Assembly: GCA_947459825.1 (NCBI GenBank)
Contig: CANHFH010000001.1
Coordinates: forward strand, 1-64,000
Direction of reading: 5' to 3'
DNA length: 64,000 nt
Origin: Pseudomonadota bacterium
GTDB taxonomy: Bacteria; Pseudomonadota; Gammaproteobacteria; Steroidobacterales; Steroidobacteraceae
Position 1 is the stretch's first letter. Each line of letters begins with the position of its first letter. The notes beneath the pieces were generated by a model that did no database searches, had not been told where the DNA came from, and saw nothing but the letters and a program-made list of their open reading frames with translations. This document shows, piece after piece, positions 1 through 64,000 of this stretch. The translations under genes were made by a program, and so were the position numbers.

Positions 1-2082
1 GCGGAGTGCGGGCTGGCGTGTCTGGCCATGGTCGCCGGCTTCCACGGCTACGAGACGGACCTCGCGACGCTCCGCCGCCAGTTCGCAATCTCGCTCAAGG
101 GTGCGACGCTCAAGAGCCTGATCGACACCGCGAGCCGCATGGGGATGGGCAGCCGCGCGCTGCGCTGCGAGGTCGAGGAACTCAAAGACCTGCGAGCGCC
201 CGCGATCCTGCACTGGGGCATGGCGCACTTCGTGGTGCTCAAGCGCATCGCCCGCGGCGGCATCGAGATCCACGACCCCGCGCTCGGCGCCCGGTTCGTG
301 AAAGCCGAGGAGGTCTCGCGCCATTTCACCGGTGTCGCACTCGAGGTGTCGCCCGCGACCGGCTTCCAGAAGAAGCGCGAGAAGAACCTCCTCAAGCTCT
401 CGACGCTCGCCAAATTGTCCCCTGAGACCGTCCGGGGGCTGATCCAAGCAGTGGTGCTCTCGCTCGTCATCGAGATCTGCGTGCTTGCCGCCCCGTTCTA
501 CATGCAGTTCGTGATCGACGAGGCGATCCTGAAGGGCGACGCCGGGTTCCTGACCGCCATCGCCGCAGGCTTCGCCATGGTGACGCTCTTCAGCGTCGCA
601 GCGACGGCGCTCCGCGGGCTCACGCTCCAGTTCGTGTCCTCGGCGCTGTCCTTCGATATGGAGGCCAAGGTCTTCCATCACATCTTGCGCCTGCCGCTCG
701 ACTGGTTCCACAAGCGGCAGGTGGGCGACATCCAGAGCCGCTTCCATTCCATCGAGAGCGTCAAGCAGTTCATCGCCAACGGTGCGGTGTCGGTGTTCAT
801 GGACGGGGTGCTCTCGATCTTCATCGTCGCGCTGATGTTCTACTACTCGCAGACCTTGGGCTGGGTCGCGGTCACGGCGGTCATCCTCTACGCCGCCATC
901 CGCCTCGGCATGATCGAGCTCTCGCGCCGGGTGGCCGGGGACTTCATCGTCAACGAGGCCAAGGAGTCGACCCGGTTCCTGGAGTCGCTGCGGGCGGTGC
1001 AGACCATCAAGGCGGGTGGGTCTGAGGCCGCCAGAGAAGGCCTGCAGCGCAATGCCATCGCTGCGACCTTGAACTCCGGCATCCGGGCGGGCAACGTCAA
1101 CATCGGCTTCGGGGCGCTGAACCAGGCCATCAACGGCCTGACCGATATCCTGATCGTGTTCCTGGGGGCCAAGGCCGTCATGAGCGCCGATCTCACGGTC
1201 GGCATGCTCACCGCGTTCATCGCCTACCAGCGGCAGTTCACCGGCCGCTGCGCGAACCTCGTCGAGAACTTCATCGCGTGGCGGCTGCTCGATGTGCACC
1301 TTGAGCGCCTCGCCGACATCGCGCTCGCCCCCAAGGACGAGGTCGCCCTCGTCGGCGGCCACGAGGCCGAGGTGCAGGGCGAGATCGTCCTGCACAACCT
1401 GACCTACCGCTATGCACCCTCCGAACCTGAAGTGCTGCGCGGGGTCACGCTGCAGATCGCGCCGGGGGAGTTCGTGGCGCTCTCGGGCACTTCGGGATGC
1501 GGTAAATCCACGCTCATCAAGATCGTCGCCGGGCTCTACAAGCCGAGCTACGGCAATGTCTACATCGACGGCCAGCCGCTCTCGCGCTGGAACGCGCAGA
1601 GCCTGCGCAGCCAGATCGCCCTCGTCGCCCAGGATGACAGTCTCCTGCAGGGCACGCTCGCCGAGAACATCTCGGGGTTCGACGAACAGATCGACATGGC
1701 GCGGGTGCGCGAGTGCGCCGCGCTCGCCCAGATCAAATCCGACATCGAACGCATGCCGATGGGCTACGAGAGCCTGGTCGGGGACATGGGTTCGACCCTC
1801 TCCGGTGGCCAGAAGCAGCGGGTGCTGCTCGCGCGGGCGCTCTATCGCCGGCCCCGGATCCTGATCCTCGACGAGGGCACCTCGCACCTCGACGTGGAGA
1901 CCGAGAAGGCGGTCAACGCCGCCCTCTCGAACCTCGCCATCACCCGTCTCGTCGTCGCCCACCGCCCGGAGACCCTCCGGGCGGCGGGGAGGGTCGTGTC
2001 CCTCGAAGGCGGCGTGGCGAGGGAGGTTCACTCATCAATCCAAGAGCAACAGGAGAGGAAAAATGCGAACGCTGAAGTCTGA
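1..2082 (+). CDS. C39-peptidase ABC exporter (bacteriocin/microcin type), 5' partial
   Basis: Inner-membrane exporter that trims double-glycine leaders and pumps the cargo out. The frame is open from base 1, so the first residues are outside the window; an internal ATG at 28 is not the true start because the catalytic cysteine lies before it. Visible residues: ECGLAC at 2-7 (Cys3 is the C39 nucleophile), His76 in MAHFVVL and Asp92 in HDPALG complete the triad. A membrane domain follows (about 150-430), then an ATPase domain with Walker A GTSGCGKST, signature LSGGQKQR and Walker B LILDEG followed by SHLD, as in colicin V/lactococcin exporters. The 3' end overlaps the next gene by 20 nt, which carries a matching leader. 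A membrane-fusion partner (HlyD/CvaA type) is expected but not seen; it may lie upstream. Confidence 0.93.
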   Translation, partial: AECGLACLAMVAGFHGYETDLATLRRQFAISLKGATLKSLIDTASRMGMGSRALRCEVEELKDLRAPAILHWGMAHFVVLKRIARGGIEIHDPALGARFVKAEEVSRHFTGVALEVSPATGFQKKREKNLLKLSTLAKLSPETVRGLIQAVVLSLVIEICVLAAPFYMQFVIDEAILKGDAGFLTAIAAGFAMVTLFSVAATALRGLTLQFVSSALSFDMEAKVFHHILRLPLDWFHKRQVGDIQSRFHSIESVKQFIANGAVSVFMDGVLSIFIVALMFYYSQTLGWVAVTAVILYAAIRLGMIELSRRVAGDFIVNEAKESTRFLESLRAVQTIKAGGSEAAREGLQRNAIAATLNSGIRAGNVNIGFGALNQAINGLTDILIVFLGAKAVMSADLTVGMLTAFIAYQRQFTGRCANLVENFIAWRLLDVHLERLADIALAPKDEVALVGGHEAEVQGEIVLHNLTYRYAPSEPEVLRGVTLQIAPGEFVALSGTSGCGKSTLIKIVAGLYKPSYGNVYIDGQPLSRWNAQSLRSQIALVAQDDSLLQGTLAENISGFDEQIDMARVRECAALAQIKSDIERMPMGYESLVGDMGSTLSGGQKQRVLLARALYRRPRILILDEGTSHLDVETEKAVNAALSNLAITRLVVAHRPETLRAAGRVVSLEGGVAREVHSSIQEQQERKNANAEV

Positions 2083-2779
2083 TGAATTGAAGGCGGTGTC
2101 CGGTGCGAGATATCGAGATGGTGGCGGCTTACGGTTCTTCGGCGAGTGGCGTTTCGGCGAACCGTCCGGCTCGAACTACTGGGACGGAATGGAAATGTGG
2201 GGTCCGGAGGGGGCGTTTACCGATATCAATGGGGGGGAGCCTCTAGATACAGACGACCCCAACAACTACCGCTCGCTTGATGTGAAGGGACCGGCCGATT
2301 TCGACAATGGAATGATCACCATGAAGATAGTGGAGCGGTCGGATGAGCTACAGAGCATGTGGATGTTCCGCGATATGCATGGCCTTCCACATAAAGAGGG
2401 CTTCTCGTTCGTGTATTTCGATCCTACTACCAAACAAATAAAGTCCACTGAAGTTAAGTACGCCGGTGATGATGAAACAATCCCGGTGAGCATGTATTTC
2501 GATGTTTTCAATTCCTTGCCCAAGGGCGCCAAAATTCTTGCGCAGATACACTCACATCCAACTGGCGTGAAGGGACTGTCAACTATTGACTACAATAACT
2601 ACAAGGACATGCTGAACGGGGGCGATTACCACAGTCGCGAGATGCCAAACGGGGTGACATTCGATCCGAACATGCTCTATTACATCCAGGCCAAGGTTGA
2701 TGGAAACCCCAAGGTATGGGATAAGCGCGTTATAAGCGATCCCAGCCACAAGGGTGGGCAGGTCTCACGGCCGCGGTAA
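2063..2779 (+). CDS. JAMM/MPN-like metallopeptidase with a microcin-type GA leader
   Basis: 238 residues. Residues 1-15 (MRTLKSDELKAVSGA) resemble class II microcin leaders: microcin V has MRTL..EL..VSGG, and microcins H47 and E492 end in GA. Cleavage after Ala15 by the C39 exporter encoded just upstream is therefore likely. The body holds a full JAMM signature, H163-x-H165-x7-S173-x2-D176, with Glu112 (in HKEGFSF) as the probable upstream catalytic acid. That layout is that of Zn2+ peptidases of the JAB/MPN fold; the DUF4329 group seen in toxin proteins is the closest relative I can suggest. Residues 16-100 are Gly/Asp/Trp-rich and unrecognised. A good Shine-Dalgarno AGGAG lies 7 nt before the ATG. 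Base composition is much more AT-rich than the chromosome around it. Export and peptidase activity are inferred; the target is unknown. Confidence 0.85.
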   Translation: MRTLKSDELKAVSGARYRDGGGLRFFGEWRFGEPSGSNYWDGMEMWGPEGAFTDINGGEPLDTDDPNNYRSLDVKGPADFDNGMITMKIVERSDELQSMWMFRDMHGLPHKEGFSFVYFDPTTKQIKSTEVKYAGDDETIPVSMYFDVFNSLPKGAKILAQIHSHPTGVKGLSTIDYNNYKDMLNGGDYHSREMPNGVTFDPNMLYYIQAKVDGNPKVWDKRVISDPSHKGGQVSRPR

Positions 2780-2814
2780 CAGGTCATTCGTCGTAAAGGC
2801 AGATAGGAGGAGAA

Positions 2815-3846
2815 ATGAGCTATCGGCCAGCGGCGTGCGGACTCTTAGTGCTGATTGCGGGTGAGATAACGCCGTTGCGTCTCCTCGCAGCGGAGTCGAG
2901 CGCAATCAAGCACGGGTCGGACAGCGCGGTGATTCGGCGAACCATCGGGCACGGCGACGAACTCGTGACCAGCCATGGTCCCTCTGCAGTCGGACTCATG
3001 ATTCCTTGTGACGGAGTTGTCGCCGGTGTCGATTGGCTACCTGGACTGGTCGACAAAACGATAAGTGCCTCTGTGCGATCTCGAGTCAAGCTCACCGTGG
3101 ATGGCAATGAGATCGTGACCCCGCCCGGAGTCGTTTCGACCGAAATCGTCGCCATCGACGATAAGGGCGTGACGCGTGGAGGCAGTTGTCATCTGATCGG
3201 GCCCGGAACCGACATGGAAGTCGGTCTCTGGGTCGATCTTCCCGTGACTTTGCGGGACGACACGAAGTTGCGATACGTCGTATGTGTAAGAGCCTCTCGA
3301 GACGGCGCTGTCCGATCCTTCAGTGAAGACTTGCACGATGGAGCGAATAAAACCGAATGTGCGGCTAAGCGTTGGTTGCCGAGACAGTCCGTGATCGCGC
3401 TCATTCAGGATGGCGATGCAGGTCCGAAGTCCGGGCTGTGGGCCATCAAGGAGCGCATTCAGTTTCTCAGACAGCGGGAACGGCCGGAGAATGTGCTCCA
3501 CACAATGAGTTTCGCATGGTCGGTACCGTTGCCCTATCGATGCGAGGGTGTGGATGGCGCGCAGTTGCAGATTATGAAAAACGATGCTCTGCCGATCTTT
3601 CCGGACGGGCTTCAAGTGCAGGCCAGATCCCCCAGCGGTCGGTATGCTGTTGAGTTGAAGGTCGATATGCAGGGTCGGCCACTCACGCTGCTTACAAGCG
3701 TCTATGGTGACATCCAAGCGGGGTTCGTTGTGCAGACGACATCAATTCCATCGCTTCGATTTAGTCCGTTGCCGACCTCTGGATTTGAGTGGCGCGGAGT
3801 CCGCGAGTACGCGCGTGTCGGCGATTGCCCTCCAATCGTGCGCTGA
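2815..3846 (+). CDS. exported protein of unknown function
   Basis: 343 residues; not recognised. The N-terminus (arginine at 4, hydrophobic stretch about 7-25, then LLAAES) looks like a Sec signal peptide cleaved near residue 26, so the product probably works in the periplasm or outside. The rest looks beta-rich, with about half a dozen cysteines that could form disulfides, and shows no catalytic motif I know. A strong Shine-Dalgarno (TAGGAGG, 4 nt before ATG) fixes the start. It sits 35 nt after the JAMM gene and 31 nt before the ATP-grasp gene in the same orientation, so it is probably part of the same operon. Possible roles are immunity or chaperone for the JAMM protein, or a second effector; nothing in the sequence decides. 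Confidence 0.75.
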   Translation: MSYRPAACGLLVLIAGEITPLRLLAAESSAIKHGSDSAVIRRTIGHGDELVTSHGPSAVGLMIPCDGVVAGVDWLPGLVDKTISASVRSRVKLTVDGNEIVTPPGVVSTEIVAIDDKGVTRGGSCHLIGPGTDMEVGLWVDLPVTLRDDTKLRYVVCVRASRDGAVRSFSEDLHDGANKTECAAKRWLPRQSVIALIQDGDAGPKSGLWAIKERIQFLRQRERPENVLHTMSFAWSVPLPYRCEGVDGAQLQIMKNDALPIFPDGLQVQARSPSGRYAVELKVDMQGRPLTLLTSVYGDIQAGFVVQTTSIPSLRFSPLPTSGFEWRGVREYARVGDCPPIVR

Positions 3847-3877
3847 TCGTGTCGGCCTGAGTGAAGTAGCGTCGTCC

Positions 3878-4720
3878 ATGTCGAAGAGGCGGTTGGTCGA
3901 GATCTGCTACGGCAAGCACGATGTCAACCTTTTGGCTCTGGCACAGGAGGTTTCGGCTGCTAGGGCTGATGTCAGGGTGACCCATCTGCGGGAGATCGGA
4001 AGCAGCGCGTACGTGATCGACCGTGGAGCCGTTCCAGCCGATTGCGCGATGGTCCTTCATCCCTCCGCGGGCGGCACGACGTGGCGTTCGGCGATGACCC
4101 ATATGACGACCGGTCGGCTTCTAAATCGCACTGCGTTGAGCTACCCGGATGTCGGTGACAAACTGTGGCAGCAGAAGCAAGTGGCGGCAGCCGAGTCGAG
4201 GCTAGCGATCGAGACTAGACGGATTGCGGAGGTGTCTGCTGCGGAGGTCGATTTTCCCGTTATCGTCAAACCGGCTCGGGGTACCTGCGGAGAGGGCGTT
4301 CGGATTGTAGTCGATTCCGCGGGGTTGGCGGACCAGCAGGGCGACCAATTGGTGGTGCAACCGTACGTCCGTAATCACGGTGACTGGCGTGTGGTCGTCA
4401 TCGGAGGGCGAGCGGTCAGCGCCATCAGGCGGCATGCTCGACCGGGAGTGGTCACCAACAACATCGCTACGGGTGGTTTCGCGTATGCGGAGCGGGATGG
4501 CGAGATATTGGGCAGGGTGTTCGGCGTCGCAGAGCAAGTGGCATCGATCCTGAAGTTCGACTATGTCGGGATCGATGTCATACAGGATCTTGACGACGGT
4601 TCGCTTCTTTTCCTTGAGGCGAACGAGTTTCCGACCTTCGAAACCAGTCAGATCCTCACTGGTGTGAACATCGCCTCGGTGCTCGTCGGGCATTTGCTTG
4701 ACGGTGATCTGTTCGAATAG
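3878..4720 (+). CDS. ATP-grasp ligase, RimK-like
   Basis: 280 residues from the ATG at 3878. The frame is open further upstream (to 3704), but that would overlap the preceding gene by 143 nt and adds no family sequence. ATP-grasp features: FPVIVKPARGTCGEGV (nucleotide-binding Lys and Gly-rich loop, about 126-141), the acidic patch VQPYV, DWRVVVIGGRAV, and the Mg2+-binding end LLFLEANEFPTF. The family joins a carboxylate to an amine or thiol through an acyl phosphate; RimK-like members add amino acids to proteins and graspetide ligases crosslink RiPP precursors. In this cassette it could modify the JAMM protein, make a small protective peptide, or act on a host protein. Last gene of the low-GC cassette; no clear Shine-Dalgarno. 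Confidence 0.8.
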   Translation: MSKRRLVEICYGKHDVNLLALAQEVSAARADVRVTHLREIGSSAYVIDRGAVPADCAMVLHPSAGGTTWRSAMTHMTTGRLLNRTALSYPDVGDKLWQQKQVAAAESRLAIETRRIAEVSAAEVDFPVIVKPARGTCGEGVRIVVDSAGLADQQGDQLVVQPYVRNHGDWRVVVIGGRAVSAIRRHARPGVVTNNIATGGFAYAERDGEILGRVFGVAEQVASILKFDYVGIDVIQDLDDGSLLFLEANEFPTFETSQILTGVNIASVLVGHLLDGDLFE

Positions 4721-4967
4721 ATCGGCGCCCCCAGATTCTGTGGTCTTGCCGAGCTGCAAAGAACGGTCGCCGAGAACATCAAACGGTCTCCGGACAAGTT
4801 CGTCTACTTGTCCCTGCCTCCGGAGTATGCAGAGTGTGCGGCGCTGCATGATTGTGCCCCGAAGGAGTTGGAAGAACGCCCTAGGTCTCGACCGCCTGGA
4901 CTGACATCGGTCCGTTTCCGAACTGCTCAAAACCAGAGTTCGGGGCCTCAGGGGCGGTTCCGTCGTC
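4721..4967. other. spacer with a possible coding remnant
   Basis: 247 bp between the convergent ATP-grasp and zapD genes. It keeps the low-GC character of the cassette. In the same frame as the ATP-grasp gene, directly after its TAG, the reading continues without a stop for more than 60 codons with protein-like content (for example FVYLSLPPEYAECAALHD around 4790-4850), the only internal ATG being at 4808. This could be a decayed C-terminal extension or the remnant of a further gene. No promoter or T-tailed terminator was seen. Confidence 0.25.
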
Positions 4968-5804
4968 TCAACCGCAGCAGATCATCTCGAAAGGGATGTC
5001 CTGCTGCGCCTGGCGCGGACGCTCCTCGGCGCCCTGCCACACGACGAAGCGCACGCTCGAGCGGTAGTGGCTGCCGCTGATCTCAGGATAGATGCCGAGC
5101 TCCGCTGGGACGACCACGCGCAGCAGCTGCACGGGGTTCTCGCGCTCGAAGGTGATGTGGAACACGCCCTGCACGGCGATCTCGCGGCGGGACTTCCCGC
5201 CCTGTCGCGTCAGCCACAGCAGTTCGGCGATGGCGTCGCAGAGCGGGCGCAGCATGGCGAGCCATTTGTTGAGCGCGCTCTCGCGCAGTTCGGGCGGTTG
5301 GCTCAACCAGAAATAGAAATCCGGCAGATCGAACTCGCAGCTGCCGCCGGGGATGGTGCTGCGATGGCGTACCGCTGCGAGGAACGCTGAGTCGCGCAGC
5401 GGCGCGAGATAGGCCGACCCCGCGCCCAGCAGGTCGTTGCGCAGCCGTTGCAGGTTGGCGACGAGACCCTGCACGCGGTCGGCGTCGACACCCGGTCGGC
5501 GCAGCCACTCGTTCATCACCAGCGATTGACGCTCGAGCTCCTTGAGGACATCGGCGCGGGCATCGGTGCGGGTGATGATGGAGAGGATGTCGAGTATGCT
5601 CGTCACCGCGGCCCGGCTGCCCCACTGGCTGCGCGAGTTGGCGTGGAACACGGCCTGGTTGTACAGGAAGTCGATGCGCAGGAAGGCGCGCATCCGCTCA
5701 TTGAGCGGCTGCTCGAACACGAGCGGCTCGCCTCCCGCCGCGGGCGCCGCGATGCTCGCGGGCGCGGCGAGGTCGTCCGCTGGTCCTGCGGTGTCCCCGT
5801 TCAT
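4968..5804 (-). CDS. zapD: cell division protein ZapD
   Basis: 278 residues, starting at the ATG at 5804, 4 nt after the coaE stop; a longer frame to 5882 would run into coaE. ZapD binds the C-terminal tail of FtsZ and bundles protofilaments in the Z-ring. Recognised by the family pattern FEQPLNERMRAFLRIDFL near residue 33, the helical middle, and the beta-rich end (LPDFYFWL, GVFHITFERENPVQLLRV, SVRFVVWQG). The order pilD-coaE-zapD is standard for gammaproteobacteria. The yacG zinc protein that often follows is missing here, where the foreign-looking cassette begins instead. Confidence 0.93.
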   Translation of the reverse strand: MNGDTAGPADDLAAPASIAAPAAGGEPLVFEQPLNERMRAFLRIDFLYNQAVFHANSRSQWGSRAAVTSILDILSIITRTDARADVLKELERQSLVMNEWLRRPGVDADRVQGLVANLQRLRNDLLGAGSAYLAPLRDSAFLAAVRHRSTIPGGSCEFDLPDFYFWLSQPPELRESALNKWLAMLRPLCDAIAELLWLTRQGGKSRREIAVQGVFHITFERENPVQLLRVVVPAELGIYPEISGSHYRSSVRFVVWQGAEERPRQAQQDIPFEMICCG

Positions 5805-5808
5805 CGGA

Positions 5809-6531
5809 CTATTCTGCGGCAGTCTTGGCGGCCGCCGCCAGTGCCGGTCCCGGACCGGCCGGGGCGGTCGTGGCCGCGGCAAGCGTCAGATACCGCTGGT
5901 GCAGGGTCCGTACCGCCTCCTCGAGGGCTTCAGGACCGCGGTCGTTGAGGATGACATCGTCGGCGAGGGCGAGGCGTTCGGCGCGGCTGGCTTGCGCGGC
6001 GAGCACCGCCCGGGCGCCGGCTTCGTCGACGCGGTCACGGGCCATGACCCGCGCGACCTGCATCTGCTCGGGGCAGTCGATGACGAGGATGCGGTCGAGG
6101 CCGCGGGGGCGCCCGGCGGGTGCGGCATCGCCCGCGGCTGCTGCCACGGCGGCCGCCTTGCGCACCCCCTCGGTCAGCAACGGGATCACATGCACTTGGT
6201 AGGGTCCGCCCGCCCGGGCCGAGTCGTCGGCCATCTTCTGTCGTATCAGCGGGTGGGTGATGGCCTCGAGATCGCGGCGCGCCGTGGGGTCGGCGAACAC
6301 GCGCTCGCGCAGCGCCCGGCGGTCGAGGCTGCCGTCCGGCAGCAGCAAGCCGTCGCCGAAGCGGGCCCGGATGGCGTCGAGCCCGGCGCTGCCGGGAGCG
6401 ACGACCTCACGCGCGATGACATCGCTGTCGATGACCGGCACGCCCAACTGCGCGAAGACCTCGGCGGCGCGCGACTTGCCGCTCGCGATGCCGCCGGTGA
6501 GGCCGACGCGGAACGGGGGCGGGGCGGTCAT
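5809..6531 (-). CDS. coaE: dephospho-CoA kinase
   Basis: 240 residues. Phosphorylates the 3'-hydroxyl of dephospho-CoA, the last step of coenzyme A synthesis, in the cytoplasm. P-loop GLTGGIASGKS at 10-20, followed by the typical CoaE sequence FAQLGVPVIDSDVIAREVV and THPLIRQKM. An Ala/Gly-rich stretch (about 125-140) and an alanine-rich C-terminal tail lengthen it compared with the usual 200-210 residues. Lies between pilD and zapD, with which it probably shares a transcript; a GAGG Shine-Dalgarno lies just before the ATG. Confidence 0.95.
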   Translation of the reverse strand: MTAPPPFRVGLTGGIASGKSRAAEVFAQLGVPVIDSDVIAREVVAPGSAGLDAIRARFGDGLLLPDGSLDRRALRERVFADPTARRDLEAITHPLIRQKMADDSARAGGPYQVHVIPLLTEGVRKAAAVAAAAGDAAPAGRPRGLDRILVIDCPEQMQVARVMARDRVDEAGARAVLAAQASRAERLALADDVILNDRGPEALEEAVRTLHQRYLTLAAATTAPAGPGPALAAAAKTAAE

Positions 6532-6561
6532 GACCTCGAGCCGGGGAAGGGCGGCAGCCGC

Positions 6562-7455
6562 TCAGCCGCCGAAGCCGCGCAGCGCGGCGGGCAGCAGCGC
6601 ATCGCCCCACATCAGGACGATCCAGCCGGCGACCGCGAGGAAGGGGCCGAAGGGGATGGGATGTTCGCGGCTGCGTCCGCGGCCGACGATCAGCGCGACG
6701 CCGACCGCCGCGCCCGTCACCGAGGCGATGAGCACGATGGGCAGCAGCGCCTGCCAGCCGAGCCAGGCGCCGAGCGCGGCCAACAATTTGAAATCGCCGT
6801 AGCCCATGCCTTCCTTGCCGGTGGCGAGACGGAACGCCTGGTGCACGGTCCAGAGCACGAGGTAGCCCGCGATGGCGCCGAGCACGGCGTCGGCGAGCGC
6901 GGGCGGCAGGTCGCCGGCACCGCCGATCCCCGCGCCGCCGTCCCCTGCTGGACCAAAGAATAGGCTCATCGCGAGCCCCGCCCACAGCAGCGGCAGCGTC
7001 AGCTGGTCGGGCAGGAACTGCGTGTCGAGGTCGATGAAGGCGAGCGCGACCAGCATGGCGATCAGCAGCAGCGCACCGGCGAGCGGCCAGCCGAAGCCGA
7101 ACTTGAGCGCGGCGAGCGCGAACAGCACGGCGGTGAGCGCCTCGACGATGGGATAGCGCGGCGATACCGCGACGCCGCAGGCGGCGCAGCGGCCACGCGT
7201 CAGCAGCCAGCCGACGATGGGGATGAGATGCAGCGTTTGTACCGGCGTCTTGCAGGCCGGGCAGTGCGAGCGCGGCACGAGCAGGTTGTAGGCGGGCTCG
7301 GCGACGGGCTCGCGGCCGGCGAGTTCCTCGCACTGCGCGCGCCACTCGCGCTCGAGCATGCGCGGCAGGCGGTGGATGACCACATTGAGGAAGCTGCCTA
7401 CCACGAGGCCGAGCAGCGCCGCGGCTGCGATCAGGACTGCAGGTTCGGTCGGCAT
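6562..7455 (-). CDS. pilD: type IV prepilin peptidase/methyltransferase
   Basis: 297 residues from the ATG at 7455 (Shine-Dalgarno GAGGG); the frame extends to 7509 but MPTEPAVL begins like the family. Inner-membrane aspartyl protease that cuts prepilin leaders and N-methylates the new N-terminus. Zinc-binding pairs CPAC (65-68) and CAAC (90-93) mark the methyltransferase part; the two catalytic aspartates are Asp142/144 in IDLD and Asp221 in GYGD. Multiple membrane helices. A Gly/Ala-rich insert (about 169-190) separates helices before GYGD. The usual upstream partners pilB and pilC are absent from this window; sucC lies divergently upstream instead. Confidence 0.95.
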   Translation of the reverse strand: MPTEPAVLIAAAALLGLVVGSFLNVVIHRLPRMLEREWRAQCEELAGREPVAEPAYNLLVPRSHCPACKTPVQTLHLIPIVGWLLTRGRCAACGVAVSPRYPIVEALTAVLFALAALKFGFGWPLAGALLLIAMLVALAFIDLDTQFLPDQLTLPLLWAGLAMSLFFGPAGDGGAGIGGAGDLPPALADAVLGAIAGYLVLWTVHQAFRLATGKEGMGYGDFKLLAALGAWLGWQALLPIVLIASVTGAAVGVALIVGRGRSREHPIPFGPFLAVAGWIVLMWGDALLPAALRGFGG

Positions 7456-7520
7456 GGTTCCCTCGGACCGCGGTTTCCGCGACAATGGAGAGTGTAGTCC
7501 ACAGACCACGGGCGCTCCGA

Positions 7521-8681
7521 ATGAATCTGCACGAGTATCAAGCGAAAGAAGTCTTCTCCGCCTACGGCATCCCGGTCCCGACCGGCCGTGTCGCGGCCAC
7601 CCCGGACGAGGCGGTCGCCGCCGCCGAGGCTTTGGGCGGCAGCATCTGGGTGGTGAAGGCCCAGGTCCACGCGGGCGGTCGCGGCAAGGCGGGCGGCGTC
7701 AAGCTCGCCCGCGACAAGGACGCGGTGCGCGCCGCCGCTGCGGCGATGCTCGGCACGCGCCTCGCCACCAAGCAGACCGGTCCCGAGGGTCTGCCGGTCG
7801 AGAAGGTCTATGTGGAATCCGGCTCGGCCATCGACCGCGAGATCTACCTGTCGCTGACGCTCAACCGCGAGAAGGGTCGCATCGCCATGGTCGGCTCGGC
7901 CGCCGGCGGCATGGACATCGAGGAGGTCGCCGAGCACTCGCCCGAGAAGATCACCAAGGTGGACATCCACCCGGCCGCGGGCCTGCAGCCCTACCAGTGC
8001 CGCCGCATGGCCTTCGCGCTCGGCTTCAAGGGCGCACAGATCGCCGAGTTCCAGAAGATCGCGATGTCGCTCTACGACCTCGTGGTGCAGAAGGACGCCG
8101 GCCTCGTCGAGGTCAACCCGCTCATCGTCACCAAGGACGGCAAGCTGGTCGCCCTCGACGCCAAGATCAACATCGACGCCAACGCGGTGTTCCGCCAGCC
8201 CGAGCTCGCCAAGATGCGCGACACCTCGCAGGAGGACCCGATGGAGCTCAAGGCGAGCGAGCACGACCTCAACTATGTCTCGCTCGACGGCGACATCGCC
8301 TGCATGGTCAACGGCGCGGGGCTCGCGATGGCGACCATGGATCTCATCAAGCTGCACGGCGGCACCCCGGCGAACTTCCTCGATGTGGGCGGCGGTGCGA
8401 CCGCCGAGCGCGTCACGGCGGCGTTCAACCTCATCCTCTCGAACCCCAAGGTGCGGGCGATCCTCGTCAACATCTTCGGCGGCATCGTGCGCTGCGACCT
8501 GATCGCCGAGGGCGTCATCACCGCGGTGAAGAACGTCGGCGTCAAGGTGCCGGTGGTGGTGCGCCTCGAGGGCACCAACGCCGAGAAGGCGCGCGAGATG
8601 CTGGCGGCGAGCGGCCTCAAGGTCACCGCCGCGGCCGACCTCACCGATGCTGCGCAGAAGGCCGTCGCCGCCGCGCGCTGA
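7521..8681 (+). CDS. sucC: succinyl-CoA synthetase beta subunit (ADP-forming)
   Basis: 386 residues from the ATG at 7521 ([12 protein letters not shown], the invariant family start); the frame begins 36 nt earlier but without family sequence. Together with SucD it converts succinyl-CoA, ADP and phosphate to succinate, CoA and ATP in the TCA cycle. ATP-grasp domain: [20 protein letters not shown] near 50, [19 protein letters not shown] near 198-215. The C-terminal CoA-ligase domain shows [10 protein letters not shown]. The length fits the family (388). sucD follows after 48 nt. Confidence 0.97.
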
Positions 8682-8729
8682 GCGCCGCGACCCGCGCCCC
8701 ACGACACACAAAGAACAACGGATCCGAAC

Positions 8730-9608
8730 ATGAGCATCCTCGTCGACAAGAACACCCGCGTCATCTGCCAGGGCTTCACCGGCAAGCAGGGCACCTTCCA
8801 CTCCGAGCAGTGCATCGCCTACGGCACGCAGGTGGTGGGCGGCGTCACGCCGGGTCGCGGCGGCGACCAGCACCTCGGCCGGCCGGTGTTCGACACCGTG
8901 CACGACGCGGTGCGCGCCACCGGCGCGAACGCCAGCATGATCTATGTGCCTGCGGGCTACGCGGCCGACGCCATCCTCGAGGCGGCGGACGCCGGGGTCG
9001 AGCTCGTCGTGTGCATCACCGAGGGCATCCCGGTGAACGACATGGTGCGTGTGAAGGCTACGCTCGCCGGCACGGGCGTGAAGCTCGTCGGCCCGAACTG
9101 CCCCGGCGTCATCACCCCGGGCGAGTGCAAGATCGGCATCATGCCGGGGTTCATCCACAAGCCGGGCTGCATCGGCATCGTGTCGCGCTCGGGCACGCTC
9201 ACCTATGAGACCGTGTTCCAGACCACCAACAACGGGCTCGGCCAGAGCACCTGCGTCGGCATCGGCGGCGACCCGGTGCGCGGCCTCAACTTCGTCGAGG
9301 TGCTGCAGCTCTTCCAGGACGACCCGAAGACCGAAGGCATCATCATGGTCGGCGAGATCGGCGGCAGCGACGAAGAGGCGGGCGCCGAGTTCATCAAGCA
9401 GCATGTGACGAAGCCGGTGGTCGCCTACATCGCGGGCGTCACCGCGCCGCCGGGCAAGCGCATGGGTCATGCCGGCGCGGTCATCGCGGGCGGCAAGGGC
9501 ACGGCGGCCGACAAGTACAGCGCGCTCGAGGCCGCGGGCGTGCGCACGGTCAAGTCCCCGGCGGAGCTCGGCGCCGCCATGAGCGAGAAGCTGCGCGGCC
9601 GGCGCTGA
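8730..9608 (+). CDS. sucD: succinyl-CoA synthetase alpha subunit
   Basis: 292 residues. Carries the phosphorylated histidine and CoA site of the TCA-cycle enzyme. Starts with [18 protein letters not shown]; CoA-binding Rossmann fold with GVTPGRGG; active-site histidine in [15 protein letters not shown] near 246. Cotranscribed with sucC upstream; nadE follows 33 nt downstream in the same orientation. Confidence 0.97.
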
Positions 9609-9641
9609 AGCCGGCCGCCGCGGACAGCGCGCGAGGCAGGC

Positions 9642-11327
9642 ATGGATACGCTCCGCCTCGCGCTCGCTCAAGCCGATCTTCTGGTCGGCGACATCGCCGG
9701 CAACACGACGCGCCTGCTGGCGCTGGCCGATGAGGCGCGTGCGGCCGGCGCCCAGCTGCTGCTGACGCCGGAGCTCGCGGTCGCGGGCTATCCGCCGGAG
9801 GACCTGCTGTTCCACCGCGGCTTCCGTCGCCAGGTGGATGCCGCGCTCGCGCGCTTCGCGGCGGCGAGCGGTGAGGGCGACGGCGCGGGCCGCAGCGGCG
9901 GCGGGCAGGGCATCGCGCTGCTGGTCGGCCACCCCGAATACGCCGGAGATCGCATCTTCAACGCCGCGACGCTCTACTCGGGCGGCCGCGAGCAGGTGCG
10001 TCACCGCAAGGCCTGCCTGCCCAACTACCGCGTGTTCGACGAGAAGCGCTGGTTCACGCCCGGCACCCAGCCGACGGTCGCCGAGTTCCAGGGCTTCCGG
10101 CTCGGCGTGCTGGTCTGCGAGGACCTGTGGGAGCCCGAGCCCTCGCAGCTCGCGAAGTCGCAGGGCGCCGAGCTGCTGCTGGTCCTCAACGCCTCGCCCT
10201 ACGAGATGCACAAGCAGCGCGCCCGCGAGGACATCGCGCGCCGCCGCGCGCTCGATGTCGGCCTGCCCATCGTCTACTGCAACCTCGTGGGCGGACAGGA
10301 CGAGCTCGTGTTCGACGGGCAGTCCTTCGTGATGGACGCGGCGGGGCAGGTGACGCAGCGTGCGCCTGCGTTCGCGGAATCTTTGGACATGGTGGAGTTC
10401 CGGCGCGCCGCGCCCGGCGCAGCGCCCGTGCCGGTGGCGGGGCGCATCGCACCGGAGCTCTCCGACGAGGAGAGCGTCTACCGCGCGCTCGTGGCGGGCG
10501 TGCGCGGCTATGTCGGCAAGACCGGTTTCCCGGGCGTGGTGCTCGGCCTCTCGGGCGGCATCGACTCGGCGCTCACGCTCGCGATCGCGGTCGATGCGCT
10601 AGGCGCCGAGAAGGTGCAGGCGGTGATGATGCCCTCGCGCTACACCTCGCAGATGAGCCTCGACGACGCCGCCGCGCAGGCGCGCGCGCTCGGCGTGAAG
10701 TATTCCTCCATCCCCATCGAGGGCATGTTCGAGGCCGCGCTCGGGTCGTTGGCGGAGGAGTTCGCAGGTCGCAAGCCTGACGCCACCGAGGAGAACCTGC
10801 AGTCGCGCTGCCGCATGCTCATCCTGATGGGCATCTCCAACAAGACCGGCAAGATGGTGCTCACCACCGGCAACAAGAGCGAGATGGCGGTGGGTTACGC
10901 CACGCTCTACGGCGACATGGCGGGCGGCTTCGCGCCCATCAAAGATTGCAGTAAGCTGCTCGTATACCGGCTCGCTGCGTGGCGCAACGCGCAGGCCGGG
11001 TCGGATGGGCGGGGCGGGGCGGGCGTCATCCCGCAGCGTGTCATCGACCGGCCGCCCTCGGCGGAGCTGCGTCCCGACCAGAAGGACAGCGATTCTTTGC
11101 CGCCCTACGAGGTGCTGGACCCCATCCTCGAGGCCTTCATCGAGGACGACCTGTCGGTGGACGAGATCGTGGCGCGGGGTTTCGAGCGGGCCACGGTGGC
11201 GCGGGTGCTCGACCTCGTGCAGCGCAACGAATACAAGCGGCGGCAGGCGCCACCCGGCGTACGGGTGAGCCGCCGCGCCTTCGGCCGCGACTGGCGTTAT
11301 CCGATCACGAGCGGTCATCGGCGCTGA
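9642..11327 (+). CDS. nadE: glutamine-dependent NAD+ synthase
   Basis: 561 residues. Makes NAD+ from nicotinic acid adenine dinucleotide, ATP and glutamine. Two domains: an N-terminal nitrilase-type glutaminase with triad Glu44, Lys123 (HRKACLPNY) and Cys159 (VLVCEDLWEP), and a C-terminal synthetase with the PP-loop SGGIDS at 304-309 and the KSEMAVGYATLYGDM segment. This is the long, glutamine-using form rather than the short ammonia-using NadE. A Gly/Ser-rich insert lies near 76-90. Converges on bamD with 37 bp between stops. Confidence 0.95.
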   Translation: MDTLRLALAQADLLVGDIAGNTTRLLALADEARAAGAQLLLTPELAVAGYPPEDLLFHRGFRRQVDAALARFAAASGEGDGAGRSGGGQGIALLVGHPEYAGDRIFNAATLYSGGREQVRHRKACLPNYRVFDEKRWFTPGTQPTVAEFQGFRLGVLVCEDLWEPEPSQLAKSQGAELLLVLNASPYEMHKQRAREDIARRRALDVGLPIVYCNLVGGQDELVFDGQSFVMDAAGQVTQRAPAFAESLDMVEFRRAAPGAAPVPVAGRIAPELSDEESVYRALVAGVRGYVGKTGFPGVVLGLSGGIDSALTLAIAVDALGAEKVQAVMMPSRYTSQMSLDDAAAQARALGVKYSSIPIEGMFEAALGSLAEEFAGRKPDATEENLQSRCRMLILMGISNKTGKMVLTTGNKSEMAVGYATLYGDMAGGFAPIKDCSKLLVYRLAAWRNAQAGSDGRGGAGVIPQRVIDRPPSAELRPDQKDSDSLPPYEVLDPILEAFIEDDLSVDEIVARGFERATVARVLDLVQRNEYKRRQAPPGVRVSRRAFGRDWRYPITSGHRR

Positions 11328-11335
11328 GCGCCGCT

Positions 11336-11356
11336 GCCGCCGGGTCGGCCGGCGGC
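11336..11356. terminator. GC hairpin between convergent nadE and bamD
   Basis: Inverted repeat GCCGCCG (11336-11342) and CGGCGGC (11350-11356) with a 7-nt loop, in the 37-bp gap between two convergent stops. There is no T-tract on either side, so it may act only as a weak bidirectional terminator or mRNA end protector. Confidence 0.35.
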
Positions 11357-11364
11357 GGGGGAGG

Positions 11365-12171
11365 TCAGTCCCAGGGCACGTACCAGCGCTTGCGCACCGG
11401 GACGACATCCGCGGGCGCGCCGCCATGGTTGAGCGCGTAGACCTCGCGGGTGCTGGCCGCGAGCTCCGACATCTCCAGGCGCTCGTAGCTCAGGATCATG
11501 ATCTCGAGGGCGTCCTTCACGGCAGGCGCGCCGTCGTATTCTTCGATGACGCCGCGCGCGCGGCGGGCCGCGGCCACCCAGGCCTGCCGCTTGACGTAGT
11601 AGCGCGCGACATGGACCTCGTAGTCGGCGAGCCGGTTGCGCAGGTGGATCATGCGGCGGCGCGCGTCGTGCGCGTACTCGCTCTGCGGATAGTCCTGCAC
11701 CACGCGGCGCAGCGACTCGAAAGCGCGGCGTGTGGTCTGCGGCGGTCGCGCGTCCAGATCGACATCGAACCAGCGCTCGATGAAGTTCGCCTCGCGCTCG
11801 AAGTCGACCAGGCCCTTGATGTACCAGGCATAGGCGAGCTGCGGGTGGGTCGGGTTCTCGCGGATGAAGGTCTCCGCCTGGTCGATCGCCGACTCGGCCT
11901 CGCGGCCCTTGTAGTAGGCGTAGATGAGATCGAGGCGGGACTGCCGCGCCTCGGCGGTGAAGGGGTAGCGCGCGACCAAGGCCTCGTAGACGCGGATGGC
12001 GCTCTCGAAGTCCTGGTTGTCGAGGCTCCTGCGCGCCCGCTCGTAGAGCGCCGCCGGCGCGCCTTGCGTGACCGGCTCGTCCTTGCCGCCACCGAACAGG
12101 CTGCAGCCCGCGAGCGGCAGCATCAGCAGGAGAAGGACGACCGCGCGGGCCGATGGCGTGCGTGAAGTCAT
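11365..12171 (-). CDS. bamD: outer membrane assembly lipoprotein BamD
   Basis: 268 residues. Essential lipoprotein of the BAM complex that folds beta-barrel proteins into the outer membrane. Lipoprotein signal with lipobox LAGC, Cys23 being the lipidated residue; then tetratricopeptide-like repeats (for example LYERARRSLDNQDFESAIRVYEAL, YAWYIKGLVDFE). Divergent from rluD with only 17 bp between start codons, the same arrangement as in enterobacteria. A perfect TATAAT lies 6 nt before the ATG and there is no Shine-Dalgarno, so the mRNA is probably leaderless. Confidence 0.95.
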   Translation of the reverse strand: MTSRTPSARAVVLLLLMLPLAGCSLFGGGKDEPVTQGAPAALYERARRSLDNQDFESAIRVYEALVARYPFTAEARQSRLDLIYAYYKGREAESAIDQAETFIRENPTHPQLAYAWYIKGLVDFEREANFIERWFDVDLDARPPQTTRRAFESLRRVVQDYPQSEYAHDARRRMIHLRNRLADYEVHVARYYVKRQAWVAAARRARGVIEEYDGAPAVKDALEIMILSYERLEMSELAASTREVYALNHGGAPADVVPVRKRWYVPWD

Positions 12172-12177
12172 CCGGTC

Positions 12178-12183
12178 ATTATA
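12178..12183 (-). promoter_or_regulatory. -10 box of bamD placed for a leaderless start
   Basis: On the minus strand TATAAT (12183 down to 12178) is followed by 6 nt (GACCGG) and the bamD ATG at 12171. Transcription normally starts about 7 nt after the box, which would be the A of the ATG. On the plus strand the overlapping CATTAT (12177-12182) lies 6 nt before the rluD GTG, so one short AT island may serve both genes. The -35 regions are weak by eye. Confidence 0.6.
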
Positions 12184-12188
12184 GCCGC

Positions 12189-13154
12189 GTGTCCACGGAG
12201 AAGCCCGAACTTCACGAACTCACCGTTCCCGACGAGCTCGCCGGCGAGCGGCTCGATGTGGCCTTGGCGCGGCTGCTGCCGCAGTACTCGCGCGCGCGGC
12301 TGCAGCGCTGGATCGACGAGGGCAGGGTGCAGGCGGACGGCGGGGACGCGGCGCTGCGTCGGCGGCGCGTGGTGGCCGGCCAGCGTCTGCGCGTGCTGGC
12401 CGAGTTCGTCGCCGATGAGCGCGTCGCCGCGGGCGAGGCCCGCGTGCCGTTCCGCATCGTGCACCGTGACGCGGCCATCCTCGTCATCGACAAACCGCCG
12501 GGCCTCGTCGTGCACCCCGGTGCGGGCAACCGCGAGGGCACGCTGCAGAACGCGCTGCTCGCGATGGATCCGGCGCTCGCGCGCGTACCGCGCGCCGGCA
12601 TCGTGCACCGGCTCGACAAGGACACCTCCGGGGTGATGGTCGTGGCGCGCACGCCGCTGGCGCACGCGGCGGTGGTGCGCGCGCTCGCGGCGCGCGAGGT
12701 CGGCCGCGAGTACCTCGCGCTCTGCCAGGGGCGCCTCACCGGCGGCGGCACCGTCGACGAGCCCATCGGTCGGCACCGCACCCAGCGCACGCGCATGGCG
12801 GTGCGGCCCGACGGTCGCGAGGCCGTCACGCATTACCGCATCGAGCGTCGGTTGCGCGAGCACACGCTGGTGCGCGCCACGCTGGAGACCGGTCGCACGC
12901 ACCAGATCCGCGTGCATCTCGCGCATGTCGGTCATCCGGTGGTGGGCGATCCGGTGTACGGCGGTCGCAAGCGCCTGCCGCGCGGTGCGAGCCCCACGGT
13001 CATCGCTGCGCTCGGCGCGTTCCGTCGTCAGGCCTTGCACGCGGCGCGGCTCGTGCTCGCGCATCCGACGACCGGTCGCGAGCTCGCTTTCGAGGCGCCG
13101 CTGCCCGAAGATTTCGCGGCGCTGCTCGCGGTGCTGGAGGACGACGCGCGATGA
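12189..13154 (+). CDS. rluD: 23S rRNA pseudouridine synthase RluD
   Basis: 321 residues from the GTG at 12189; an ATG at 12153 in frame would lie inside bamD. Converts uridines of helix 69 (1911, 1915, 1917 in E. coli numbering) to pseudouridine. An S4-like RNA-binding domain (LAGERLDVALARLLPQYSRARLQRWIDEG, about 18-46) precedes the catalytic domain with the invariant HRLDKDTSG, Asp143 being catalytic, and a C-terminal GRTHQIRVHL. The length matches E. coli RluD (326). The stop overlaps the pgeF start by 4 nt. Confidence 0.94.
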   Translation: MSTEKPELHELTVPDELAGERLDVALARLLPQYSRARLQRWIDEGRVQADGGDAALRRRRVVAGQRLRVLAEFVADERVAAGEARVPFRIVHRDAAILVIDKPPGLVVHPGAGNREGTLQNALLAMDPALARVPRAGIVHRLDKDTSGVMVVARTPLAHAAVVRALAAREVGREYLALCQGRLTGGGTVDEPIGRHRTQRTRMAVRPDGREAVTHYRIERRLREHTLVRATLETGRTHQIRVHLAHVGHPVVGDPVYGGRKRLPRGASPTVIAALGAFRRQALHAARLVLAHPTTGRELAFEAPLPEDFAALLAVLEDDAR

Positions 13155-13942
13155 TGCTGCCCATGCTGGACACGGAGTGGCGGCCGCCCGGCGGCGTGCG
13201 TGCGGCGTTCACGCTGCGCAGCGGCGGCGCGAGCGCAGCGCCCTGGGATTCGCTCAACCTCGGCACGCATGTCGGTGACGACCTGCTCGCGGTCGCACAC
13301 AACCGCCGCCGCGTGGCGCAGGCCTTGGCCTTGCCCGCCGAGCCGCGCTGGCTGTCGCAGGTGCACGGCACGGCGGTGCATCAGGCGGGTGCGCTCGCGC
13401 GCTCCGCGCCGTCCGATGCCGTGCCGTCCGATGTCATGCTGTCGGATTCCGCACCCGTCGCCGATGCGGCGGTGACGCGCGAGACGGGGGTCGTGCTCGC
13501 GATCATGGTGGCCGATTGTCTGCCGGTGCTGCTCGCGGCCGAGGATGGCAGCGTACTCGGGGCGGCCCATGCCGGGTGGCGCGGCCTCGTCGCCGGGGTG
13601 ATCGAGCGCACCGTCGAGTCGATGGACCAGGACCCGTCGCGGCTCCACGCCTGGCTCGGACCCTGTATCGGGCCTCGCCAGTTCGAGGTGGGGGACGATG
13701 TGCGGCAAGCCTTTCTGGCGGCCGGAGACGGCGCCTCCGCCTTCGAGGCCACGCCCGCCGGGCGGTGGCTCTGCGACCTGCCGGCGCTTGCAAGAGCGCG
13801 TCTGGCGCGGCTCGGTGTGACCCGCGTGGCGGGTGGGCGGTGGTGTACGGTCGCCGACCCGGTGCGGTTCTTTTCGCACCGCCGGGACCGTCAGACCGGC
13901 CGCATGGCGGCCTTGCTGTGGCGCGAGACGGGGCAGGCTTGA
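13151..13942 (+). CDS. pgeF: PgeF/YfiH laccase-domain protein (peptidoglycan editing factor)
   Basis: 263 residues. Cytoplasmic enzyme of the multicopper-polyphenol-oxidase-like (DUF152) family, linked to keeping L-Ser out of peptidoglycan stems and to purine nucleoside cleavage. Metal/active-site residues are in place: His72 in LSQVHGTAVH, Cys123 in ADCLPVLL, His140 in AAHAGWRGL. Between them (about 84-107) is a Ser/Asp/Ala-rich insert built from imperfect SDA repeats. ATGA overlap with rluD, as in E. coli rluD-yfiH. The start is either of two adjacent ATGs. Confidence 0.92.
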   Translation: MMLPMLDTEWRPPGGVRAAFTLRSGGASAAPWDSLNLGTHVGDDLLAVAHNRRRVAQALALPAEPRWLSQVHGTAVHQAGALARSAPSDAVPSDVMLSDSAPVADAAVTRETGVVLAIMVADCLPVLLAAEDGSVLGAAHAGWRGLVAGVIERTVESMDQDPSRLHAWLGPCIGPRQFEVGDDVRQAFLAAGDGASAFEATPAGRWLCDLPALARARLARLGVTRVAGGRWCTVADPVRFFSHRRDRQTGRMAALLWRETGQA

Positions 13943-13948
13943 CACGCC

Positions 13949-13963
13949 TGTTACAATGTAACA
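13949..13963. promoter_or_regulatory. Zur-like palindrome overlapping the ZIP gene start
   Basis: TGTTACAATGTAACA is a perfect palindrome (7 + 1 + 7) ending 1 nt before the ATG of the ZIP transporter. It differs at two symmetric positions from TGTTATAATATAACA, the core of the gammaproteobacterial Zur box. It also contains TACAAT (13952-13957), a possible -10 box 7 nt before the ATG, so a bound repressor would block RNA polymerase directly. Confidence 0.6.
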
Positions 13964-13964
13964 A

Positions 13965-14744
13965 ATGGAAACTCTGGTCCTCATCCTCATCGCCACGGCG
14001 GTCGGCGGCATCGCCAGCGCGCTGCTCGCCGGGACGCTGCTCTGGTTGCCCACCGCTACACGCGACCGGGTGCTGCCGCACGCGGTGAGCTTCGCGACGG
14101 GCACGCTGCTCGCGACCGCGTTGGTCGCGCTCGTGCCGCACGCCATCGAGGGCGCGGGCCCCGACCGCGTCCACGGCATCGGCCTCGCGTTGCTGGCCGG
14201 CATCGCGGTCTTCTTCGTGCTCGAGAAATTCCTGCTCTGGCGGCATTGCCACACCGAGGCGGTCGAGTCGCCGCACGCCCACGCAGACCATCACCACGCC
14301 AGTTCCGGTTGGCTGGTGCTGGTGGGCGACGGTCTGCACAACTTCGTCGATGGGGTGCTGATCGCCGCGGCTTTCCTCACGGACTTCCACCTCGGCGTCG
14401 TCACCACCTTCGCCATCCTCGCGCACGAGATCCCACAGGAAGTGGGCAATGTCGCGGTGCTGGTGCACTCCGGTTTCAGCCGTCGGCAGGCGCTCGGTTG
14501 GAATGTGCTGTCGAGCCTAACCGCGGTAGCGGGCGGTCTCGTCGGCTGGTTCGCGCTGCGCGAGTCGCTGTCCGTGCTGCCGTATGTCCTCGCGGTGGCG
14601 GCGGCGAGCCTGCTCTATGTCGCGGTGGCCGACCTCATCCCCGGTCTGCACCGGCGCACCGACCTGCGGGCGAGCCTCGCCCAGGTCGCCTGGATCGCGA
14701 TCGGCGTGGGCGTGGTGATGTTCGCGGAGTCGCACGTCCACTAG
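13965..14744 (+). CDS. ZIP-family divalent metal transporter (probably zinc uptake)
   Basis: 259 residues, seven or eight predicted membrane helices. A His-rich cytoplasmic loop (HAHADHHHASS, about 102-112) and the metal-site motifs GDGLHNFVDGV and AHEIPQEVGN in the central helices define the ZIP family (Zn2+, sometimes Fe2+/Mn2+, into the cytoplasm). It is inserted between pgeF and clpB, which are neighbours in many gammaproteobacteria. No Shine-Dalgarno: the start codon follows a palindrome that resembles a Zur operator, so repression at high zinc is the likely control. Confidence 0.92.
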   Translation: METLVLILIATAVGGIASALLAGTLLWLPTATRDRVLPHAVSFATGTLLATALVALVPHAIEGAGPDRVHGIGLALLAGIAVFFVLEKFLLWRHCHTEAVESPHAHADHHHASSGWLVLVGDGLHNFVDGVLIAAAFLTDFHLGVVTTFAILAHEIPQEVGNVAVLVHSGFSRRQALGWNVLSSLTAVAGGLVGWFALRESLSVLPYVLAVAAASLLYVAVADLIPGLHRRTDLRASLAQVAWIAIGVGVVMFAESHVH

Positions 14745-14789
14745 CGGGCCGGGGGCATCGCCCATCGCGCCCTTGGGTGCGCCAACACC

Positions 14790-14817
14790 CTTGAATCGCC
14801 GCGTCCCGGCCCCATCC
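14790..14817 (+). promoter_or_regulatory. sigma-32-like heat-shock promoter of clpB
   Basis: CTTGAA (14790-14795), 14-nt spacer, CCCCATCC (14810-14817); the RpoH consensus is CTTGAAA-N(11-16)-CCCCATNT. The clpB ATG is at 14826, only 8 nt after the -10 element, so the heat-shock transcript would have almost no leader. Just upstream GGGTG-CGCCAA-CACCC (about 14775-14790) can form a small hairpin. Confidence 0.75.
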
Positions 14818-14825
14818 TCCGGGGC

Positions 14826-17411
<2,586 letters not shown>

Positions 17412-17426
17412 GACAGGGCGTCTGCG

Positions 17427-17442
17427 GCCCGCCGCCGCGGGC
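17427..17442 (+). terminator. hairpin downstream of clpB
   Basis: GCCCGC (17427-17432), loop CGCC, GCGGGC (17437-17442), embedded in a wider GC-rich palindromic stretch. No T-run follows, so termination is only possible. It sits where the -35 region of the next promoter would be. Confidence 0.35.
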
Positions 17443-17448
17443 GGCCGC

Positions 17449-17469
17449 TATAATCGTCGGCGAAGGAGG
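17449..17469 (+). promoter_or_regulatory. -10 box and Shine-Dalgarno of the FmdB-like gene
   Basis: TATAAT (17449-17454) is followed by AAGGAGG (17463-17469) and the ATG at 17479. This is a normal leadered start and contrasts with the leaderless-type starts elsewhere in the window. No convincing -35. Confidence 0.6.
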
Positions 17470-17478
17470 CGCCGTCGC

Positions 17479-17880
17479 ATGCCGTTCTACGAATACCAGT
17501 GCCGCCATTGCGGCCACCAGACCGAGGTCCTGCAGAAGGTCTCGGATGCGCCGCTTCGCAAGTGCCCGGCCTGCGGGCGCAACGGACTGACCAAGCTCAT
17601 CTCGGCGCCGGTCTTCCGCCTCAAGGGCGGCGGGTGGTACGAGACCGACTTCAAGGGCGATCAGGACCGCAAGCGCAACCTCGCCGGTGACGAGCCGCCG
17701 CCCGCCAAGGACGACAAGCCGGCGGAGAGATCCGCCACGAAGGCCGTCGAACCCGCGACCGACAAGCCGAAGGCGGACAAGCCCAAAGAATATACAGCGG
17801 CGAAGCGCAAGCCGCCGGCCAAGGTTGCAGCGAAGCCTGCGCGCAAGGCCGCCGCCAAGCCGTCCAAGAAGCGCAGATGA
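17479..17880 (+). CDS. FmdB-family zinc-ribbon protein with Lys/Ala-rich tail
   Basis: 133 residues. Zinc ribbon at the N-terminus: MPFYEYQCRHCG and CPACG (two CxxC pairs, about 8-11 and 32-35), then FRLKGGGWYETDFK, the FmdB regulatory-protein signature. Residues 72-133 are a low-complexity Lys/Ala/Pro tail resembling histone H1-like or nucleic-acid-binding tails. Function unproven; the family often sits directly before aspS in proteobacteria, and here two extra genes lie between. The stop overlaps the next start (ATGA at 17877). Confidence 0.85.
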   Translation: MPFYEYQCRHCGHQTEVLQKVSDAPLRKCPACGRNGLTKLISAPVFRLKGGGWYETDFKGDQDRKRNLAGDEPPPAKDDKPAERSATKAVEPATDKPKADKPKEYTAAKRKPPAKVAAKPARKAAAKPSKKRR

Positions 17881-19232
17881 TCCCTCCCGCCGCCGTCGAC
17901 GCGCTCCTCGCGCGCGAGCAGCGGCACTACATCGCGCGCCATCCCCGCTCGGCCGCGCTCGCTGCGGAGGCGCGGCGTCACTGGCCGGGCGGTGTGCCTC
18001 TGCACTGGATGGCCGATTGGGGCACCCCGTTCCCGTTGACGGTGGCCGAGGCCTCGGGCGCAACGCTGGTCGATATCGACGGTCATGAGATCACCGACCT
18101 CTGCCTCGGCGACACCGGCGCGATGTTCGGTCATTCGCCGCCCGCCGTGGCGGCGGCCATCGCCGCGCAGGCCTCGCGCGGCCTCACCTGCATGTTGCCC
18201 GATGCGCGTGTCGCGGCGGTGGGCGAGCGGCTCGCGCGGCGCTTCGGGCTGCCCTTCTGGCAGCTCGCGCAGACGGCGAGCGACGCCAACCGCGCGGTGC
18301 TGCGCTGGGCGCGCGCGCTGACCGGCCGTCCCAAGGTGCTGGTGTTCCACGGCTGCTACCACGGGCTCGTCGAGGAGACGATGGTGCGGCTGCGCGGCGG
18401 GCGCACCGTGCCGCGTGAGGGCGCCGTCGGATCCGCCTTCGACCACGCCTCGGCGGCGGTCGCGGTCGAGTTCAACGATGTGGGCGCGCTCGAGGCTGCG
18501 CTCGCCGACGGCGGGATCGCTGCGGTGATCGCCGAACCCGTGATGACCAACTGTGGCATGGTGCTGTCCGCGTCGGGGTTCGACGCTGCGCTGCGCATGC
18601 TGACTCGACGCTACGGCGCGCTGCTGGTCATCGACGAGACGCACACGATCTCCTCGGGGCCGGGCGGCTACACGGGCGAGCACGGGCTGGAGCCCGATCT
18701 TTGGGTCTGCGGCAAGGCGATCGCGGGGGGTCTGCCCTGCGCGGCCTGGGGCATGAGCGCCGAGGTCGCGGCGCGGCGCGAAGCTTGGCTGGCGCAGCGC
18801 GATGCGGCGTCGGCCCACGGCCACTCCGGCATGGGCACGACGCTCGCCGGCAACGCGCTCGCCATCGCCGCGCTTGAGGCGGCGCTCGGACACCTGCACA
18901 CCGACGCCACGCACGCCGCGATGCGCGCGGGCGCGCTGCGCCTCGAGCAGACGCTGAGCGCGGTCTTCTCAGCGCGCGGCCTCGACTGGCATGTGTCGCG
19001 TGTCGGTGCGCGCGTCGAGTTCGGTTTCGGCCCGGCGCCGCGCAACGGCAGCGAGGCCGAGGCGCAGGACCGGCCGCGGCTCGGCGAGGCGCTGCGGCTG
19101 TGGCTCATCAACCGCGGGCTCTTGATGACGCCCTTCCACCAGATGCTGCTCGCGGCGCCGACGCTGGCGCCGTCCGCCGCCGGTGCGCTAGGCGCCGCGG
19201 TCGCCGGCTTCCTCGACGAGGTCTCCGCATGA
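17877..19232 (+). CDS. class III aminotransferase, glutamate-1-semialdehyde-aminomutase-like
   Basis: 451 residues. PLP enzyme of the ornithine/GSA aminotransferase fold: NRAVLRWARALTGR, the pyridoxal-binding LLVIDETHTISSGPGGY, and the Schiff-base lysine in VWVCGKAIAGG-like sequence (WVCGKAIAGGLPCAAWG). It resembles HemL by pattern, but the context (ATGA overlap with a glutamine-synthetase-like gene) suggests an omega-aminotransferase in amine or polyamine metabolism rather than tetrapyrrole synthesis. Substrate unknown. The start overlaps the fmdB stop by 4 nt. Confidence 0.88.
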   Translation: MIPPAAVDALLAREQRHYIARHPRSAALAAEARRHWPGGVPLHWMADWGTPFPLTVAEASGATLVDIDGHEITDLCLGDTGAMFGHSPPAVAAAIAAQASRGLTCMLPDARVAAVGERLARRFGLPFWQLAQTASDANRAVLRWARALTGRPKVLVFHGCYHGLVEETMVRLRGGRTVPREGAVGSAFDHASAAVAVEFNDVGALEAALADGGIAAVIAEPVMTNCGMVLSASGFDAALRMLTRRYGALLVIDETHTISSGPGGYTGEHGLEPDLWVCGKAIAGGLPCAAWGMSAEVAARREAWLAQRDAASAHGHSGMGTTLAGNALAIAALEAALGHLHTDATHAAMRAGALRLEQTLSAVFSARGLDWHVSRVGARVEFGFGPAPRNGSEAEAQDRPRLGEALRLWLINRGLLMTPFHQMLLAAPTLAPSAAGALGAAVAGFLDEVSA

Positions 19233-20602
19233 CAGCCGAAGAGGTCACCGCGTTCCGCGCCGCGCATCCCGGCATCGAAGCGGTGCAGCTCTACATCACG
19301 GACCCGTCCGGCGTGCCGCGCGGCAAGGTGGCGGCGCTGCACGAGCTCGAGCGCCTCTACACGACCGGGCGGCCGGTCGCGGGGTCCATCCTCGGGCTCG
19401 ACGTCACCGGTCGGGATGTGGAGGCGACGGGGCTCGTCTGGGAGACGGGCGATGCGGATCTGCTCTGTCGGCCGGTGCCGGGGACGCTGCGACCGGCGCC
19501 GTGGCTCGCGCGGCCGACCGCGCAGGTGATGATGTCGATGTACACGCTCACCGGCGAGCCGGCGCCCGCCGATCCGCGCCATGCACTGGCGCGCGCCGTG
19601 GCGCGGCTGGCGGCGCGCGGCTTCCGCGCCGTGCTCGCCGTCGAACTCGAGTTCTACCTGCTCGCGCCGCGGGGCGAGGCGGGCGCGGCGGCCGTCCCGC
19701 CCGGGTCGGCGCACATCGACGCATATTCTTTGGCGCGGCTCGAGCGGACCGCGCCGCTGTTCGACGAGGTGTACGCGGCGGCGCGCGCGCAGGGGTTGCC
19801 GGTCGAGACGCTGATGTCCGAGTACGCACCCGGCCAGTTCGAGCTGACGCTCGCGCACCGCGACGACGCGCTGCGCGCGGTCGACGAGGCGGTGATGCTC
19901 AAGCGCCTGCTGCGCGGCGTCGCGGCCAAGCACGGTCTCGCCGTGACCTTCATGGCCAAGCCCTATGCGCATCTCGCAGGCAGCGGCATGCACCTGCATG
20001 TGAGCCTCGCGGACGGCGCGGGGCAGAACCTCTTCGCCGACGAGGCGCCCGCGGGCAGCCCGCTGCTGCGTCAGGCCTTGGGCGGCCTCAAGGCGACGAT
20101 GGCGGAAAGCCTGCTCGCCTTCGCGCCCAACGGTAACTCCTACCGCCGCTTCCAGAGCGAGAGCTACGCGCCGACGGCGGTCAGCTGGGGCGTCAACAAC
20201 CGCTCGGTCTCGCTGCGCGTGCCGGCGGGACCGCCCTCGAGCCGCCACATCGAGCACCGCATCGCGGGCGCCGACGCCAACCCCTATGTGGCGGCGGCGG
20301 TCGTGCTGGCGGGCGTGGAGCGCGGCATCGCGATGGGCCTCGACCCCGGGCCGCCGGTCACCGGCAACGGATACGCGGCCGCGGCTGCGGCTGCCGCAGC
20401 CGGGGTGCCCCTCGACCCGCAGCTCGCCCTGCCGCGTACCTGGCAGGAGGCGATCGACCGGGCCGCCGGATCGGCCTTCCTCGCCGAGGCGCTCGGACCC
20501 GAGTTCCTGCGGGTGTTCCTCGCCATCAAGCGTCAGGAATGCGCGCGGTTCTCCGCCGAGGTCACGGAACTCGACCGGTCGTGGTACCTGCACACGGCCT
20601 GA
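19229..20602 (+). CDS. glutamine synthetase-family ligase (gamma-glutamylamine synthetase-like)
   Basis: 457 residues from the ATG overlapping the aminotransferase stop (ATGA); an in-frame ATG at 19100 would lie deep in that gene. GS fold motifs: VELEFYLL, SEYAPGQFELTLAHRDD, GSGMHLHVSL, APNGNSYRRF, NNRSVSLRVP and HRIAGADANPY. It lacks the adenylylation-tyrosine context of GlnA and matches PuuA/SpuI-type enzymes that ligate glutamate to amines such as putrescine. Together with the aminotransferase it suggests use of an amine as nitrogen source; the substrate is inference. Confidence 0.87.
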   Translation: MTAEEVTAFRAAHPGIEAVQLYITDPSGVPRGKVAALHELERLYTTGRPVAGSILGLDVTGRDVEATGLVWETGDADLLCRPVPGTLRPAPWLARPTAQVMMSMYTLTGEPAPADPRHALARAVARLAARGFRAVLAVELEFYLLAPRGEAGAAAVPPGSAHIDAYSLARLERTAPLFDEVYAAARAQGLPVETLMSEYAPGQFELTLAHRDDALRAVDEAVMLKRLLRGVAAKHGLAVTFMAKPYAHLAGSGMHLHVSLADGAGQNLFADEAPAGSPLLRQALGGLKATMAESLLAFAPNGNSYRRFQSESYAPTAVSWGVNNRSVSLRVPAGPPSSRHIEHRIAGADANPYVAAAVVLAGVERGIAMGLDPGPPVTGNGYAAAAAAAAAGVPLDPQLALPRTWQEAIDRAAGSAFLAEALGPEFLRVFLAIKRQECARFSAEVTELDRSWYLHTA

Positions 20603-20604
20603 GG

Positions 20605-20610
20605 TAACAT
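20605..20610 (+). promoter_or_regulatory. possible -10 box close to aspS
   Basis: TAACAT (20605-20610) lies 10 nt before the aspS ATG at 20621, with no Shine-Dalgarno in between (CCGCGCCCTT). A start about 7 nt downstream would give a leader of only 3-4 nt. Confidence 0.4.
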
Positions 20611-20620
20611 CCGCGCCCTT

Positions 20621-22399
20621 ATGCGCAGCCATTATTGCGGTCAAGTCAACGAATCCCTGCTCGGCCAGACGGTCACCGTCGCGGGCTGGGTGCATCGCCG
20701 TCGCGACCACGGCGGGGTGATCTTCATCGACCTGCGCGACCGCGACGGGCTGGTGCAGGTGGTCTGCGACCCCGATGCGCCGGAGCTCTTCGCGGTGGCC
20801 GAGAGCCTGCGCAACGAGTTCGTGGTCAGCATCACCGGGCTTGTGCGGGCGCGGCCCGCCGGCACCGCCAACGCCAACCTCGCCTCCGGCAAGGTGGAGA
20901 TGTTGGCGCGGCACATCGAGCTCCTGAACCGTTCCGAACCGCTGCCGTTCCAGCTCGACGAGCAGGTCTCCGAGGAGGTGCGCCTGAAGTACCGATACCT
21001 CGACCTGCGCCGCGATGTGATGGCCAAGCGGCTGCGCCAGCGGCACGCCATCACGCGCGCCATGCGCCACTACCTCGACGACGCGGGCTTCGTGGACATC
21101 GAGACGCCGATGCTCACCAAGGCGACGCCCGAGGGCGCCCGCGATTACCTCGTGCCCTCGCGCACGCACGCCGGCAAGTTCTTCGCGCTGCCGCAGTCGC
21201 CGCAGATCTTCAAACAATTGCTGATGGTGTCCGGCTTCGACCGCTACTACCAGATCGTGCGTTGTTTCCGCGACGAGGACCTGCGCGCCGACCGCCAGCC
21301 CGACTTCACCCAGCTCGACATCGAGACCTCGTTCCTGACGCAGGACGAGATCATGGCCCTCATGGAGGGCCTCATCCGCCACATCTTCAAGACCGTGGCC
21401 GGTGTGTCGCTGCCCGACCCGTTCCCGCGCATGACCTACGCCGAGGCGATGCGCCGCTACGCGAGCGACAAGCCCGATCTGCGCATCCCGCTCGAGCTGG
21501 TCGATGTCGCCGACCTCGTCGCCGACTGCGACTTCAAGGTCTTCGCGGGCCCGGCGCGCGATCCGGCGGGCCGCGTCGCTGCGCTGCGCGTGCCGGGCGG
21601 CGGCAAGCTCACGCGCAAGGAGATCGACGACTACACGGCGTTCGTGGCGCGCTACGGCGCGCGCGGTCTCGCCTACATCAAGGTCAACGACCCCGCCAAG
21701 GGTCGCGACGGCCTGCAGTCGCCGATCACCAAGTTCCTCTCCGACGCCGCGGTGGCGGGCATCCTGTCGCGCACCGGTGCCGTCGCCGATGACCTGATCT
21801 TCTTCGGCGCGGATTCCGCCAAGGTCGTCAACGACGCGCTCGGCGCGCTGCGCCTCAAGGTCGGTCAGGACCTCGGGCTCTTGCAGGGTGAGTGGGCGCC
21901 GCTGTGGGTCGTCGACTTCCCGATGTTCGAGTACGACGCGGACGACAAGCGCTGGACGGCGATGCACCATCCGTTCACCTCGCCGAAGAACCTGGATGCG
22001 GACGCGCTGCGGGCCGACCCGGGCGGTGCGCTCGCCAAGGCCTACGACATGGTGCTAAACGGCTCCGAGATCGGCGGCGGCTCGGTGCGCATCTTCCGTC
22101 AGGACCTGCAGTCGACGGTGTTCGATCTGCTCGGCATCGACGCCGAGGAGGCGCGGCGCAAGTTCGGCTTCCTGCTCGATGCGCTCAAGTACGGTGCGCC
22201 ACCGCATGGCGGCATCGCCTTCGGACTCGACCGCCTCGCGATGCTGATGTCGGGCGCCGATTCCATCCGAGATGTGATCGCGTTCCCGAAGACCCAGACC
22301 GCAGCCTGCCCGTTGACCGACGCCCCGACCGAGGTCACCGAGAAGCAGCTGCGCGAGCTGCATATCCGCGTGCGGACGCCGCCCACCGCGGCCGGCTGA
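20621..22399 (+). CDS. aspS: aspartyl-tRNA synthetase
   Basis: 592 residues, bacterial type. N-terminal OB-fold anticodon domain ([15 protein letters not shown]), class II motifs including [23 protein letters not shown], the bacterial GAD insertion (about 290-420), and motif 3 [13 protein letters not shown]. Residue 30 is His (RRRDHGG), as in the non-discriminating enzyme of Pseudomonas aeruginosa and unlike Leu in E. coli. It may therefore also charge tRNA-Asn with Asp for amidation by GatCAB. Confidence 0.96.
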
Positions 22400-22437
22400 C
22401 CCTTCCGCCGTCAGTCGCTGTCGAGCCGCCAGCGCAG

Positions 22438-23133
22438 ATGCGCGCCCCCTCCGCCCGCCCGACGCTGCTCTTCATCCACGGCCTCTGGATGACGGGTGCG
22501 GAGGCCTTCGCCTTCCGGCGGCGCATGGAGCGCGACCACGGCTTCGATACGACGGTCTTCGCCTACCGCACGACCCAGGAGCCGTTGGACGCCGTCATCG
22601 ACAAGCTGCGCGAGCACATCGACCGGCAACGGTCGGCGACGCTGCACATCGCGGCGCACAGTCTCGGTGGGTTGGTAGCGCTCAACTTCCTCGCGCGGCA
22701 CCACGCCACGACGCCGCCCGGCCGGCTGGTGCTGCTCGGATCGCCGGTCAACGGCAGCGCGGCCGCGCGCAGGCTCGGGGGTTTCGCGCTCGGTCGTCGT
22801 CTGATCGGCCCCGTGGCGACCGAAGTGCTGCTCGCCGCCTGGCGCCGCGACGGTCGGGACACCGACGCCGCCTCGAGAGAAGACCCATCTCAAGGCGATC
22901 TGCCGCGCGACACGGGCGTGGTCGCCGGCACGCGACCCGTGGGCCTCGGCCGATGGGTCGCCGGGTTCGAGGAGCCGAACGACGGCACGGTCGCGGTCGC
23001 CGAGACGGAACTCGATGGCGCGCGCGACCGCCTCGTGCTGCCGGTGAGCCACCTCGGCATGTTGATGTCGCTGCGCGTCGCGGCGGCCTGCGGGCACTTC
23101 TTCCGCGAAGGACGCTTTCCGCTCGGCGCCTGA
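22438..23133 (+). CDS. alpha/beta hydrolase
   Basis: 231 residues from the ATG at 22438; the frame is open far upstream through aspS but without family sequence. Alpha/beta-hydrolase fold: LLFIHGLWMTG (oxyanion region), nucleophile Ser in AHSLGG near 80, and LVLLGSPVNGS. The size and the LVLLGSPVNG segment recall triacylglycerol-lipase/PGAP1-like enzymes. Substrate unknown; probably cytoplasmic, as no signal peptide is seen. Converges on the DUF748 gene. Confidence 0.8.
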   Translation: MRAPSARPTLLFIHGLWMTGAEAFAFRRRMERDHGFDTTVFAYRTTQEPLDAVIDKLREHIDRQRSATLHIAAHSLGGLVALNFLARHHATTPPGRLVLLGSPVNGSAAARRLGGFALGRRLIGPVATEVLLAAWRRDGRDTDAASREDPSQGDLPRDTGVVAGTRPVGLGRWVAGFEEPNDGTVAVAETELDGARDRLVLPVSHLGMLMSLRVAAACGHFFREGRFPLGA

Positions 23134-23168
23134 TGCGGCGCGATCGAGAGGGCGGCCGGGGCGCCCGA

Positions 23169-26132
23169 CTACTGCTTCAGCTCCAGCTTCAGGCGCACCG
23201 AGTTCGCGGTGGGCGCGATGCCCGCCGGCGCGCGCAGGAAGACGCGTAGCGGATCCACCTCGCCGCTGCCGAGCAGCGCCTCCTGGACGGCCTTGGCACG
23301 GGCACGCGCGAGGTCTTCGAGATCCTTGTCGGTGACCTCGATGGTGCTGCGCAGCTTGCCCTCGAGCGCGGCGATGGAGGCCTCGCGCAGCGCCTCGCGC
23401 GAGGGCTTCTCGCCGGTCTTCGGGTCCGGCGCTTCGAGCGGCTCGAGGAGCTCATCCGGCTTCTGGCCCGTCTGCGCGCGGTATAAGCCGTCCAGAAGCT
23501 CGAGGTACTCGCCGCGGTCGGTGGTGTCGACCGGTCCCTTGGCGAAATCGGCGAGCCGCGCGTCCCAGCGCGTGGCGAGCAGCGCCGGGGCGTCGAGCTC
23601 GCGGCTGTACGCCGTCGGGATCTCCATCTCGATCGCCGGACGCTCGATCAGCGCCTTGCGGACATTGGCGAGCCGCTCGGCCACCTCCGGCTCGAGCACG
23701 GCACGGCCCGGCGCGAAGTCGGCGAACTGCACATCAGGCCCGCCGCCGAACAGCGAGGAGAGCAGCGTGAAGGGAGAGGTGACGATCTTGATGAGCAGGT
23801 TGACGAACATCTTCCAGATGATCGGTCCGATCTTGAACTGCGGATCGTCGATGGTGCCGCTCACCGGAAGGTCGAGCCGGATGTTGCCGTCGCGGTCCTT
23901 GAGCAGCGCCACGGCGAGCTTCACGGGCAGCTTGGTGGCGTCGGGGCTCTTCACCTTCTCGCCGAGCTTGAGCTGGGAGACGAGGATCTTGTGCTGCGCG
24001 CGCAGCTTGCGGTCCTCGACGAGGTAGGTCGTGTCGATCGAGAGCTTGCCCTTCTCGATGCGGTAGCCCATGAACTTGCCCGAATAGGGGTTGAAGGTCG
24101 TGAGCTCGATGTTGCGGAAGTTGGCGGCGAGGTTGGTGTAGGCCTCGGCCGCGAGGTAGTTGACCTCGCCGGTGATCTTGACGGGAGCGTACTTGTCGAC
24201 CGCGGCGTCGATGTCGACCTTGGCACGCGAGGACTGCACGGAGGAGAGGCCCGTGACCGTGCCGTTCAAGGTCTGCAGACCGATGGCGAAGTTGGGCCGT
24301 ACGCTGAAGTCGGCGAAGTTCGCCGAGCCGACTTTGAGGTTGACGCGGCCGATGTCGACCCGCAGCGGTGCTTCCTCGGTCTCGGGCCGGGCGGTGTGCT
24401 TCGCGCGCTCGGCCGCCTTCGCCCGACGCTCGGCTTCAGGGCTCAGGCCGTCGGACTTCAATACATCGCTGATGTTGGTCGTGCCGTCGGTGTTGACGAC
24501 CAGGTCGATGAAGGGTGCGTCGGCGTCGATGCTGCGCACCGTGAGGCGCGCGCCCGCGCCCGAGTAATCGATGTCGTTGAAGCGCAGCGCGCGCCAGCGG
24601 AGGAAGGTGCGCTTGACCAACCGGTCGCGCGCGATGAGGTTGCGGACCGCACCGTCGCCCTTGAAGGAGAGCGCCGGTTCTGCGCCCTTGCCGGCGCGCG
24701 CGGCCGGCACGGCATAGACCACATCGCCCTCGGCATCGATGCTGCCGCCGCGCAGGTTGAGGCGCACGAGGTCGGCGTAGTACGGTTCGAAGTCGGTCAT
24801 CGGCAGGTCGCGCAGCGTGACCTTGGCGCGGGTCTCGAGGTCGTCCGGGCGCACCGTGCCCGTGGACTCGAAGCGGCCCTTGGCGTTGATGCCGAACGCG
24901 GTGTCGAATGCGACCTCCGCGCCGCGCTGCGTGGTGTAGCCGCGCGCGTTGAGCGTGACGCCGGTGAGCGCGAAGCGCGCCGGCAGCGGCAGCGTCCGGT
25001 CCTCGAAGTCGACACGCGAGCCGCTGAGGGCGAACTCGGGCAGCACGACGGTCCACGGCGGCCCGGCGTCGGCGGCGGGCTCCGGCGGCGTCTCCGGCCC
25101 CGCCAGCGCCGCGAGCGAGACGCCTTGGGCGTCCATCCAGGCGCGCACCTGCGCGCCCGTCACCGCGACCTTGCCGAGGTCGGCGCGTCGCGCGCCGAGA
25201 TCGATCGACGCGCCGCGCACCGTCGCGTCGGCGATCACCACATCGGGTTGCTGGCGTCCCAGTGCGGCAAGCGCGACCTGTTTCGCGTCGACGGTGTCGA
25301 GGAGCACGCGGCCGGAGATCGGCGTCGTCGCGGCGGTCACCTCGTAGCGCGCGCCCAGCCCGAAGGTGCCCGCCTGCAGCTGCAACGGCAGCGAATCCTG
25401 CAGCACATCGTCGAGGGTCGCGGCGCGCAGCCCAGCGAGGGAGAGGCGACCCTGCGCCGTGAACGGCTTGAGCTTGAAGCTGCCGTTCCACGCCAGCCGT
25501 TCGCCCGCCTGCGAGACCGCGCTCAGGGTGTGCGCGTTGCCCGAGCCGACGCGCGTGCTGAAATCGCGCAGCTTGAAGTCGACCGGTTGCAGCTTGGCCT
25601 GCACCGGCCGGCGCAGCGACAGGTCGCGGTACTGCGCTTCACCCCCGCGCATCGTGAAGAGCTCGATGTAGACCGGCAGCCCGTCGTCCTCGGCGGCGGG
25701 ATTGGTCGGTGCGGGCTTCGGTGGTGCAGGCTTCGCACCCGGCGGGTCAGGCGGCACGAGCTCCGCGAGGTTCAGCGTGCGGTCTTTGCGCACCACCGCC
25801 GACACGAACGGCTGTTCGATGGTGATGTCGTCGAACACCGGGCCGCGCTTCCAGACCGAACGGATCGAGAGGTCCAGGTCTAGCCGCGAGAAGCCGACCA
25901 TGCGTTCGCCCGAAGGCTCGTGGATGCCGAGGTCGGCGATGCTGGCGCGCAGCGTGAAGGGGTTGACCTTCACCTCGCCGAGGCGCGGCTGTTTCTTGAG
26001 GTCCTGCGCCACGAAGCGGGTGAACTCGGCGCGGATGTAGCGCGGCGCCCACCAGAAACCGGCGATCGCATAGGCGCCGACCAGCGCCGCGATGACGACG
26101 ACCGGAATGCAGACCTTCTTCGGGATCCGCAT
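23169..26132 (-). CDS. DUF748 / AsmA-like envelope protein
   Basis: 987 residues. One N-terminal membrane helix (about 8-30, VCIPVVVIAALVGAYAIAGFWW), then a long periplasmic part of repeated beta segments typical of DUF748 (LGEVKVNPFTLRASIADLGI, PVFDDITIEQPFVSAVVRKDRTLNLAELV). AsmA-like proteins bridge inner and outer membrane and are thought to move lipids; DUF748 proteins are less studied. A GAGAGG Shine-Dalgarno precedes the ATG. Lies 21 nt after mutS on the same strand, so it may share its transcript. Confidence 0.85.
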   Translation of the reverse strand: MRIPKKVCIPVVVIAALVGAYAIAGFWWAPRYIRAEFTRFVAQDLKKQPRLGEVKVNPFTLRASIADLGIHEPSGERMVGFSRLDLDLSIRSVWKRGPVFDDITIEQPFVSAVVRKDRTLNLAELVPPDPPGAKPAPPKPAPTNPAAEDDGLPVYIELFTMRGGEAQYRDLSLRRPVQAKLQPVDFKLRDFSTRVGSGNAHTLSAVSQAGERLAWNGSFKLKPFTAQGRLSLAGLRAATLDDVLQDSLPLQLQAGTFGLGARYEVTAATTPISGRVLLDTVDAKQVALAALGRQQPDVVIADATVRGASIDLGARRADLGKVAVTGAQVRAWMDAQGVSLAALAGPETPPEPAADAGPPWTVVLPEFALSGSRVDFEDRTLPLPARFALTGVTLNARGYTTQRGAEVAFDTAFGINAKGRFESTGTVRPDDLETRAKVTLRDLPMTDFEPYYADLVRLNLRGGSIDAEGDVVYAVPAARAGKGAEPALSFKGDGAVRNLIARDRLVKRTFLRWRALRFNDIDYSGAGARLTVRSIDADAPFIDLVVNTDGTTNISDVLKSDGLSPEAERRAKAAERAKHTARPETEEAPLRVDIGRVNLKVGSANFADFSVRPNFAIGLQTLNGTVTGLSSVQSSRAKVDIDAAVDKYAPVKITGEVNYLAAEAYTNLAANFRNIELTTFNPYSGKFMGYRIEKGKLSIDTTYLVEDRKLRAQHKILVSQLKLGEKVKSPDATKLPVKLAVALLKDRDGNIRLDLPVSGTIDDPQFKIGPIIWKMFVNLLIKIVTSPFTLLSSLFGGGPDVQFADFAPGRAVLEPEVAERLANVRKALIERPAIEMEIPTAYSRELDAPALLATRWDARLADFAKGPVDTTDRGEYLELLDGLYRAQTGQKPDELLEPLEAPDPKTGEKPSREALREASIAALEGKLRSTIEVTDKDLEDLARARAKAVQEALLGSGEVDPLRVFLRAPAGIAPTANSVRLKLELKQ

Positions 26133-26153
26133 CAGACCCTCTCAGTGCTGCTC

Positions 26154-28799
26154 TCAGCGGAGCAGTTTTTTCAGATCGTATACTTTCCCGAGCGCATCGC
26201 GGGGGCTCAGCGTATCGGGGTCCAGATCGCGCAAAGCTGCGAGCAAGGCCTCGGTCTGCGGATCGGGCTCGCCGGCCGTGCCGACGTGCCGCGGATCCGC
26301 GGAGGGCGCGGTCGCGGCGAGATCGAGCGTACCCTGCGGCCCGTTGCCGCCGCCGTTGGCCTGCGCGGCCTCGAGGCCGGCGAGCACCTTGCGCGCCTCG
26401 GCCAACACCTCGCGCGGCAGACCTGCGAGCTTGGCGACAGCGAGCCCATAGCTGCGGTTGGCGGGTCCGGGTTTCAGCGCATGCAGGAACACGATGCCGT
26501 CGCGGTGTTCGGTGGCGTCGAGGTGCACATTGGCGACGCCCGGCAGCTCCGACGCCAGCGCCGTGAGCTCGAAGTAATGCGTCGCGAACAGCGTGAACGC
26601 GCCGACCCGCGCGGCGAGATGGCGCGCCGTGGCGCTGGCGAGCGCGAGCCCGTCGAAGGTGCTGGTGCCGCGGCCGATCTCGTCCATCAGCACGAGGCTG
26701 CGCGGCGTGGCGTTGTGCAATATGTTGGCGGTCTCGGTCATCTCGACCATGAAGGTGGAGCGGCCGCCCGCGAGGTCGTCGCCCGCGCCGATGCGCGTGA
26801 ACACGCGGTCGAGCGGCCCGATGAGCGCGGCCTCGGCCGGTACGAAGCTGCCGATGTGCGCGAGCACCACGATCAGCGCGCACTGGCGCATGAAGGTGCT
26901 CTTGCCGCCCATGTTGGGGCCCGTGATGACCAGCATGCGGGTCGCGGCGTCGAGCGCGAGGTCGTTCGGCACGAAGGGCGCATCGAGGAAGCGTTCGACC
27001 ACCGGATGGCGACCGCCCGTGATGCGCAGCACCGGCCGGTCGGTGAGCTCCGGCGCCGCCCAGCGCAGCGTCGCGGCACGCTCGGCGAGCGCGGCCTGCA
27101 CATCGAGCTCGGCGATGGCGGCCGCGGTCGACTGCAGCGCCGGCAGGCGTGCCGCGAGCTCGCGCAGCAGCGCCTCCCAGAGCTCGCGCTCGCGGGCGAG
27201 GGAGCGCTCACGTGCGCCCAATACTTTGTCCTCGAAGCCCTTGAGCTCCGGGGTGATGAAGCGCTCGGCGTTCTTGACCGTCTGGCGCCGCAGGTAATCG
27301 GGCGGGACCTGCGCCGCCTGGCTGCGCGGCAGCTCGATGAAGAAGCCCTGCACGCGGTTGAAGCCGAGCTTGAGCTGCGCGAGGCCCGTGCGCTCGCGCT
27401 CGCGTGCCTCCAGCTCGAGCAGGAAGGCGTCGGTGTCGGTGGCGATGAGCCGCAGTTCGTCGAGCTCCGCGTCGTAGCCCGGGGCGATCACGCCGCCGTC
27501 GCGCACCATCGCGGCGGGTTCGGCGGCGACCGCGCGCTGCAGCAGCGCGAGCTCCTCGGCGTGTCCGCCGACCGCGGCGGCAAGCTTCACGATGATGACG
27601 GCATCATGCGCCGCGAGCGCGCCGCGCAGCGCGGGCAGCGCGCCGAGCGCGAGCCTGAGGCCGGTGAGGTCGCGCGGCCGTGCGTTGCCGAGCGCGACCC
27701 GCGCGAGGATGCGCTCCATGTCGCCGATCGGTTCCAGCGCGGCGCGCAGCGCCTCGTAGCGCCGGCCGTCGACGAGCGCGCCCACCGCCGCGTGCCGCTC
27801 GCGCAGCTGCGCGCGGTCGGTGATCGGTCGCCCGACGGCGCGGCGCAGCGCGCGGGCGCCCATCGCCGTGACCGTGGTGTCGAGCAGCGACACCAGCGTC
27901 GCGTCCTCACGACCCGAGGTGCTGGCGTCGATCTCGAGGTTGCGCCGGGTGACGGCGTCGATCTGCAGCGCGGTCTCGCGCGCTTCGACGCGCAGCGCGC
28001 CGAGGTGCGGCAGCGCCGTGCGTTGTGTGTCGCGTACGAACTCCAGCAGTGCGCCCGCCGCGCCGATGGCGAGCGGCAGCTCGGTGGCGCCGTAGCCCGC
28101 GAGGTCGAGCGTGCCTAGCTGCGCGGTCAGCAGCCGCGTCGCAGCCTCTGTCTCGAAGTGCCAGGGCGGGCGGGCTCGGCAGCGCCGACCGGGCAGCGCC
28201 GCCGACCACCAGCCTGCCTCGGCGAGGCTGTCGGGCAGCAGGAGCTCCGCGGGCCGCAGCCGCTCGAGCTCCGCGGCCAAGGCGCCGGGGCCGTGACCCT
28301 CCAGCACCGTGAACCGCCCGGCGCCGAGATCGAGCCAGGCGAGGCCGAAGCGCTCGGCCCCCGCGCCGCCCGCGCCGCCTTGGGGGGGGCTGAGCGCCGC
28401 GGTCGGCAGCAGCGCGGCCAGCAACACCTCGCGCCGGTCGTCGAGCAGCGCCGCATCGGTGACGGTGCCCGGGGTGACGATGCGCACCACGGCGCGCTCC
28501 ACCGGGCCCTTGGACTTCGCCGGGTCGCCGATCTGCTCGCAGATGGCGACCGACTCGCCCTTGCGGACGAGACGGGCCAAGTAGTTCTCGGCGCTCTGCA
28601 CCGGCACCCCCGCCATCGGGATGGGCGAACCCGCGGATTGGCCGCGGGCGGTGAGCGTGATGTCGAGCAGCCGCGAGGCCTTGCGCGCGTCTTCGTAGAA
28701 GAGCTCGTAGAAGTCGCCCATGCGGTAGAAGAGCAGCGCATCAGGGTGCTGCGCCTTCAGGCGCAGATACTGCTGCATCACCGGGGTGTGGTCCGACAT
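26154..28799 (-). CDS. mutS: DNA mismatch repair protein MutS
   Basis: 881 residues. Recognises mismatches and small loops and recruits MutL. N-terminal mismatch-binding domain with the FYEL element ([12 protein letters not shown]), connector and clamp domains, C-terminal ABC-type ATPase with Walker [11 protein letters not shown] and [16 protein letters not shown]. Several Ala/Gly-rich inserts (about 118-130 and 830-855) are typical of high-GC genomes. TACGAT lies 6 nt before the ATG and there is no Shine-Dalgarno. Divergent from pncC. Confidence 0.96.
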
Positions 28800-28805
28800 G
28801 CGCGT

Positions 28806-28811
28806 ATCGTA
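28806..28811 (-). promoter_or_regulatory. -10 box of mutS placed for a leaderless start
   Basis: Minus-strand TACGAT (28811 to 28806), 6 nt (ACGCGC), then the mutS ATG at 28799. On the plus strand GATACT (28824-28829) lies 9 nt before the pncC ATG. The whole intergenic region is 39 bp. Confidence 0.5.
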
Positions 28812-28838
28812 ACGCGACCGTGGGATACTCGGCCGGTC

Positions 28839-29363
28839 ATGTCCCGCGCCCCTGTCGACGCCGACACCCGCCTCGCCGCCCTGGCACTCCGCCTAGGGCG
28901 CCGGCTGCGCGCGCGCGGTCGGACGCTCGCCACCGCCGAGTCCTGCACCGGCGGTTGGCTCGCCAAGACGCTCACCGATCCGCCCGGCGCGTCGCACTGG
29001 TTGCTCGCGGGCTGGGTGGTCTACTCCAACGCCGCGAAGAGCCGGGAACTCGGCGTGCGCGCAACGACGCTCGATCGGCATGGTGCGGTCAGCGAGGCGA
29101 CGGTGCGCGAGCTGGCGGTGCAGGCCCGTCGCCGCGCCGGCACGGATCTCGCGGTCGCGATCAGCGGTATCGCCGGGCCGGGTGGTGCGACGCCCGACAA
29201 GCCCGTCGGCACGGTGTGGTTCGCGTTCGCTCAGCGTGGCGGACGGGGCGTCGGCCGCGCGGCTGCGGTCGAGGCGGTGCGCAAACGCTTCCGGGGCGAT
29301 AGGGAAACGGTGCGGCGCAAGGCCGTCGAGTTCGCGCTGCGCCGTTTATACAGTATGGCCTGA
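28839..29363 (+). CDS. pncC: nicotinamide-nucleotide amidase (CinA C-terminal domain)
   Basis: 174 residues from the ATG at 28839. Deamidates NMN to nicotinic acid mononucleotide, recycling the NMN released by DNA ligase. Family motifs: [24 protein letters not shown] (amidase site), GVVYSN-like [10 protein letters not shown], and [19 protein letters not shown]. The position just before recA is conserved in many gammaproteobacteria. No Shine-Dalgarno before the ATG. Confidence 0.93.
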
Positions 29364-29385
29364 TCGGCCGACCTGTATATCGAGT

Positions 29386-29449
29386 GAACGCTGCGAGAAA
29401 TAAAGCGTTTCGCAGCGATTTGCAGCGTTCCCACGCGCTTCTCGTGTGG
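29386..29449 (+). promoter_or_regulatory. nested inverted repeats upstream of recA
   Basis: GAACGCTGC (29386-29394) pairs with GCAGCGTTC (29422-29430), and CGCTGCGA (29389-29396) pairs with TCGCAGCG (29410-29417). A further repeat CCCACGCG/CGTGTGGG (29430-29450, one G-T pair) runs into the putative -10. No E. coli-type CTGT-N8-ACAG box was found, so this may hold a divergent LexA site. Confidence 0.5.
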
Positions 29450-29455
29450 GATAAT
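29450..29455 (+). promoter_or_regulatory. putative -10 box of recA
   Basis: GATAAT (29450-29455), preceded by the recA repeat region. It would give a leader of roughly 40 nt ending in a G-rich Shine-Dalgarno (TGGGGG) before the recA ATG at 29501. No good -35, as is common for activated or repressed promoters. Confidence 0.5.
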
Positions 29456-29500
29456 TCCCCCATCCCGTATACGCCTCGCCACACACCTTTTGGGGGACTC

Positions 29501-30525
<1,025 letters not shown>

Positions 30526-30526
<1 letters not shown>

Positions 30527-31050
30527 TGCTGCGTCGCGGCCGGGCCGCCGGCCGGGGCCGGGCGGGCAAGGCGCCGGAGCACCCGGATTCGCCTGAGGCG
30601 GCGCGCCGTGTGGCGTTGCTGCTGCTCGGGCGCCGGGACTACGCCTCCGGCGAGCTGCTCGCCAAGCTCACGGTCAGCGGCTACACCCAAGAGGCCGCCC
30701 AGGCGGCTTTGGCGGCCTTGCAGGAGGAGCGGCTGCTCGATGACGGCCGCTTCCTCGACAACTTCGTCCGAGCCCATGCCGGGCGAGGGCAGGGCCCAGC
30801 CCGCATCCGCCAAGAGCTCGCCCAGCTCGGCTTCCCGGCAGCGGACATACAGGCCGCCCTCGAGGCCGGACCCGACTTCAAGGCGCTCTGCCGCGAGGTG
30901 CGGGCCCGCAAGTTCGGGGCCCGTCCGCCCGCCTCTTGGGCGGAGCGGGGTCGGCAGGGACGTTTTTTGCAGTACCGGGGCTTTTCATCGGATGATATCC
31001 GGCTCGCCACAGGCCAGGACCCGGACATCTCCGAAGACCCCATCGAATGA
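30526..31050 (+). CDS. recX: regulatory protein RecX
   Basis: 174 residues. Caps and disassembles RecA filaments. Family motifs [53 protein letters not shown] and RRGFSSDDI-like [14 protein letters not shown]. Shares one base with the recA stop (TGATG) and overlaps the alaS start by 4 nt (ATGA at 31047). The N-terminus is a short basic Arg/Gly-rich extension. Confidence 0.93.
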
Positions 31051-33758
31051 CTGCTGCCAAACCGCCCTTCATGACCGCCGCCGAAGTCCGGCGCGCCTTC
31101 CTCGAGTACTTCCGCGAGCGCGGCCACGCCGTCATCGCCTCGAGTCCGCTCGTCCCGGGCAACGACCCGACGCTGCTCTTCACCAACGCCGGCATGGTCC
31201 AGTTCAAGGATGTGTTCCTCGGCAAGGACCTTCGCGACTACTCGCGTGCGGCCACCTCGCAGCGCTGCGTGCGCGCGGGCGGCAAGCACAACGACCTCGA
31301 GAACGTCGGCTACACGGCCCGCCACCACACCTTCTTCGAGATGCTCGGCAACTTCTCGTTCGGTGATTACTTCAAGCGCGATGCCATCAAGTTCGCCTGG
31401 GAGTTCGTCACCGGCACGCTGAACCTCGACCCGAACCGCCTCTGGGTGACGGTGTTCCGCGAGGACGACGAGGCGGCGCGCATCTGGATCGAGGAGGTCG
31501 GCATCCCCAAGGATCGGCTCACCCGTATGGGCGAGAAGTCCAACTTCTGGGCGATGGGCGACACCGGTCCCTGCGGCCCCTGCACCGAGATCTTCTACGA
31601 CCATGGCGCCCACATCCCGGGCGGCCCGCCGGGGTCCCCGGACGAGGACGGCGATCGCTACGTCGAGATCTGGAACCTCGTGTTCATGCAGTACGACCGC
31701 TCGCCAGACGGCACGCTGACGCCGCTGCCGAAGCCCTCGGTCGACACCGGCGCCGGCCTCGAGCGGCTTTCGGCGGTGATGCAGGGTGTCACCAACAACT
31801 ACGACATCGATCTCTTCCGCGGCATCGTGCGCGCGGCGGCGGATCTTGCGGGCACCGACGACCTCGCCAACCCCTCGCTGCGCGTGATCGCCGACCATAT
31901 CCGCGCCTGCACCTTCCTCATCATCGACGGCGTGCTGCCCTCCAACGAGGGCCGCGGCTATGTGCTGCGGCGCATCATCCGCCGCGCCATCCGCCACGGC
32001 CACAAGCTCGGCATCAACGGTGCGTTCTTCCACAAGCTCGTGCCGGCGCTCGAGGCGCAGATGGGCGAGGCGTATCCGGAGCTGCGCGTCGGTGCGGCGC
32101 AAGCCGCGCGCGTGCTGGCGCAGGAAGAGGAGCGCTTCGCTGAGACGCTCGGCAACGGCATGATGCTGCTCAACGAGGCGATCGACCAGCTGAAGCAGTC
32201 GACCGTCGATGTTTCGGGCCGTCCTGCGTCCGCTGGGACGGCTCCCGTGCTCGACGGCACGACGGTATTCAAGCTCTACGACACCTACGGGTTCCCGATC
32301 GACCTCACCGCCGATGTCGCGCGCGAGCGCGGGCTCGGCATCGACCAAGCCGGCTTCGAGGCCGCGATGGAGGCGCAGCGCGAGCGCGCCCGCGCCGCGA
32401 GCCGCTTCGGCGTCGACCTGCGCGCCGACGCCTCCATCGACATGAAGACCGCGTTCGGCGGCTATGACGGCACGCGCGGCGAGTCGCGCGTGGTGGCGTT
32501 GCTGCGCGGCGGTGCGCGCGTCGAGTCGCTCGCACCGGGCGAGGAAGGCGAGGTCATCCTCGAGTCCACGCCCTTCTACGCCGAGTCGGGCGGCCAGGTC
32601 GGGGATGCAGGCTTGCTGCGCTCGGCAGGCGCCAACGGGGCTGCGGGCGGCGCGACCGTCCGCTTCATCGTCGAGGACACCCAGAAGCGCGGCACCGGCG
32701 GCGCGCATGCGCACATCGGCCGGCTGGCACCGGACTCGGCGCCGCTCGCCGCGGGCATGACGCTCGCGGCCGAGGTCGACGACCGCCTGCGCGAGGCGAC
32801 GGCGCTCAACCACTCGGCGACGCATCTGCTGCACGCCGCACTGCGCGAGGTGCTCGGCGGCCATGTGCAGCAGAAGGGCTCGCGCGTCGCGCCCGACCGG
32901 CTGCGCTTCGATTTCTCGCATTTCCAGCCGGTCACGGCCGAGGAGCTGCAGCGCATCGAGCGGCGCGTGAACGAGCAGGTGCGGCGCAACGCCGCCGCCG
33001 AGACGCGCGAGATGGACTTCGATGCGGCGGTGGCCGAGGGTGCGGCGGCGCTGTTCGGCGAGAAATACGGCGCCAAGGTCCGTGTGCTGCGCATCGGCGA
33101 TTTCTCGCTCGAGCTCTGCGGCGGCACCCATGTGCGCCGCGCCGGCGACATCGGCCTCTTCAAGATCGTCAGCGAAGGCGGCGTCGCCTCCGGCGTGCGC
33201 CGCATCGAGGCGGTGACGGGTGAGGGCGCGCTGGCCTACGCCGAGGGCGCCGAGGCGCTCGTACGCGAGGTGGCGGGGATGGTGCGCGGCACGCGCGACG
33301 ACCTCGCGGTCAAGGTGCGCGAGGCGCTGGAGCGCATCCGCCAGCTCGAGAAGGACAACCGCGCCCTGCGCGACAAGCTCGCCTCGGGCCAGGGCACGGA
33401 CCTCGCCGCAGGCGCGGTCGACATCGCCGGCCTCAAGGTCGTCGCCACCACGGTCGAGGGCGCCGATGCCGGCGCGCTGCGCACGGCGGTGGACCAGCTC
33501 AAGGAGCGCCTCAAGTCCGCCGTGATCGTGCTCGCCACGGTCGATGCGGCCGGGAAGGTCGTGCTGGTCGCGGGTGTCACGCCGGGCGAGGTGGGTCGCA
33601 TCAAGGCGGGCGAGGTGGTGGCGCAGGTCGCCAGCCTCGTCGGCGGCCGCGGCGGCGGTCGCCCGGACTTCGCGCAGGCGGGCGGCACCGACGCCGCCAA
33701 GCTGCCTGAGGCGCTCGCTGCGGTCGCGCCGTTCGTCCGCAGCCGTCTCGGCGGCTAG
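31047..33758 (+). CDS. alaS: alanyl-tRNA synthetase
   Basis: 903 residues. Class II synthetase core ([37 protein letters not shown]), tRNA recognition domain, editing domain with the zinc motif [12 protein letters not shown] and CGGTHV, and a C-terminal DHHA1 oligomerisation domain ([15 protein letters not shown]). Slightly longer than E. coli AlaRS (876) because of small Gly/Ala inserts. The recX-alaS-csrA order is conserved in gammaproteobacteria. Confidence 0.97.
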
Positions 33759-33777
33759 ACACTTCCCGTCCCTCTCG

Positions 33778-33793
33778 GGCCGTCGCAACGGCC
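33778..33793 (+). terminator. hairpin after alaS
   Basis: GGCCGT, loop CGCA, ACGGCC, then TTGT. It starts 20 nt after the alaS stop. A weak intrinsic terminator is possible. Confidence 0.4.
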
Positions 33794-33824
33794 TTGTATG
33801 GCCCTGCGGACCCATCGGGTGGCC

Positions 33825-33869
33825 GCGCGGTGGACGCACCGCGCGCTTTGTCCTATCTTCGCCAGATAG
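33825..33869 (+). promoter_or_regulatory. two inverted repeats in the csrA upstream region
   Basis: GCGCGGTG-GACG-CACCGCGC (33825-33844) is a perfect 8-bp stem followed by CTTTGTCC, possibly a second alaS terminator. CTATCT-TCGCC-AGATAG (33853-33869) follows at once and may be an operator. csrA starts 95 nt further on. GGA-type CsrA sites (ATGGAAG at about 33880) occur in this leader, in keeping with autoregulation. Confidence 0.45.
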
Positions 33870-33964
33870 AGGCGCCCGCATGGAAGTCGGGTCCGCCGGC
33901 GGGGGTCTTACAGGGGGTGAGACTCCGAGTCCGGCGGTCGCGCAGAGCGCCCGGGGGTTGTTCA

Positions 33965-34171
33965 ATGCTGATTCTCACTCGACGCGTCGGCGAGACCGTC
34001 ATGATCGGCGAGGAAGTGTCCGTCACCATCCTTGGCGTCAAGGGAAACCAGGTGCGCGTGGGCATCAACGCGCCCAAGAACGTGGCTGTCCACCGCGAAG
34101 AGATCTTCGAGCGCATCAAGTCGGAGGGCGGGGTCGAAGACGAACCGCAGCGCTCCGACATGCGCGCCTGA
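33965..34171 (+). CDS. csrA: carbon storage regulator CsrA
   Basis: 68 residues. Dimeric RNA-binding protein that blocks or stabilises mRNAs at GGA motifs. [34 protein letters not shown] is the canonical N-terminal half, with the RNA-binding Arg near 44 ([10 protein letters not shown]). The ATG at 33965 follows a GGGGGTTG stretch. The alaS-csrA-tRNA-Ser order is typical of gammaproteobacteria. Confidence 0.96.
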
Positions 34172-34185
34172 GGCCGTCCGGACGC

Positions 34186-34208
34186 GCCGGCGCGGCGCCG
34201 GCCGTTTT
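34186..34208 (+). terminator. intrinsic terminator of csrA
   Basis: GCCGGC, loop GCGGC, GCCGGC (34186-34202), followed by CG and TTTT (34205-34208). It lies 15 nt after the csrA stop and directly before the tRNA-Ser promoter. Confidence 0.65.
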
Positions 34209-34235
34209 GACCCGGAGCGGGGCGCGGCCTATCAT
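34207..34235 (+). promoter_or_regulatory. sigma-70 promoter of tRNA-Ser
   Basis: TTGACC (34207-34212), 17-nt spacer, TATCAT (34230-34235), then a GC-rich discriminator (CGCGCTCCGCG) as in stringently controlled stable-RNA promoters. The -35 overlaps the T-tail of the csrA terminator. Confidence 0.75.
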
Positions 34236-34265
34236 CGCGCTCCGCGTCCGCGCGGGTCCGCGTCC

Positions 34266-34356
34266 GGAGAGATGGCCGAGTGGTCGAAGGCGCACCCCTG
34301 CTAAGGGTGTAAGGGCCAAAAGCCCTTCGAGGGTTCGAATCCCTCTCTCTCCGCCA
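34266..34356 (+). tRNA. serV: tRNA-Ser (anticodon GCT)
   Basis: Acceptor stem GGAGAGA (34266-34272) pairs with TCTCTCC (34346-34352); then discriminator G and an encoded CCA. Long variable arm as in class II tRNAs; T-loop GGTTCGAATCC. The anticodon loop CTGCTAA gives GCT, reading AGC/AGU. Confidence 0.97.
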
Positions 34357-34371
34357 CTTCCCGGGTTTGCC

Positions 34372-35058
34372 ATGCCTCATGCCAGCAGGACCTCGAAGCC
34401 CAAGCCGCGGCTGAAGCAGAAGCCGCGGCCGCCGAAGCGTGTCCGCTTGGCCCCCGAGGCGCGGCAAGCGCTGATCCTCGACCATGCCGCCGAGATCGTC
34501 GCCCGCGATGGCGTGTCGGCGCTCTCGATGGACAGCATCGGCCGGGAGGCCGGCATCAGCAAATCGCTGGTGTACAACTACTTCCCCAACACCACCGACC
34601 TGCTGCGGCAGCTGCTGCAGCGCGAATGGCGCCGCCTGCGGCGGCTGCAGGTCGAGGCGGCGCGCGAGGCGGACACCTTCGAGGCGTTGGTCCGGTCGGT
34701 GACGCATGTCTATCTCAAGTACATCGACGAGCGCGGCATGCTCATCGAGCGGCTGCAGGCCGAACCCTCGGTCTCCGCGATGCACGACCCGACGGAGTTC
34801 AGCCGCGACAGCGCGGTCGGTTACCTCGCCGAGATCGTGGCCGATCATTTCGGCCTGCCGATGGACATCGCCAAGGCGGCCACCGACATCAGCTTCGGCC
34901 TGCCGGCCACGGCCGGCGCGTACCTGTTGCAGCGCAAGATGACCCGTCAGGCGCTCGAGGACCTCACGGTCACGATGATCCTCGGCACCCTCGATGCGCT
35001 GAAACGCGAGCACATCGCGGGTCGGCGCTTGCCCCGCCGCGCGCGGGCCGCGTCCTGA
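34372..35058 (+). CDS. TetR-family transcriptional regulator
   Basis: 228 residues from the ATG at 34372, just after tRNA-Ser. The N-terminal 25 residues are Lys/Pro/Arg-rich; a TetR helix-turn-helix follows (about 36-82, with MDSIGREAGISKSLVYNYFPNTTDLLRQLL). The C-terminal ligand-binding domain is helical and unspecific. It converges with the last gene of the catabolic operon (6 bp apart), so it is the best local candidate to control that operon, possibly at the 28-bp palindrome near 44500. Confidence 0.9.
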   Translation: MPHASRTSKPKPRLKQKPRPPKRVRLAPEARQALILDHAAEIVARDGVSALSMDSIGREAGISKSLVYNYFPNTTDLLRQLLQREWRRLRRLQVEAAREADTFEALVRSVTHVYLKYIDERGMLIERLQAEPSVSAMHDPTEFSRDSAVGYLAEIVADHFGLPMDIAKAATDISFGLPATAGAYLLQRKMTRQALEDLTVTMILGTLDALKREHIAGRRLPRRARAAS

Positions 35059-35064
35059 TCCGCC

Positions 35065-35820
35065 TCAGCCCGCGCCGCCCGCGGCCGCGATCAGGGCCGG
35101 GGTCCGTTCCCGCGGCGTGATGGTGACCGGTCGGCGGTCGTGCAGCAGGCCGTATTCCGCCTGGACCGCCTCCAGCGGGTCGCCGAGCCGCTCCTCGAAC
35201 CGCACGAACTGCAGGCTGCGGGCGCGGCATCCCAGCGTCCAACCGTCGGTGATGGCATCCATCGCCGGCTTGATGAGATAGGGATCGAGCAGCGTCATGT
35301 GGCCGGTCACCACGGCGATCCACATCGAGGCGTAGGGGTAGTGGATCTGCGCCAGCTGGAAGGCCTGCAGGGACAGCTCGCCGAACGGCGTGGCGGGATA
35401 GCCGGTGAGCACATGGTGCAGGTCGTGCGTCTGGAAGCCCCGCAGCACCTTGTAGGCGAGCGCCGGCGGCATGCGCGCGATCTTGCCGCTGCGCAGCAGT
35501 TCGTCGTGGCGGGCGTGGTAACCGGCTGCGAGCCGCTCCACCAGCCTGTTGTCGACGATGAAGGCGCGGTAGGCATGGCCCAGCGTGCCGGGACCGTAGC
35601 CGTCGAGCGAGGCGAGGGTGAAGTCCGGCGCCAGCCAGCCCTCGCGCGCGAGCGGCCCGTGCTCCGGGTGGTCGAGGATCGCCGCCTCGTACTTGGCGAT
35701 GGCCTCCGCGGGCGCGGACTCCCACCATTCATTGAAGAGCCAGTCGACCCCGTACGCGTAGAAGTCGTCGATGCTCTTGAGGAACTTCTCGCCGAAGGCG
35801 CGATCGATCGTCGTCTGCAT
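35065..35820 (-). CDS. Coq4-like protein
   Basis: 251 residues from the ATG at 35820 (Shine-Dalgarno GGAGA); an alternative ATG at 35832 lacks one. Carries the Coq4 metal motif HDxxH-x11-E exactly: His132, Asp133, His136 and Glu148. Coq4 organises ubiquinone synthesis in mitochondria and is linked to removal of a ring C1 substituent; bacterial homologues outside ubi operons are poorly understood. It is the promoter-distal gene of the catabolic operon, so it may act on a hydrophobic ring compound or a quinone cofactor. No signal peptide. Confidence 0.82.
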   Translation of the reverse strand: MQTTIDRAFGEKFLKSIDDFYAYGVDWLFNEWWESAPAEAIAKYEAAILDHPEHGPLAREGWLAPDFTLASLDGYGPGTLGHAYRAFIVDNRLVERLAAGYHARHDELLRSGKIARMPPALAYKVLRGFQTHDLHHVLTGYPATPFGELSLQAFQLAQIHYPYASMWIAVVTGHMTLLDPYLIKPAMDAITDGWTLGCRARSLQFVRFEERLGDPLEAVQAEYGLLHDRRPVTITPRERTPALIAAAGGAG

Positions 35821-35837
35821 GGCTGTCTCCATCGGGT

Positions 35838-36611
35838 CTACTTGGCGAGCGTGCCGCCGTCGACCGGGACCAACGCACCGGTCATGAACGCCGCCCGATC
35901 GCTGACGAGGAAGGCGAGCACCTCGGCCACCTCCTCCGGCGTGCCGTAGCGGCCCATCGGGATGCCCTGCGCGAGCCGCGGCCGCGCGGCCTCGGGGTCG
36001 TCGGGCGAGATCCGGCGCTCCAGCTGGAACATCATCTCGGTCGCGGTCGGGCTCGGACACAGCGCGAGCACCCGGACGCCCTGCGAGGCCAGCGCGACCG
36101 CTGCGGACTTCGTCATGCCGTTCACCGCGAACTTGCTGGCGGCGTAGCCGAAGATGTTGCCGCTGCCGCCGAAACCGGAGACCGACGAGGTGTTGACGAT
36201 CACGCCGGAGCCGTTCGCCTGCATATGCCGGCCGACATGCTTCAGGCCGAGATAGACGCCTTTGACGTTGACCGCCATGACGCGGTCGAAGTCGTCCTCC
36301 GGGTAATCCAGCACGTTGGCGATGGCCCCGCCGATACCGGCGTTGTTGAACAGGATGTCGATCCGGCCGCCGAGCGACACGCCGAGCGCGATCGCCGCGT
36401 GCCAGTCGGCGGCCTCGACCACATCGCCGCGGTGCGCGGCCACCTGACCGGCGGCGAGCGCGGCGCTGAAATCGGCTTCGGGCCGGTCGAATGCCACGAC
36501 GCGGGCGCCGTCCTGGCACAGGCGTCTGACCGCCGCGAGACCGATGCCGCGGGCGGCGCCCGTGACGATGGCGACGCGATCTTTGAGCGCTGGGTCGGGC
36601 ATGGGGGTCAT
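35838..36611 (-). CDS. short-chain dehydrogenase/reductase (SDR)
   Basis: 257 residues if started at the ATG at 36611, which overlaps the upstream stop as ATGA; ATG 36602 is an alternative. Classical SDR: NAD(P)-binding VTGAARGIGL near 17-26, NNAGIGG, catalytic Ser in NTSSVSG and YxxxK in GYAASK, C-terminal VPVDGGTLAK. Asp after the second strand (VVAFDRPEA) suggests NAD+ preference. Probably oxidises an alcohol intermediate in the operon's pathway. Confidence 0.9.
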   Translation of the reverse strand: MTPMPDPALKDRVAIVTGAARGIGLAAVRRLCQDGARVVAFDRPEADFSAALAAGQVAAHRGDVVEAADWHAAIALGVSLGGRIDILFNNAGIGGAIANVLDYPEDDFDRVMAVNVKGVYLGLKHVGRHMQANGSGVIVNTSSVSGFGGSGNIFGYAASKFAVNGMTKSAAVALASQGVRVLALCPSPTATEMMFQLERRISPDDPEAARPRLAQGIPMGRYGTPEEVAEVLAFLVSDRAAFMTGALVPVDGGTLAK

Positions 36612-37567
36612 GTCTCCATGGTGCGGCCGATGGGATGCCGGTGGATGAAATCGCGGATCAGCGATGCGCAGCGGTCCGGCTCGTCGCGTTGCGGCACATG
36701 TCCCGCCTCGGCCAAGCGCACGACCCGGCAGTCGCGGCAGGCGGCTGCGATGGCGTCGGCCATCGCGGGCACGAACACCGCATCCCGCTCGCCCCAGATG
36801 AGCAGCACCGGACAGTCGATGGGCTCGGGCGGGGCAGCATCGACCGGCGATGTCGGCGCGGTTGCGGGCGCGGGCGTGTCGACGGCGGGGACCACGAACG
36901 GCGCCGCGCGGTACCAGGCAAGCATGGACCGCCAAGCGCCTGGACGGCTCCAGGCGTCGCGGTAGGCGGTGATGTCGTCGTCGGTGAGCAGGCCGCGTCG
37001 GCGCGGCTCGCCGAGGAAGCGTTCGATCAGCGCATCGACGGCGGACTCATGGAACAGCTGGTCGGCGGCCGGCGATCGCAGCAGCGTGATGTATTGCGAT
37101 GCCGCGCGTTGTCCCGGGTGGTGCCAGATCATCTGCTGCAGCACGGCGGGCGGCGGGGCGTTCAAGGCGACGAGGCTGGCCACGCGCTGCGGGAAGCGCC
37201 GTGTGAGCTCGAAGGCGAGCACGCCGCCCCAATCGTGACCGCAGACATGGGCCTGCGGCAGCCCCCAGGCATCGAGCAGCGCGACGAGGTCGTCCACCAG
37301 ACGCTCGATGCGGTAGTCCTCGACCGCCGTCGGGGCGCTGGTGGCGCGATACCCGCGCAGGTCGGGCGCGAGGACCCGCAGCGAGGAACCTTGCAGCCGC
37401 TCGAGCAGGGGCCGCCATGCCGCGGCGTGGTCGGGGAAGCCGTGCAGCAACAGCAGCGGCGGGCCTTGCCCTTGCTCGAGATGATGGAACTCGAGCCCGT
37501 CGATGTGCAGCGACCGTGACCGCAGGAGCGGTCGCGCGGAGGAGCCGGGACGGTCGGCCCCGCTCAC
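36608..37567 (-). CDS. alpha/beta hydrolase, epoxide hydrolase-like
   Basis: 319 residues from the GTG at 37567, which overlaps the VOC gene stop (GTGA); no ATG is present near the N-terminus of the domain. LLLLHGFPDHAAAW provides the HGxP oxyanion motif, and GHDWGG carries an Asp nucleophile, as in epoxide hydrolases and haloacetate dehalogenases. The acid/His end is VLLIWGERDAVF and EAGHVPQ. A Pro/Ala-rich insert lies near 235-255. Coupled by overlaps to the genes on both sides. Confidence 0.85.
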   Translation of the reverse strand: MSGADRPGSSARPLLRSRSLHIDGLEFHHLEQGQGPPLLLLHGFPDHAAAWRPLLERLQGSSLRVLAPDLRGYRATSAPTAVEDYRIERLVDDLVALLDAWGLPQAHVCGHDWGGVLAFELTRRFPQRVASLVALNAPPPAVLQQMIWHHPGQRAASQYITLLRSPAADQLFHESAVDALIERFLGEPRRRGLLTDDDITAYRDAWSRPGAWRSMLAWYRAAPFVVPAVDTPAPATAPTSPVDAAPPEPIDCPVLLIWGERDAVFVPAMADAIAAACRDCRVVRLAEAGHVPQRDEPDRCASLIRDFIHRHPIGRTMET

Positions 37568-38535
37568 GCCTGAGGTGCCGCCGCTCGGCGGTGCGCGGTG
37601 CGGGCGTCGTCGACCGAGCGGCCTTCGGCTTCCTCGAGCAGCGCACGCACCGTCACCCGCGCCGTCGGACCGGGCTGCAGGATCTCGAAGATGTTGCCGT
37701 CCGGATCGCGGCCGAAGAAAACCGCGGCGTTGCCGAAGTCGCGCGGCGGACCGTGGGTGACCACGCCCTGCGCGACGAGGCGCGCGAAGTCGGCATCGAT
37801 GTCGTCGCTCTCGAAGCACAGGTGGCTCCAGCCGGGCGCGGCGGCGTCGACGGGTGCCACCGCGGTCGTGGCGGGGTGCTCGTATTGCCAGAACTCCAGT
37901 TCCGCGTTGGCGAGGCGCAGCCATGCGCCCTTGAACCGCACATCGGCGATGCCGGCGACGAGATCGAACTTGGGGTGGGGGCCGAAGCCGCCCTGGCCGT
38001 GGATCCCGATGCCCGTCAGCGCCGCATAGAAGCGCGTCAGCCGCGCGATGTCGGGCGTCACCACGGCGGTGTGCGCGAACCAGGGACGGGTGGCATCGGC
38101 GGGCGCCCAGGGCGTGCCCTCGAGCTCGAGCAGGTTGTCCTCGGGATCGCGCAGGTAGACATAGCTGTGGCCCGTGCCGAGTCCGGCGGGGCGCGCGTGC
38201 GCGCGGGCGCCCGCGCCCGTCAAAGAATCATAGAGATGATCGGAGATGGCGGTCTGCAGGCAGATGTGCCGGATGCCGGCCGAGTGGACGCCGCGCTCAG
38301 CCCGGGCAGCATCGCGGCCCGCATCGAAGCGGAGCAGCTCGAGGCAACCCAAGGTCCCTTGCAGGAACACGACCTCGCCGGAGGCGTCGGGCAGCTGCAG
38401 CAGGGCGCGGTTCGCGGGCGTGTCGGCCACCGCGAAGCGGTGCACCGGCCGGAAGGCCTGCTCACGGGTGTAGAAGGCGAGTGCGGCGTCGAGATCGTGC
38501 ACCGCGAGGCCGGTATGGTGCAGACCGGTGATCAT
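37564..38535 (-). CDS. VOC-family protein with two paired modules (dioxygenase/glyoxalase fold)
   Basis: 323 residues. Two VOC units: MITGLHHTGLAVHDLDAALAF...NLLELEG and FAHTAVVTPDIARLTRFYA...NIFEILQP. Each keeps the His and Glu positions that usually bind a divalent metal (HHTG, RHICLQ, LELEG; AHTA, SHLCFE, IFEIL). This fold includes extradiol dioxygenases, glyoxalases and isomerases; I cannot tell which. Translation probably starts at 38535, the third of three tandemly repeated ATGATC starts. Confidence 0.82.
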   Translation of the reverse strand: MITGLHHTGLAVHDLDAALAFYTREQAFRPVHRFAVADTPANRALLQLPDASGEVVFLQGTLGCLELLRFDAGRDAARAERGVHSAGIRHICLQTAISDHLYDSLTGAGARAHARPAGLGTGHSYVYLRDPEDNLLELEGTPWAPADATRPWFAHTAVVTPDIARLTRFYAALTGIGIHGQGGFGPHPKFDLVAGIADVRFKGAWLRLANAELEFWQYEHPATTAVAPVDAAAPGWSHLCFESDDIDADFARLVAQGVVTHGPPRDFGNAAVFFGRDPDGNIFEILQPGPTARVTVRALLEEAEGRSVDDARTAHRRAAAPQA

Positions 38536-38563
38536 GGGCGGGTGATCATGGGCGGATGATCAT
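38533..38563 (-). repeat. 14-bp tandem repeat forming a chain of ATGA start/stop overlaps
   Basis: Three copies of ATGATCAYC spaced 14 nt apart (ATGs at 38563, 38549, 38535). The transporter stop overlaps the first ATG (ATGA). The first two copies open five-codon frames (MIIRP and MITRP) whose TGA stops overlap the next ATG. The third copy opens the VOC gene. Confidence 0.85.
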
Positions 38564-39963
38564 GGTCGGGGCGGCGTCGGGTCGCCCGCGGCGTCCGATC
38601 GGGTCTCCGTGGCGGTCTCGGCGGCCATGCGTGCATCGATCTTCGCACGGATGGCGCTGTGGCGGTCCGCCGTCAACGAATACCGCCAGGCCATCAGCGC
38701 GGCGACCAGAACCAGCGCGCAGGGGATGAGGCTGTAGCTGATCGTCAGCGCGAACAGCGGCTCGGCGCGCTGCTCGCCCGCCGACATGTAGCCGACCGCG
38801 CCGAGCAGCAGCAGCGGCAGACCCGAGCCGAGCGCGTAGCCGAGCTTCTGCACCATCGCCAGCGCAGCGTAGAACAGCCCTTGCTGACGGTCGAGCGTCT
38901 CGGCGGTGTCGATGTCGGCGGTGTCCGCCACCATCGCATGCGGCAGCATCAGCACGGCGCCGTAGCAGGCGCCCTTGAGCACGAACAGCGCCGTGAACAC
39001 CGCCACGCCGCCCTGCGGCACGAAGAACATCGCGGCGTTGGTCAGGGCGACGATGGTCAGCGCGACGGTGAGGGCGCGGTGCTTCTCGATGCGCTTGGCC
39101 AGCCAGACCCAGCCCGGCATGACGATGAGCGCAGCCACGAAATACATGAAGTAGACGATGCCGATGTTGGTCACGCCCACGACATCGCGCGCGAAGAACA
39201 CGGTGATGGTCTGCCGGAACACCTCGCCCACCGTGGCGATCAGCACCAGCAGCGTCACGTTCAAGAACGCGCGGTTGGCCGCGAGCATGCGCAGCGCGCC
39301 CCGGATGTCGAACGGCGCCTTGCGGATCGGTGCCTGAGGCTCGGGTACGAAGATGAAGGCGAGCGCGGCGCAGACCGGCAGCAGGGCGATGATGACGATG
39401 CTGAGCGCCGCCATCACATCGGCGCTGGTCGCCCCGGGGCGCGTCAGGACATAGGCGGGGATCACGGTGGAGGTGATCAGCCCGATGATGCTGAAGGTCT
39501 GCGACACCGAGCTGATGCGGGTACGCACATGGTAGTCCGGTGACAGTTCGGCGGCCCAGGCCTGGTAGGGCAGCAGGATGAGCGTGTAGCCGAGGTACAC
39601 CAGCGCCACCGCGAGGCCGAAGTAGACGATGCCCACGCCCGGCTCCGGCCGGAACAGCATGTGGACGCCCGCCATCATCGCCACGGCGCCGAAGATCAGC
39701 CAGACGCGCCGGCGGCCGATCTTCGGCCGCCAGCGGTCCGAGAGGACGCCGACGAGCGGATCGGTGATGAAGTCGGAGAGCCGCGCGAGGATCAGCGTGA
39801 TGCCGATGAGCTGCAGACTGAGCTGCATCTGCCCCGAGTAGAGCGGCGCCAGGTAGATGGCGATCGGCAGGCCGATCATGCCGAGCGGCAGCTGCACCGA
39901 ACCGAAGGCGAGGATCCGCCAGAACCCGAGCGGCTGGTCACCCGATGCGGGATCTGTCGCCAT
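38560..39963 (-). CDS. GPH-family (MelB-like) MFS transporter
   Basis: 467 residues, about 12 membrane helices. The N-terminal ARLSDFITDPLVGVLSDRWRPKIGRRR is the hallmark of the glycoside-pentoside-hexuronide:cation symporters, with MelB-type acidic residues. Members outside sugar metabolism occur in catabolic clusters of proteobacteria, and here the neighbours are oxidoreductases and hydrolases. Likely imports the substrate (or a cleaved part) across the inner membrane after uptake by the TonB receptor. Its stop overlaps the repeat that leads to the VOC gene. Confidence 0.88.
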   Translation of the reverse strand: MATDPASGDQPLGFWRILAFGSVQLPLGMIGLPIAIYLAPLYSGQMQLSLQLIGITLILARLSDFITDPLVGVLSDRWRPKIGRRRVWLIFGAVAMMAGVHMLFRPEPGVGIVYFGLAVALVYLGYTLILLPYQAWAAELSPDYHVRTRISSVSQTFSIIGLITSTVIPAYVLTRPGATSADVMAALSIVIIALLPVCAALAFIFVPEPQAPIRKAPFDIRGALRMLAANRAFLNVTLLVLIATVGEVFRQTITVFFARDVVGVTNIGIVYFMYFVAALIVMPGWVWLAKRIEKHRALTVALTIVALTNAAMFFVPQGGVAVFTALFVLKGACYGAVLMLPHAMVADTADIDTAETLDRQQGLFYAALAMVQKLGYALGSGLPLLLLGAVGYMSAGEQRAEPLFALTISYSLIPCALVLVAALMAWRYSLTADRHSAIRAKIDARMAAETATETRSDAAGDPTPPRP

Positions 39964-39982
39964 CGAAACCCCCTGATGGGCC

Positions 39983-40759
39983 CTAGAGCGGGAAGATGGT
40001 GTGTCCGCCGTCGAGGACCAGCGTCTGACCGGTCATGAAGTCGCTCCGCCGCGAGGCAAGATAGACCGCGATGCCTTCCATGTCTTCCAGCCTGCCGATG
40101 GTGCCCGAGGCGACGCGGCGCCGGCAGCCTTCCTGGAAGGCCTTGGGCGTGTTGAGCGACATCTCGGTCTCGATGAAGCCCGGCAGGATGGCGTTGACCT
40201 GGATGCCGTTCGGGCCGAGTTCGATCGCGAGCGAACGCACGAGACCTGTGACGGCCGCCTTGGTCATGCAGTAGCCGGCGGAGTTGGGCAGGCCGAGCAG
40301 CGCCGCGACCGAGGAGGTCACGATGAGCTTGCCGCGGGACTTCTGCGCGAGCCAGTGACGGCTGGCGAGCTGGAAGGAGTCGATGACGCTCTGCACGTTC
40401 AGGTCGTGCGTCGCCGTCCAGTCGGCGGGGCCGAGGTCGACGAAGCGGCCGCGGACGCCGGGGCCGCCTGCGTTGGCGAAGCAGCTGTCGAGACGGCCGA
40501 ACGCGTCGAGCGTCTGCGTGAAGGCCGCGCTGGAGGACGCCGGGTCGGTCACATCGGCGACGAAGCTGCGGGCGATGCCGCCGAGCGCCTGCAGTTCGGC
40601 GACCGCCGCGGCGTTCTTGTCCGTGTTGCGCCCCCAGACCGCGACCTGCGCGCCGGCCTTGACGAGACCTTTGGCCATGGCGAGGCCGAGGCCGCCGTTG
40701 CCGCCGGTGACGAGGGCGACATGGCCCGTGAGATCGAAGAGATCGTGCGCTCTGGTCAT
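39983..40759 (-). CDS. short-chain dehydrogenase/reductase (SDR)
   Basis: 258 residues from the ATG at 40759, overlapping the upstream hydrolase stop (ATGA). VTGGNGGLGLAMAKGL (cofactor loop), AVWGRNTDK (Arg after the second strand suggests NADP), NAGGPG, TSSVAALLGLPNSAGYCMTK with the Ser-Tyr-Lys triad, and VLDGGHTIFPL. Resembles gluconate 5-dehydrogenase/3-oxoacyl reductase types. 19 nt before the transporter gene. Confidence 0.9.
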   Translation of the reverse strand: MTRAHDLFDLTGHVALVTGGNGGLGLAMAKGLVKAGAQVAVWGRNTDKNAAAVAELQALGGIARSFVADVTDPASSSAAFTQTLDAFGRLDSCFANAGGPGVRGRFVDLGPADWTATHDLNVQSVIDSFQLASRHWLAQKSRGKLIVTSSVAALLGLPNSAGYCMTKAAVTGLVRSLAIELGPNGIQVNAILPGFIETEMSLNTPKAFQEGCRRRVASGTIGRLEDMEGIAVYLASRRSDFMTGQTLVLDGGHTIFPL

Positions 40760-42051
40760 CGTCCTGCCGCCTTGTGATGCAATTCGAGTCCGCGGGCCCA
40801 ACGGCGCTGGAAACCCCGCCAGTAGCCGGGTTGCGCGTCGCCCGCGCGGGTGCCGCCCCATTGCTGGCCGAACGCGCTCGGCCACTGGCCGTCGTCGGCG
40901 ATCGGGGTCGGTACGTCGAGATACCTGCGCTTGTCCGAATCGCCCTTCAGGTGGAGGTCGAGGAACGCGCTGATGAAGTGTTCGTTGATGGCTTCCATCC
41001 GATCCTTGCGCCACACCGGATCGGTGAGGAACTCGATGGTCTGGAAGTCGGCGTCCGCAGGCAGCGGCACCGGATTGCCCGCGATGTTGTGGGCCGCACC
41101 GCGGTAGACCAGCAGATGGCGCTCCGTGCCGGTGGTGGCGCCGAACAGGCGCTTCACGCCGCGTTCGAAGTCCACCACATCGTCGCGGTCGCCGTCGATC
41201 AGCAGCAGCGGCGCGCGCAGCCCGGCGAGGGCGGCATCGTTCCAGGCCATCGCGCCCGGCTGTGCGCCCCAGGGCGCGAGCGCCACCACGGCCTTGATGC
41301 GTTTTGCGAGCGCGGGATCCGGGTCCGGCAGCAGCGCTCGGGCGGGGGCGGGGAACTGGGAGTAGGCCGGCGCGTCACGGTCGAGCGGCACGCCCGCGGT
41401 GACCAAGGTCCCGTATCCGCCCATGGAGAAGCCGAGCAGACCGATGGCATCCGGTTCGATCTGCGCCGTCACCGCGGGATCGAACAGGCTGCGTTCGAGC
41501 AGGGCCGTGAGCACGCGCTGCTGGTCGCGGGCGCGGTGGATGAGCACCGCTCCGAAGGAGAGCGCGAAGCTGCGCGCGTCGCTGAAGGGTTGGTCGCGGT
41601 GGTCGACCGAGGCGACGACATAGCCGCGCGAGGCCAGCGTCTCGCCTAGCCGGCTCATGTGCTCGGACCAGCCGCCGTAACCGTGCGACATCAGCACCAG
41701 CGGGAAGCGCATACCGGCGAGGGGACGCGCCTCCGACAGCGCGAGCCCGTTCTCCTCGACATCGAGCACCTGCTGGCCCGGCAGGGCGCGACGGTGCCGG
41801 TAGACGGCCTTGGGCGCCGCCGCGTCGGTCGAGGCGGGCTTTTCAGCGGGGAACCAGACGCGGACGCCGATCTTGCGGTCGCCCGCCGTCAGCTCGCGGT
41901 AGTCCGTACCGATCGCCTGCGGACCGGGGCCGGACAGCGCCGGCATCTCGGCCGAGCGCGGCGCCGCGCCCGCCATCGGCGCGACGACCAGCAGCATCGA
42001 AGCGAGAAGCCGCAGGAGCGGCCGCGGGCTGTCCGGCATGTCCGCCGTCAT
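40756..42051 (-). CDS. exported alpha/beta hydrolase (PAF-acetylhydrolase/dienelactone hydrolase-like)
   Basis: 431 residues. The N-terminus has a hydrophobic stretch (LLRLLASMLLVVAPMAGAAP, about 12-31) that looks like a Sec signal, so the enzyme is probably periplasmic. Hydrolase core: VLMSHGYGGWSEHM, nucleophile Ser in GLLGFSMGGYGTL, acid in LLIDGDRDDVVDF, His in RGAAHNI. Likely cleaves an ester before inner-membrane uptake. It starts 2 nt after the TonB receptor stop. Confidence 0.84.
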   Translation of the reverse strand: MTADMPDSPRPLLRLLASMLLVVAPMAGAAPRSAEMPALSGPGPQAIGTDYRELTAGDRKIGVRVWFPAEKPASTDAAAPKAVYRHRRALPGQQVLDVEENGLALSEARPLAGMRFPLVLMSHGYGGWSEHMSRLGETLASRGYVVASVDHRDQPFSDARSFALSFGAVLIHRARDQQRVLTALLERSLFDPAVTAQIEPDAIGLLGFSMGGYGTLVTAGVPLDRDAPAYSQFPAPARALLPDPDPALAKRIKAVVALAPWGAQPGAMAWNDAALAGLRAPLLLIDGDRDDVVDFERGVKRLFGATTGTERHLLVYRGAAHNIAGNPVPLPADADFQTIEFLTDPVWRKDRMEAINEHFISAFLDLHLKGDSDKRRYLDVPTPIADDGQWPSAFGQQWGGTRAGDAQPGYWRGFQRRWARGLELHHKAAGR

Positions 42052-42053
42052 CC

Positions 42054-44453
42054 TCAGAAGGCCTTCTCGAAGATGACGCCGAAGGTCCGGGGTTCGAGCA
42101 GACGGACGTTCCGATAGCGTCCGATCAGCGCGTCCTCGATGATGATGTTGGTGATGTTGTCCTCATCGCTGACGTTCTTGACGAAGAAGCGGACGCTGAC
42201 GCCCTGATCGGCCCGGTCGAAGCGGGCCTGCAGGTCGAAGGTGCCCCACGATTCGATCACGTCGGTCGGCGTGTTGTACTCGCGCGCGAAGTACTTGTCC
42301 TGCCACAGGGCATCGAGGCGCCAGGTCGATGTCCATCCCCCGGCCGAGGGCGTGGTGGTGAACTGCACGCCCACCTTGGCTTTGGCCGACGGGGAATGCG
42401 GCAGCTCGTTGCCCGCCAAGTTGACCTGCACGGTCGGGGTCGTCGCGGTCAGGCTTTGCGCAGGGTTGGCGGCGTCCTCCGAGAAGAAGGTGCCGATCTC
42501 GGTGTCGAGATAGGAGAGGTTGGCGTCGATCAGCCAACCGGCGCTCGGCGCGTAAAGGAACTCGGCCTCGAGGCCCCAGATGTCGGCATCCGCATTCCGG
42601 GTGACCACGCCGCCGTTGATGCGCTGGCCGAGCTGCAGACCCGAGTAGTCGTAGAGGAACCCAGCGAAATTGGCTTGCAGCCGGCCGTCCCGCAGAGTGT
42701 TCTTGGTGCCGATCTCGAACGCGGTCACCTCCTCCGGCCCATAGGTGGGGGCGGAGTTCGAATTGTTCAGGCCGCCGCCCTTGTAGCCCGTGGAGACGGA
42801 ACCGTAGATCAAGGTCTGGTCGGTGAAGCCGAGGTCCGGTGTCCAGTCGAGCGCGGCTTTGCCGGTGGCCTTGCTGCCCTCGAAGCTCGAGAAGACCCAC
42901 GGGCCGAGGGGCGCCAGCACGATGGAGCGGGACTCGCCGGAGCGCTTCTCCTCGGTCTGACGGGCGCCCAAGGTGAGGCGCAGGTCATCCGCGAGCGTGA
43001 AATAGAGCTCGCCGAACAGGGCTTTGGTCTCGTTCTTGCCGTTGCGGCTCAAGGCCGAGACCCGCCAGGTCTCCTCCGGGCGGCCGTTGGCCTTCTGGAA
43101 CGACTCGATGGAGGGATGCCAGGTCTCGAACCCGCCGCTGCTCTTGCCCTCGAGGTAGAAGGCACCGATCAGGAAATTGCGGCCGCCGTCGTAGTCCGAC
43201 GCGAGCCGCAGCTCGGCGGTCCGCGTTTCGGTGTCGCTCGTGAAGCTGTCGGTCGTGAGCAACCGGTCCGTGGTGACGGTCCGGCCGCGGGCGGCCGTGT
43301 AGGTGATGGGCCGCGTGAAACGGAACGGCAGGTCGGCGTTGTCCCAATCCGTGTTCTGTTCGGTCGAACCCTCGGACCACGCCACCACACCGGACAGCTT
43401 CAGGTCGCCGAAGCGATGGTTGCCGTCGAAGGTCACGAACCGCTGGTCCAGCTTGTAGGTCGGGTCGGTGTCGGCAGCGACCTTGCGCAGGTCGGTGGGG
43501 TTGGGTGCGCCGGCATAGATGTTGGTGCCGGCGGGGAAGGGCGTGAAGAAGCGCGCCAAGGTGTTGAGGATGGTGGTGTTGGCGTCCGGGGAGTCGAAGC
43601 CCAGCTGGCGCGGATCGCAGCCGAGGACCGGATGGGCCTTGCACATCCGCTTGCCCTCGCGGGCGCGCGTGCTGTCCTCGTCGTACATGCCGAAGATCAG
43701 GGTGAAGTCGGTGTTCTCGCCCGCCTCGAAGACGGTCGTCGAGCGGACCGCCCATTGATCACGGCCGTCGACCTGGTTGCCGGTCGCCAGGTTGTCGGTG
43801 TAGCCGTCGCGCATCAGCTTGTAGGCCGCGAAGCGGGTGGCGACCTTGTCGCCGAGCGGCAGGTCGAAGGACAGGGCGAAGCGGGCGTTGTCGAAATTGC
43901 CGAGCTGCAGGCTCGCTTGGCCGCCCACCGTCCGGCCGGGTCGGCGGGTGATCACGTTGATCGCGCCCCCGGTCGTATTGCGGCCGTAGAGCGTGCCCTG
44001 CGGGCCGCGCAGGACCTCGATGCGCTCCATGTCGAACAGTTCGTTCTGCGGCAGATAGCCGATCGCCGCGCCGTTGACGAAGGATTGCACCCCGAGGTCG
44101 GACGAACCCAAGGCGTTGGTGCCGATCCCGCGCAGCGTGTAACGGTCGTTGCCCGTCAGGACGGCGTTCGGGATCGAGTATTGAAGGTCGGTCGCATCCT
44201 CGATCTGCGCCCGGTCCAGGGCGGCCGATGAGAAGACGGAGAGCGCGATAGGCACGTCTTGGGCGGCCTGCTCACGCTTCTGTGCCACCACCACGACCGT
44301 CTCGAGCACTTGGCTCTCGTCGGTCGGTGCCGGTGAGGACTGGGACGATGCTTGCGGAGCCGGCAGCGGCTCTGAATGCGCGGGCGGCGCCAGCGACACA
44401 CAGGTGATCCCCCACACGGATGCGCACAGCACATGCTTGACGGTCTTTTTCAT
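42054..44453 (-). CDS. TonB-dependent outer membrane receptor
   Basis: 799 residues. Signal peptide (about 1-27, ending AHS), TonB box near 51-60 (ETVVVVAQKR), plug domain with VPIALSVFSSAAL, LRGIGTN and ERIEVLRGPQGTLYGRNTTGGAINVIT, then a 22-strand barrel ending in the aromatic signature VIFEKAF. Resembles the Caulobacter/Sphingomonas-type receptors of hydrophobic or sugar substrates rather than siderophore-only types. First gene of the minus-strand operon, with a good GGGGAGG Shine-Dalgarno. Confidence 0.94.
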   Translation of the reverse strand: MKKTVKHVLCASVWGITCVSLAPPAHSEPLPAPQASSQSSPAPTDESQVLETVVVVAQKREQAAQDVPIALSVFSSAALDRAQIEDATDLQYSIPNAVLTGNDRYTLRGIGTNALGSSDLGVQSFVNGAAIGYLPQNELFDMERIEVLRGPQGTLYGRNTTGGAINVITRRPGRTVGGQASLQLGNFDNARFALSFDLPLGDKVATRFAAYKLMRDGYTDNLATGNQVDGRDQWAVRSTTVFEAGENTDFTLIFGMYDEDSTRAREGKRMCKAHPVLGCDPRQLGFDSPDANTTILNTLARFFTPFPAGTNIYAGAPNPTDLRKVAADTDPTYKLDQRFVTFDGNHRFGDLKLSGVVAWSEGSTEQNTDWDNADLPFRFTRPITYTAARGRTVTTDRLLTTDSFTSDTETRTAELRLASDYDGGRNFLIGAFYLEGKSSGGFETWHPSIESFQKANGRPEETWRVSALSRNGKNETKALFGELYFTLADDLRLTLGARQTEEKRSGESRSIVLAPLGPWVFSSFEGSKATGKAALDWTPDLGFTDQTLIYGSVSTGYKGGGLNNSNSAPTYGPEEVTAFEIGTKNTLRDGRLQANFAGFLYDYSGLQLGQRINGGVVTRNADADIWGLEAEFLYAPSAGWLIDANLSYLDTEIGTFFSEDAANPAQSLTATTPTVQVNLAGNELPHSPSAKAKVGVQFTTTPSAGGWTSTWRLDALWQDKYFAREYNTPTDVIESWGTFDLQARFDRADQGVSVRFFVKNVSDEDNITNIIIEDALIGRYRNVRLLEPRTFGVIFEKAF

Positions 44454-44486
44454 ACGGCCTCCCCAAGAGTGGTGGCCGAGTGTCGT

Positions 44487-44514
44487 TCGCTATTGGATAT
44501 AAAGTCAATAGCGA
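44487..44514. promoter_or_regulatory. 28-bp operator-like palindrome before the TonB receptor operon
   Basis: TCGCTATTG (44487-44495), 10-nt AT-rich centre, CAATAGCGA (44506-44514). On the minus strand it covers a plausible -10 (TATATC) 16 nt after TTTACG. A TetR-type repressor would fit. A second copy of AAAGTCAAT lies at about 44584-44591. Confidence 0.6.
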
Positions 44515-44774
44515 GTCCGTAAAGCGCCGCCGATGGCGTTTCAGGCGCCATAAATGGGGGTTTTCGGGCGTTTACTTTACTGAAAGTCAATTAAGTGCTG
44601 ATTCCGCAGGCGCGGCATCGATCAGCCGCCGCATCGCGGAGGGTGTGGTCGCGTCGTGAAGGACTCGGGATGCAGTTCGCCGCCCCTGCGCTCGGGGTGG
44701 AGTCCCCGGGGCGGTTCCATTACAATGCGCGCCCCTCCGCCCCGGGCTCTAGGCCTGCGGCAGGGACCATCGGC
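44515..44774. promoter_or_regulatory. rest of the 321-bp gap: inverted repeat and tRNA-Arg promoter
   Basis: ATGGCG (44532-44537) and CGCCAT (44545-44550) form an inverted repeat with a 7-nt loop in an AT-rich stretch. From about 44600 the composition returns to high GC. TACAAT (44721-44726) followed by a GC-rich discriminator (GCGCGCCCC) is the likely -10 of tRNA-Arg. No gene was seen in this gap. Confidence 0.55.
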
Positions 44775-44851
44775 GCGCCCGTAGCTCAGTTGGATAGAGC
44801 GCATGGCTACGAACCATGAGGTCGGGAGTTCGAATCTCTCCGGGCGCGCCA
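44775..44851 (+). tRNA. tRNA-Arg (anticodon ACG)
   Basis: Acceptor GCGCCCG (44775-44781) pairs with CGGGCGC (44841-44847); discriminator G, encoded CCA. D-arm AGCTCAGTTGGATAGAGC, anticodon stem CATGG/CCATG with loop CTACGAA (anticodon ACG, expected inosine), T-arm GGGAGTTCGAATCTCTC. Reads CGU/CGC/CGA. Confidence 0.97.
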
Positions 44852-44869
44852 ATCTCCGAACGGCTCCGT

Positions 44870-45337
44870 TCAGTTGTCCCAGATCCTCCGGTTGAGCCAG
44901 GCGTACTGGCGGTCGAGCACGGCCCGCAGCTGCGCATTGCCGGTCCGGATCGTGGCGAGCGCGGGGCACAGCCGCGAGGCATCGCGCGCCGCGGCGGCCA
45001 TCAATAGCCGTGCAGCGGCCTTGATCAGCCCCGGCGTCGCGGCATCCCGCGCCTTCTCCATCGTCTGGAACTCCGGGTGGGCGAGCAGCCTATCCTTGAA
45101 AGCCTGGGTCGCCGCTGCATCCCACCCGCTCTGCTCGGCACGAGCCGCCAGCGCTTCATCGAGGTGCTTCTCGAAATCGCTGGTCTCGCGGAAGAGCGCT
45201 GTGACCTCGACCCGAACGGCATCGAGCTCGGCGAGGGCGTCCTTGTCGTTCGAGCAGGCCTGCGCCGCCGGCGTCGAGGCGACCGCCAGCCACAGAGCTA
45301 CGGCGAGGCGCAGCGAGCCGCCGTGCCTACAGGTCAC
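44870..45337 (-). CDS. small exported protein of unknown function
   Basis: 155 residues from the GTG at 45337, which overlaps the upstream stop (GTGA); no ATG precedes the signal region. Signal peptide LRLAVALWLAVASTPAAQA then Cys. The residue at -3 is Ala, not a typical lipobox, so a soluble periplasmic protein is more likely. The mature part is helical and charged, with a conserved-looking end (QLRAVLDRQYAWLNRRIWD). Not recognised. Third gene of a yebC unit. Confidence 0.65.
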   Translation of the reverse strand: MTCRHGGSLRLAVALWLAVASTPAAQACSNDKDALAELDAVRVEVTALFRETSDFEKHLDEALAARAEQSGWDAAATQAFKDRLLAHPEFQTMEKARDAATPGLIKAAARLLMAAAARDASRLCPALATIRTGNAQLRAVLDRQYAWLNRRIWDN

Positions 45338-45915
45338 GGCGGCGGTGGTTCCGCAGCGACGCCCGACGCGGGTGCGGCCGCATCGGGCAGTGCCGGCGGC
45401 GTCGGTGAGGGCGCCGGCGTCACGCGGTCGACGAAGAAGCCGGTCTCGCCGAAGCAGTTCGACGGCAGTCCGCGGTGCTCCACATAGTGGAGCTGCACGC
45501 GTTCGCCCACCAGCCCCGCGATCTGGTCCGCCACCGCCTTGTCGCGCACCGTGAAGGACCAGATCTCGGGCGGCAGTCCGGGCGCTGCGTAGAGCGCGAG
45601 CTGGCCTTCGTAGGTCTTGCAGAGCCAGCCTTTGCGCTCGAATTTCTGCAGCAGTCCGCCGCGGTCGCCCGTCGAGTAGGGCCAGTTGAGCGCGACCAGC
45701 GTCCAGAGGAGGAGCGCGGCGGCGACGCCCGCGATCCACCAAAGGAAGAACCGCTTGATGCGGCTGCGCTTGCGCGGCGGCGGCACTGCGGGCGGCGGTG
45801 CGGCGGCTGTGGTGCCTGCCGCGGCACCGGTCGTGCCGGCGCCGGTCGCGGAGGCCGCAGCTGCCGCCGCGGGCTTGGTCGGGTCAGGCGAGGGTGTGGA
45901 AGACTCGTTGGACAT
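45334..45915 (-). CDS. membrane-anchored protein of unknown function
   Basis: 193 residues. N-terminal 45 residues are Ala/Thr/Pro-rich, then a basic patch ([11 protein letters not shown]), one membrane helix (about 55-78), and a soluble domain with [22 protein letters not shown] and [23 protein letters not shown] (two Cys). The C-terminus is a Pro/Ala tail. This looks like a proteobacterial conserved family, but I cannot name it. The start overlaps the end of yebC by 32 nt. Confidence 0.7.
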
Positions 45916-46606
45916 CGTCGTCCTGCTCCAGTTTGTCGATGAGGGCGAGCACCTCGGCGGAATCCGCCTCGGAGAGCTCGGTGGGCGCCATGCAGATGTA
46001 CTCGTGCTCGGCCGAGACGGGCGTGATCTTGCGCGCCTCAAGGGCTTCCTGCACGCGGCCGAAATCCTCGAACGGGCAGCGCACCACAAGCTGCGGTTCG
46101 CCCTTCTCCCCTGTGCTCTCGCCCATCTCGTCGAGGCCGTGGTCGATGAGATACAGCTCGAGGTCGTCCTGGTCGATGCCGGTCGGGTCGAGGCGGAACA
46201 CGCCCATCTTGCGGAACATGAACGACACGCTGCCGCTGGTGCCGAGGTTGCCGCCGTTCTTCTGGATGATGTTGCGCACGGTGGCGACGGTGCGCGTCGG
46301 GTTGTCGGTGGCGGTCTCGACGAGCAGCGCGATGCCGTGCGGCGCGTAGCCCTCGTAGAGGACCTCGTCGTAGTTGGTGGCGTCGCGGCCGCTGGCGCGC
46401 TTGATGGCGGCCTCGACCTTGTCCTTGGGCATGTTCACGGCGCGCGCGTTCTGCAGGATGCGGCGCAGCGCCGGGTTCGACTGCGGGTCCGGGCCGCCCG
46501 ACTTGACGGCCATGTTGATGTCCTTGGCGATGCGCGCGAACTGCTTCGCCATGCGGTTCCAGCGCGCGAACATCGTGTGCTTGCGAACTTCGAATATGCG
46601 TCCCAT
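45884..46606 (-). CDS. yebC: YebC/PmpR (TACO1) family protein
   Basis: 240 residues. Family linked to transcription control and, more recently, to helping ribosomes through difficult sequences. [64 protein letters not shown] are the signature blocks. The N-terminus ([30 protein letters not shown]) differs from the usual MAGHSKW start, marking another subgroup. TAACAT lies 6 nt before the ATG and there is no Shine-Dalgarno. Confidence 0.93.
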
Positions 46607-46612
46607 GGGCGC

Positions 46613-46618
46613 ATGTTA
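46613..46618 (-). promoter_or_regulatory. -10 box of yebC placed for a leaderless start
   Basis: Minus-strand TAACAT (46618 to 46613), 6 nt (GCGCCC), then the yebC ATG at 46606. Confidence 0.55.
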
Positions 46619-46639
46619 ACCGCCCGGGGCGGGGCGTGC

Positions 46640-47626
46640 TCAACCCGTCGGGGCGGTCCTCCGGACGGCGGCCGGCTGGTCGCGCCCGTAGCCCTGCATC
46701 GCCGCCTGCTCGGCGCGCTTGGTCATCACGATGATGCTGATGCGGCGGTTGATCGGGTTGCGCGGGTCCTTCTTGTCGAACAGGATCGCCGAGGACAGGC
46801 CCACCACGCGCGCCACCTTGTCCTCCTTCAGCCCGCCCGCCACCAGCGCGCGCCGCGCGGCGTTGCCGCGGTCGGCCGAGAGCTCCCAGTTGCTGTAGCC
46901 GTTGCGCGCCCCGCCCGAGTACGGCGTGTTGTCGGTGTGGCCCGAGATGCTCACCTTGTTCGGGACCGAGTTCAGGTACGGCCCGAGCTCGCTCAGGATG
47001 CGCGTGGTGTAATCTTTGAGAAGCGTGCTGCCGAGGTCGAACATCGGCCGGTTCTGGGTGTCGATGATCTGGATGCGCAGCCCCTCGGGCGTGATGTCGA
47101 GCAGCAGCTGGTCCTTGAAGGGCTTGAGCGCCTGGCTCTTGTCGATCGCCTGGCGCAGCTCCTTGTGCAGCGAGTCCAGCTGGCGCTTCTCCATCGCCTC
47201 GGCGAGCTTGCGCGCCTTCTCCTCCTCGGGGGTCTCCTGGCGCTGGCTGTCGTTGATGTCCTCGAGCGGCTTGCCGAGCATCGGCTGCATGTCGGGTGAG
47301 CTGCGGGGCGCCTCCATCGCGCCGCCGAGGGTGATGGCGCTCTTGCTCGCCCCTCCCGGTCCCGCCTGGCCGGGCGCCGCCTTCGGCGAGACGCCTTCCT
47401 CCATGCTCGGGTTCTTGAAGTACTCGAAGACGGCGGCGCGCTGCTCGGGGGTGGCGGCGGCGACCAGCCACATCACGAGGAAGAACGCCATCATCGCGGT
47501 CACGAAGTCGGCGTAGGCGACCTTCCACGCGCCGCCGTGGTGGCCGCCGGCGACCACCTTCTTGCGTCGGATGATGATCGGGCGGACCGGTTGCCCGTCC
47601 TTGCCCTTCGGGGGGGTCGCCGCCAT
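46640..47626 (-). CDS. motB: flagellar motor stator protein MotB
   Basis: 328 residues. One membrane helix (about 38-58) with the proton-carrying Asp40 in VAYADFVTAMMAFFLVMW; a plug/linker; and an OmpA-like peptidoglycan-binding domain (ISGHTDNTPYSGGARNGYSNWELSADR). Forms the stator with MotA. 15 nt after motA on the same strand. Confidence 0.95.
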   Translation of the reverse strand: MAATPPKGKDGQPVRPIIIRRKKVVAGGHHGGAWKVAYADFVTAMMAFFLVMWLVAAATPEQRAAVFEYFKNPSMEEGVSPKAAPGQAGPGGASKSAITLGGAMEAPRSSPDMQPMLGKPLEDINDSQRQETPEEEKARKLAEAMEKRQLDSLHKELRQAIDKSQALKPFKDQLLLDITPEGLRIQIIDTQNRPMFDLGSTLLKDYTTRILSELGPYLNSVPNKVSISGHTDNTPYSGGARNGYSNWELSADRGNAARRALVAGGLKEDKVARVVGLSSAILFDKKDPRNPINRRISIIVMTKRAEQAAMQGYGRDQPAAVRRTAPTG

Positions 47627-47641
47627 CTGCGTCCGCTCCCC

Positions 47642-48514
47642 TTACTCGCCCGCGGTCTTGGGCTTGTTCTTGAGGTGCGCCTCGAGGTCCGAGAACGTCG
47701 GACGGACATCGGCGAACAGCAGTTTGCGCGCGAACTCGACGGCGACCTGCGGCGGATAGCCGCGCACGCTCGCGACCAACGCCATCTTCACCACTTCGAA
47801 GGCCTTGCCCTCTTCGTGGGCGCGCGCCTCCATCGCGGCGGCGATCGGCCCCACGAAGCCGTAGGCGACGAGGATGCCGAGGAAGGTGCCGGTGAGCGCG
47901 GCGCCGACCTTCATGCCGATCTCGGCGCTGCTCGACCCTTCGATCGCGGCCATGGTGTTCACGATGCCGAGCACCGCCGCCACGATGCCGAAGCCGGGCA
48001 ACGCATCCGACACCTTCTGCACGGCGTGGGCGGGTTCCAGATTCTCCTTGTGGTGGGTCTCGAGTTCGTAGTCGAGCAGGCTCTCGAGCTCGTTCGGATC
48101 GAGGTTGCCGCCGACCATCAGGCGCAGGCAGTCGGTGATGAACTCCAGCATGTGGTGGTCGGCCATCACGCTCGGATAACTGGTGAAGATCGGGCTGCTG
48201 TCGGGGTTTTCGAGGTCGTTCTCGATGGCGAGCAGGCCCTCCTTGCGCGCCTTGACCAGCAGGTCGAACACCAGTTTCAGCAGGTCCACATAGGCGTCGC
48301 GGGTGTAGCGGGGTTTCTTGAAGAGCGCGACGGCGTTGGCGAAGGAGGCCTTCACCACCTTCACGCTGTTGCTGGTGATGAAGGCACCGAGGGCGGCGCC
48401 GATGATCACCACGATCTCGGAGGGGTGCCACAGCAACAGCAGGTTGCCGCCGGCCATCAGGAAGCCGACGACCACTGACACCAGGACGATGATGGAGCCG
48501 ACCATCGCGATCAT
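47642..48514 (-). CDS. motA: flagellar motor stator protein MotA
   Basis: 290 residues, four membrane helices. VGSIIVLVSVVVGFLMAGGN, the cytoplasmic loop with charged residues for FliG contact (RKEGLLAIENDLENPDSSPIF), and PGFGIVAAVLGIVNTM and LVGTFLGIL-like ALTGTFLGILVAYG in the last helices. Long MotA form, as in E. coli (295). Preceded by a sigma-28-type promoter; no other flagellar genes are in this window. Confidence 0.95.
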   Translation of the reverse strand: MIAMVGSIIVLVSVVVGFLMAGGNLLLLWHPSEIVVIIGAALGAFITSNSVKVVKASFANAVALFKKPRYTRDAYVDLLKLVFDLLVKARKEGLLAIENDLENPDSSPIFTSYPSVMADHHMLEFITDCLRLMVGGNLDPNELESLLDYELETHHKENLEPAHAVQKVSDALPGFGIVAAVLGIVNTMAAIEGSSSAEIGMKVGAALTGTFLGILVAYGFVGPIAAAMEARAHEEGKAFEVVKMALVASVRGYPPQVAVEFARKLLFADVRPTFSDLEAHLKNKPKTAGE

Positions 48515-48555
48515 GTCGATACGCTCGCTGGATTGGGTTGTCGGGGTCTGACCCG

Positions 48556-48582
48556 GTAACGGCCAGAGCGAGGACGACTTTA
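48556..48582 (-). promoter_or_regulatory. sigma-28 (FliA) promoter of motAB
   Basis: Minus strand: TAAAGTCG (48582-48575), 11-nt spacer, GCCGTTAC (48563-48556). The FliA consensus is TAAAGTTT-N11-GCCGATAA. It lies about 42 nt upstream of the motA ATG, placing stator genes in the late flagellar class. Confidence 0.75.
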
Positions 48583-48655
48583 ATTAATCTGGTTGAGCCC
48601 CCCCTGTGACGCAGTCCACAATACGGGCAGAACCCTTCGTCCGAGGATGCGCGCC

Positions 48656-49426
48656 ATGTTCGACCTTTCCGTCTGGCTCACCGGTCTCGGCGCGCTCGCC
48701 GTGTTCGCCGCCGCCGGCTGGGCGCTCTCGGTGGTCCGCAGCAATGTCGACCATGTCGACAGCCAGTGGTCCTTGATGTTCCTGCTCGCCATGCTCGCCT
48801 ACGCGGGGACCGTGCCGGAGACGCAGCGCGGTCGCCTCGTCCTGGTGCTGGTCGCGATCTGGGCGATCCGGCTTTCGGTCTACCTCACGGCCCGCAATTG
48901 GGGGCACGAGGAGGACCGCCGCTACCAGGCGATCCGCCGCCGCAACTCACCCGGGTTCGCCTTCAGCAGCCTCTACCGCGTCTTCCTGATGCAGGCCGCG
49001 CTCGCCTGGGTGATCTCGCTGCCGTTGCTCGGCGCCGCGCTCGGCCGCACCGAGCTCGGTTGGCTCGACTGGGCGGGCGTGGCGCTGTGGGTGGTGGGCT
49101 TCGTGTTCGAGTCGGTCGGCGACTGGCAGCTCGCGCGCTTCAAGCGCGACCCGGCCAACGCCGGCAAGGTCATGGACCGCGGCTTCTGGCGCTGGACGCG
49201 CCACCCGAACTACTTCGGCGATTTCGCCGTGTGGTGGGGCTTCGGCCTGATGGGGCTCGCGGCGGGTGCCTGGTGGGGGCTGATCGGCCCGGCCATCATG
49301 AGCTGGCTGCTGCTGCGGGTGTCGGGCGTCGCGCTTCTGGAGCGCGACATCGGCCAGCGACGCCCCGAGTACGCCGAGTACATCCGCCGCACCAACGCCT
49401 TCTTCCCGGGGCCGCGCAAGGACTGA
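48656..49426 (+). CDS. DUF1295 membrane protein (steroid 5-alpha-reductase-like fold)
   Basis: 256 residues from the ATG at 48656, 9 nt after GAGG; ATG 48647 is an alternative. About six membrane helices. DUF1295 motifs: NVDHVDSQWSL-like start, RLSVYLTARNWGHEEDRRY, FESVGDWQLARFKRDPANAGKVMDRGFWRWTRHPNYFGDFAVWWG, and a C-terminal LLERDIGQRRPEYAEYIRRTNAFFPG. The RHPNYF block is shared with isoprenylcysteine methyltransferases and steroid reductases. Substrate unknown. Confidence 0.86.
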   Translation: MFDLSVWLTGLGALAVFAAAGWALSVVRSNVDHVDSQWSLMFLLAMLAYAGTVPETQRGRLVLVLVAIWAIRLSVYLTARNWGHEEDRRYQAIRRRNSPGFAFSSLYRVFLMQAALAWVISLPLLGAALGRTELGWLDWAGVALWVVGFVFESVGDWQLARFKRDPANAGKVMDRGFWRWTRHPNYFGDFAVWWGFGLMGLAAGAWWGLIGPAIMSWLLLRVSGVALLERDIGQRRPEYAEYIRRTNAFFPGPRKD

Positions 49427-49446
49427 GGCCGCCGCGCCGCGCGGCC
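49427..49446. terminator. GC hairpin between DUF1295 gene and typA
   Basis: GGCCGC (49427-49432) and GCGGCC (49441-49446) with an 8-nt loop, in the 40-bp gap between convergent stops. No T-tract. Confidence 0.3.
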
Positions 49447-49466
49447 CGGCGCGTGGCGTCGACGGG

Positions 49467-51311
49467 TCAGCCGGCCTCGGCTTCGCGCGAGGCGCGCTTG
49501 CGCTCGTGTTCCTTCAGGAAACGCTTGCGCAGCCGGATCGACTGCGGCGTCACCTCGACGAGCTCGTCGTCGTTGATGAACTCCACGGCGTACTCCAGCG
49601 TGAGCTGGATCGGCGGCGTCAGCAGCAGCGCATCGTCCTTGCCGGCGGCCCGCACGTTGGAGAGCTTCTTCTCCTTGATGGGGTTCACGACGAGGTCGTT
49701 GTCGCGGCTGTGGATGCCGATGATCATGCCCTCGTACACCGTGGTGCCGTGCTCCACGAACAGCCGTCCGCGTTCCTGGAGGGTGAAGAGCGAGTAGGCG
49801 ACGGCGGAGCCGGCCTCGTTGCTGATCAGCACGCCGTTGTGGCGCTCGGGAATCTCGCCCTTCACCACATCGTAGCCGTCGAAGATGTGGCTCATCAGGC
49901 CCGTGCCACGGGTCATGGTCAGGAACTCGCCCTGGAAGCCGATCAGGCCGCGGGCCGGTATGCGGTACTCGAGGCGCACGCGGCCCTGGCCGCGACCGCT
50001 GGGGTCGCCCTCGACCTGCATGTCGAGCAGCTCGCCGCGGCGCGTGCCGAGCTCCTGCATCACGCCGCCCTGCAGACCCTCGTCGATGTCGATGGTGAGC
50101 GCCTCGAAGGGCTCCTGCACCACGCCGTCGACGACGCGCTTGAGCACCTGCGGCTTGCCGACCGCGAGCTCGTAGCCCTCGCGGCGCATGTTCTCGACGA
50201 GGATCGTGAGGTGCAGTTCGCCGCGGCCCGAGACGCGGAACACATCGGCGTCGGCGGTCTCCTCGACGCGCAGCGCGACATTGCTCTGCAGTTCGCGCAT
50301 CAGGCGGTCGCGGATCTGGCGGCTCGTCACGAACTTGCCCTCGCGGCCGGCGAGCGGCGAGGTGTTCACCTGGAAGGTCATGGCGAGGGTCGGCTCGTCG
50401 ACCTCGATGGGCGGCAGACCCTGGGGGTTCTCGGGGTCGCAGATCGTGAGACCGATGTTGACCTCGTCGATGCCGGTGACGGCGACGATGTCGCCCGCCG
50501 AGGCCTCCTCGACCGGGATGCGCTCGAGGCCGCGGAAGGAGAGGATCTGGGCGATGCGGCCGTTGCCGCGGTCGGCATCACCCCAGCGCAGCGCGACGTT
50601 CTTGCCGCTCTTGAGCGTACCCTGGCGGATGCGTCCGATGCCGATGCGGCCGACATACGAGTTGTAGTCGAGCTGCGAGATCTGCAGCTGCAGCGGCGCC
50701 GCGACCTCGGTCGGCGGCGGCGGTACATGCGCGAGCACGGCCTCGTAGAGCGCCGTCATGTCGGTGGCGGGCTTGGCGAGGTCGTTGGTGGCCCAGCCCT
50801 GCAGCGCCGAGGCGTAGACGATGGGGAAGTCGAGCTGCTCGTCGGTGGCGCCCAGCTTGTCGAAGAGCTCGAAGGTGCGGTCGATGACCCAGTCGGGGCG
50901 GGCGCCCGGACGGTCGACCTTGTTGACCACCACGATCGCCTTGTGACCGAGCGCCAGCGCCTTGCGGGTGACGAAGCGCGTCTGCGGCATCGGCCCTTCC
51001 ACGGCGTCGACCAGCAGCAGCACGCCGTCGACCATCGAGAGCACGCGCTCGACCTCGCCACCGAAGTCGGCGTGGCCCGGGGTGTCGACGATGTTGATGC
51101 GCGTGCCGCGGTACTCGATGGCGCAGTTCTTGGCGAGGATGGTGATGCCGCGCTCGCGCTCGAGGTCGTTGGAGTCCATGACCCGCTCGCCGACGCGCTC
51201 GTGCGCCGCGAAGGTGCCGGATTGTTTGAGCAGGCAGTCGACCAGGGTCGTCTTGCCGTGGTCGACGTGCGCGATGATCGCGATGTTGCGGATGGGGCGG
51301 GCGGTGCTCAT
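49467..51311 (-). CDS. typA: ribosome-binding GTPase TypA/BipA
   Basis: 614 residues from the ATG at 51311; the frame extends to 51470 without family sequence. Translational GTPase needed for 50S assembly and stress adaptation. G1 AHVDHGKTT (about 14-22), G2 [11 protein letters not shown]3 [22 protein letters not shown]4 [10 protein letters not shown]; later EF-G-like domains with [22 protein letters not shown]. Normal length (about 605-615). Confidence 0.97.
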
Positions 51312-51520
51312 GAGGGTCTTCCGGGGTGCGGCCGAACGGGCCGGGAGGCTCGGGGCGCGCCCCGGGCGGACAAAAAAGGCCGCGCAGCGTACCAGAGCGC
51401 GCCCCCCGCGGCGACCGGCGTGCAGCGGGAGGTGGTCGGGGGAGGTGCAGGGGTCGACGATGTCGGGCATCCTTGCGCTGGACCGTCTCCAGCCGAACCG
51501 TCACTCCCAAGGAGGATCCG

Positions 51521-52003
51521 ATGTCACACGCCCCGTCCTCGCCGCGCCGCCGTCTGGCCGCCGCCGCCGTCCTCGTCGTCACCGCGCTCGGGCTCGCCGC
51601 TGTCGCACACGCGCAGCAGAACCGAGGCGCCCAGCAGATCAAGTACCGCCAGGCCGTCTACACCGTGCTCGGCACGCAGTTCGGCATCATGGGTGCCATG
51701 GCGCAGGGCCGCGCGCCGTGGGACGCGAAGGCCTTCGCGACCGCCGCCGACCGCGCCGCCTTCATCTCGACGGTCGCGCCGGACACCTTCCCGCCCGGTT
51801 CCGAGGCGGGCGCGCCCACCGAGGCCAAGCCCGAGATCTGGAAGAACCAGGACGAGTTCGGCCGCATGATGCGCGACCTGCAGGACAAGACCCGCGCGCT
51901 GGCCGCAGCCGCCAAGGGTGGCGACCAGAACGCGACGAAGGCCGCGCTCGGCGCGGCGGGCCAGACCTGCAAGGCCTGCCACGACAAGTACAAGGCCGAT
52001 TGA
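51521..52003 (+). CDS. class II cytochrome c (c'/c556 type), periplasmic
   Basis: 160 residues from the ATG at 51521, 5 nt after AAGGAGG. Signal peptide (about 1-31, ending AHAQ), then a four-helix bundle with the haem site near the C-terminus: CKACH at 150-154, as in cytochromes c' and c556. Met57 or Met60 could be an axial ligand, as in c556; a c'-type five-coordinate haem is the alternative. A role in periplasmic electron transfer is inferred. Confidence 0.9.
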
Positions 52004-52031
52004 TGCGAGCTTCGCTGCGTCGGGGCACGCG

Positions 52032-52826
52032 ATGCTGAGCGCCGAACTCGAGCGCGGCGCCGGTCGTCTGCGGTACACGGTGTCGGGCCGCAACCACGGT
52101 CCGCCGCTGCTGCTGCTGCATCCGCTCGGCGCCGGTCTCGAGGTCTGGCAGCCGCAGCTCGCGGAGCTCGAGCAGAGGTTCCGGGTGCTGCGCATGGACC
52201 TGCGCGGCCACGGCGGTTCGACGCTCGCCGACGGCGCGCCCGCGCCCTGCACGATGGCCGACCTGCTCGACGACGCCTGCGCGGTGCTCGACCGGCTCGA
52301 CATCGCGCGCGCCCATTGGTGCGGGCTGTCGCTCGGCGGTGCCATCGCGCTGCAGGCGGCGGTGACGGCGCCGCAGCGCGTGCGGCGCTTGGTGCTCGCG
52401 GACACCGCTGCATCGTTCCCGCCGCGCGAACTCTGGGATGAACGCATCGCTTCGGTGCTGGGCGGCGGCATGGAGCCGCTCATCGAGCCGATCCTGCAGC
52501 GTTGGTTCACCGCGCCGTTCGCAGCGGCATCGCCCGACACGGTCGAGACGGTGCGCGTCATGCTGCGCGCGACGCAGCCGCGCGGCTACGCCGAGGCCTG
52601 CGACGCGCTGCGCGGCTTCGACCTCACGGCACGGCTCGGCGAGGTGCGTGCGCCGACGCTGGTGATCGCCGGCGCGCAGGATGTCTCGACGCCGACCGAG
52701 CGCGCCCTGGAGCTCGTCGACGGCATCGTCGGTGCGGAGCTCGAGGTGCTCGATGCCGCGCACCTCTCCAACGTCGAGCAGCCGGCGGATTTCACCGCTG
52801 CGCTGGTGCGGCACCTAGCGGATTGA
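52032..52826 (+). CDS. alpha/beta hydrolase, 3-oxoadipate enol-lactonase-like
   Basis: 264 residues from the ATG at 52032. [29 protein letters not shown], nucleophile Ser in [12 protein letters not shown], acid in [11 protein letters not shown] and His in [11 protein letters not shown] complete the fold of PcaD-like enzymes. No other beta-ketoadipate genes are near, so the real substrate is open. Its stop overlaps the TTG start of the Nudix gene. Confidence 0.85.
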
Positions 52827-53584
52827 GCGCCGGACCGCAGCCCCAAGCCGATTACCTGCCGCTCTGGATCGGCGGTGCGATCCGCGGCCGGGTGCGGCGT
52901 GACATCGCGGTGCCGCTACGCGCGATGCCCGAGATCGCCGAGGCGGACATCGGGCTGCGGCTGGTCGCGCCCGAGGGCGTGCGCGGCAAGGCGGCGCGCA
53001 GCGCCGCGCTGCAATCGGTGGCGCGGCAGCTCCACGCGCTGGGACTGATCGCCGACTGGCGCAACGAACCGAGCGCGCTGCTCGATGAACAGGGGGCGGA
53101 GGTGGCGCGCTGCGAGCGCGGCGCGTTCCGCACGCTCGGCATGCAGAACCGTGCGGTCCATGTGAACGGTTGGCGGCCGGACGGCAGCCTCTGGGTGGCG
53201 CGGCGCAGCGCGCTCAAGCGCGCCGACCCCGGCAAACTCGACAACATGGCGGCGGGCGGCGTCGGCGCGGGCGAGACGCTGCGTGCCTGCGCGCTGCGCG
53301 AGGCCTGGGAGGAGGCCGGCGTGCCGCGCCGCCTCGCGCGCGCGCTCGACTTCCCGGGCATGGTGATCCGTTCCTTGCGCGAGACGCGTTTCGGCGTGCA
53401 CGACGAACTGGTCATCGTCGCCGACCTCGCGTTGCCCGAAGATTTCGAGCCGGTGGGCCGTGACGGCGAGGTGGAGTCGTTCCACTGCATGGGCATCGCC
53501 GAGGTCGAGGCGGCGCTCGCCGCCGGCGAGTTCACGGTCGAGGCCGCGCTCGCCACCCGCGAGTCCATCGCGCGGCGCGGCTGA
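52823..53584 (+). CDS. DUF4743-Nudix hydrolase
   Basis: 253 residues if begun at TTG 52823, which overlaps the previous stop (TTGA); no ATG or better start exists before the domain. N-terminal DUF4743 region (YLPLWIGGAIRGRVRRDIA) and a Nudix domain with a perfect box G-x5-E-x7-RE-x2-EE-x-G (GVGAGETLRACALREAWEEAG). The family includes plant/fungal thiamine-diphosphate-related Nudix proteins (Tnr3 N-terminal type); activity unproven. Downstream of the lactonase-like gene, probably co-translated. Confidence 0.85.
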   Translation: MSAGPQPQADYLPLWIGGAIRGRVRRDIAVPLRAMPEIAEADIGLRLVAPEGVRGKAARSAALQSVARQLHALGLIADWRNEPSALLDEQGAEVARCERGAFRTLGMQNRAVHVNGWRPDGSLWVARRSALKRADPGKLDNMAAGGVGAGETLRACALREAWEEAGVPRRLARALDFPGMVIRSLRETRFGVHDELVIVADLALPEDFEPVGRDGEVESFHCMGIAEVEAALAAGEFTVEAALATRESIARRG

Positions 53585-53599
53585 GGTCGCGCCGCGGCG

Positions 53600-54130
53600 T
53601 CAGCCGCGTGCTTCGCGCGCGAGCGCGGTGAGCGCCTCACCGGTGACGCGATGCGGCACCCATTCCTCCATGGCCCGCGCGCCGAGCGTGCGGTAGAAGG
53701 CGAGCGCGGGCTCGTTCCAGTCGAGCACGGACCACTCGAGGCGTGCGAGGTCCTCGCGCACACAGCGTGCGGCGAGCCCGGCGAGCAGCGCGCGGCCGAT
53801 GCCGCGGCCGCGGAAAGCCGGCCGCACGAAGAGGTCCTCGAGATAGATGCCGTGGCGGCCGCGGAAGGTGGAGAAGTTGTAGAACCAGAGCGCGAAGCCC
53901 GCCACCGCGGGCGCGCCGCCCGCATCGCCCGCGGCCTCGGCGCCGTCCGCGGAGCCGTGCCATTCGGCGATGTCGCAGAACACCCGCGGCGCCGGGCCGA
54001 AGAGCGCGGCTCTCAGGCCCTCCGGGGTGGCGTCGACCTCGTCGAGCAGGCGCTCGTAGTCGGCGAGCTCGCGGATGAGCGCGAGCACTTCGGCTGCGTC
54101 CCGCGCCTCCGCGGGACGCAGCGTCAGCAT
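53600..54130 (-). CDS. GNAT-family N-acetyltransferase
   Basis: 176 residues. LTLRPAEARDAAEVLALIRELADYERL (first strand and helix), IYLEDLFVRPAFRGRGIGRALLAGLA is the acetyl-CoA loop (R/Q-x-x-G-x-G/A), and ARLEWSVLDWNEPALAFYRTLGA. Resembles the diamine/spermidine-type acetyltransferase (SAT) group by the LADYER and LEDLFV patterns. 25 nt after the S9 peptidase gene on the same strand. Confidence 0.87.
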   Translation of the reverse strand: MLTLRPAEARDAAEVLALIRELADYERLLDEVDATPEGLRAALFGPAPRVFCDIAEWHGSADGAEAAGDAGGAPAVAGFALWFYNFSTFRGRHGIYLEDLFVRPAFRGRGIGRALLAGLAARCVREDLARLEWSVLDWNEPALAFYRTLGARAMEEWVPHRVTGEALTALAREARG

Positions 54131-54155
54131 GCGATGGCCCTGTGCGGCTGGTCGG

Positions 54156-56210
54156 TCACAGACCGCCCGGGCCGCAGTCGTTGGCGAGGTAGGTCTCGAG
54201 GATCTCGAGCACCTTGCCCTGCTGCAGCGGTGAGAGCGAGCCGCCGTGGCCGTAGTCCTTGATCTCGACGTACTGCGTGTTCTTGCCCGCCGCCTTGAGC
54301 GCCGCGTGGTACTTCTCGGACTGCTCGATGGGCACGGTCTGGTCGCGGTCGCCGTGGAAGATCATGATCGGGATCGAGGCGTCCTGGACCTTGTCGAGCG
54401 GCGAGAGGCCCGCGATGGTCGGGTTCTGGTACTTCCGGCCGAAGCGGCTTTCGAAGGTGATCTTGTCGAAGGTGCGCAGCTCCGCGAGCCCGGCGCCGGC
54501 GATGGCACACTGGTAGGGCGGGTTCGGGCGCACGATCGCCGCCATCGCCGCGTAGCCGCCGTACGAGAAACCGTACATCGCGATGCGGTCCTTGTCGGCG
54601 ATGCCCTGCTCGACGAGCCAGGCCGCGCCGTCGTCCTTGTCGTCCTGCATCTTCTGGCCCCACTCGCGGTCGCCCGCGCGCCAGAGCTTCTGGCCCCAGC
54701 CGTCGGAGCCGCGGTACTGCGGCTGCAGCACCGCATAGCCGCGGTTGGCGAGGAACTGTACCCAGGGGTCGAAGCCCATGTCATCGCGCGCCCAGGGGCC
54801 GCCGTGCGGCATGACGACGGTCGGGTAGGGCTTACTGCCGCCCTTCGGTACCGTGAGGTAGGCCGGGATGGTCATGCCGTCGCGTGCCTTGTAGGTCACG
54901 AACTTCACCTCGGCGAGCTGCGCCGGGTCGAGCAGCGGCCGCAGCTTGCCGAGCAGCGTGAGGCCCTTGGCGGCGTCGTAGAGGTAGTACGCGCCGGGGT
55001 CGTTGCTGCCGTAGACGAAGACGATACGGCGTCGCCCGTCATCGGAAGCACCGAAATCTGTGCCGACCACCACTTGCTTACGAGGGAAGGTCTTGGTGAG
55101 CGCGGAGTGGATGCCGGCGACCTCCTCGTCGACCCAGTAGGTCGTGTTCTGGTAGAGCCCGTCGTAGCGGAAGCCCAGCAACTCGCCGGCACGCTTGCCG
55201 CGTCTGACCAGGGCCACACCGCTCGCCTCATAGCGCGGATGCTCGAAGAGCGGTTCCGACATCTCTCCCGTCGACACGCGGTACTCGTGGATTCGACGGA
55301 ACTCGCGACCCGTGTTGTCCGTCACGTAGATGAGGTCCGGATCTTTCGAGGGGGCGATCGGCTGCATGCCTTCGCGCGCCTTGGCCGTGAAAGGCGGCAG
55401 CTTCTTCCATTGGTCGGTGTCGCCGATGCGGGCCTCGTAGATGATCTGCGCGTTGCCGTCCTTCTCCTCGAAGTAGTTGCGCAGCCGCGGCTGACCGTAC
55501 GGGTCGGTCTCCAGCGAATCGCCCGGCCGGCCGCGGTAGACACGGCGGCTGGAATAATCTTTGAGGCTGAATTCGTAGAGGTCGGTGCCGCCGTCGACGT
55601 TGCCGACGCGCAGGATGACCTTGGTGGGATCGTCCGGCACGGGCTTGTCGAGCGACACGCTGGCGTTGCGGCCGCCGCGGCGGTTGGCGATGAGGCTCTC
55701 GAACGGCTCGACCAGCTTGTTCCGTGCCGGGTCGTCGAACGAGTTGAACTCGTAGACGAAGATGTTCCCGTTGAAGGCCTTGATCATGCGGCCGCCGGAG
55801 TTCACATCGAGCGTCTGGCCGCCCGTGGTGAGCAGCCGCTCGTCGTTGAGCCAGCGCACGCTGCTCGGCTTCCAGCGCGAACCGTCCGTCGCCGTGAGGT
55901 CGAAGCGCAGCGGCGGTTTCGAGAGGTCGTCCGCCGACCAGATGGTGACCTGCGGGATGCCGTCGATGGACGGCAGCGAGATGCCGGCGATGTGCTTGCC
56001 GTTGGGAGACATCGCCAAACCGATCAGCACCTGATCGTGCACGAAGGCGTTGATGGGCAGGCGCGGCGGGACATCGGTGGCGACGCTGGTCGTGACCGCG
56101 GTGGCGGTCGCGGGCGCGGCGCCTTGCGCGTGGCCGAGCGTCAGCGCGGTGAGCGTCGCGGCGAGCGCGAGCAGGGAAGAGCGGAACGGGCGGGCGGTGC
56201 GGCTGGGCAT
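54156..56210 (-). CDS. S9 family (prolyl oligopeptidase) serine peptidase, exported
   Basis: 684 residues. Signal peptide (about 1-30, ending GHAQG), an N-terminal beta-propeller, and a C-terminal catalytic domain: PTVVMPHGGPWARDDMGFDPW, nucleophile Ser in MYGFSYGGYAAMAA, Asp in FHGDRDQTVP, His in YGHGGS. Such enzymes cut short peptides, often after Pro or Ala, in the periplasm. It is divergent from a large TonB receptor across 284 bp, a pairing that suggests peptide scavenging. Confidence 0.93.
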   Translation of the reverse strand: MPSRTARPFRSSLLALAATLTALTLGHAQGAAPATATAVTTSVATDVPPRLPINAFVHDQVLIGLAMSPNGKHIAGISLPSIDGIPQVTIWSADDLSKPPLRFDLTATDGSRWKPSSVRWLNDERLLTTGGQTLDVNSGGRMIKAFNGNIFVYEFNSFDDPARNKLVEPFESLIANRRGGRNASVSLDKPVPDDPTKVILRVGNVDGGTDLYEFSLKDYSSRRVYRGRPGDSLETDPYGQPRLRNYFEEKDGNAQIIYEARIGDTDQWKKLPPFTAKAREGMQPIAPSKDPDLIYVTDNTGREFRRIHEYRVSTGEMSEPLFEHPRYEASGVALVRRGKRAGELLGFRYDGLYQNTTYWVDEEVAGIHSALTKTFPRKQVVVGTDFGASDDGRRRIVFVYGSNDPGAYYLYDAAKGLTLLGKLRPLLDPAQLAEVKFVTYKARDGMTIPAYLTVPKGGSKPYPTVVMPHGGPWARDDMGFDPWVQFLANRGYAVLQPQYRGSDGWGQKLWRAGDREWGQKMQDDKDDGAAWLVEQGIADKDRIAMYGFSYGGYAAMAAIVRPNPPYQCAIAGAGLAELRTFDKITFESRFGRKYQNPTIAGLSPLDKVQDASIPIMIFHGDRDQTVPIEQSEKYHAALKAAGKNTQYVEIKDYGHGGSLSPLQQGKVLEILETYLANDCGPGGL

Positions 56211-56494
56211 CGTTCAGTCCTCAAAATGGAATCGACTGGTTGGGCAGGTTGAAGCGCCGGATACTACTGAGGCCGCTGCAACGCCGAAAGGGGTCGGGGG
56301 ACGACTTCGAGCGACATCGGCGCCCGTATCGTCGTTTTTATGCAACATAAAAGAACATTGCAACAGCAAAGAACATCCTGTCGGGTTCTGGCCGATGTGT
56401 TTGACGGAGTAACCCCGCGCTCCCTAGAATTCGCAGATTGGACCGAGCCCGTCTGGGCCAAGGCCAATACGTACAACGCCGAGGGAGTTCCAGA
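56211..56494. promoter_or_regulatory. divergent control region of S9 peptidase and TonB receptor
   Basis: 284 bp, AT-rich in the middle. Contains an 18-bp tandem repeat (56341-56376), and on the plus strand TTGACG (56401-56406), an 18-nt spacer and TAGAAT (56425-56430), a good sigma-70 promoter about 58 nt before the receptor ATG. A GAGGGAG Shine-Dalgarno lies at 56481-56487. For the peptidase a GAGGA element precedes its ATG; its promoter is not clear. Confidence 0.65.
56341..56376 (+). repeat. 18-bp tandem repeat upstream of the TonB receptor
   Basis: Two adjacent copies of TGCAACANNAAAGAACAT (56341-56358 and 56359-56376), differing only at the two N positions. It starts 60 nt upstream of the -35. 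The placement suggests a regulator binding site on one face of the helix, but no family was recognised. Confidence 0.75.
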
Positions 56495-59400
56495 ATGAAT
56501 CGTAAGCTGCAAGCTTGGCTGAGCCTGTTCGCATCTGCCGCCATCGTCGCAATCGCGCCACAGGCGGCCCGTGCCCAGTCGGCGACCGCCGAGCCGGCCC
56601 AGCCGGCCCAGACGGCCCAGTCGGAGCCCGAAAAAAAGGATGAGACCGAAGCGACGACCGACGAGTCGACCGCCGAAGAGGTCGTCGTCACCGGTTCGCG
56701 CATCCGCCGCAGTAACTTCGACACGGCATCGCCGGTCGAGATCATCACCTCGGAGCGCTCGGCCCTCGCCGGCCTCGTGAGCACCGAAGAGATCCTGCGC
56801 GGCTCGACCGCCGCCTCCGGTGAGCAGATCAACGACGCGTTCCAGGGCTTCCTGACCGATGGCGGTCCGGGCGCGGCCAGCGTCTCGCTGCGTGGCCTCG
56901 GCGCCCAGCGCACCCTCGTGCTCGTCAACGGTCGCCGCTGGTCGCCGTCGGGCGTGCAGGGCACCACCAACTCCGTCGACTTGACCGCCATACCGAGTTC
57001 GTTGATCTCGCGCCTCGAGATCCTCAAGGACGGCGCGTCGTCGATCTACGGCGCCGATGCGGTTGCCGGCGTCGTCAACCTCATCACCAAGGAGGCCTTC
57101 GACGGCTTCCAGATCAACTACACCGGCTTCACGACCCAGCGCGCTGACGGCACCCAGAACGTCATCGACGCGACTTGGGGCCGGGTGGGTGAGCGCGGCG
57201 CGTTCTCCATCGGCGCCCAGTACTCGAAGCGCGAACAGGTGGTCGCTGCTGACCGTGATTGGTCGCGCTGCCCGATCGACCCGCGCCTCACCGACCAGGA
57301 CGGCGATGGCGTCTACGACAACCGCGCGCCGGTGACCGGTGAGCCGCTCTGCTTCGGCTTCCAATACGGCTTGGCCTCCTCGGCGCTCGGCGTCTTGCGC
57401 TACGAGCCGGGTGCGACGCCGACCGCCACCACCAACCCGTACTACGACCCGCGCGTCAACGGCTCCTTCGGCGTCAGCGGCTACACCCGTCTGCCGGTCC
57501 GTGGCCTCAGCCGCGTATCGCCGGTGCCGAGCACCGCCAACACCACCCTGGATGCGCTGTGGGACAACGACGGCGCGTACTACACCGACGAGCGCAGCCC
57601 CTCGATCCAGATGCTGGTCACACCGAGCACCCTCAAGTCGGTGACCTCCTTCGGCAACTACGACCTCGACCTGTTCGGCGGCAGCAGCCAGCTGTACTAC
57701 GAGGCTTACTACAACAACCGTGATACCCGCAGTTCCTTCGGCTACGGGAATTTCTTCCCGTTCGTCAACCCGACGACGTCCGACAACCGGGCGCTGCACC
57801 CGTACAACCCGTTCTCGGCGCCGTTCAATGCGCGTGGCCTGCTGTCGTTCGCGGGGTTCCAGCCGGTCATCCCGACCTGGAACATCCGCAATCCGGAGTC
57901 GCGTATCGAGGTCGAGCGCTACAACGTGTTCGGCGGTCTCAAGGGCGACCTGACCACGGAATGGAACTACGACTTCACGGTCGGCTACGGTCACTCGAAG
58001 GGTACCTACGCCGCGCAGCAGTTCCTCGCCGATCGCGTCGAGGCGGCGGTCAACGGCATCGTGGTGAACCCCACCACCGGCGCCGTGACCTGCGCCCCGG
58101 CGGTGTTGGCCAAGTTCCCGACCTGCGTCCCGGCGAACCTGACCACCGCTGATGCGATGCTGCGGGGCATCCTGCCGCAGAACGTCCTCAGCTTCATCAG
58201 CAAGGACACGCTGGGTTCGACGGTCTACAAGGGCAAGTCGGCCTCGCTGTACCTCGACGGTCCGCTGTTCACCTTGCCCGCGGGCAAGGTGCAGGCGGTG
58301 ATGGGCGCCGAGTGGCGTGAGGAGAGCATCGACGACGTGCCGGACATCGAGGCCCAGAACAACAACTTCTGGGGCTTCTCCACCGCTGGCATCACCCGCG
58401 GCAAGGACACGGTGAAGGAGGCCTTCATCGAGCTCGAGACGCCGATCGTGCGCGACCTGCCCTACGCCAAGGACGTCACGCTGAACGTCTCGGCGCGCTG
58501 GAGCGACTACGACTCGTACGGCAGCGACACCACCTACCGTGGACAGCTGGTGTACGTGATCGACCCGACCTTCACGGTGCGTGCCAGCGTCGGTACGTCT
58601 TTCCGTCCGCCTGATCTCTACGAGCAGTTCCTCGCGGACCAGATCGGTTTCGCCAACAACCTCAGCGACCCCTGCAACAACTTCGGCGCGAGCAGTCTGA
58701 AGCCGGGCGACCCGATCTACGACAACTGCTTGGCGCAGGGTCTGCCTCTGACCTATCGCGCTACGCAGAGCATCACGGCCATCACGGCCGGCTCGGGCGA
58801 TCTTCTGGCCGAGACCTCGAACTCCAAGACCTTCGGCGTCATCTTCAAGCCGGAAGACCTCGGTGTGTCGCTGGCCGTCGACTACTTCGACATCACGGTC
58901 AACGACACCGTGGAGTCGCCGAGCGTCGGTGGCATCCTGGCGCAGTGCTACAACTCGCTCAACTTCTCGAGCCCGTGGTGCAGCCGCGTGGGTCCGCGTA
59001 CGGGTCCGGGCGGCCAGCTGGCCTTCGTCGATACCTCGTACGTCAACATCGGCGAGCAGACTTCGGTCGGCGTCGACACCAACATCGTGTTCGACAAGGA
59101 GACCGAGATCGGCCGGTTCACGCTCGACGTCTTGGCGACCTACCTGATCGAGCAGAACTTCGAGATCTTCGGTTCGACGACATCCCTTGCGGGACGTTGG
59201 GGCTTCCCGCGCTGGTCAGCGGAGGCCCAGGCCCGCTACAACTGGCGCGACTACACCCTCGCTTGGTCGGTGGACTACATCGGCGAGAGCAAGGAGAGGC
59301 CGGTGGTGGATCCGGGCACGACCAACATCGATCGCATCTTCCGCACGCCGAACTACCTCTCGCACTCCGTGTCGCTGCGCTACGCCGCTGACGACTGGGA

Positions 59401-59566
59401 GCTGATCGGTACCGTCCGCAACGTGTTCGACAAGGACCCGCCGTTCGTCAGCGGTGGTCAGGGCGCGCAGGGCGCGGGCCGCGTCCTCAACACCCTGCCG
59501 GGCGTCGGCTACGACCTGTTCGGTCGCTCGTTCACGGTCCGCTTCGCCAAGCGGTTCGGTAAGTGA
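56495..59566 (+). CDS. TonB-dependent outer membrane receptor (large type)
   Basis: 1023 residues from the ATG at 56495. Signal peptide (about 1-28, ARAQS), a linker rich in Ala/Gln/Glu, TonB box-like EEVVVTGSRIRRSNFDTASP (about 61-80), plug with LRGLGAQRTLVLVNGRRW and SRLEILKDGASSIYGADAVAGVVN, then a barrel ending FTVRFAKRFGK. This is the Xanthomonas/Caulobacter-type family of peptide or oligosaccharide receptors. Adjacent to an exported S9 peptidase, so peptide uptake is a fair guess. Confidence 0.94.
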   Translation: MNRKLQAWLSLFASAAIVAIAPQAARAQSATAEPAQPAQTAQSEPEKKDETEATTDESTAEEVVVTGSRIRRSNFDTASPVEIITSERSALAGLVSTEEILRGSTAASGEQINDAFQGFLTDGGPGAASVSLRGLGAQRTLVLVNGRRWSPSGVQGTTNSVDLTAIPSSLISRLEILKDGASSIYGADAVAGVVNLITKEAFDGFQINYTGFTTQRADGTQNVIDATWGRVGERGAFSIGAQYSKREQVVAADRDWSRCPIDPRLTDQDGDGVYDNRAPVTGEPLCFGFQYGLASSALGVLRYEPGATPTATTNPYYDPRVNGSFGVSGYTRLPVRGLSRVSPVPSTANTTLDALWDNDGAYYTDERSPSIQMLVTPSTLKSVTSFGNYDLDLFGGSSQLYYEAYYNNRDTRSSFGYGNFFPFVNPTTSDNRALHPYNPFSAPFNARGLLSFAGFQPVIPTWNIRNPESRIEVERYNVFGGLKGDLTTEWNYDFTVGYGHSKGTYAAQQFLADRVEAAVNGIVVNPTTGAVTCAPAVLAKFPTCVPANLTTADAMLRGILPQNVLSFISKDTLGSTVYKGKSASLYLDGPLFTLPAGKVQAVMGAEWREESIDDVPDIEAQNNNFWGFSTAGITRGKDTVKEAFIELETPIVRDLPYAKDVTLNVSARWSDYDSYGSDTTYRGQLVYVIDPTFTVRASVGTSFRPPDLYEQFLADQIGFANNLSDPCNNFGASSLKPGDPIYDNCLAQGLPLTYRATQSITAITAGSGDLLAETSNSKTFGVIFKPEDLGVSLAVDYFDITVNDTVESPSVGGILAQCYNSLNFSSPWCSRVGPRTGPGGQLAFVDTSYVNIGEQTSVGVDTNIVFDKETEIGRFTLDVLATYLIEQNFEIFGSTTSLAGRWGFPRWSAEAQARYNWRDYTLAWSVDYIGESKERPVVDPGTTNIDRIFRTPNYLSHSVSLRYAADDWELIGTVRNVFDKDPPFVSGGQGAQGAGRVLNTLPGVGYDLFGRSFTVRFAKRFGK

Positions 59567-59625
59567 CCGACCCCACCGGCGCCGTCCGCGGCGCCGGTGA
59601 GTGACGACGATGAGATGATGACGAC

Positions 59626-59656
59626 ACGGGCCCTCCTCGGAGGGCCCGTTTCTTTT
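59626..59656 (+). terminator. intrinsic terminator of the TonB receptor gene
   Basis: ACGGGCCCTC pairs with GAGGGCCCGT around a CTCG tetraloop (59626-59649), followed by TTTCTTTT. It lies 59 nt after the receptor stop and overlaps the end of the convergent phosphatase gene. The strongest terminator in the window. Confidence 0.9.
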
Positions 59657-60305
59657 ATGGCAGCGCGCGCAGCAGCTCGAGCGGATGGCCCAGTCCGCCC
59701 TCGGCGGCGGCGCCGTAGCCCCAGGCCGCGCCGAAGAACCGCAGTCCGTTGGTCTGCGCGGCGCGCCGGTCCTCGGCCGAGTCGCCCACCATCCAGCTGC
59801 GGGGGGCTGCCAGCCCCTCACGCCGGAGGACCTCGGTCACCAGCGCGGGCTTGTGCGGCGCGGGTGGCGTGAGCGCGTCGAGGGCGTAGATGCCTGTGAA
59901 CCGCGCCGTCCAGCCGAGGTGCTCCAGGATGCGCCGTGTGGGCGCGATGCGCTTGTTGGTGACGATGTGCAGAGCGATGCGGGCCTCGGCGAGCCCGTCG
60001 AGCATCGCCGCCACGCCCTCGTAGACCGCCGTCGAGCGGTACCCTGCGGTGTCGTAGTCGTCGCGGAACGCGGCCACGAGGGCCTGCACGGCGGCCGGAT
60101 CATCGCGACCGAGCAGCGTGGCCGCGGTCTTGGCGAGCGGCGGCCCGATCAGCGAGGGTGCGAGCGGCACGGCGGGCTCGAGGCCCGTCACGCGCAGCGC
60201 GGCCCCGAACGAGGCCAAGATGCCGGGCGCTGAATCGATCAGCGTGCCGTCGAAGTCGAACAGCACCGCGGCCGGCATCGGGACGACGGAAGGCGTGGTG
60301 GTCAT
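59655..60305 (-). CDS. HAD-family phosphatase, phosphoglycolate phosphatase-like
   Basis: 216 residues; ATG 60305 or, more like the family, ATG 60278. HAD motifs: AVLFDFDGTLIDS (nucleophile Asp), HIVTNK (motif II), and WMVGDSAEDRRAAQTNG (motif IV). Gph-type cap domain. It follows the ABC exporter gene by 7 nt on the same strand. Substrate (2-phosphoglycolate or another small phosphate) is inferred from similarity. Confidence 0.87.
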   Translation of the reverse strand: MTTTPSVVPMPAAVLFDFDGTLIDSAPGILASFGAALRVTGLEPAVPLAPSLIGPPLAKTAATLLGRDDPAAVQALVAAFRDDYDTAGYRSTAVYEGVAAMLDGLAEARIALHIVTNKRIAPTRRILEHLGWTARFTGIYALDALTPPAPHKPALVTEVLRREGLAAPRSWMVGDSAEDRRAAQTNGLRFFGAAWGYGAAAEGGLGHPLELLRALP

Positions 60306-60312
60306 AGCCGCC

Positions 60313-62106
60313 TCATGCGCCGCGATCGTTGAACTGCAGCGCCGCGAGCCGGGCGTAGAGCGGGTTGCTCGCCACCAGTTCGTCGTGCCTTCCGCTCGCG
60401 ATGATCCTGCCCTGGTCCATCACGACGATGCGGTCCGCCTTGAGCACCGTCGCGAGCCGGTGCGCGATGATGATGGTGGTGCGCGAGAGCATGAGTTCCT
60501 CGAGCGCGCGCTGCACCACGCGCTCGCTCTCGGCGTCGAGCGCGCTCGTCGCCTCGTCGAGCAGCAGCAGCGGCGGGTTGCGCAGGATGGCACGCGCGAT
60601 GGCGATGCGTTGGCGCTGGCCGCCGGAGAGGCGCGTACCTTTCTCGCCGAGGAAGGTGTCGAAGCCCTCGGGCAGGGCGCGGATGAAGTCCTCGGCGTAG
60701 GCGGCGCGCGCGGCGGCCTCGACCTCGGCATCGCTCGCACCCGGTCGGCCGTAGCGGATGTTCTCGCGGGCGCTGGTGCCGAACAGCACCGTGTCCTGCG
60801 GCACGAGACCGATGCGGCCGCGTACCGCGCGCGGATCGGCGGTGGCGATGTCGACGCCGTCGAGCAGCACGCGTCCCTGCTGCGGGTCGTAGAAGCGCAG
60901 CAACAACTGGAATGTCGTGCTCTTGCCGGCGCCCGAGGGGCCGACGAAGGCCACGGTCTCACCGGGAGCGATGTCGAGCGTGACGCCGTCGAGGGCCGGA
61001 GTGTCGGGGCGCGACGGATAGTTGAAGCGCACATCCTCGAAGCGCACGCGGCCGGCCGCGGCGCCCGGCGCGAGCGCCGGCAACGGCACGGGCGAGGGCG
61101 GAGCGACGATGGCGGGGGTGGCCTGCTGCAGCTCGACGAGCCGTTCCATGGCGCCCGCGGCGCGCTGCACCTCGCTCCACATCTCGCTGAGCGAGGCCGC
61201 CGCCACGCCCGCGTACACGGCGAACAGCAGGAACTGCACGAGCTCGCCGCCGCTCATCCGGCCCGCGAGCACCTGGTGCGCGCCGAACCACAGCACGAGC
61301 GTGATGGCGGCCACCACGAGCGTGGTCGAGAGCGCGGTGAGCCAGGCGCGCACGCGGGTGCGCACCACCGCGACATCGAACGAGGCCTCGACCGCATCGC
61401 CGTAGCGCTTGGTGTTGAGGTCCTCGAGCGTGTAGGCCTGAACCGTCTGGATGGCGTTCAGGGTCTCGCCGGCGAGGCCGCTGGTGTCGGCGATGCGGTC
61501 CTGGGAGCTGCGTGAGAGCGTGCGGAGCTTGCGGCCGAGCGCGATCACCGGGACGATGACCGTGGGCATGGCGATGATGATGAGCCCGAGCAGCTTGAGG
61601 TTGGTCACGCCCATCATCACGATGGAGCCGGCGAGGTTGATGGTCGAGCGCAGCGCGATCGAGATGCCGACGCCCGAGATCGACTGCACGAGCGTGGTGT
61701 CGGTGGTCAGGCGCGAGAGCACCTCGCCGGTGCGCGTGACCTCGAAGAACTGCGGGTCCATGCGCACGACATTGCGGTAGGTGGCCGATCGGATGTCGGC
61801 GACCACGCGCTCGCCGAGCCAGGTCACGAGATAGAACCGCATGGCGGCGAAGGCGCCGAACAGCACCGCGACGCCGAGGAAGGCGATGAAGTAGATGTTG
61901 ATGGTGTCGGCGTTGCCGGCCGTCATGCCGCGGTCGATGAGCTGCTTGAGGGCCACCGGCAGCGCCAGCATCGACCCGGAGGCGAGCAGCAGGGCGACCA
62001 TCGCCCAGGCGAGCACGCTGCGGTAGGGCTTCAGGAACGGCCAGAGCGCAGCGAGGGGGCGTGCCGACTTGGCCTTGGGGCGGTCGGCGGAGGAGGCGTC
62101 GGACAT
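60313..62106 (-). CDS. ABC exporter, MsbA/multidrug type
   Basis: 597 residues: fused membrane domain (six helices, about 20-320) and ATPase with Walker A GPSGAGKST, signature LSGGQRQR, Walker B LLLLDEATSALD and the H-loop IIIAHRLAT. The helical-domain start (ALWPFLKPYRSVLAWAMVALLLAS) fits lipid A/multidrug exporters of the MsbA group. TAGAAT lies 5 nt before the ATG with no Shine-Dalgarno. Confidence 0.92.
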   Translation of the reverse strand: MSDASSADRPKAKSARPLAALWPFLKPYRSVLAWAMVALLLASGSMLALPVALKQLIDRGMTAGNADTINIYFIAFLGVAVLFGAFAAMRFYLVTWLGERVVADIRSATYRNVVRMDPQFFEVTRTGEVLSRLTTDTTLVQSISGVGISIALRSTINLAGSIVMMGVTNLKLLGLIIIAMPTVIVPVIALGRKLRTLSRSSQDRIADTSGLAGETLNAIQTVQAYTLEDLNTKRYGDAVEASFDVAVVRTRVRAWLTALSTTLVVAAITLVLWFGAHQVLAGRMSGGELVQFLLFAVYAGVAAASLSEMWSEVQRAAGAMERLVELQQATPAIVAPPSPVPLPALAPGAAAGRVRFEDVRFNYPSRPDTPALDGVTLDIAPGETVAFVGPSGAGKSTTFQLLLRFYDPQQGRVLLDGVDIATADPRAVRGRIGLVPQDTVLFGTSARENIRYGRPGASDAEVEAAARAAYAEDFIRALPEGFDTFLGEKGTRLSGGQRQRIAIARAILRNPPLLLLDEATSALDAESERVVQRALEELMLSRTTIIIAHRLATVLKADRIVVMDQGRIIASGRHDELVASNPLYARLAALQFNDRGA

Positions 62107-62111
62107 GCGCC

Positions 62112-62117
62112 ATTCTA
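62112..62117 (-). promoter_or_regulatory. -10 box of the ABC exporter placed for a leaderless start
   Basis: Minus-strand TAGAAT (62117 to 62112), 5 nt (GGCGC), then ATG at 62106. Confidence 0.5.
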
Positions 62118-62145
62118 GCGCGGCGGTCCGAGGGGCGCGGCGGCC

Positions 62146-63294
62146 TCAGTCGTCGACGCGCAGCACCAGTTTGCCGGTGGTCTCCCCCGACTGCAGCGCC
62201 GCCAACGCGGCGTGCGCATCGGCGAACGCCCAGACGCCGCCGAGGCGCGGTCGTTCCGGGATCAGCGCGAGCGTCGCCTGCATCGCCGCCGGCAGACGCG
62301 CCGCCTCGCCCCACAGCCAGATGAGGTTGAAGGCGAGCAGGCCGCGGTTCTGCGAGATCATGGCGAGCGGGTCGAGCCGCGGACGGCGCAGCCAGCGCCA
62401 GGCGAGGCGCAGCGGGTTCGGACGGCGGCCGTCGCCCATGAAATCAGCCGCGCCGTAGAGCACGAGACGACCCTCGGGCGCGAGGCGCTCGAAGGCGGGG
62501 CGGAAGGCCGGCCCGTACACCGCGTCGAACACCACATCGAAGCCGCCGACGCCCAGATGCGCGAGCGCGGCATCGAGGTTCGCGGCATAACGCTCATCGC
62601 GCAGCACGATGGCGGCCGGGTCGAGGCCGTATTCCCGCGCAAGCCACTCGCGTTTGGCGGGTCGGCCCACCACGGCCACCGGACGCGCGGCGATCCGCCG
62701 CAGCGCGTGCAGCGCGTTGAGGCCGACGCCGCCCGCCGCCGACTGCACGAGCACCACCGACCCCGCGCGCGCGCGGCCGAGCTCGACCAATCCGTACCAG
62801 GCGGTGAGCGCCTGCACGGGGTAGGCGGCGCCGTCCTCGAACGACCAGCCCTCCGGCAGCGGCCAAAGATATTCCGCGCCGATGTTGAGGCGGCTCGCGT
62901 AGCCGCCGAAGCGGGTGAGCACGATGACCCGGTCGCCCGATCTGTGCGTCGTCACGCCTGCACCGACCGCGCGGACCGTGCCCGCGGCCTCGAGCCCCGG
63001 TACGAAGGAGCCGGAGGGCGTCGCGGAGTAGAGTCCCTGACAGGCGAAGATGTCGGCGAAGTTCACGCCCACCGCGGCGACATCGACCTGCACCTCGCCG
63101 GCCGCCGGCGGCGGCAAGGGTTCCTCGACGAGCGCCAGACGCGCGAGCGACCCGGCGCGCGGGATGCGCCAGGCACGACGGGTCAGGGCGGGGGCGGTCG
63201 ACGCCGGGCCGGGTGCCGGAGCGTCAGGCGTCGGAGCGTCAGGCGTCGGGGTGTCAGGCTTCGGGGCGGGTGGCGTCGTCACGCCGCGCAGCAT
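62146..63294 (-). CDS. MDR-family zinc-less oxidoreductase (quinone oxidoreductase/VAT1-like)
   Basis: 382 residues from the ATG at 63294; GTG 63282 is an alternative. Either start overlaps the AraC gene end by 29-41 nt. GroES-like domain (VGVNFADIFACQGLYSATPSGSFVPGLEAAGTVRAVG) and a Rossmann domain with VQSAAGGVGLNALHAL. No zinc-binding cysteines are seen, in keeping with NADPH:quinone oxidoreductases. Residues about 8-35 are a Pro/Asp/Thr repeat (TPDAP), encoded by three 15-bp copies. Confidence 0.85.
   Translation of the reverse strand: MLRGVTTPPAPKPDTPTPDAPTPDAPAPGPASTAPALTRRAWRIPRAGSLARLALVEEPLPPPAAGEVQVDVAAVGVNFADIFACQGLYSATPSGSFVPGLEAAGTVRAVGAGVTTHRSGDRVIVLTRFGGYASRLNIGAEYLWPLPEGWSFEDGAAYPVQALTAWYGLVELGRARAGSVVLVQSAAGGVGLNALHALRRIAARPVAVVGRPAKREWLAREYGLDPAAIVLRDERYAANLDAALAHLGVGGFDVVFDAVYGPAFRPAFERLAPEGRLVLYGAADFMGDGRRPNPLRLAWRWLRRPRLDPLAMISQNRGLLAFNLIWLWGEAARLPAAMQATLALIPERPRLGGVWAFADAHAALAALQSGETTGKLVLRVDD
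63218..63262 (-). repeat. three 15-bp tandem repeats at the AraC/oxidoreductase junction
   Basis: Copies at 63218-63232, 63233-63247 (identical) and 63248-63262 (3 changes), unit GGAGCGTCAGGCGTC on the plus strand. In frame they encode the TPDAP repeat of the oxidoreductase N-terminus; the third copy contains the AraC stop codon. Confidence 0.85.
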
Positions 63295-63691
63295 ACTGCG
63301 AGGGCAGCACGCCCACATAGCGGCGGAACATGCGCGCGAAATACGAGCCGTCGTGGAACCCGACGGCGTAGGCGATGCCGGTGACCGACTGCTCGCCCGC
63401 CGTGAGCCGGCGGCAGGCCTCCCGGATCCGGAAGCGCAGCAGGTACTCGCGGAAGGTGATGCCGAAGGTGGAGTGGAAGTTGCGGCTGAACTGGAAGCGG
63501 CTGAGGCCGCAATGCTCTGCGACAGCGCTGGCGGCGAACTTCTCGTGGTACCGCTCGGTGACGAAGGCGATGGAGCGGTGGACGGCGGACTGCACGGCGT
63601 CGCCGGAGGAAGCGAGAGCGGCCTCGGCGCGGGCGAGGGACTCGGTCATCTCGATCTCGCGGGGCGACCCTGCCCCTTTGTCGTCAACCAC
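63254..63691 (-). CDS. AraC-family transcriptional regulator (short)
   Basis: 145 residues (ATG 63691; ATG 63649 possible). Almost only the DNA-binding domain: two helix-turn-helix units, AVAEHCGLSRFQFSRNFHSTFGITFREYLLRFRIREACRRLTAG and VTGIAYAVGFHDGSYFARMFRRYVGVLPSQY. It lacks the usual N-terminal sensor domain, so it may respond through a partner or by its own level. Overlaps the oxidoreductase gene, its probable target. Confidence 0.87.
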   Translation of the reverse strand: MVDDKGAGSPREIEMTESLARAEAALASSGDAVQSAVHRSIAFVTERYHEKFAASAVAEHCGLSRFQFSRNFHSTFGITFREYLLRFRIREACRRLTAGEQSVTGIAYAVGFHDGSYFARMFRRYVGVLPSQYAARRDDATRPEA

Positions 63692-63718
63692 TTGGCGTCC
63701 CGCCGGTGTTCCGGCAAT

Positions 63719-63738
63719 TCGTCTCTAAGATGAGACGA
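63719..63738. promoter_or_regulatory. palindrome upstream of the AraC gene
   Basis: TCGTCTC-TAAGAT-GAGACGA (63719-63738), a perfect 7-bp inverted repeat, 28 bp before the AraC ATG. Beside it GCCGG-TGTT-CCGGC (63702-63715) could form a leader hairpin. The 63739-63830 stretch is AT-richer than usual. Confidence 0.5.
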
Positions 63739-63842
63739 GTGGGATGTTAATTCGACAATGCAAGTGACAGAGATTAAGAATCGTTCACACTCGAGACCCG
63801 TTCCGCAACAGAATTGCCCCAAGGGCGGGGAGCGTCATCGGC

Positions 63843-63848
63843 TAAAAT
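63843..63848 (+). promoter_or_regulatory. -10 box placed for a leaderless start of the last gene
   Basis: TAAAAT (63843-63848), 6 nt (CGCTGC), then ATG at 63855. No Shine-Dalgarno and no -35 at the right distance. Confidence 0.5.
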
Positions 63849-63854
63849 CGCTGC

Positions 63855-64000
63855 ATGGAACGCGAACAGGACCCCGCCGCCAGTTTCGATGCCGCCTTCA
63901 CCAAGGCCGTCGACCTCGGCAACAAGTTGGCCGACAAGGACAAGCAGGCCGACCTCTGGGACATCGCCGACGGCCTGCTCGCCGGCGCGCTGCAGTACTG
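63855..64000 (+). CDS. unknown protein, 3' partial
   Basis: 48 residues visible before the window ends (MEREQDPAASFDAAFTKAVD and on). Acidic, alanine-rich, helical; ends in LWDIADGLLAGALQY. Not recognised. The start follows TAAAAT by 6 nt. Confidence 0.6.
   Translation, partial: MEREQDPAASFDAAFTKAVDLGNKLADKDKQADLWDIADGLLAGALQY

Follow-up and report, generated by a model that had tools for sequence, protein, structure and literature searches.

A microcin-type leader on a 238-residue protein with a JAMM motif, encoded beside a C39-peptidase exporter

Class II microcins are made with leaders of 15-18 aa that end in GG or GA and have hydrophobic residues at positions -4, -7 and -12 (PMC11494933). 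The largest class II microcin known has 90 aa, and a limit set by the cavity size of the exporter has been proposed (PMC10233263); in the MccV system, a 116-aa cargo was exported poorly (PMC10231218). Genome mining for microcins may be confined to short precursors, such as ORFs of 30-150 aa (PMC11494933). In polymorphic toxins, JAB domains were proposed to be toxin modules with an adjacent immunity gene, and the same work proposed that these toxin domains are nucleases, not peptidases (PMC3482391). For graspetides, the commonest neighbours of the ATP-grasp gene are C39/ABC exporters (PMC8939145).

The locus described here belongs to an environmental gammaproteobacterium and lies at the start of the window, by which we mean the whole 64,000-nucleotide stretch that was analysed (contig CANHFH010000001.1, assembly GCA_947459825.1). 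It begins with an exporter gene and the gene of its putative cargo:

1-2082, forward strand: C39-peptidase ABC exporter (PCAT, CvaB-like), truncated at the 5' end by the start of the contig
7-9, 226-228 and 274-276, forward strand: exporter catalytic residues Cys3, His76 and Asp92, from alignment with relatives
Within the exporter, forward strand: ATPase motifs, with Walker A from residue 496, LSGGQ from residue 600 and Walker B from residue 620
2051-2058, forward strand: ribosome-binding site of the cargo gene, AGGAGAGG, read from the sequence
2063-2779, forward strand: cargo gene (leader and orphan JAMM-motif protein, 238 aa), an ORF call with no homologues
2063-2107, forward strand: double-glycine (GA-type) class II microcin leader, MRTLKSDELKAVSGA, cleavage predicted before Arg16 (2107/2108)

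The exporter has the make-up of a PCAT, with the Cys-His-Asp residues of C39 followed by ABC membrane and ATPase domains, its N-terminal residues being off the contig. It matches the Pfam families C39 (2e-31), ABC_membrane (2e-35) and ABC_tran (1e-33), and it aligns with the bacteriocin PCAT structure PDB 4ry2 over nearly its full length (5e-92, residues 2-673). Base 1 of the window is also base 1 of the contig; the contig does not contain the first residues of the exporter, among them the oxyanion Gln, or the region 5' of the exporter where any gene for a membrane fusion protein would sit. A preliminary description of this DNA considered the C39 triad complete, and Cys3, His76 and Asp92 do align with those of relatives, with the oxyanion Gln beyond the contig end. 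A search of the assembly revealed three C39 domains: the one at the contig start, one on C115 and one on C44. Only the exporter beside the cargo retains the catalytic Cys, which is replaced by Ala on C115 and by Ser on C44. Its GC3 of 0.91 indicates native composition. The C44 locus (L005), in which an RTX-repeat protein precedes an HlyB-like exporter with the Ser substitution and an apparent frameshift, is a separate type I secretion locus.

The cargo gene starts with an ATG behind a good ribosome-binding site, and its 5' end overlaps the exporter stop by 20 nt, so that the cargo does adjoin a C39 exporter gene of its own, as had been stated earlier. Residues 1-15 end in GA and place V12, L9 and L4 at positions -4, -7 and -12, in agreement with the published rules for length, terminal residues and all three hydrophobic positions. 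We also searched with a degenerate DNA pattern for M-R-x-L-x3-E-L-x2-V-S-G-[GA], using the reversed pattern as a control. Among 148 relatives the pattern matched 11 times, and among 369 class-wide genomes twice, whereas the reversed pattern had no match in either set; a chance origin of the leader is therefore very unlikely. On sequence grounds we take the microcin-type leader of the cargo to be real, and both the published rules and the specificity of the pattern bear out the preliminary reading of residues 1-15 as a class II microcin leader.

What follows the leader is much less typical. The other pattern matches that could be read to a stop encode peptides of 65 to 126 aa, so the 238-aa cargo stands out among them. 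One match (L006) runs off its contig end; the identical leader in L013 heads a peptide of 65 aa. The mature cargo, as computed, has 223 aa, 25.3 kDa, a pI of 5.2 and no Cys; its length is 2.5 times that of the largest class II microcin on record (90 aa; PMC10233263). By size, then, the cargo falls outside the class II microcins. The earlier label 'microcin' stands as far as the leader and the adjacent PCAT are concerned and fails on size (223 versus at most 90 aa); for export, the protein probably works like a class II microcin, judging by its sequence.

Several other leader peptides were seen in related genomes. Tandem microcin-like leader peptides of 72-76 aa, mostly Gly-rich, occur near a PCAT exporter in genomes of the same taxonomic order (L053 and L055; G091:C21 and G078:C30). 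In a genome of the same genus (G017; L046/L011), the leader MRLLKMDELLAVSGA heads a 66-aa peptide consisting largely of Gly and Lys repeats, on a contig shared with a PCAT. A 123-aa Gly-rich protein with a leader-like start, MRLLTESEIAIVVGG, is encoded near a second PCAT (L056, 9846-10217, minus strand; G091:C5).

The same genome holds a broken copy of the exporter on C96 (L045), 92% identical and with the C39 part absent at the contig edge. Behind it, two short leader peptides are encoded with the kind of overlap seen between the cargo gene and its exporter, which suggests that the JAMM cargo occupies a microcin gene slot. The features of this locus lie at 2-757, 1022-2374, 2440-2830, 2866-3027, 3243-3488 and 3539-3862. 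An AAA-ATPase-like gene interrupts the exporter copy, part of which is duplicated. The leader peptides are 53 and 81 aa long; after them comes a small membrane protein that could provide immunity. On C115 (L044, 1-2094, minus strand), an HlyD-like remnant precedes a further exporter copy and is fused to it in frame; its C39 domain lacks the catalytic Cys, and the fusion is either a pseudogene or an assembly join. As the two C96 peptides behind the broken paralogue would depend on the exporter beside the cargo, the JAMM protein might be imagined to be exported in order to process the strain's own microcin-like peptides rather than to serve as a weapon. However, these peptides have cleavable leaders of their own, and the composition of the cargo cassette, described next, indicates separate acquisition. 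We consider such a role very improbable.

The cargo gene is the first of three genes with foreign composition:

2040-4950, no strand assigned: low-GC3 cargo cassette, from the GC3 profile and synteny
2815-3846, forward strand: orphan ORF of 343 aa with a strong ribosome-binding site (2805-2812)
3878-4720, forward strand: RimK-like ATP-grasp ligase of 280 aa; the start of a longer frame is at 3704

The order is JAMM cargo, ORF 2815-3846 and ATP-grasp, with spacers of 35 and 31 nt. GC3 values are 0.64, 0.63 and 0.69, respectively, as opposed to 0.87-0.96 in the flanking genes. In the examined congeners, similarity to the window sets in at the 3' end of zapD (about 4950-5035) and not before; congeners with sequence beyond that point have different genes there. 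The low GC3 together with the synteny break indicates horizontal acquisition. Close relatives of any cassette gene were absent from the searched genomes of the genus, family and order, and the cassette probably represents a strain-specific acquisition behind an exporter of native composition. The cassette, its foreign composition and the paralogous exporter copies add to the preliminary description. A search by consensus found no promoter for the cassette, and the one terminator-like site, located within the last part of the ATP-grasp gene, was rejected as no better than those that shuffles give.

ORF 2815-3846 has no family or structure match and no homologue in 98 genomes, plasmids or viral contigs. 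It shows a hydrophobic stretch, AACGLLVLIAG, at residues 6-16 by hydropathy, judged by eye as a probable Sec signal peptide; this and its position make it a candidate periplasmic immunity or accessory protein. The ATP-grasp protein matches Pfam RimK (4e-16), TIGR00768 (1.4e-24, below the cut-off of that model) and glutamate ligases in the PDB (1e-7), and has only distant RimK-like matches in relatives.

For the cargo itself, no homologue was found in 98 relatives, in 369 class-wide genomes or in plasmids, phages and viral contigs, and a search of genome contigs returned close relatives only, with no homologue. One viral-contig match (L002) was discarded as a chance stretch of 25 residues in a phage baseplate-like gene. 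The cargo locus is thus a single locus in one draft genome. It could be argued that local recombination put a microcin leader in front of a gene that is cytoplasmic or decaying, so that the fused product does not work as an exported cargo. The exporter copies on C115 (HlyD-fused, no catalytic Cys) and C96 (interrupted) do look like pseudogenes, and the cargo both exceeds known PCAT cargoes in size and lacks homologues. Nevertheless, its frame is open for 238 codons, with a good ribosome-binding site and a complete catalytic motif, the critical leader residues are all kept, and three open genes follow one another with short spacers. We regard a non-working fusion as quite unlikely.

The catalytic motif resides in the second half of the protein:

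2375-2632, forward strand: putative JAB/JAMM core, residues about 105-190, from the motif, profiles and low-confidence models
2396-2398, 2549-2551, 2555-2557, 2579-2581 and 2588-2590, forward strand: JAMM residues E112, H163, H165, S173 and D176

The signature E112...H163-S-H165-P-T-G-V-K-G-L-S173-T-I-D176 contains an exact H-x-H-x7-S-x2-D, with E112 lying 51 residues before H163, and so has the residue order and spacing of JAB/JAMM domains. The exact motif and the plausible Glu112 reported in the preliminary description are thereby recovered. Among 1,930 open frames of at least 100 aa, the strict motif occurs only in the cargo, and it arises in about 1e-4 of cargo shuffles. A Pfam scan of the trimmed domain returned only JAB-clan families, all below cut-off: RadC (E-value 0.043; 14.2 bits against a cut-off of 22.1), Prok-JAB (0.063; 13.6 against 25) and Toxin-JAB1 (0.14; 13.1 against 21). 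Across scans the E-values ranged from 0.04 to 0.17, and none of the JAB profiles matching the cargo reached its family cut-off. An alignment of the cargo with RadC of relatives runs colinearly through 74 columns (30% identity), with E112 falling on the RadC Glu. A genuine RadC is encoded separately in the genome, on C9. Full shuffles never attain the score of the RadC profile, whereas shuffles that keep the motif do so in 206 of 10,000 cases with HMMER and 46 of 250 with hhalign (2% and 18%). The JAB assignment therefore derives mainly from the motif.

Structure models were built with single-sequence AF2 for the full-length and trimmed protein (mean pLDDT about 40). In the best region of the full-length model, at this low confidence, the elements run strand, strand, helix, strand, helix; E112 immediately precedes strand 114-120, the two His lie where strand 157-163 ends, and D176 lies where helix 177-185 begins. 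A strand and helix order has been described for RadC-like domains (PMC11981726), and the element order of the low-confidence model fits it. Foldseek searches with both models returned no JAB match; the models are poor and the lists were treated as noise.

These data also bear on the possibility that the leader and exporter are real while the cargo is no JAMM enzyme, its motif being fortuitous or that of an inactive relative, with binding, pore formation or signalling as its function. The sub-threshold E-values, the motif-kept shuffles that equal the RadC score, the low AF2 confidence and the empty fold search all speak for it. On the other hand, the five-residue signature is exact, including the E upstream, and as rare as stated above, a strand precedes HxH in both models and a helix follows D in one, and all Pfam matches are to JAB-clan families. 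We find this possibility unlikely. That the cargo contains a JAB/JAMM domain appears likely to us, mainly from the motif; this grading is a judgement and not a computed value. The term 'metallopeptidase' used earlier is supported as far as the motif goes, but with profiles below threshold and JAB toxins proposed to be nucleases, a zinc peptidase is no more than one option.

Taken together, the explanation we favour, tentatively and with somewhat less than even confidence, is an acquired three-gene cargo cassette behind a PCAT, coding for a secreted JAB/JAMM effector, an immunity or accessory protein and an ATP-grasp ligase. The PCAT would recognise the leader as one of its family, and the C39 domain would cut after Ala15. 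The exporter, a membrane fusion protein and TolC, the latter two encoded elsewhere, would then thread the 223-residue Cys-free chain out of the cell, where it may fold into a divergent JAB/JAMM hydrolase with a metal held by H163, H165 and D176 and with E112 as the general base. The hydrolase could attack a competitor, either outside or in the neighbouring cell, in the manner of a bacteriocin but by enzymatic means. The product of ORF 2815-3846 would confer immunity to it or assist it as an accessory protein, and the ATP-grasp ligase might modify the cargo or protect the target in the producer. The leader, the exporter domains with their triad, the motif, the order of the genes, their foreign composition and their absence from congeners are observed; cleavage, export, fold, metal binding, toxicity, immunity, the ATP-grasp role and the type of bond attacked (peptide or phosphodiester) are what we infer. 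Export is the main doubt, given microcins of 60-90 aa and the drop in the MccV system at 116 aa. The stronger proposition, that a PCAT exports an entire metallohydrolase of 25 kDa, which acts between bacteria as an effector and has an immunity gene of its own, and that such cassettes are exchangeable behind one exporter, seems doubtful to us. Overall, what the preliminary description observed is confirmed, and its interpretation is partly supported.

Such a protein offers a natural substrate on which the proposed cavity limit of the exporter (PMC10233263) could be examined, a microcin leader on a 25-kDa enzyme-like protein. If it is truly secreted, a machine thought to be limited to small peptides carries an enzyme-sized load. 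Should both export and activity hold, genome mining restricted to short precursors would overlook cargoes that are enzymes, and a further way of delivering JAB toxins would be known; if the effector reading is true, the class II microcin route includes enzymatic bacteriocins.

Among known systems, graspetide loci with C39 exporters share with this locus an ATP-grasp gene beside a leader protein and a C39 exporter. Since these are the typical neighbours (PMC8939145), the ATP-grasp protein might add residues to the cargo or cross-link it before C39 export. Unlike in graspetide loci, however, the ligase is of RimK/LysX type, with no graspetide maturase model among its best 25 NCBIfam matches, and the cargo greatly exceeds a graspetide precursor in length, with no repeated core motif discernible by eye, which makes a graspetide-like locus improbable.

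The Tox-JAB-1 and Tox-JAB-2 (DUF4329) domains are likewise JAB domains proposed to be secreted toxins beside an immunity gene (PMC3482391). They ride on RHS, T6SS, T7SS or TcdB-type carriers, whereas the cargo is a protein of 238 aa with a microcin leader alone and no RHS, filamentous or secretion-system carrier domain at its N-terminus. Its Toxin-JAB1 match is sub-threshold (0.14), and DUF4329 does not match it. The DUF4329 members examined mostly have YHTHGG or YHTHAG and a longer spacer than the cargo, and none of those surveyed has a microcin leader, judged by eye. With the RadC clade (JAB/JAMM, MPN+) the cargo shares the E...HxHx7Sx2D signature and its spacing (HNHPSG...PS..D in RadC); it differs in having HSHPTG instead of HNHPSG, in its 85 N-terminal residues, in its secretion leader and in its sub-threshold scores.

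From class II microcins (60-90 aa when mature, below 10 kDa and usually 12-26% Gly), the cargo departs with its 223 aa and 25 kDa, a Gly content of 11.2%, marginally below that range, an enzyme-like motif and neighbours unlike known microcin immunity genes. What it has in common with those of the MccV/CvaAB type are the leader rules, the GA end and a directly adjacent PCAT gene, in a gene order that is also that of the paralogous C96 locus.
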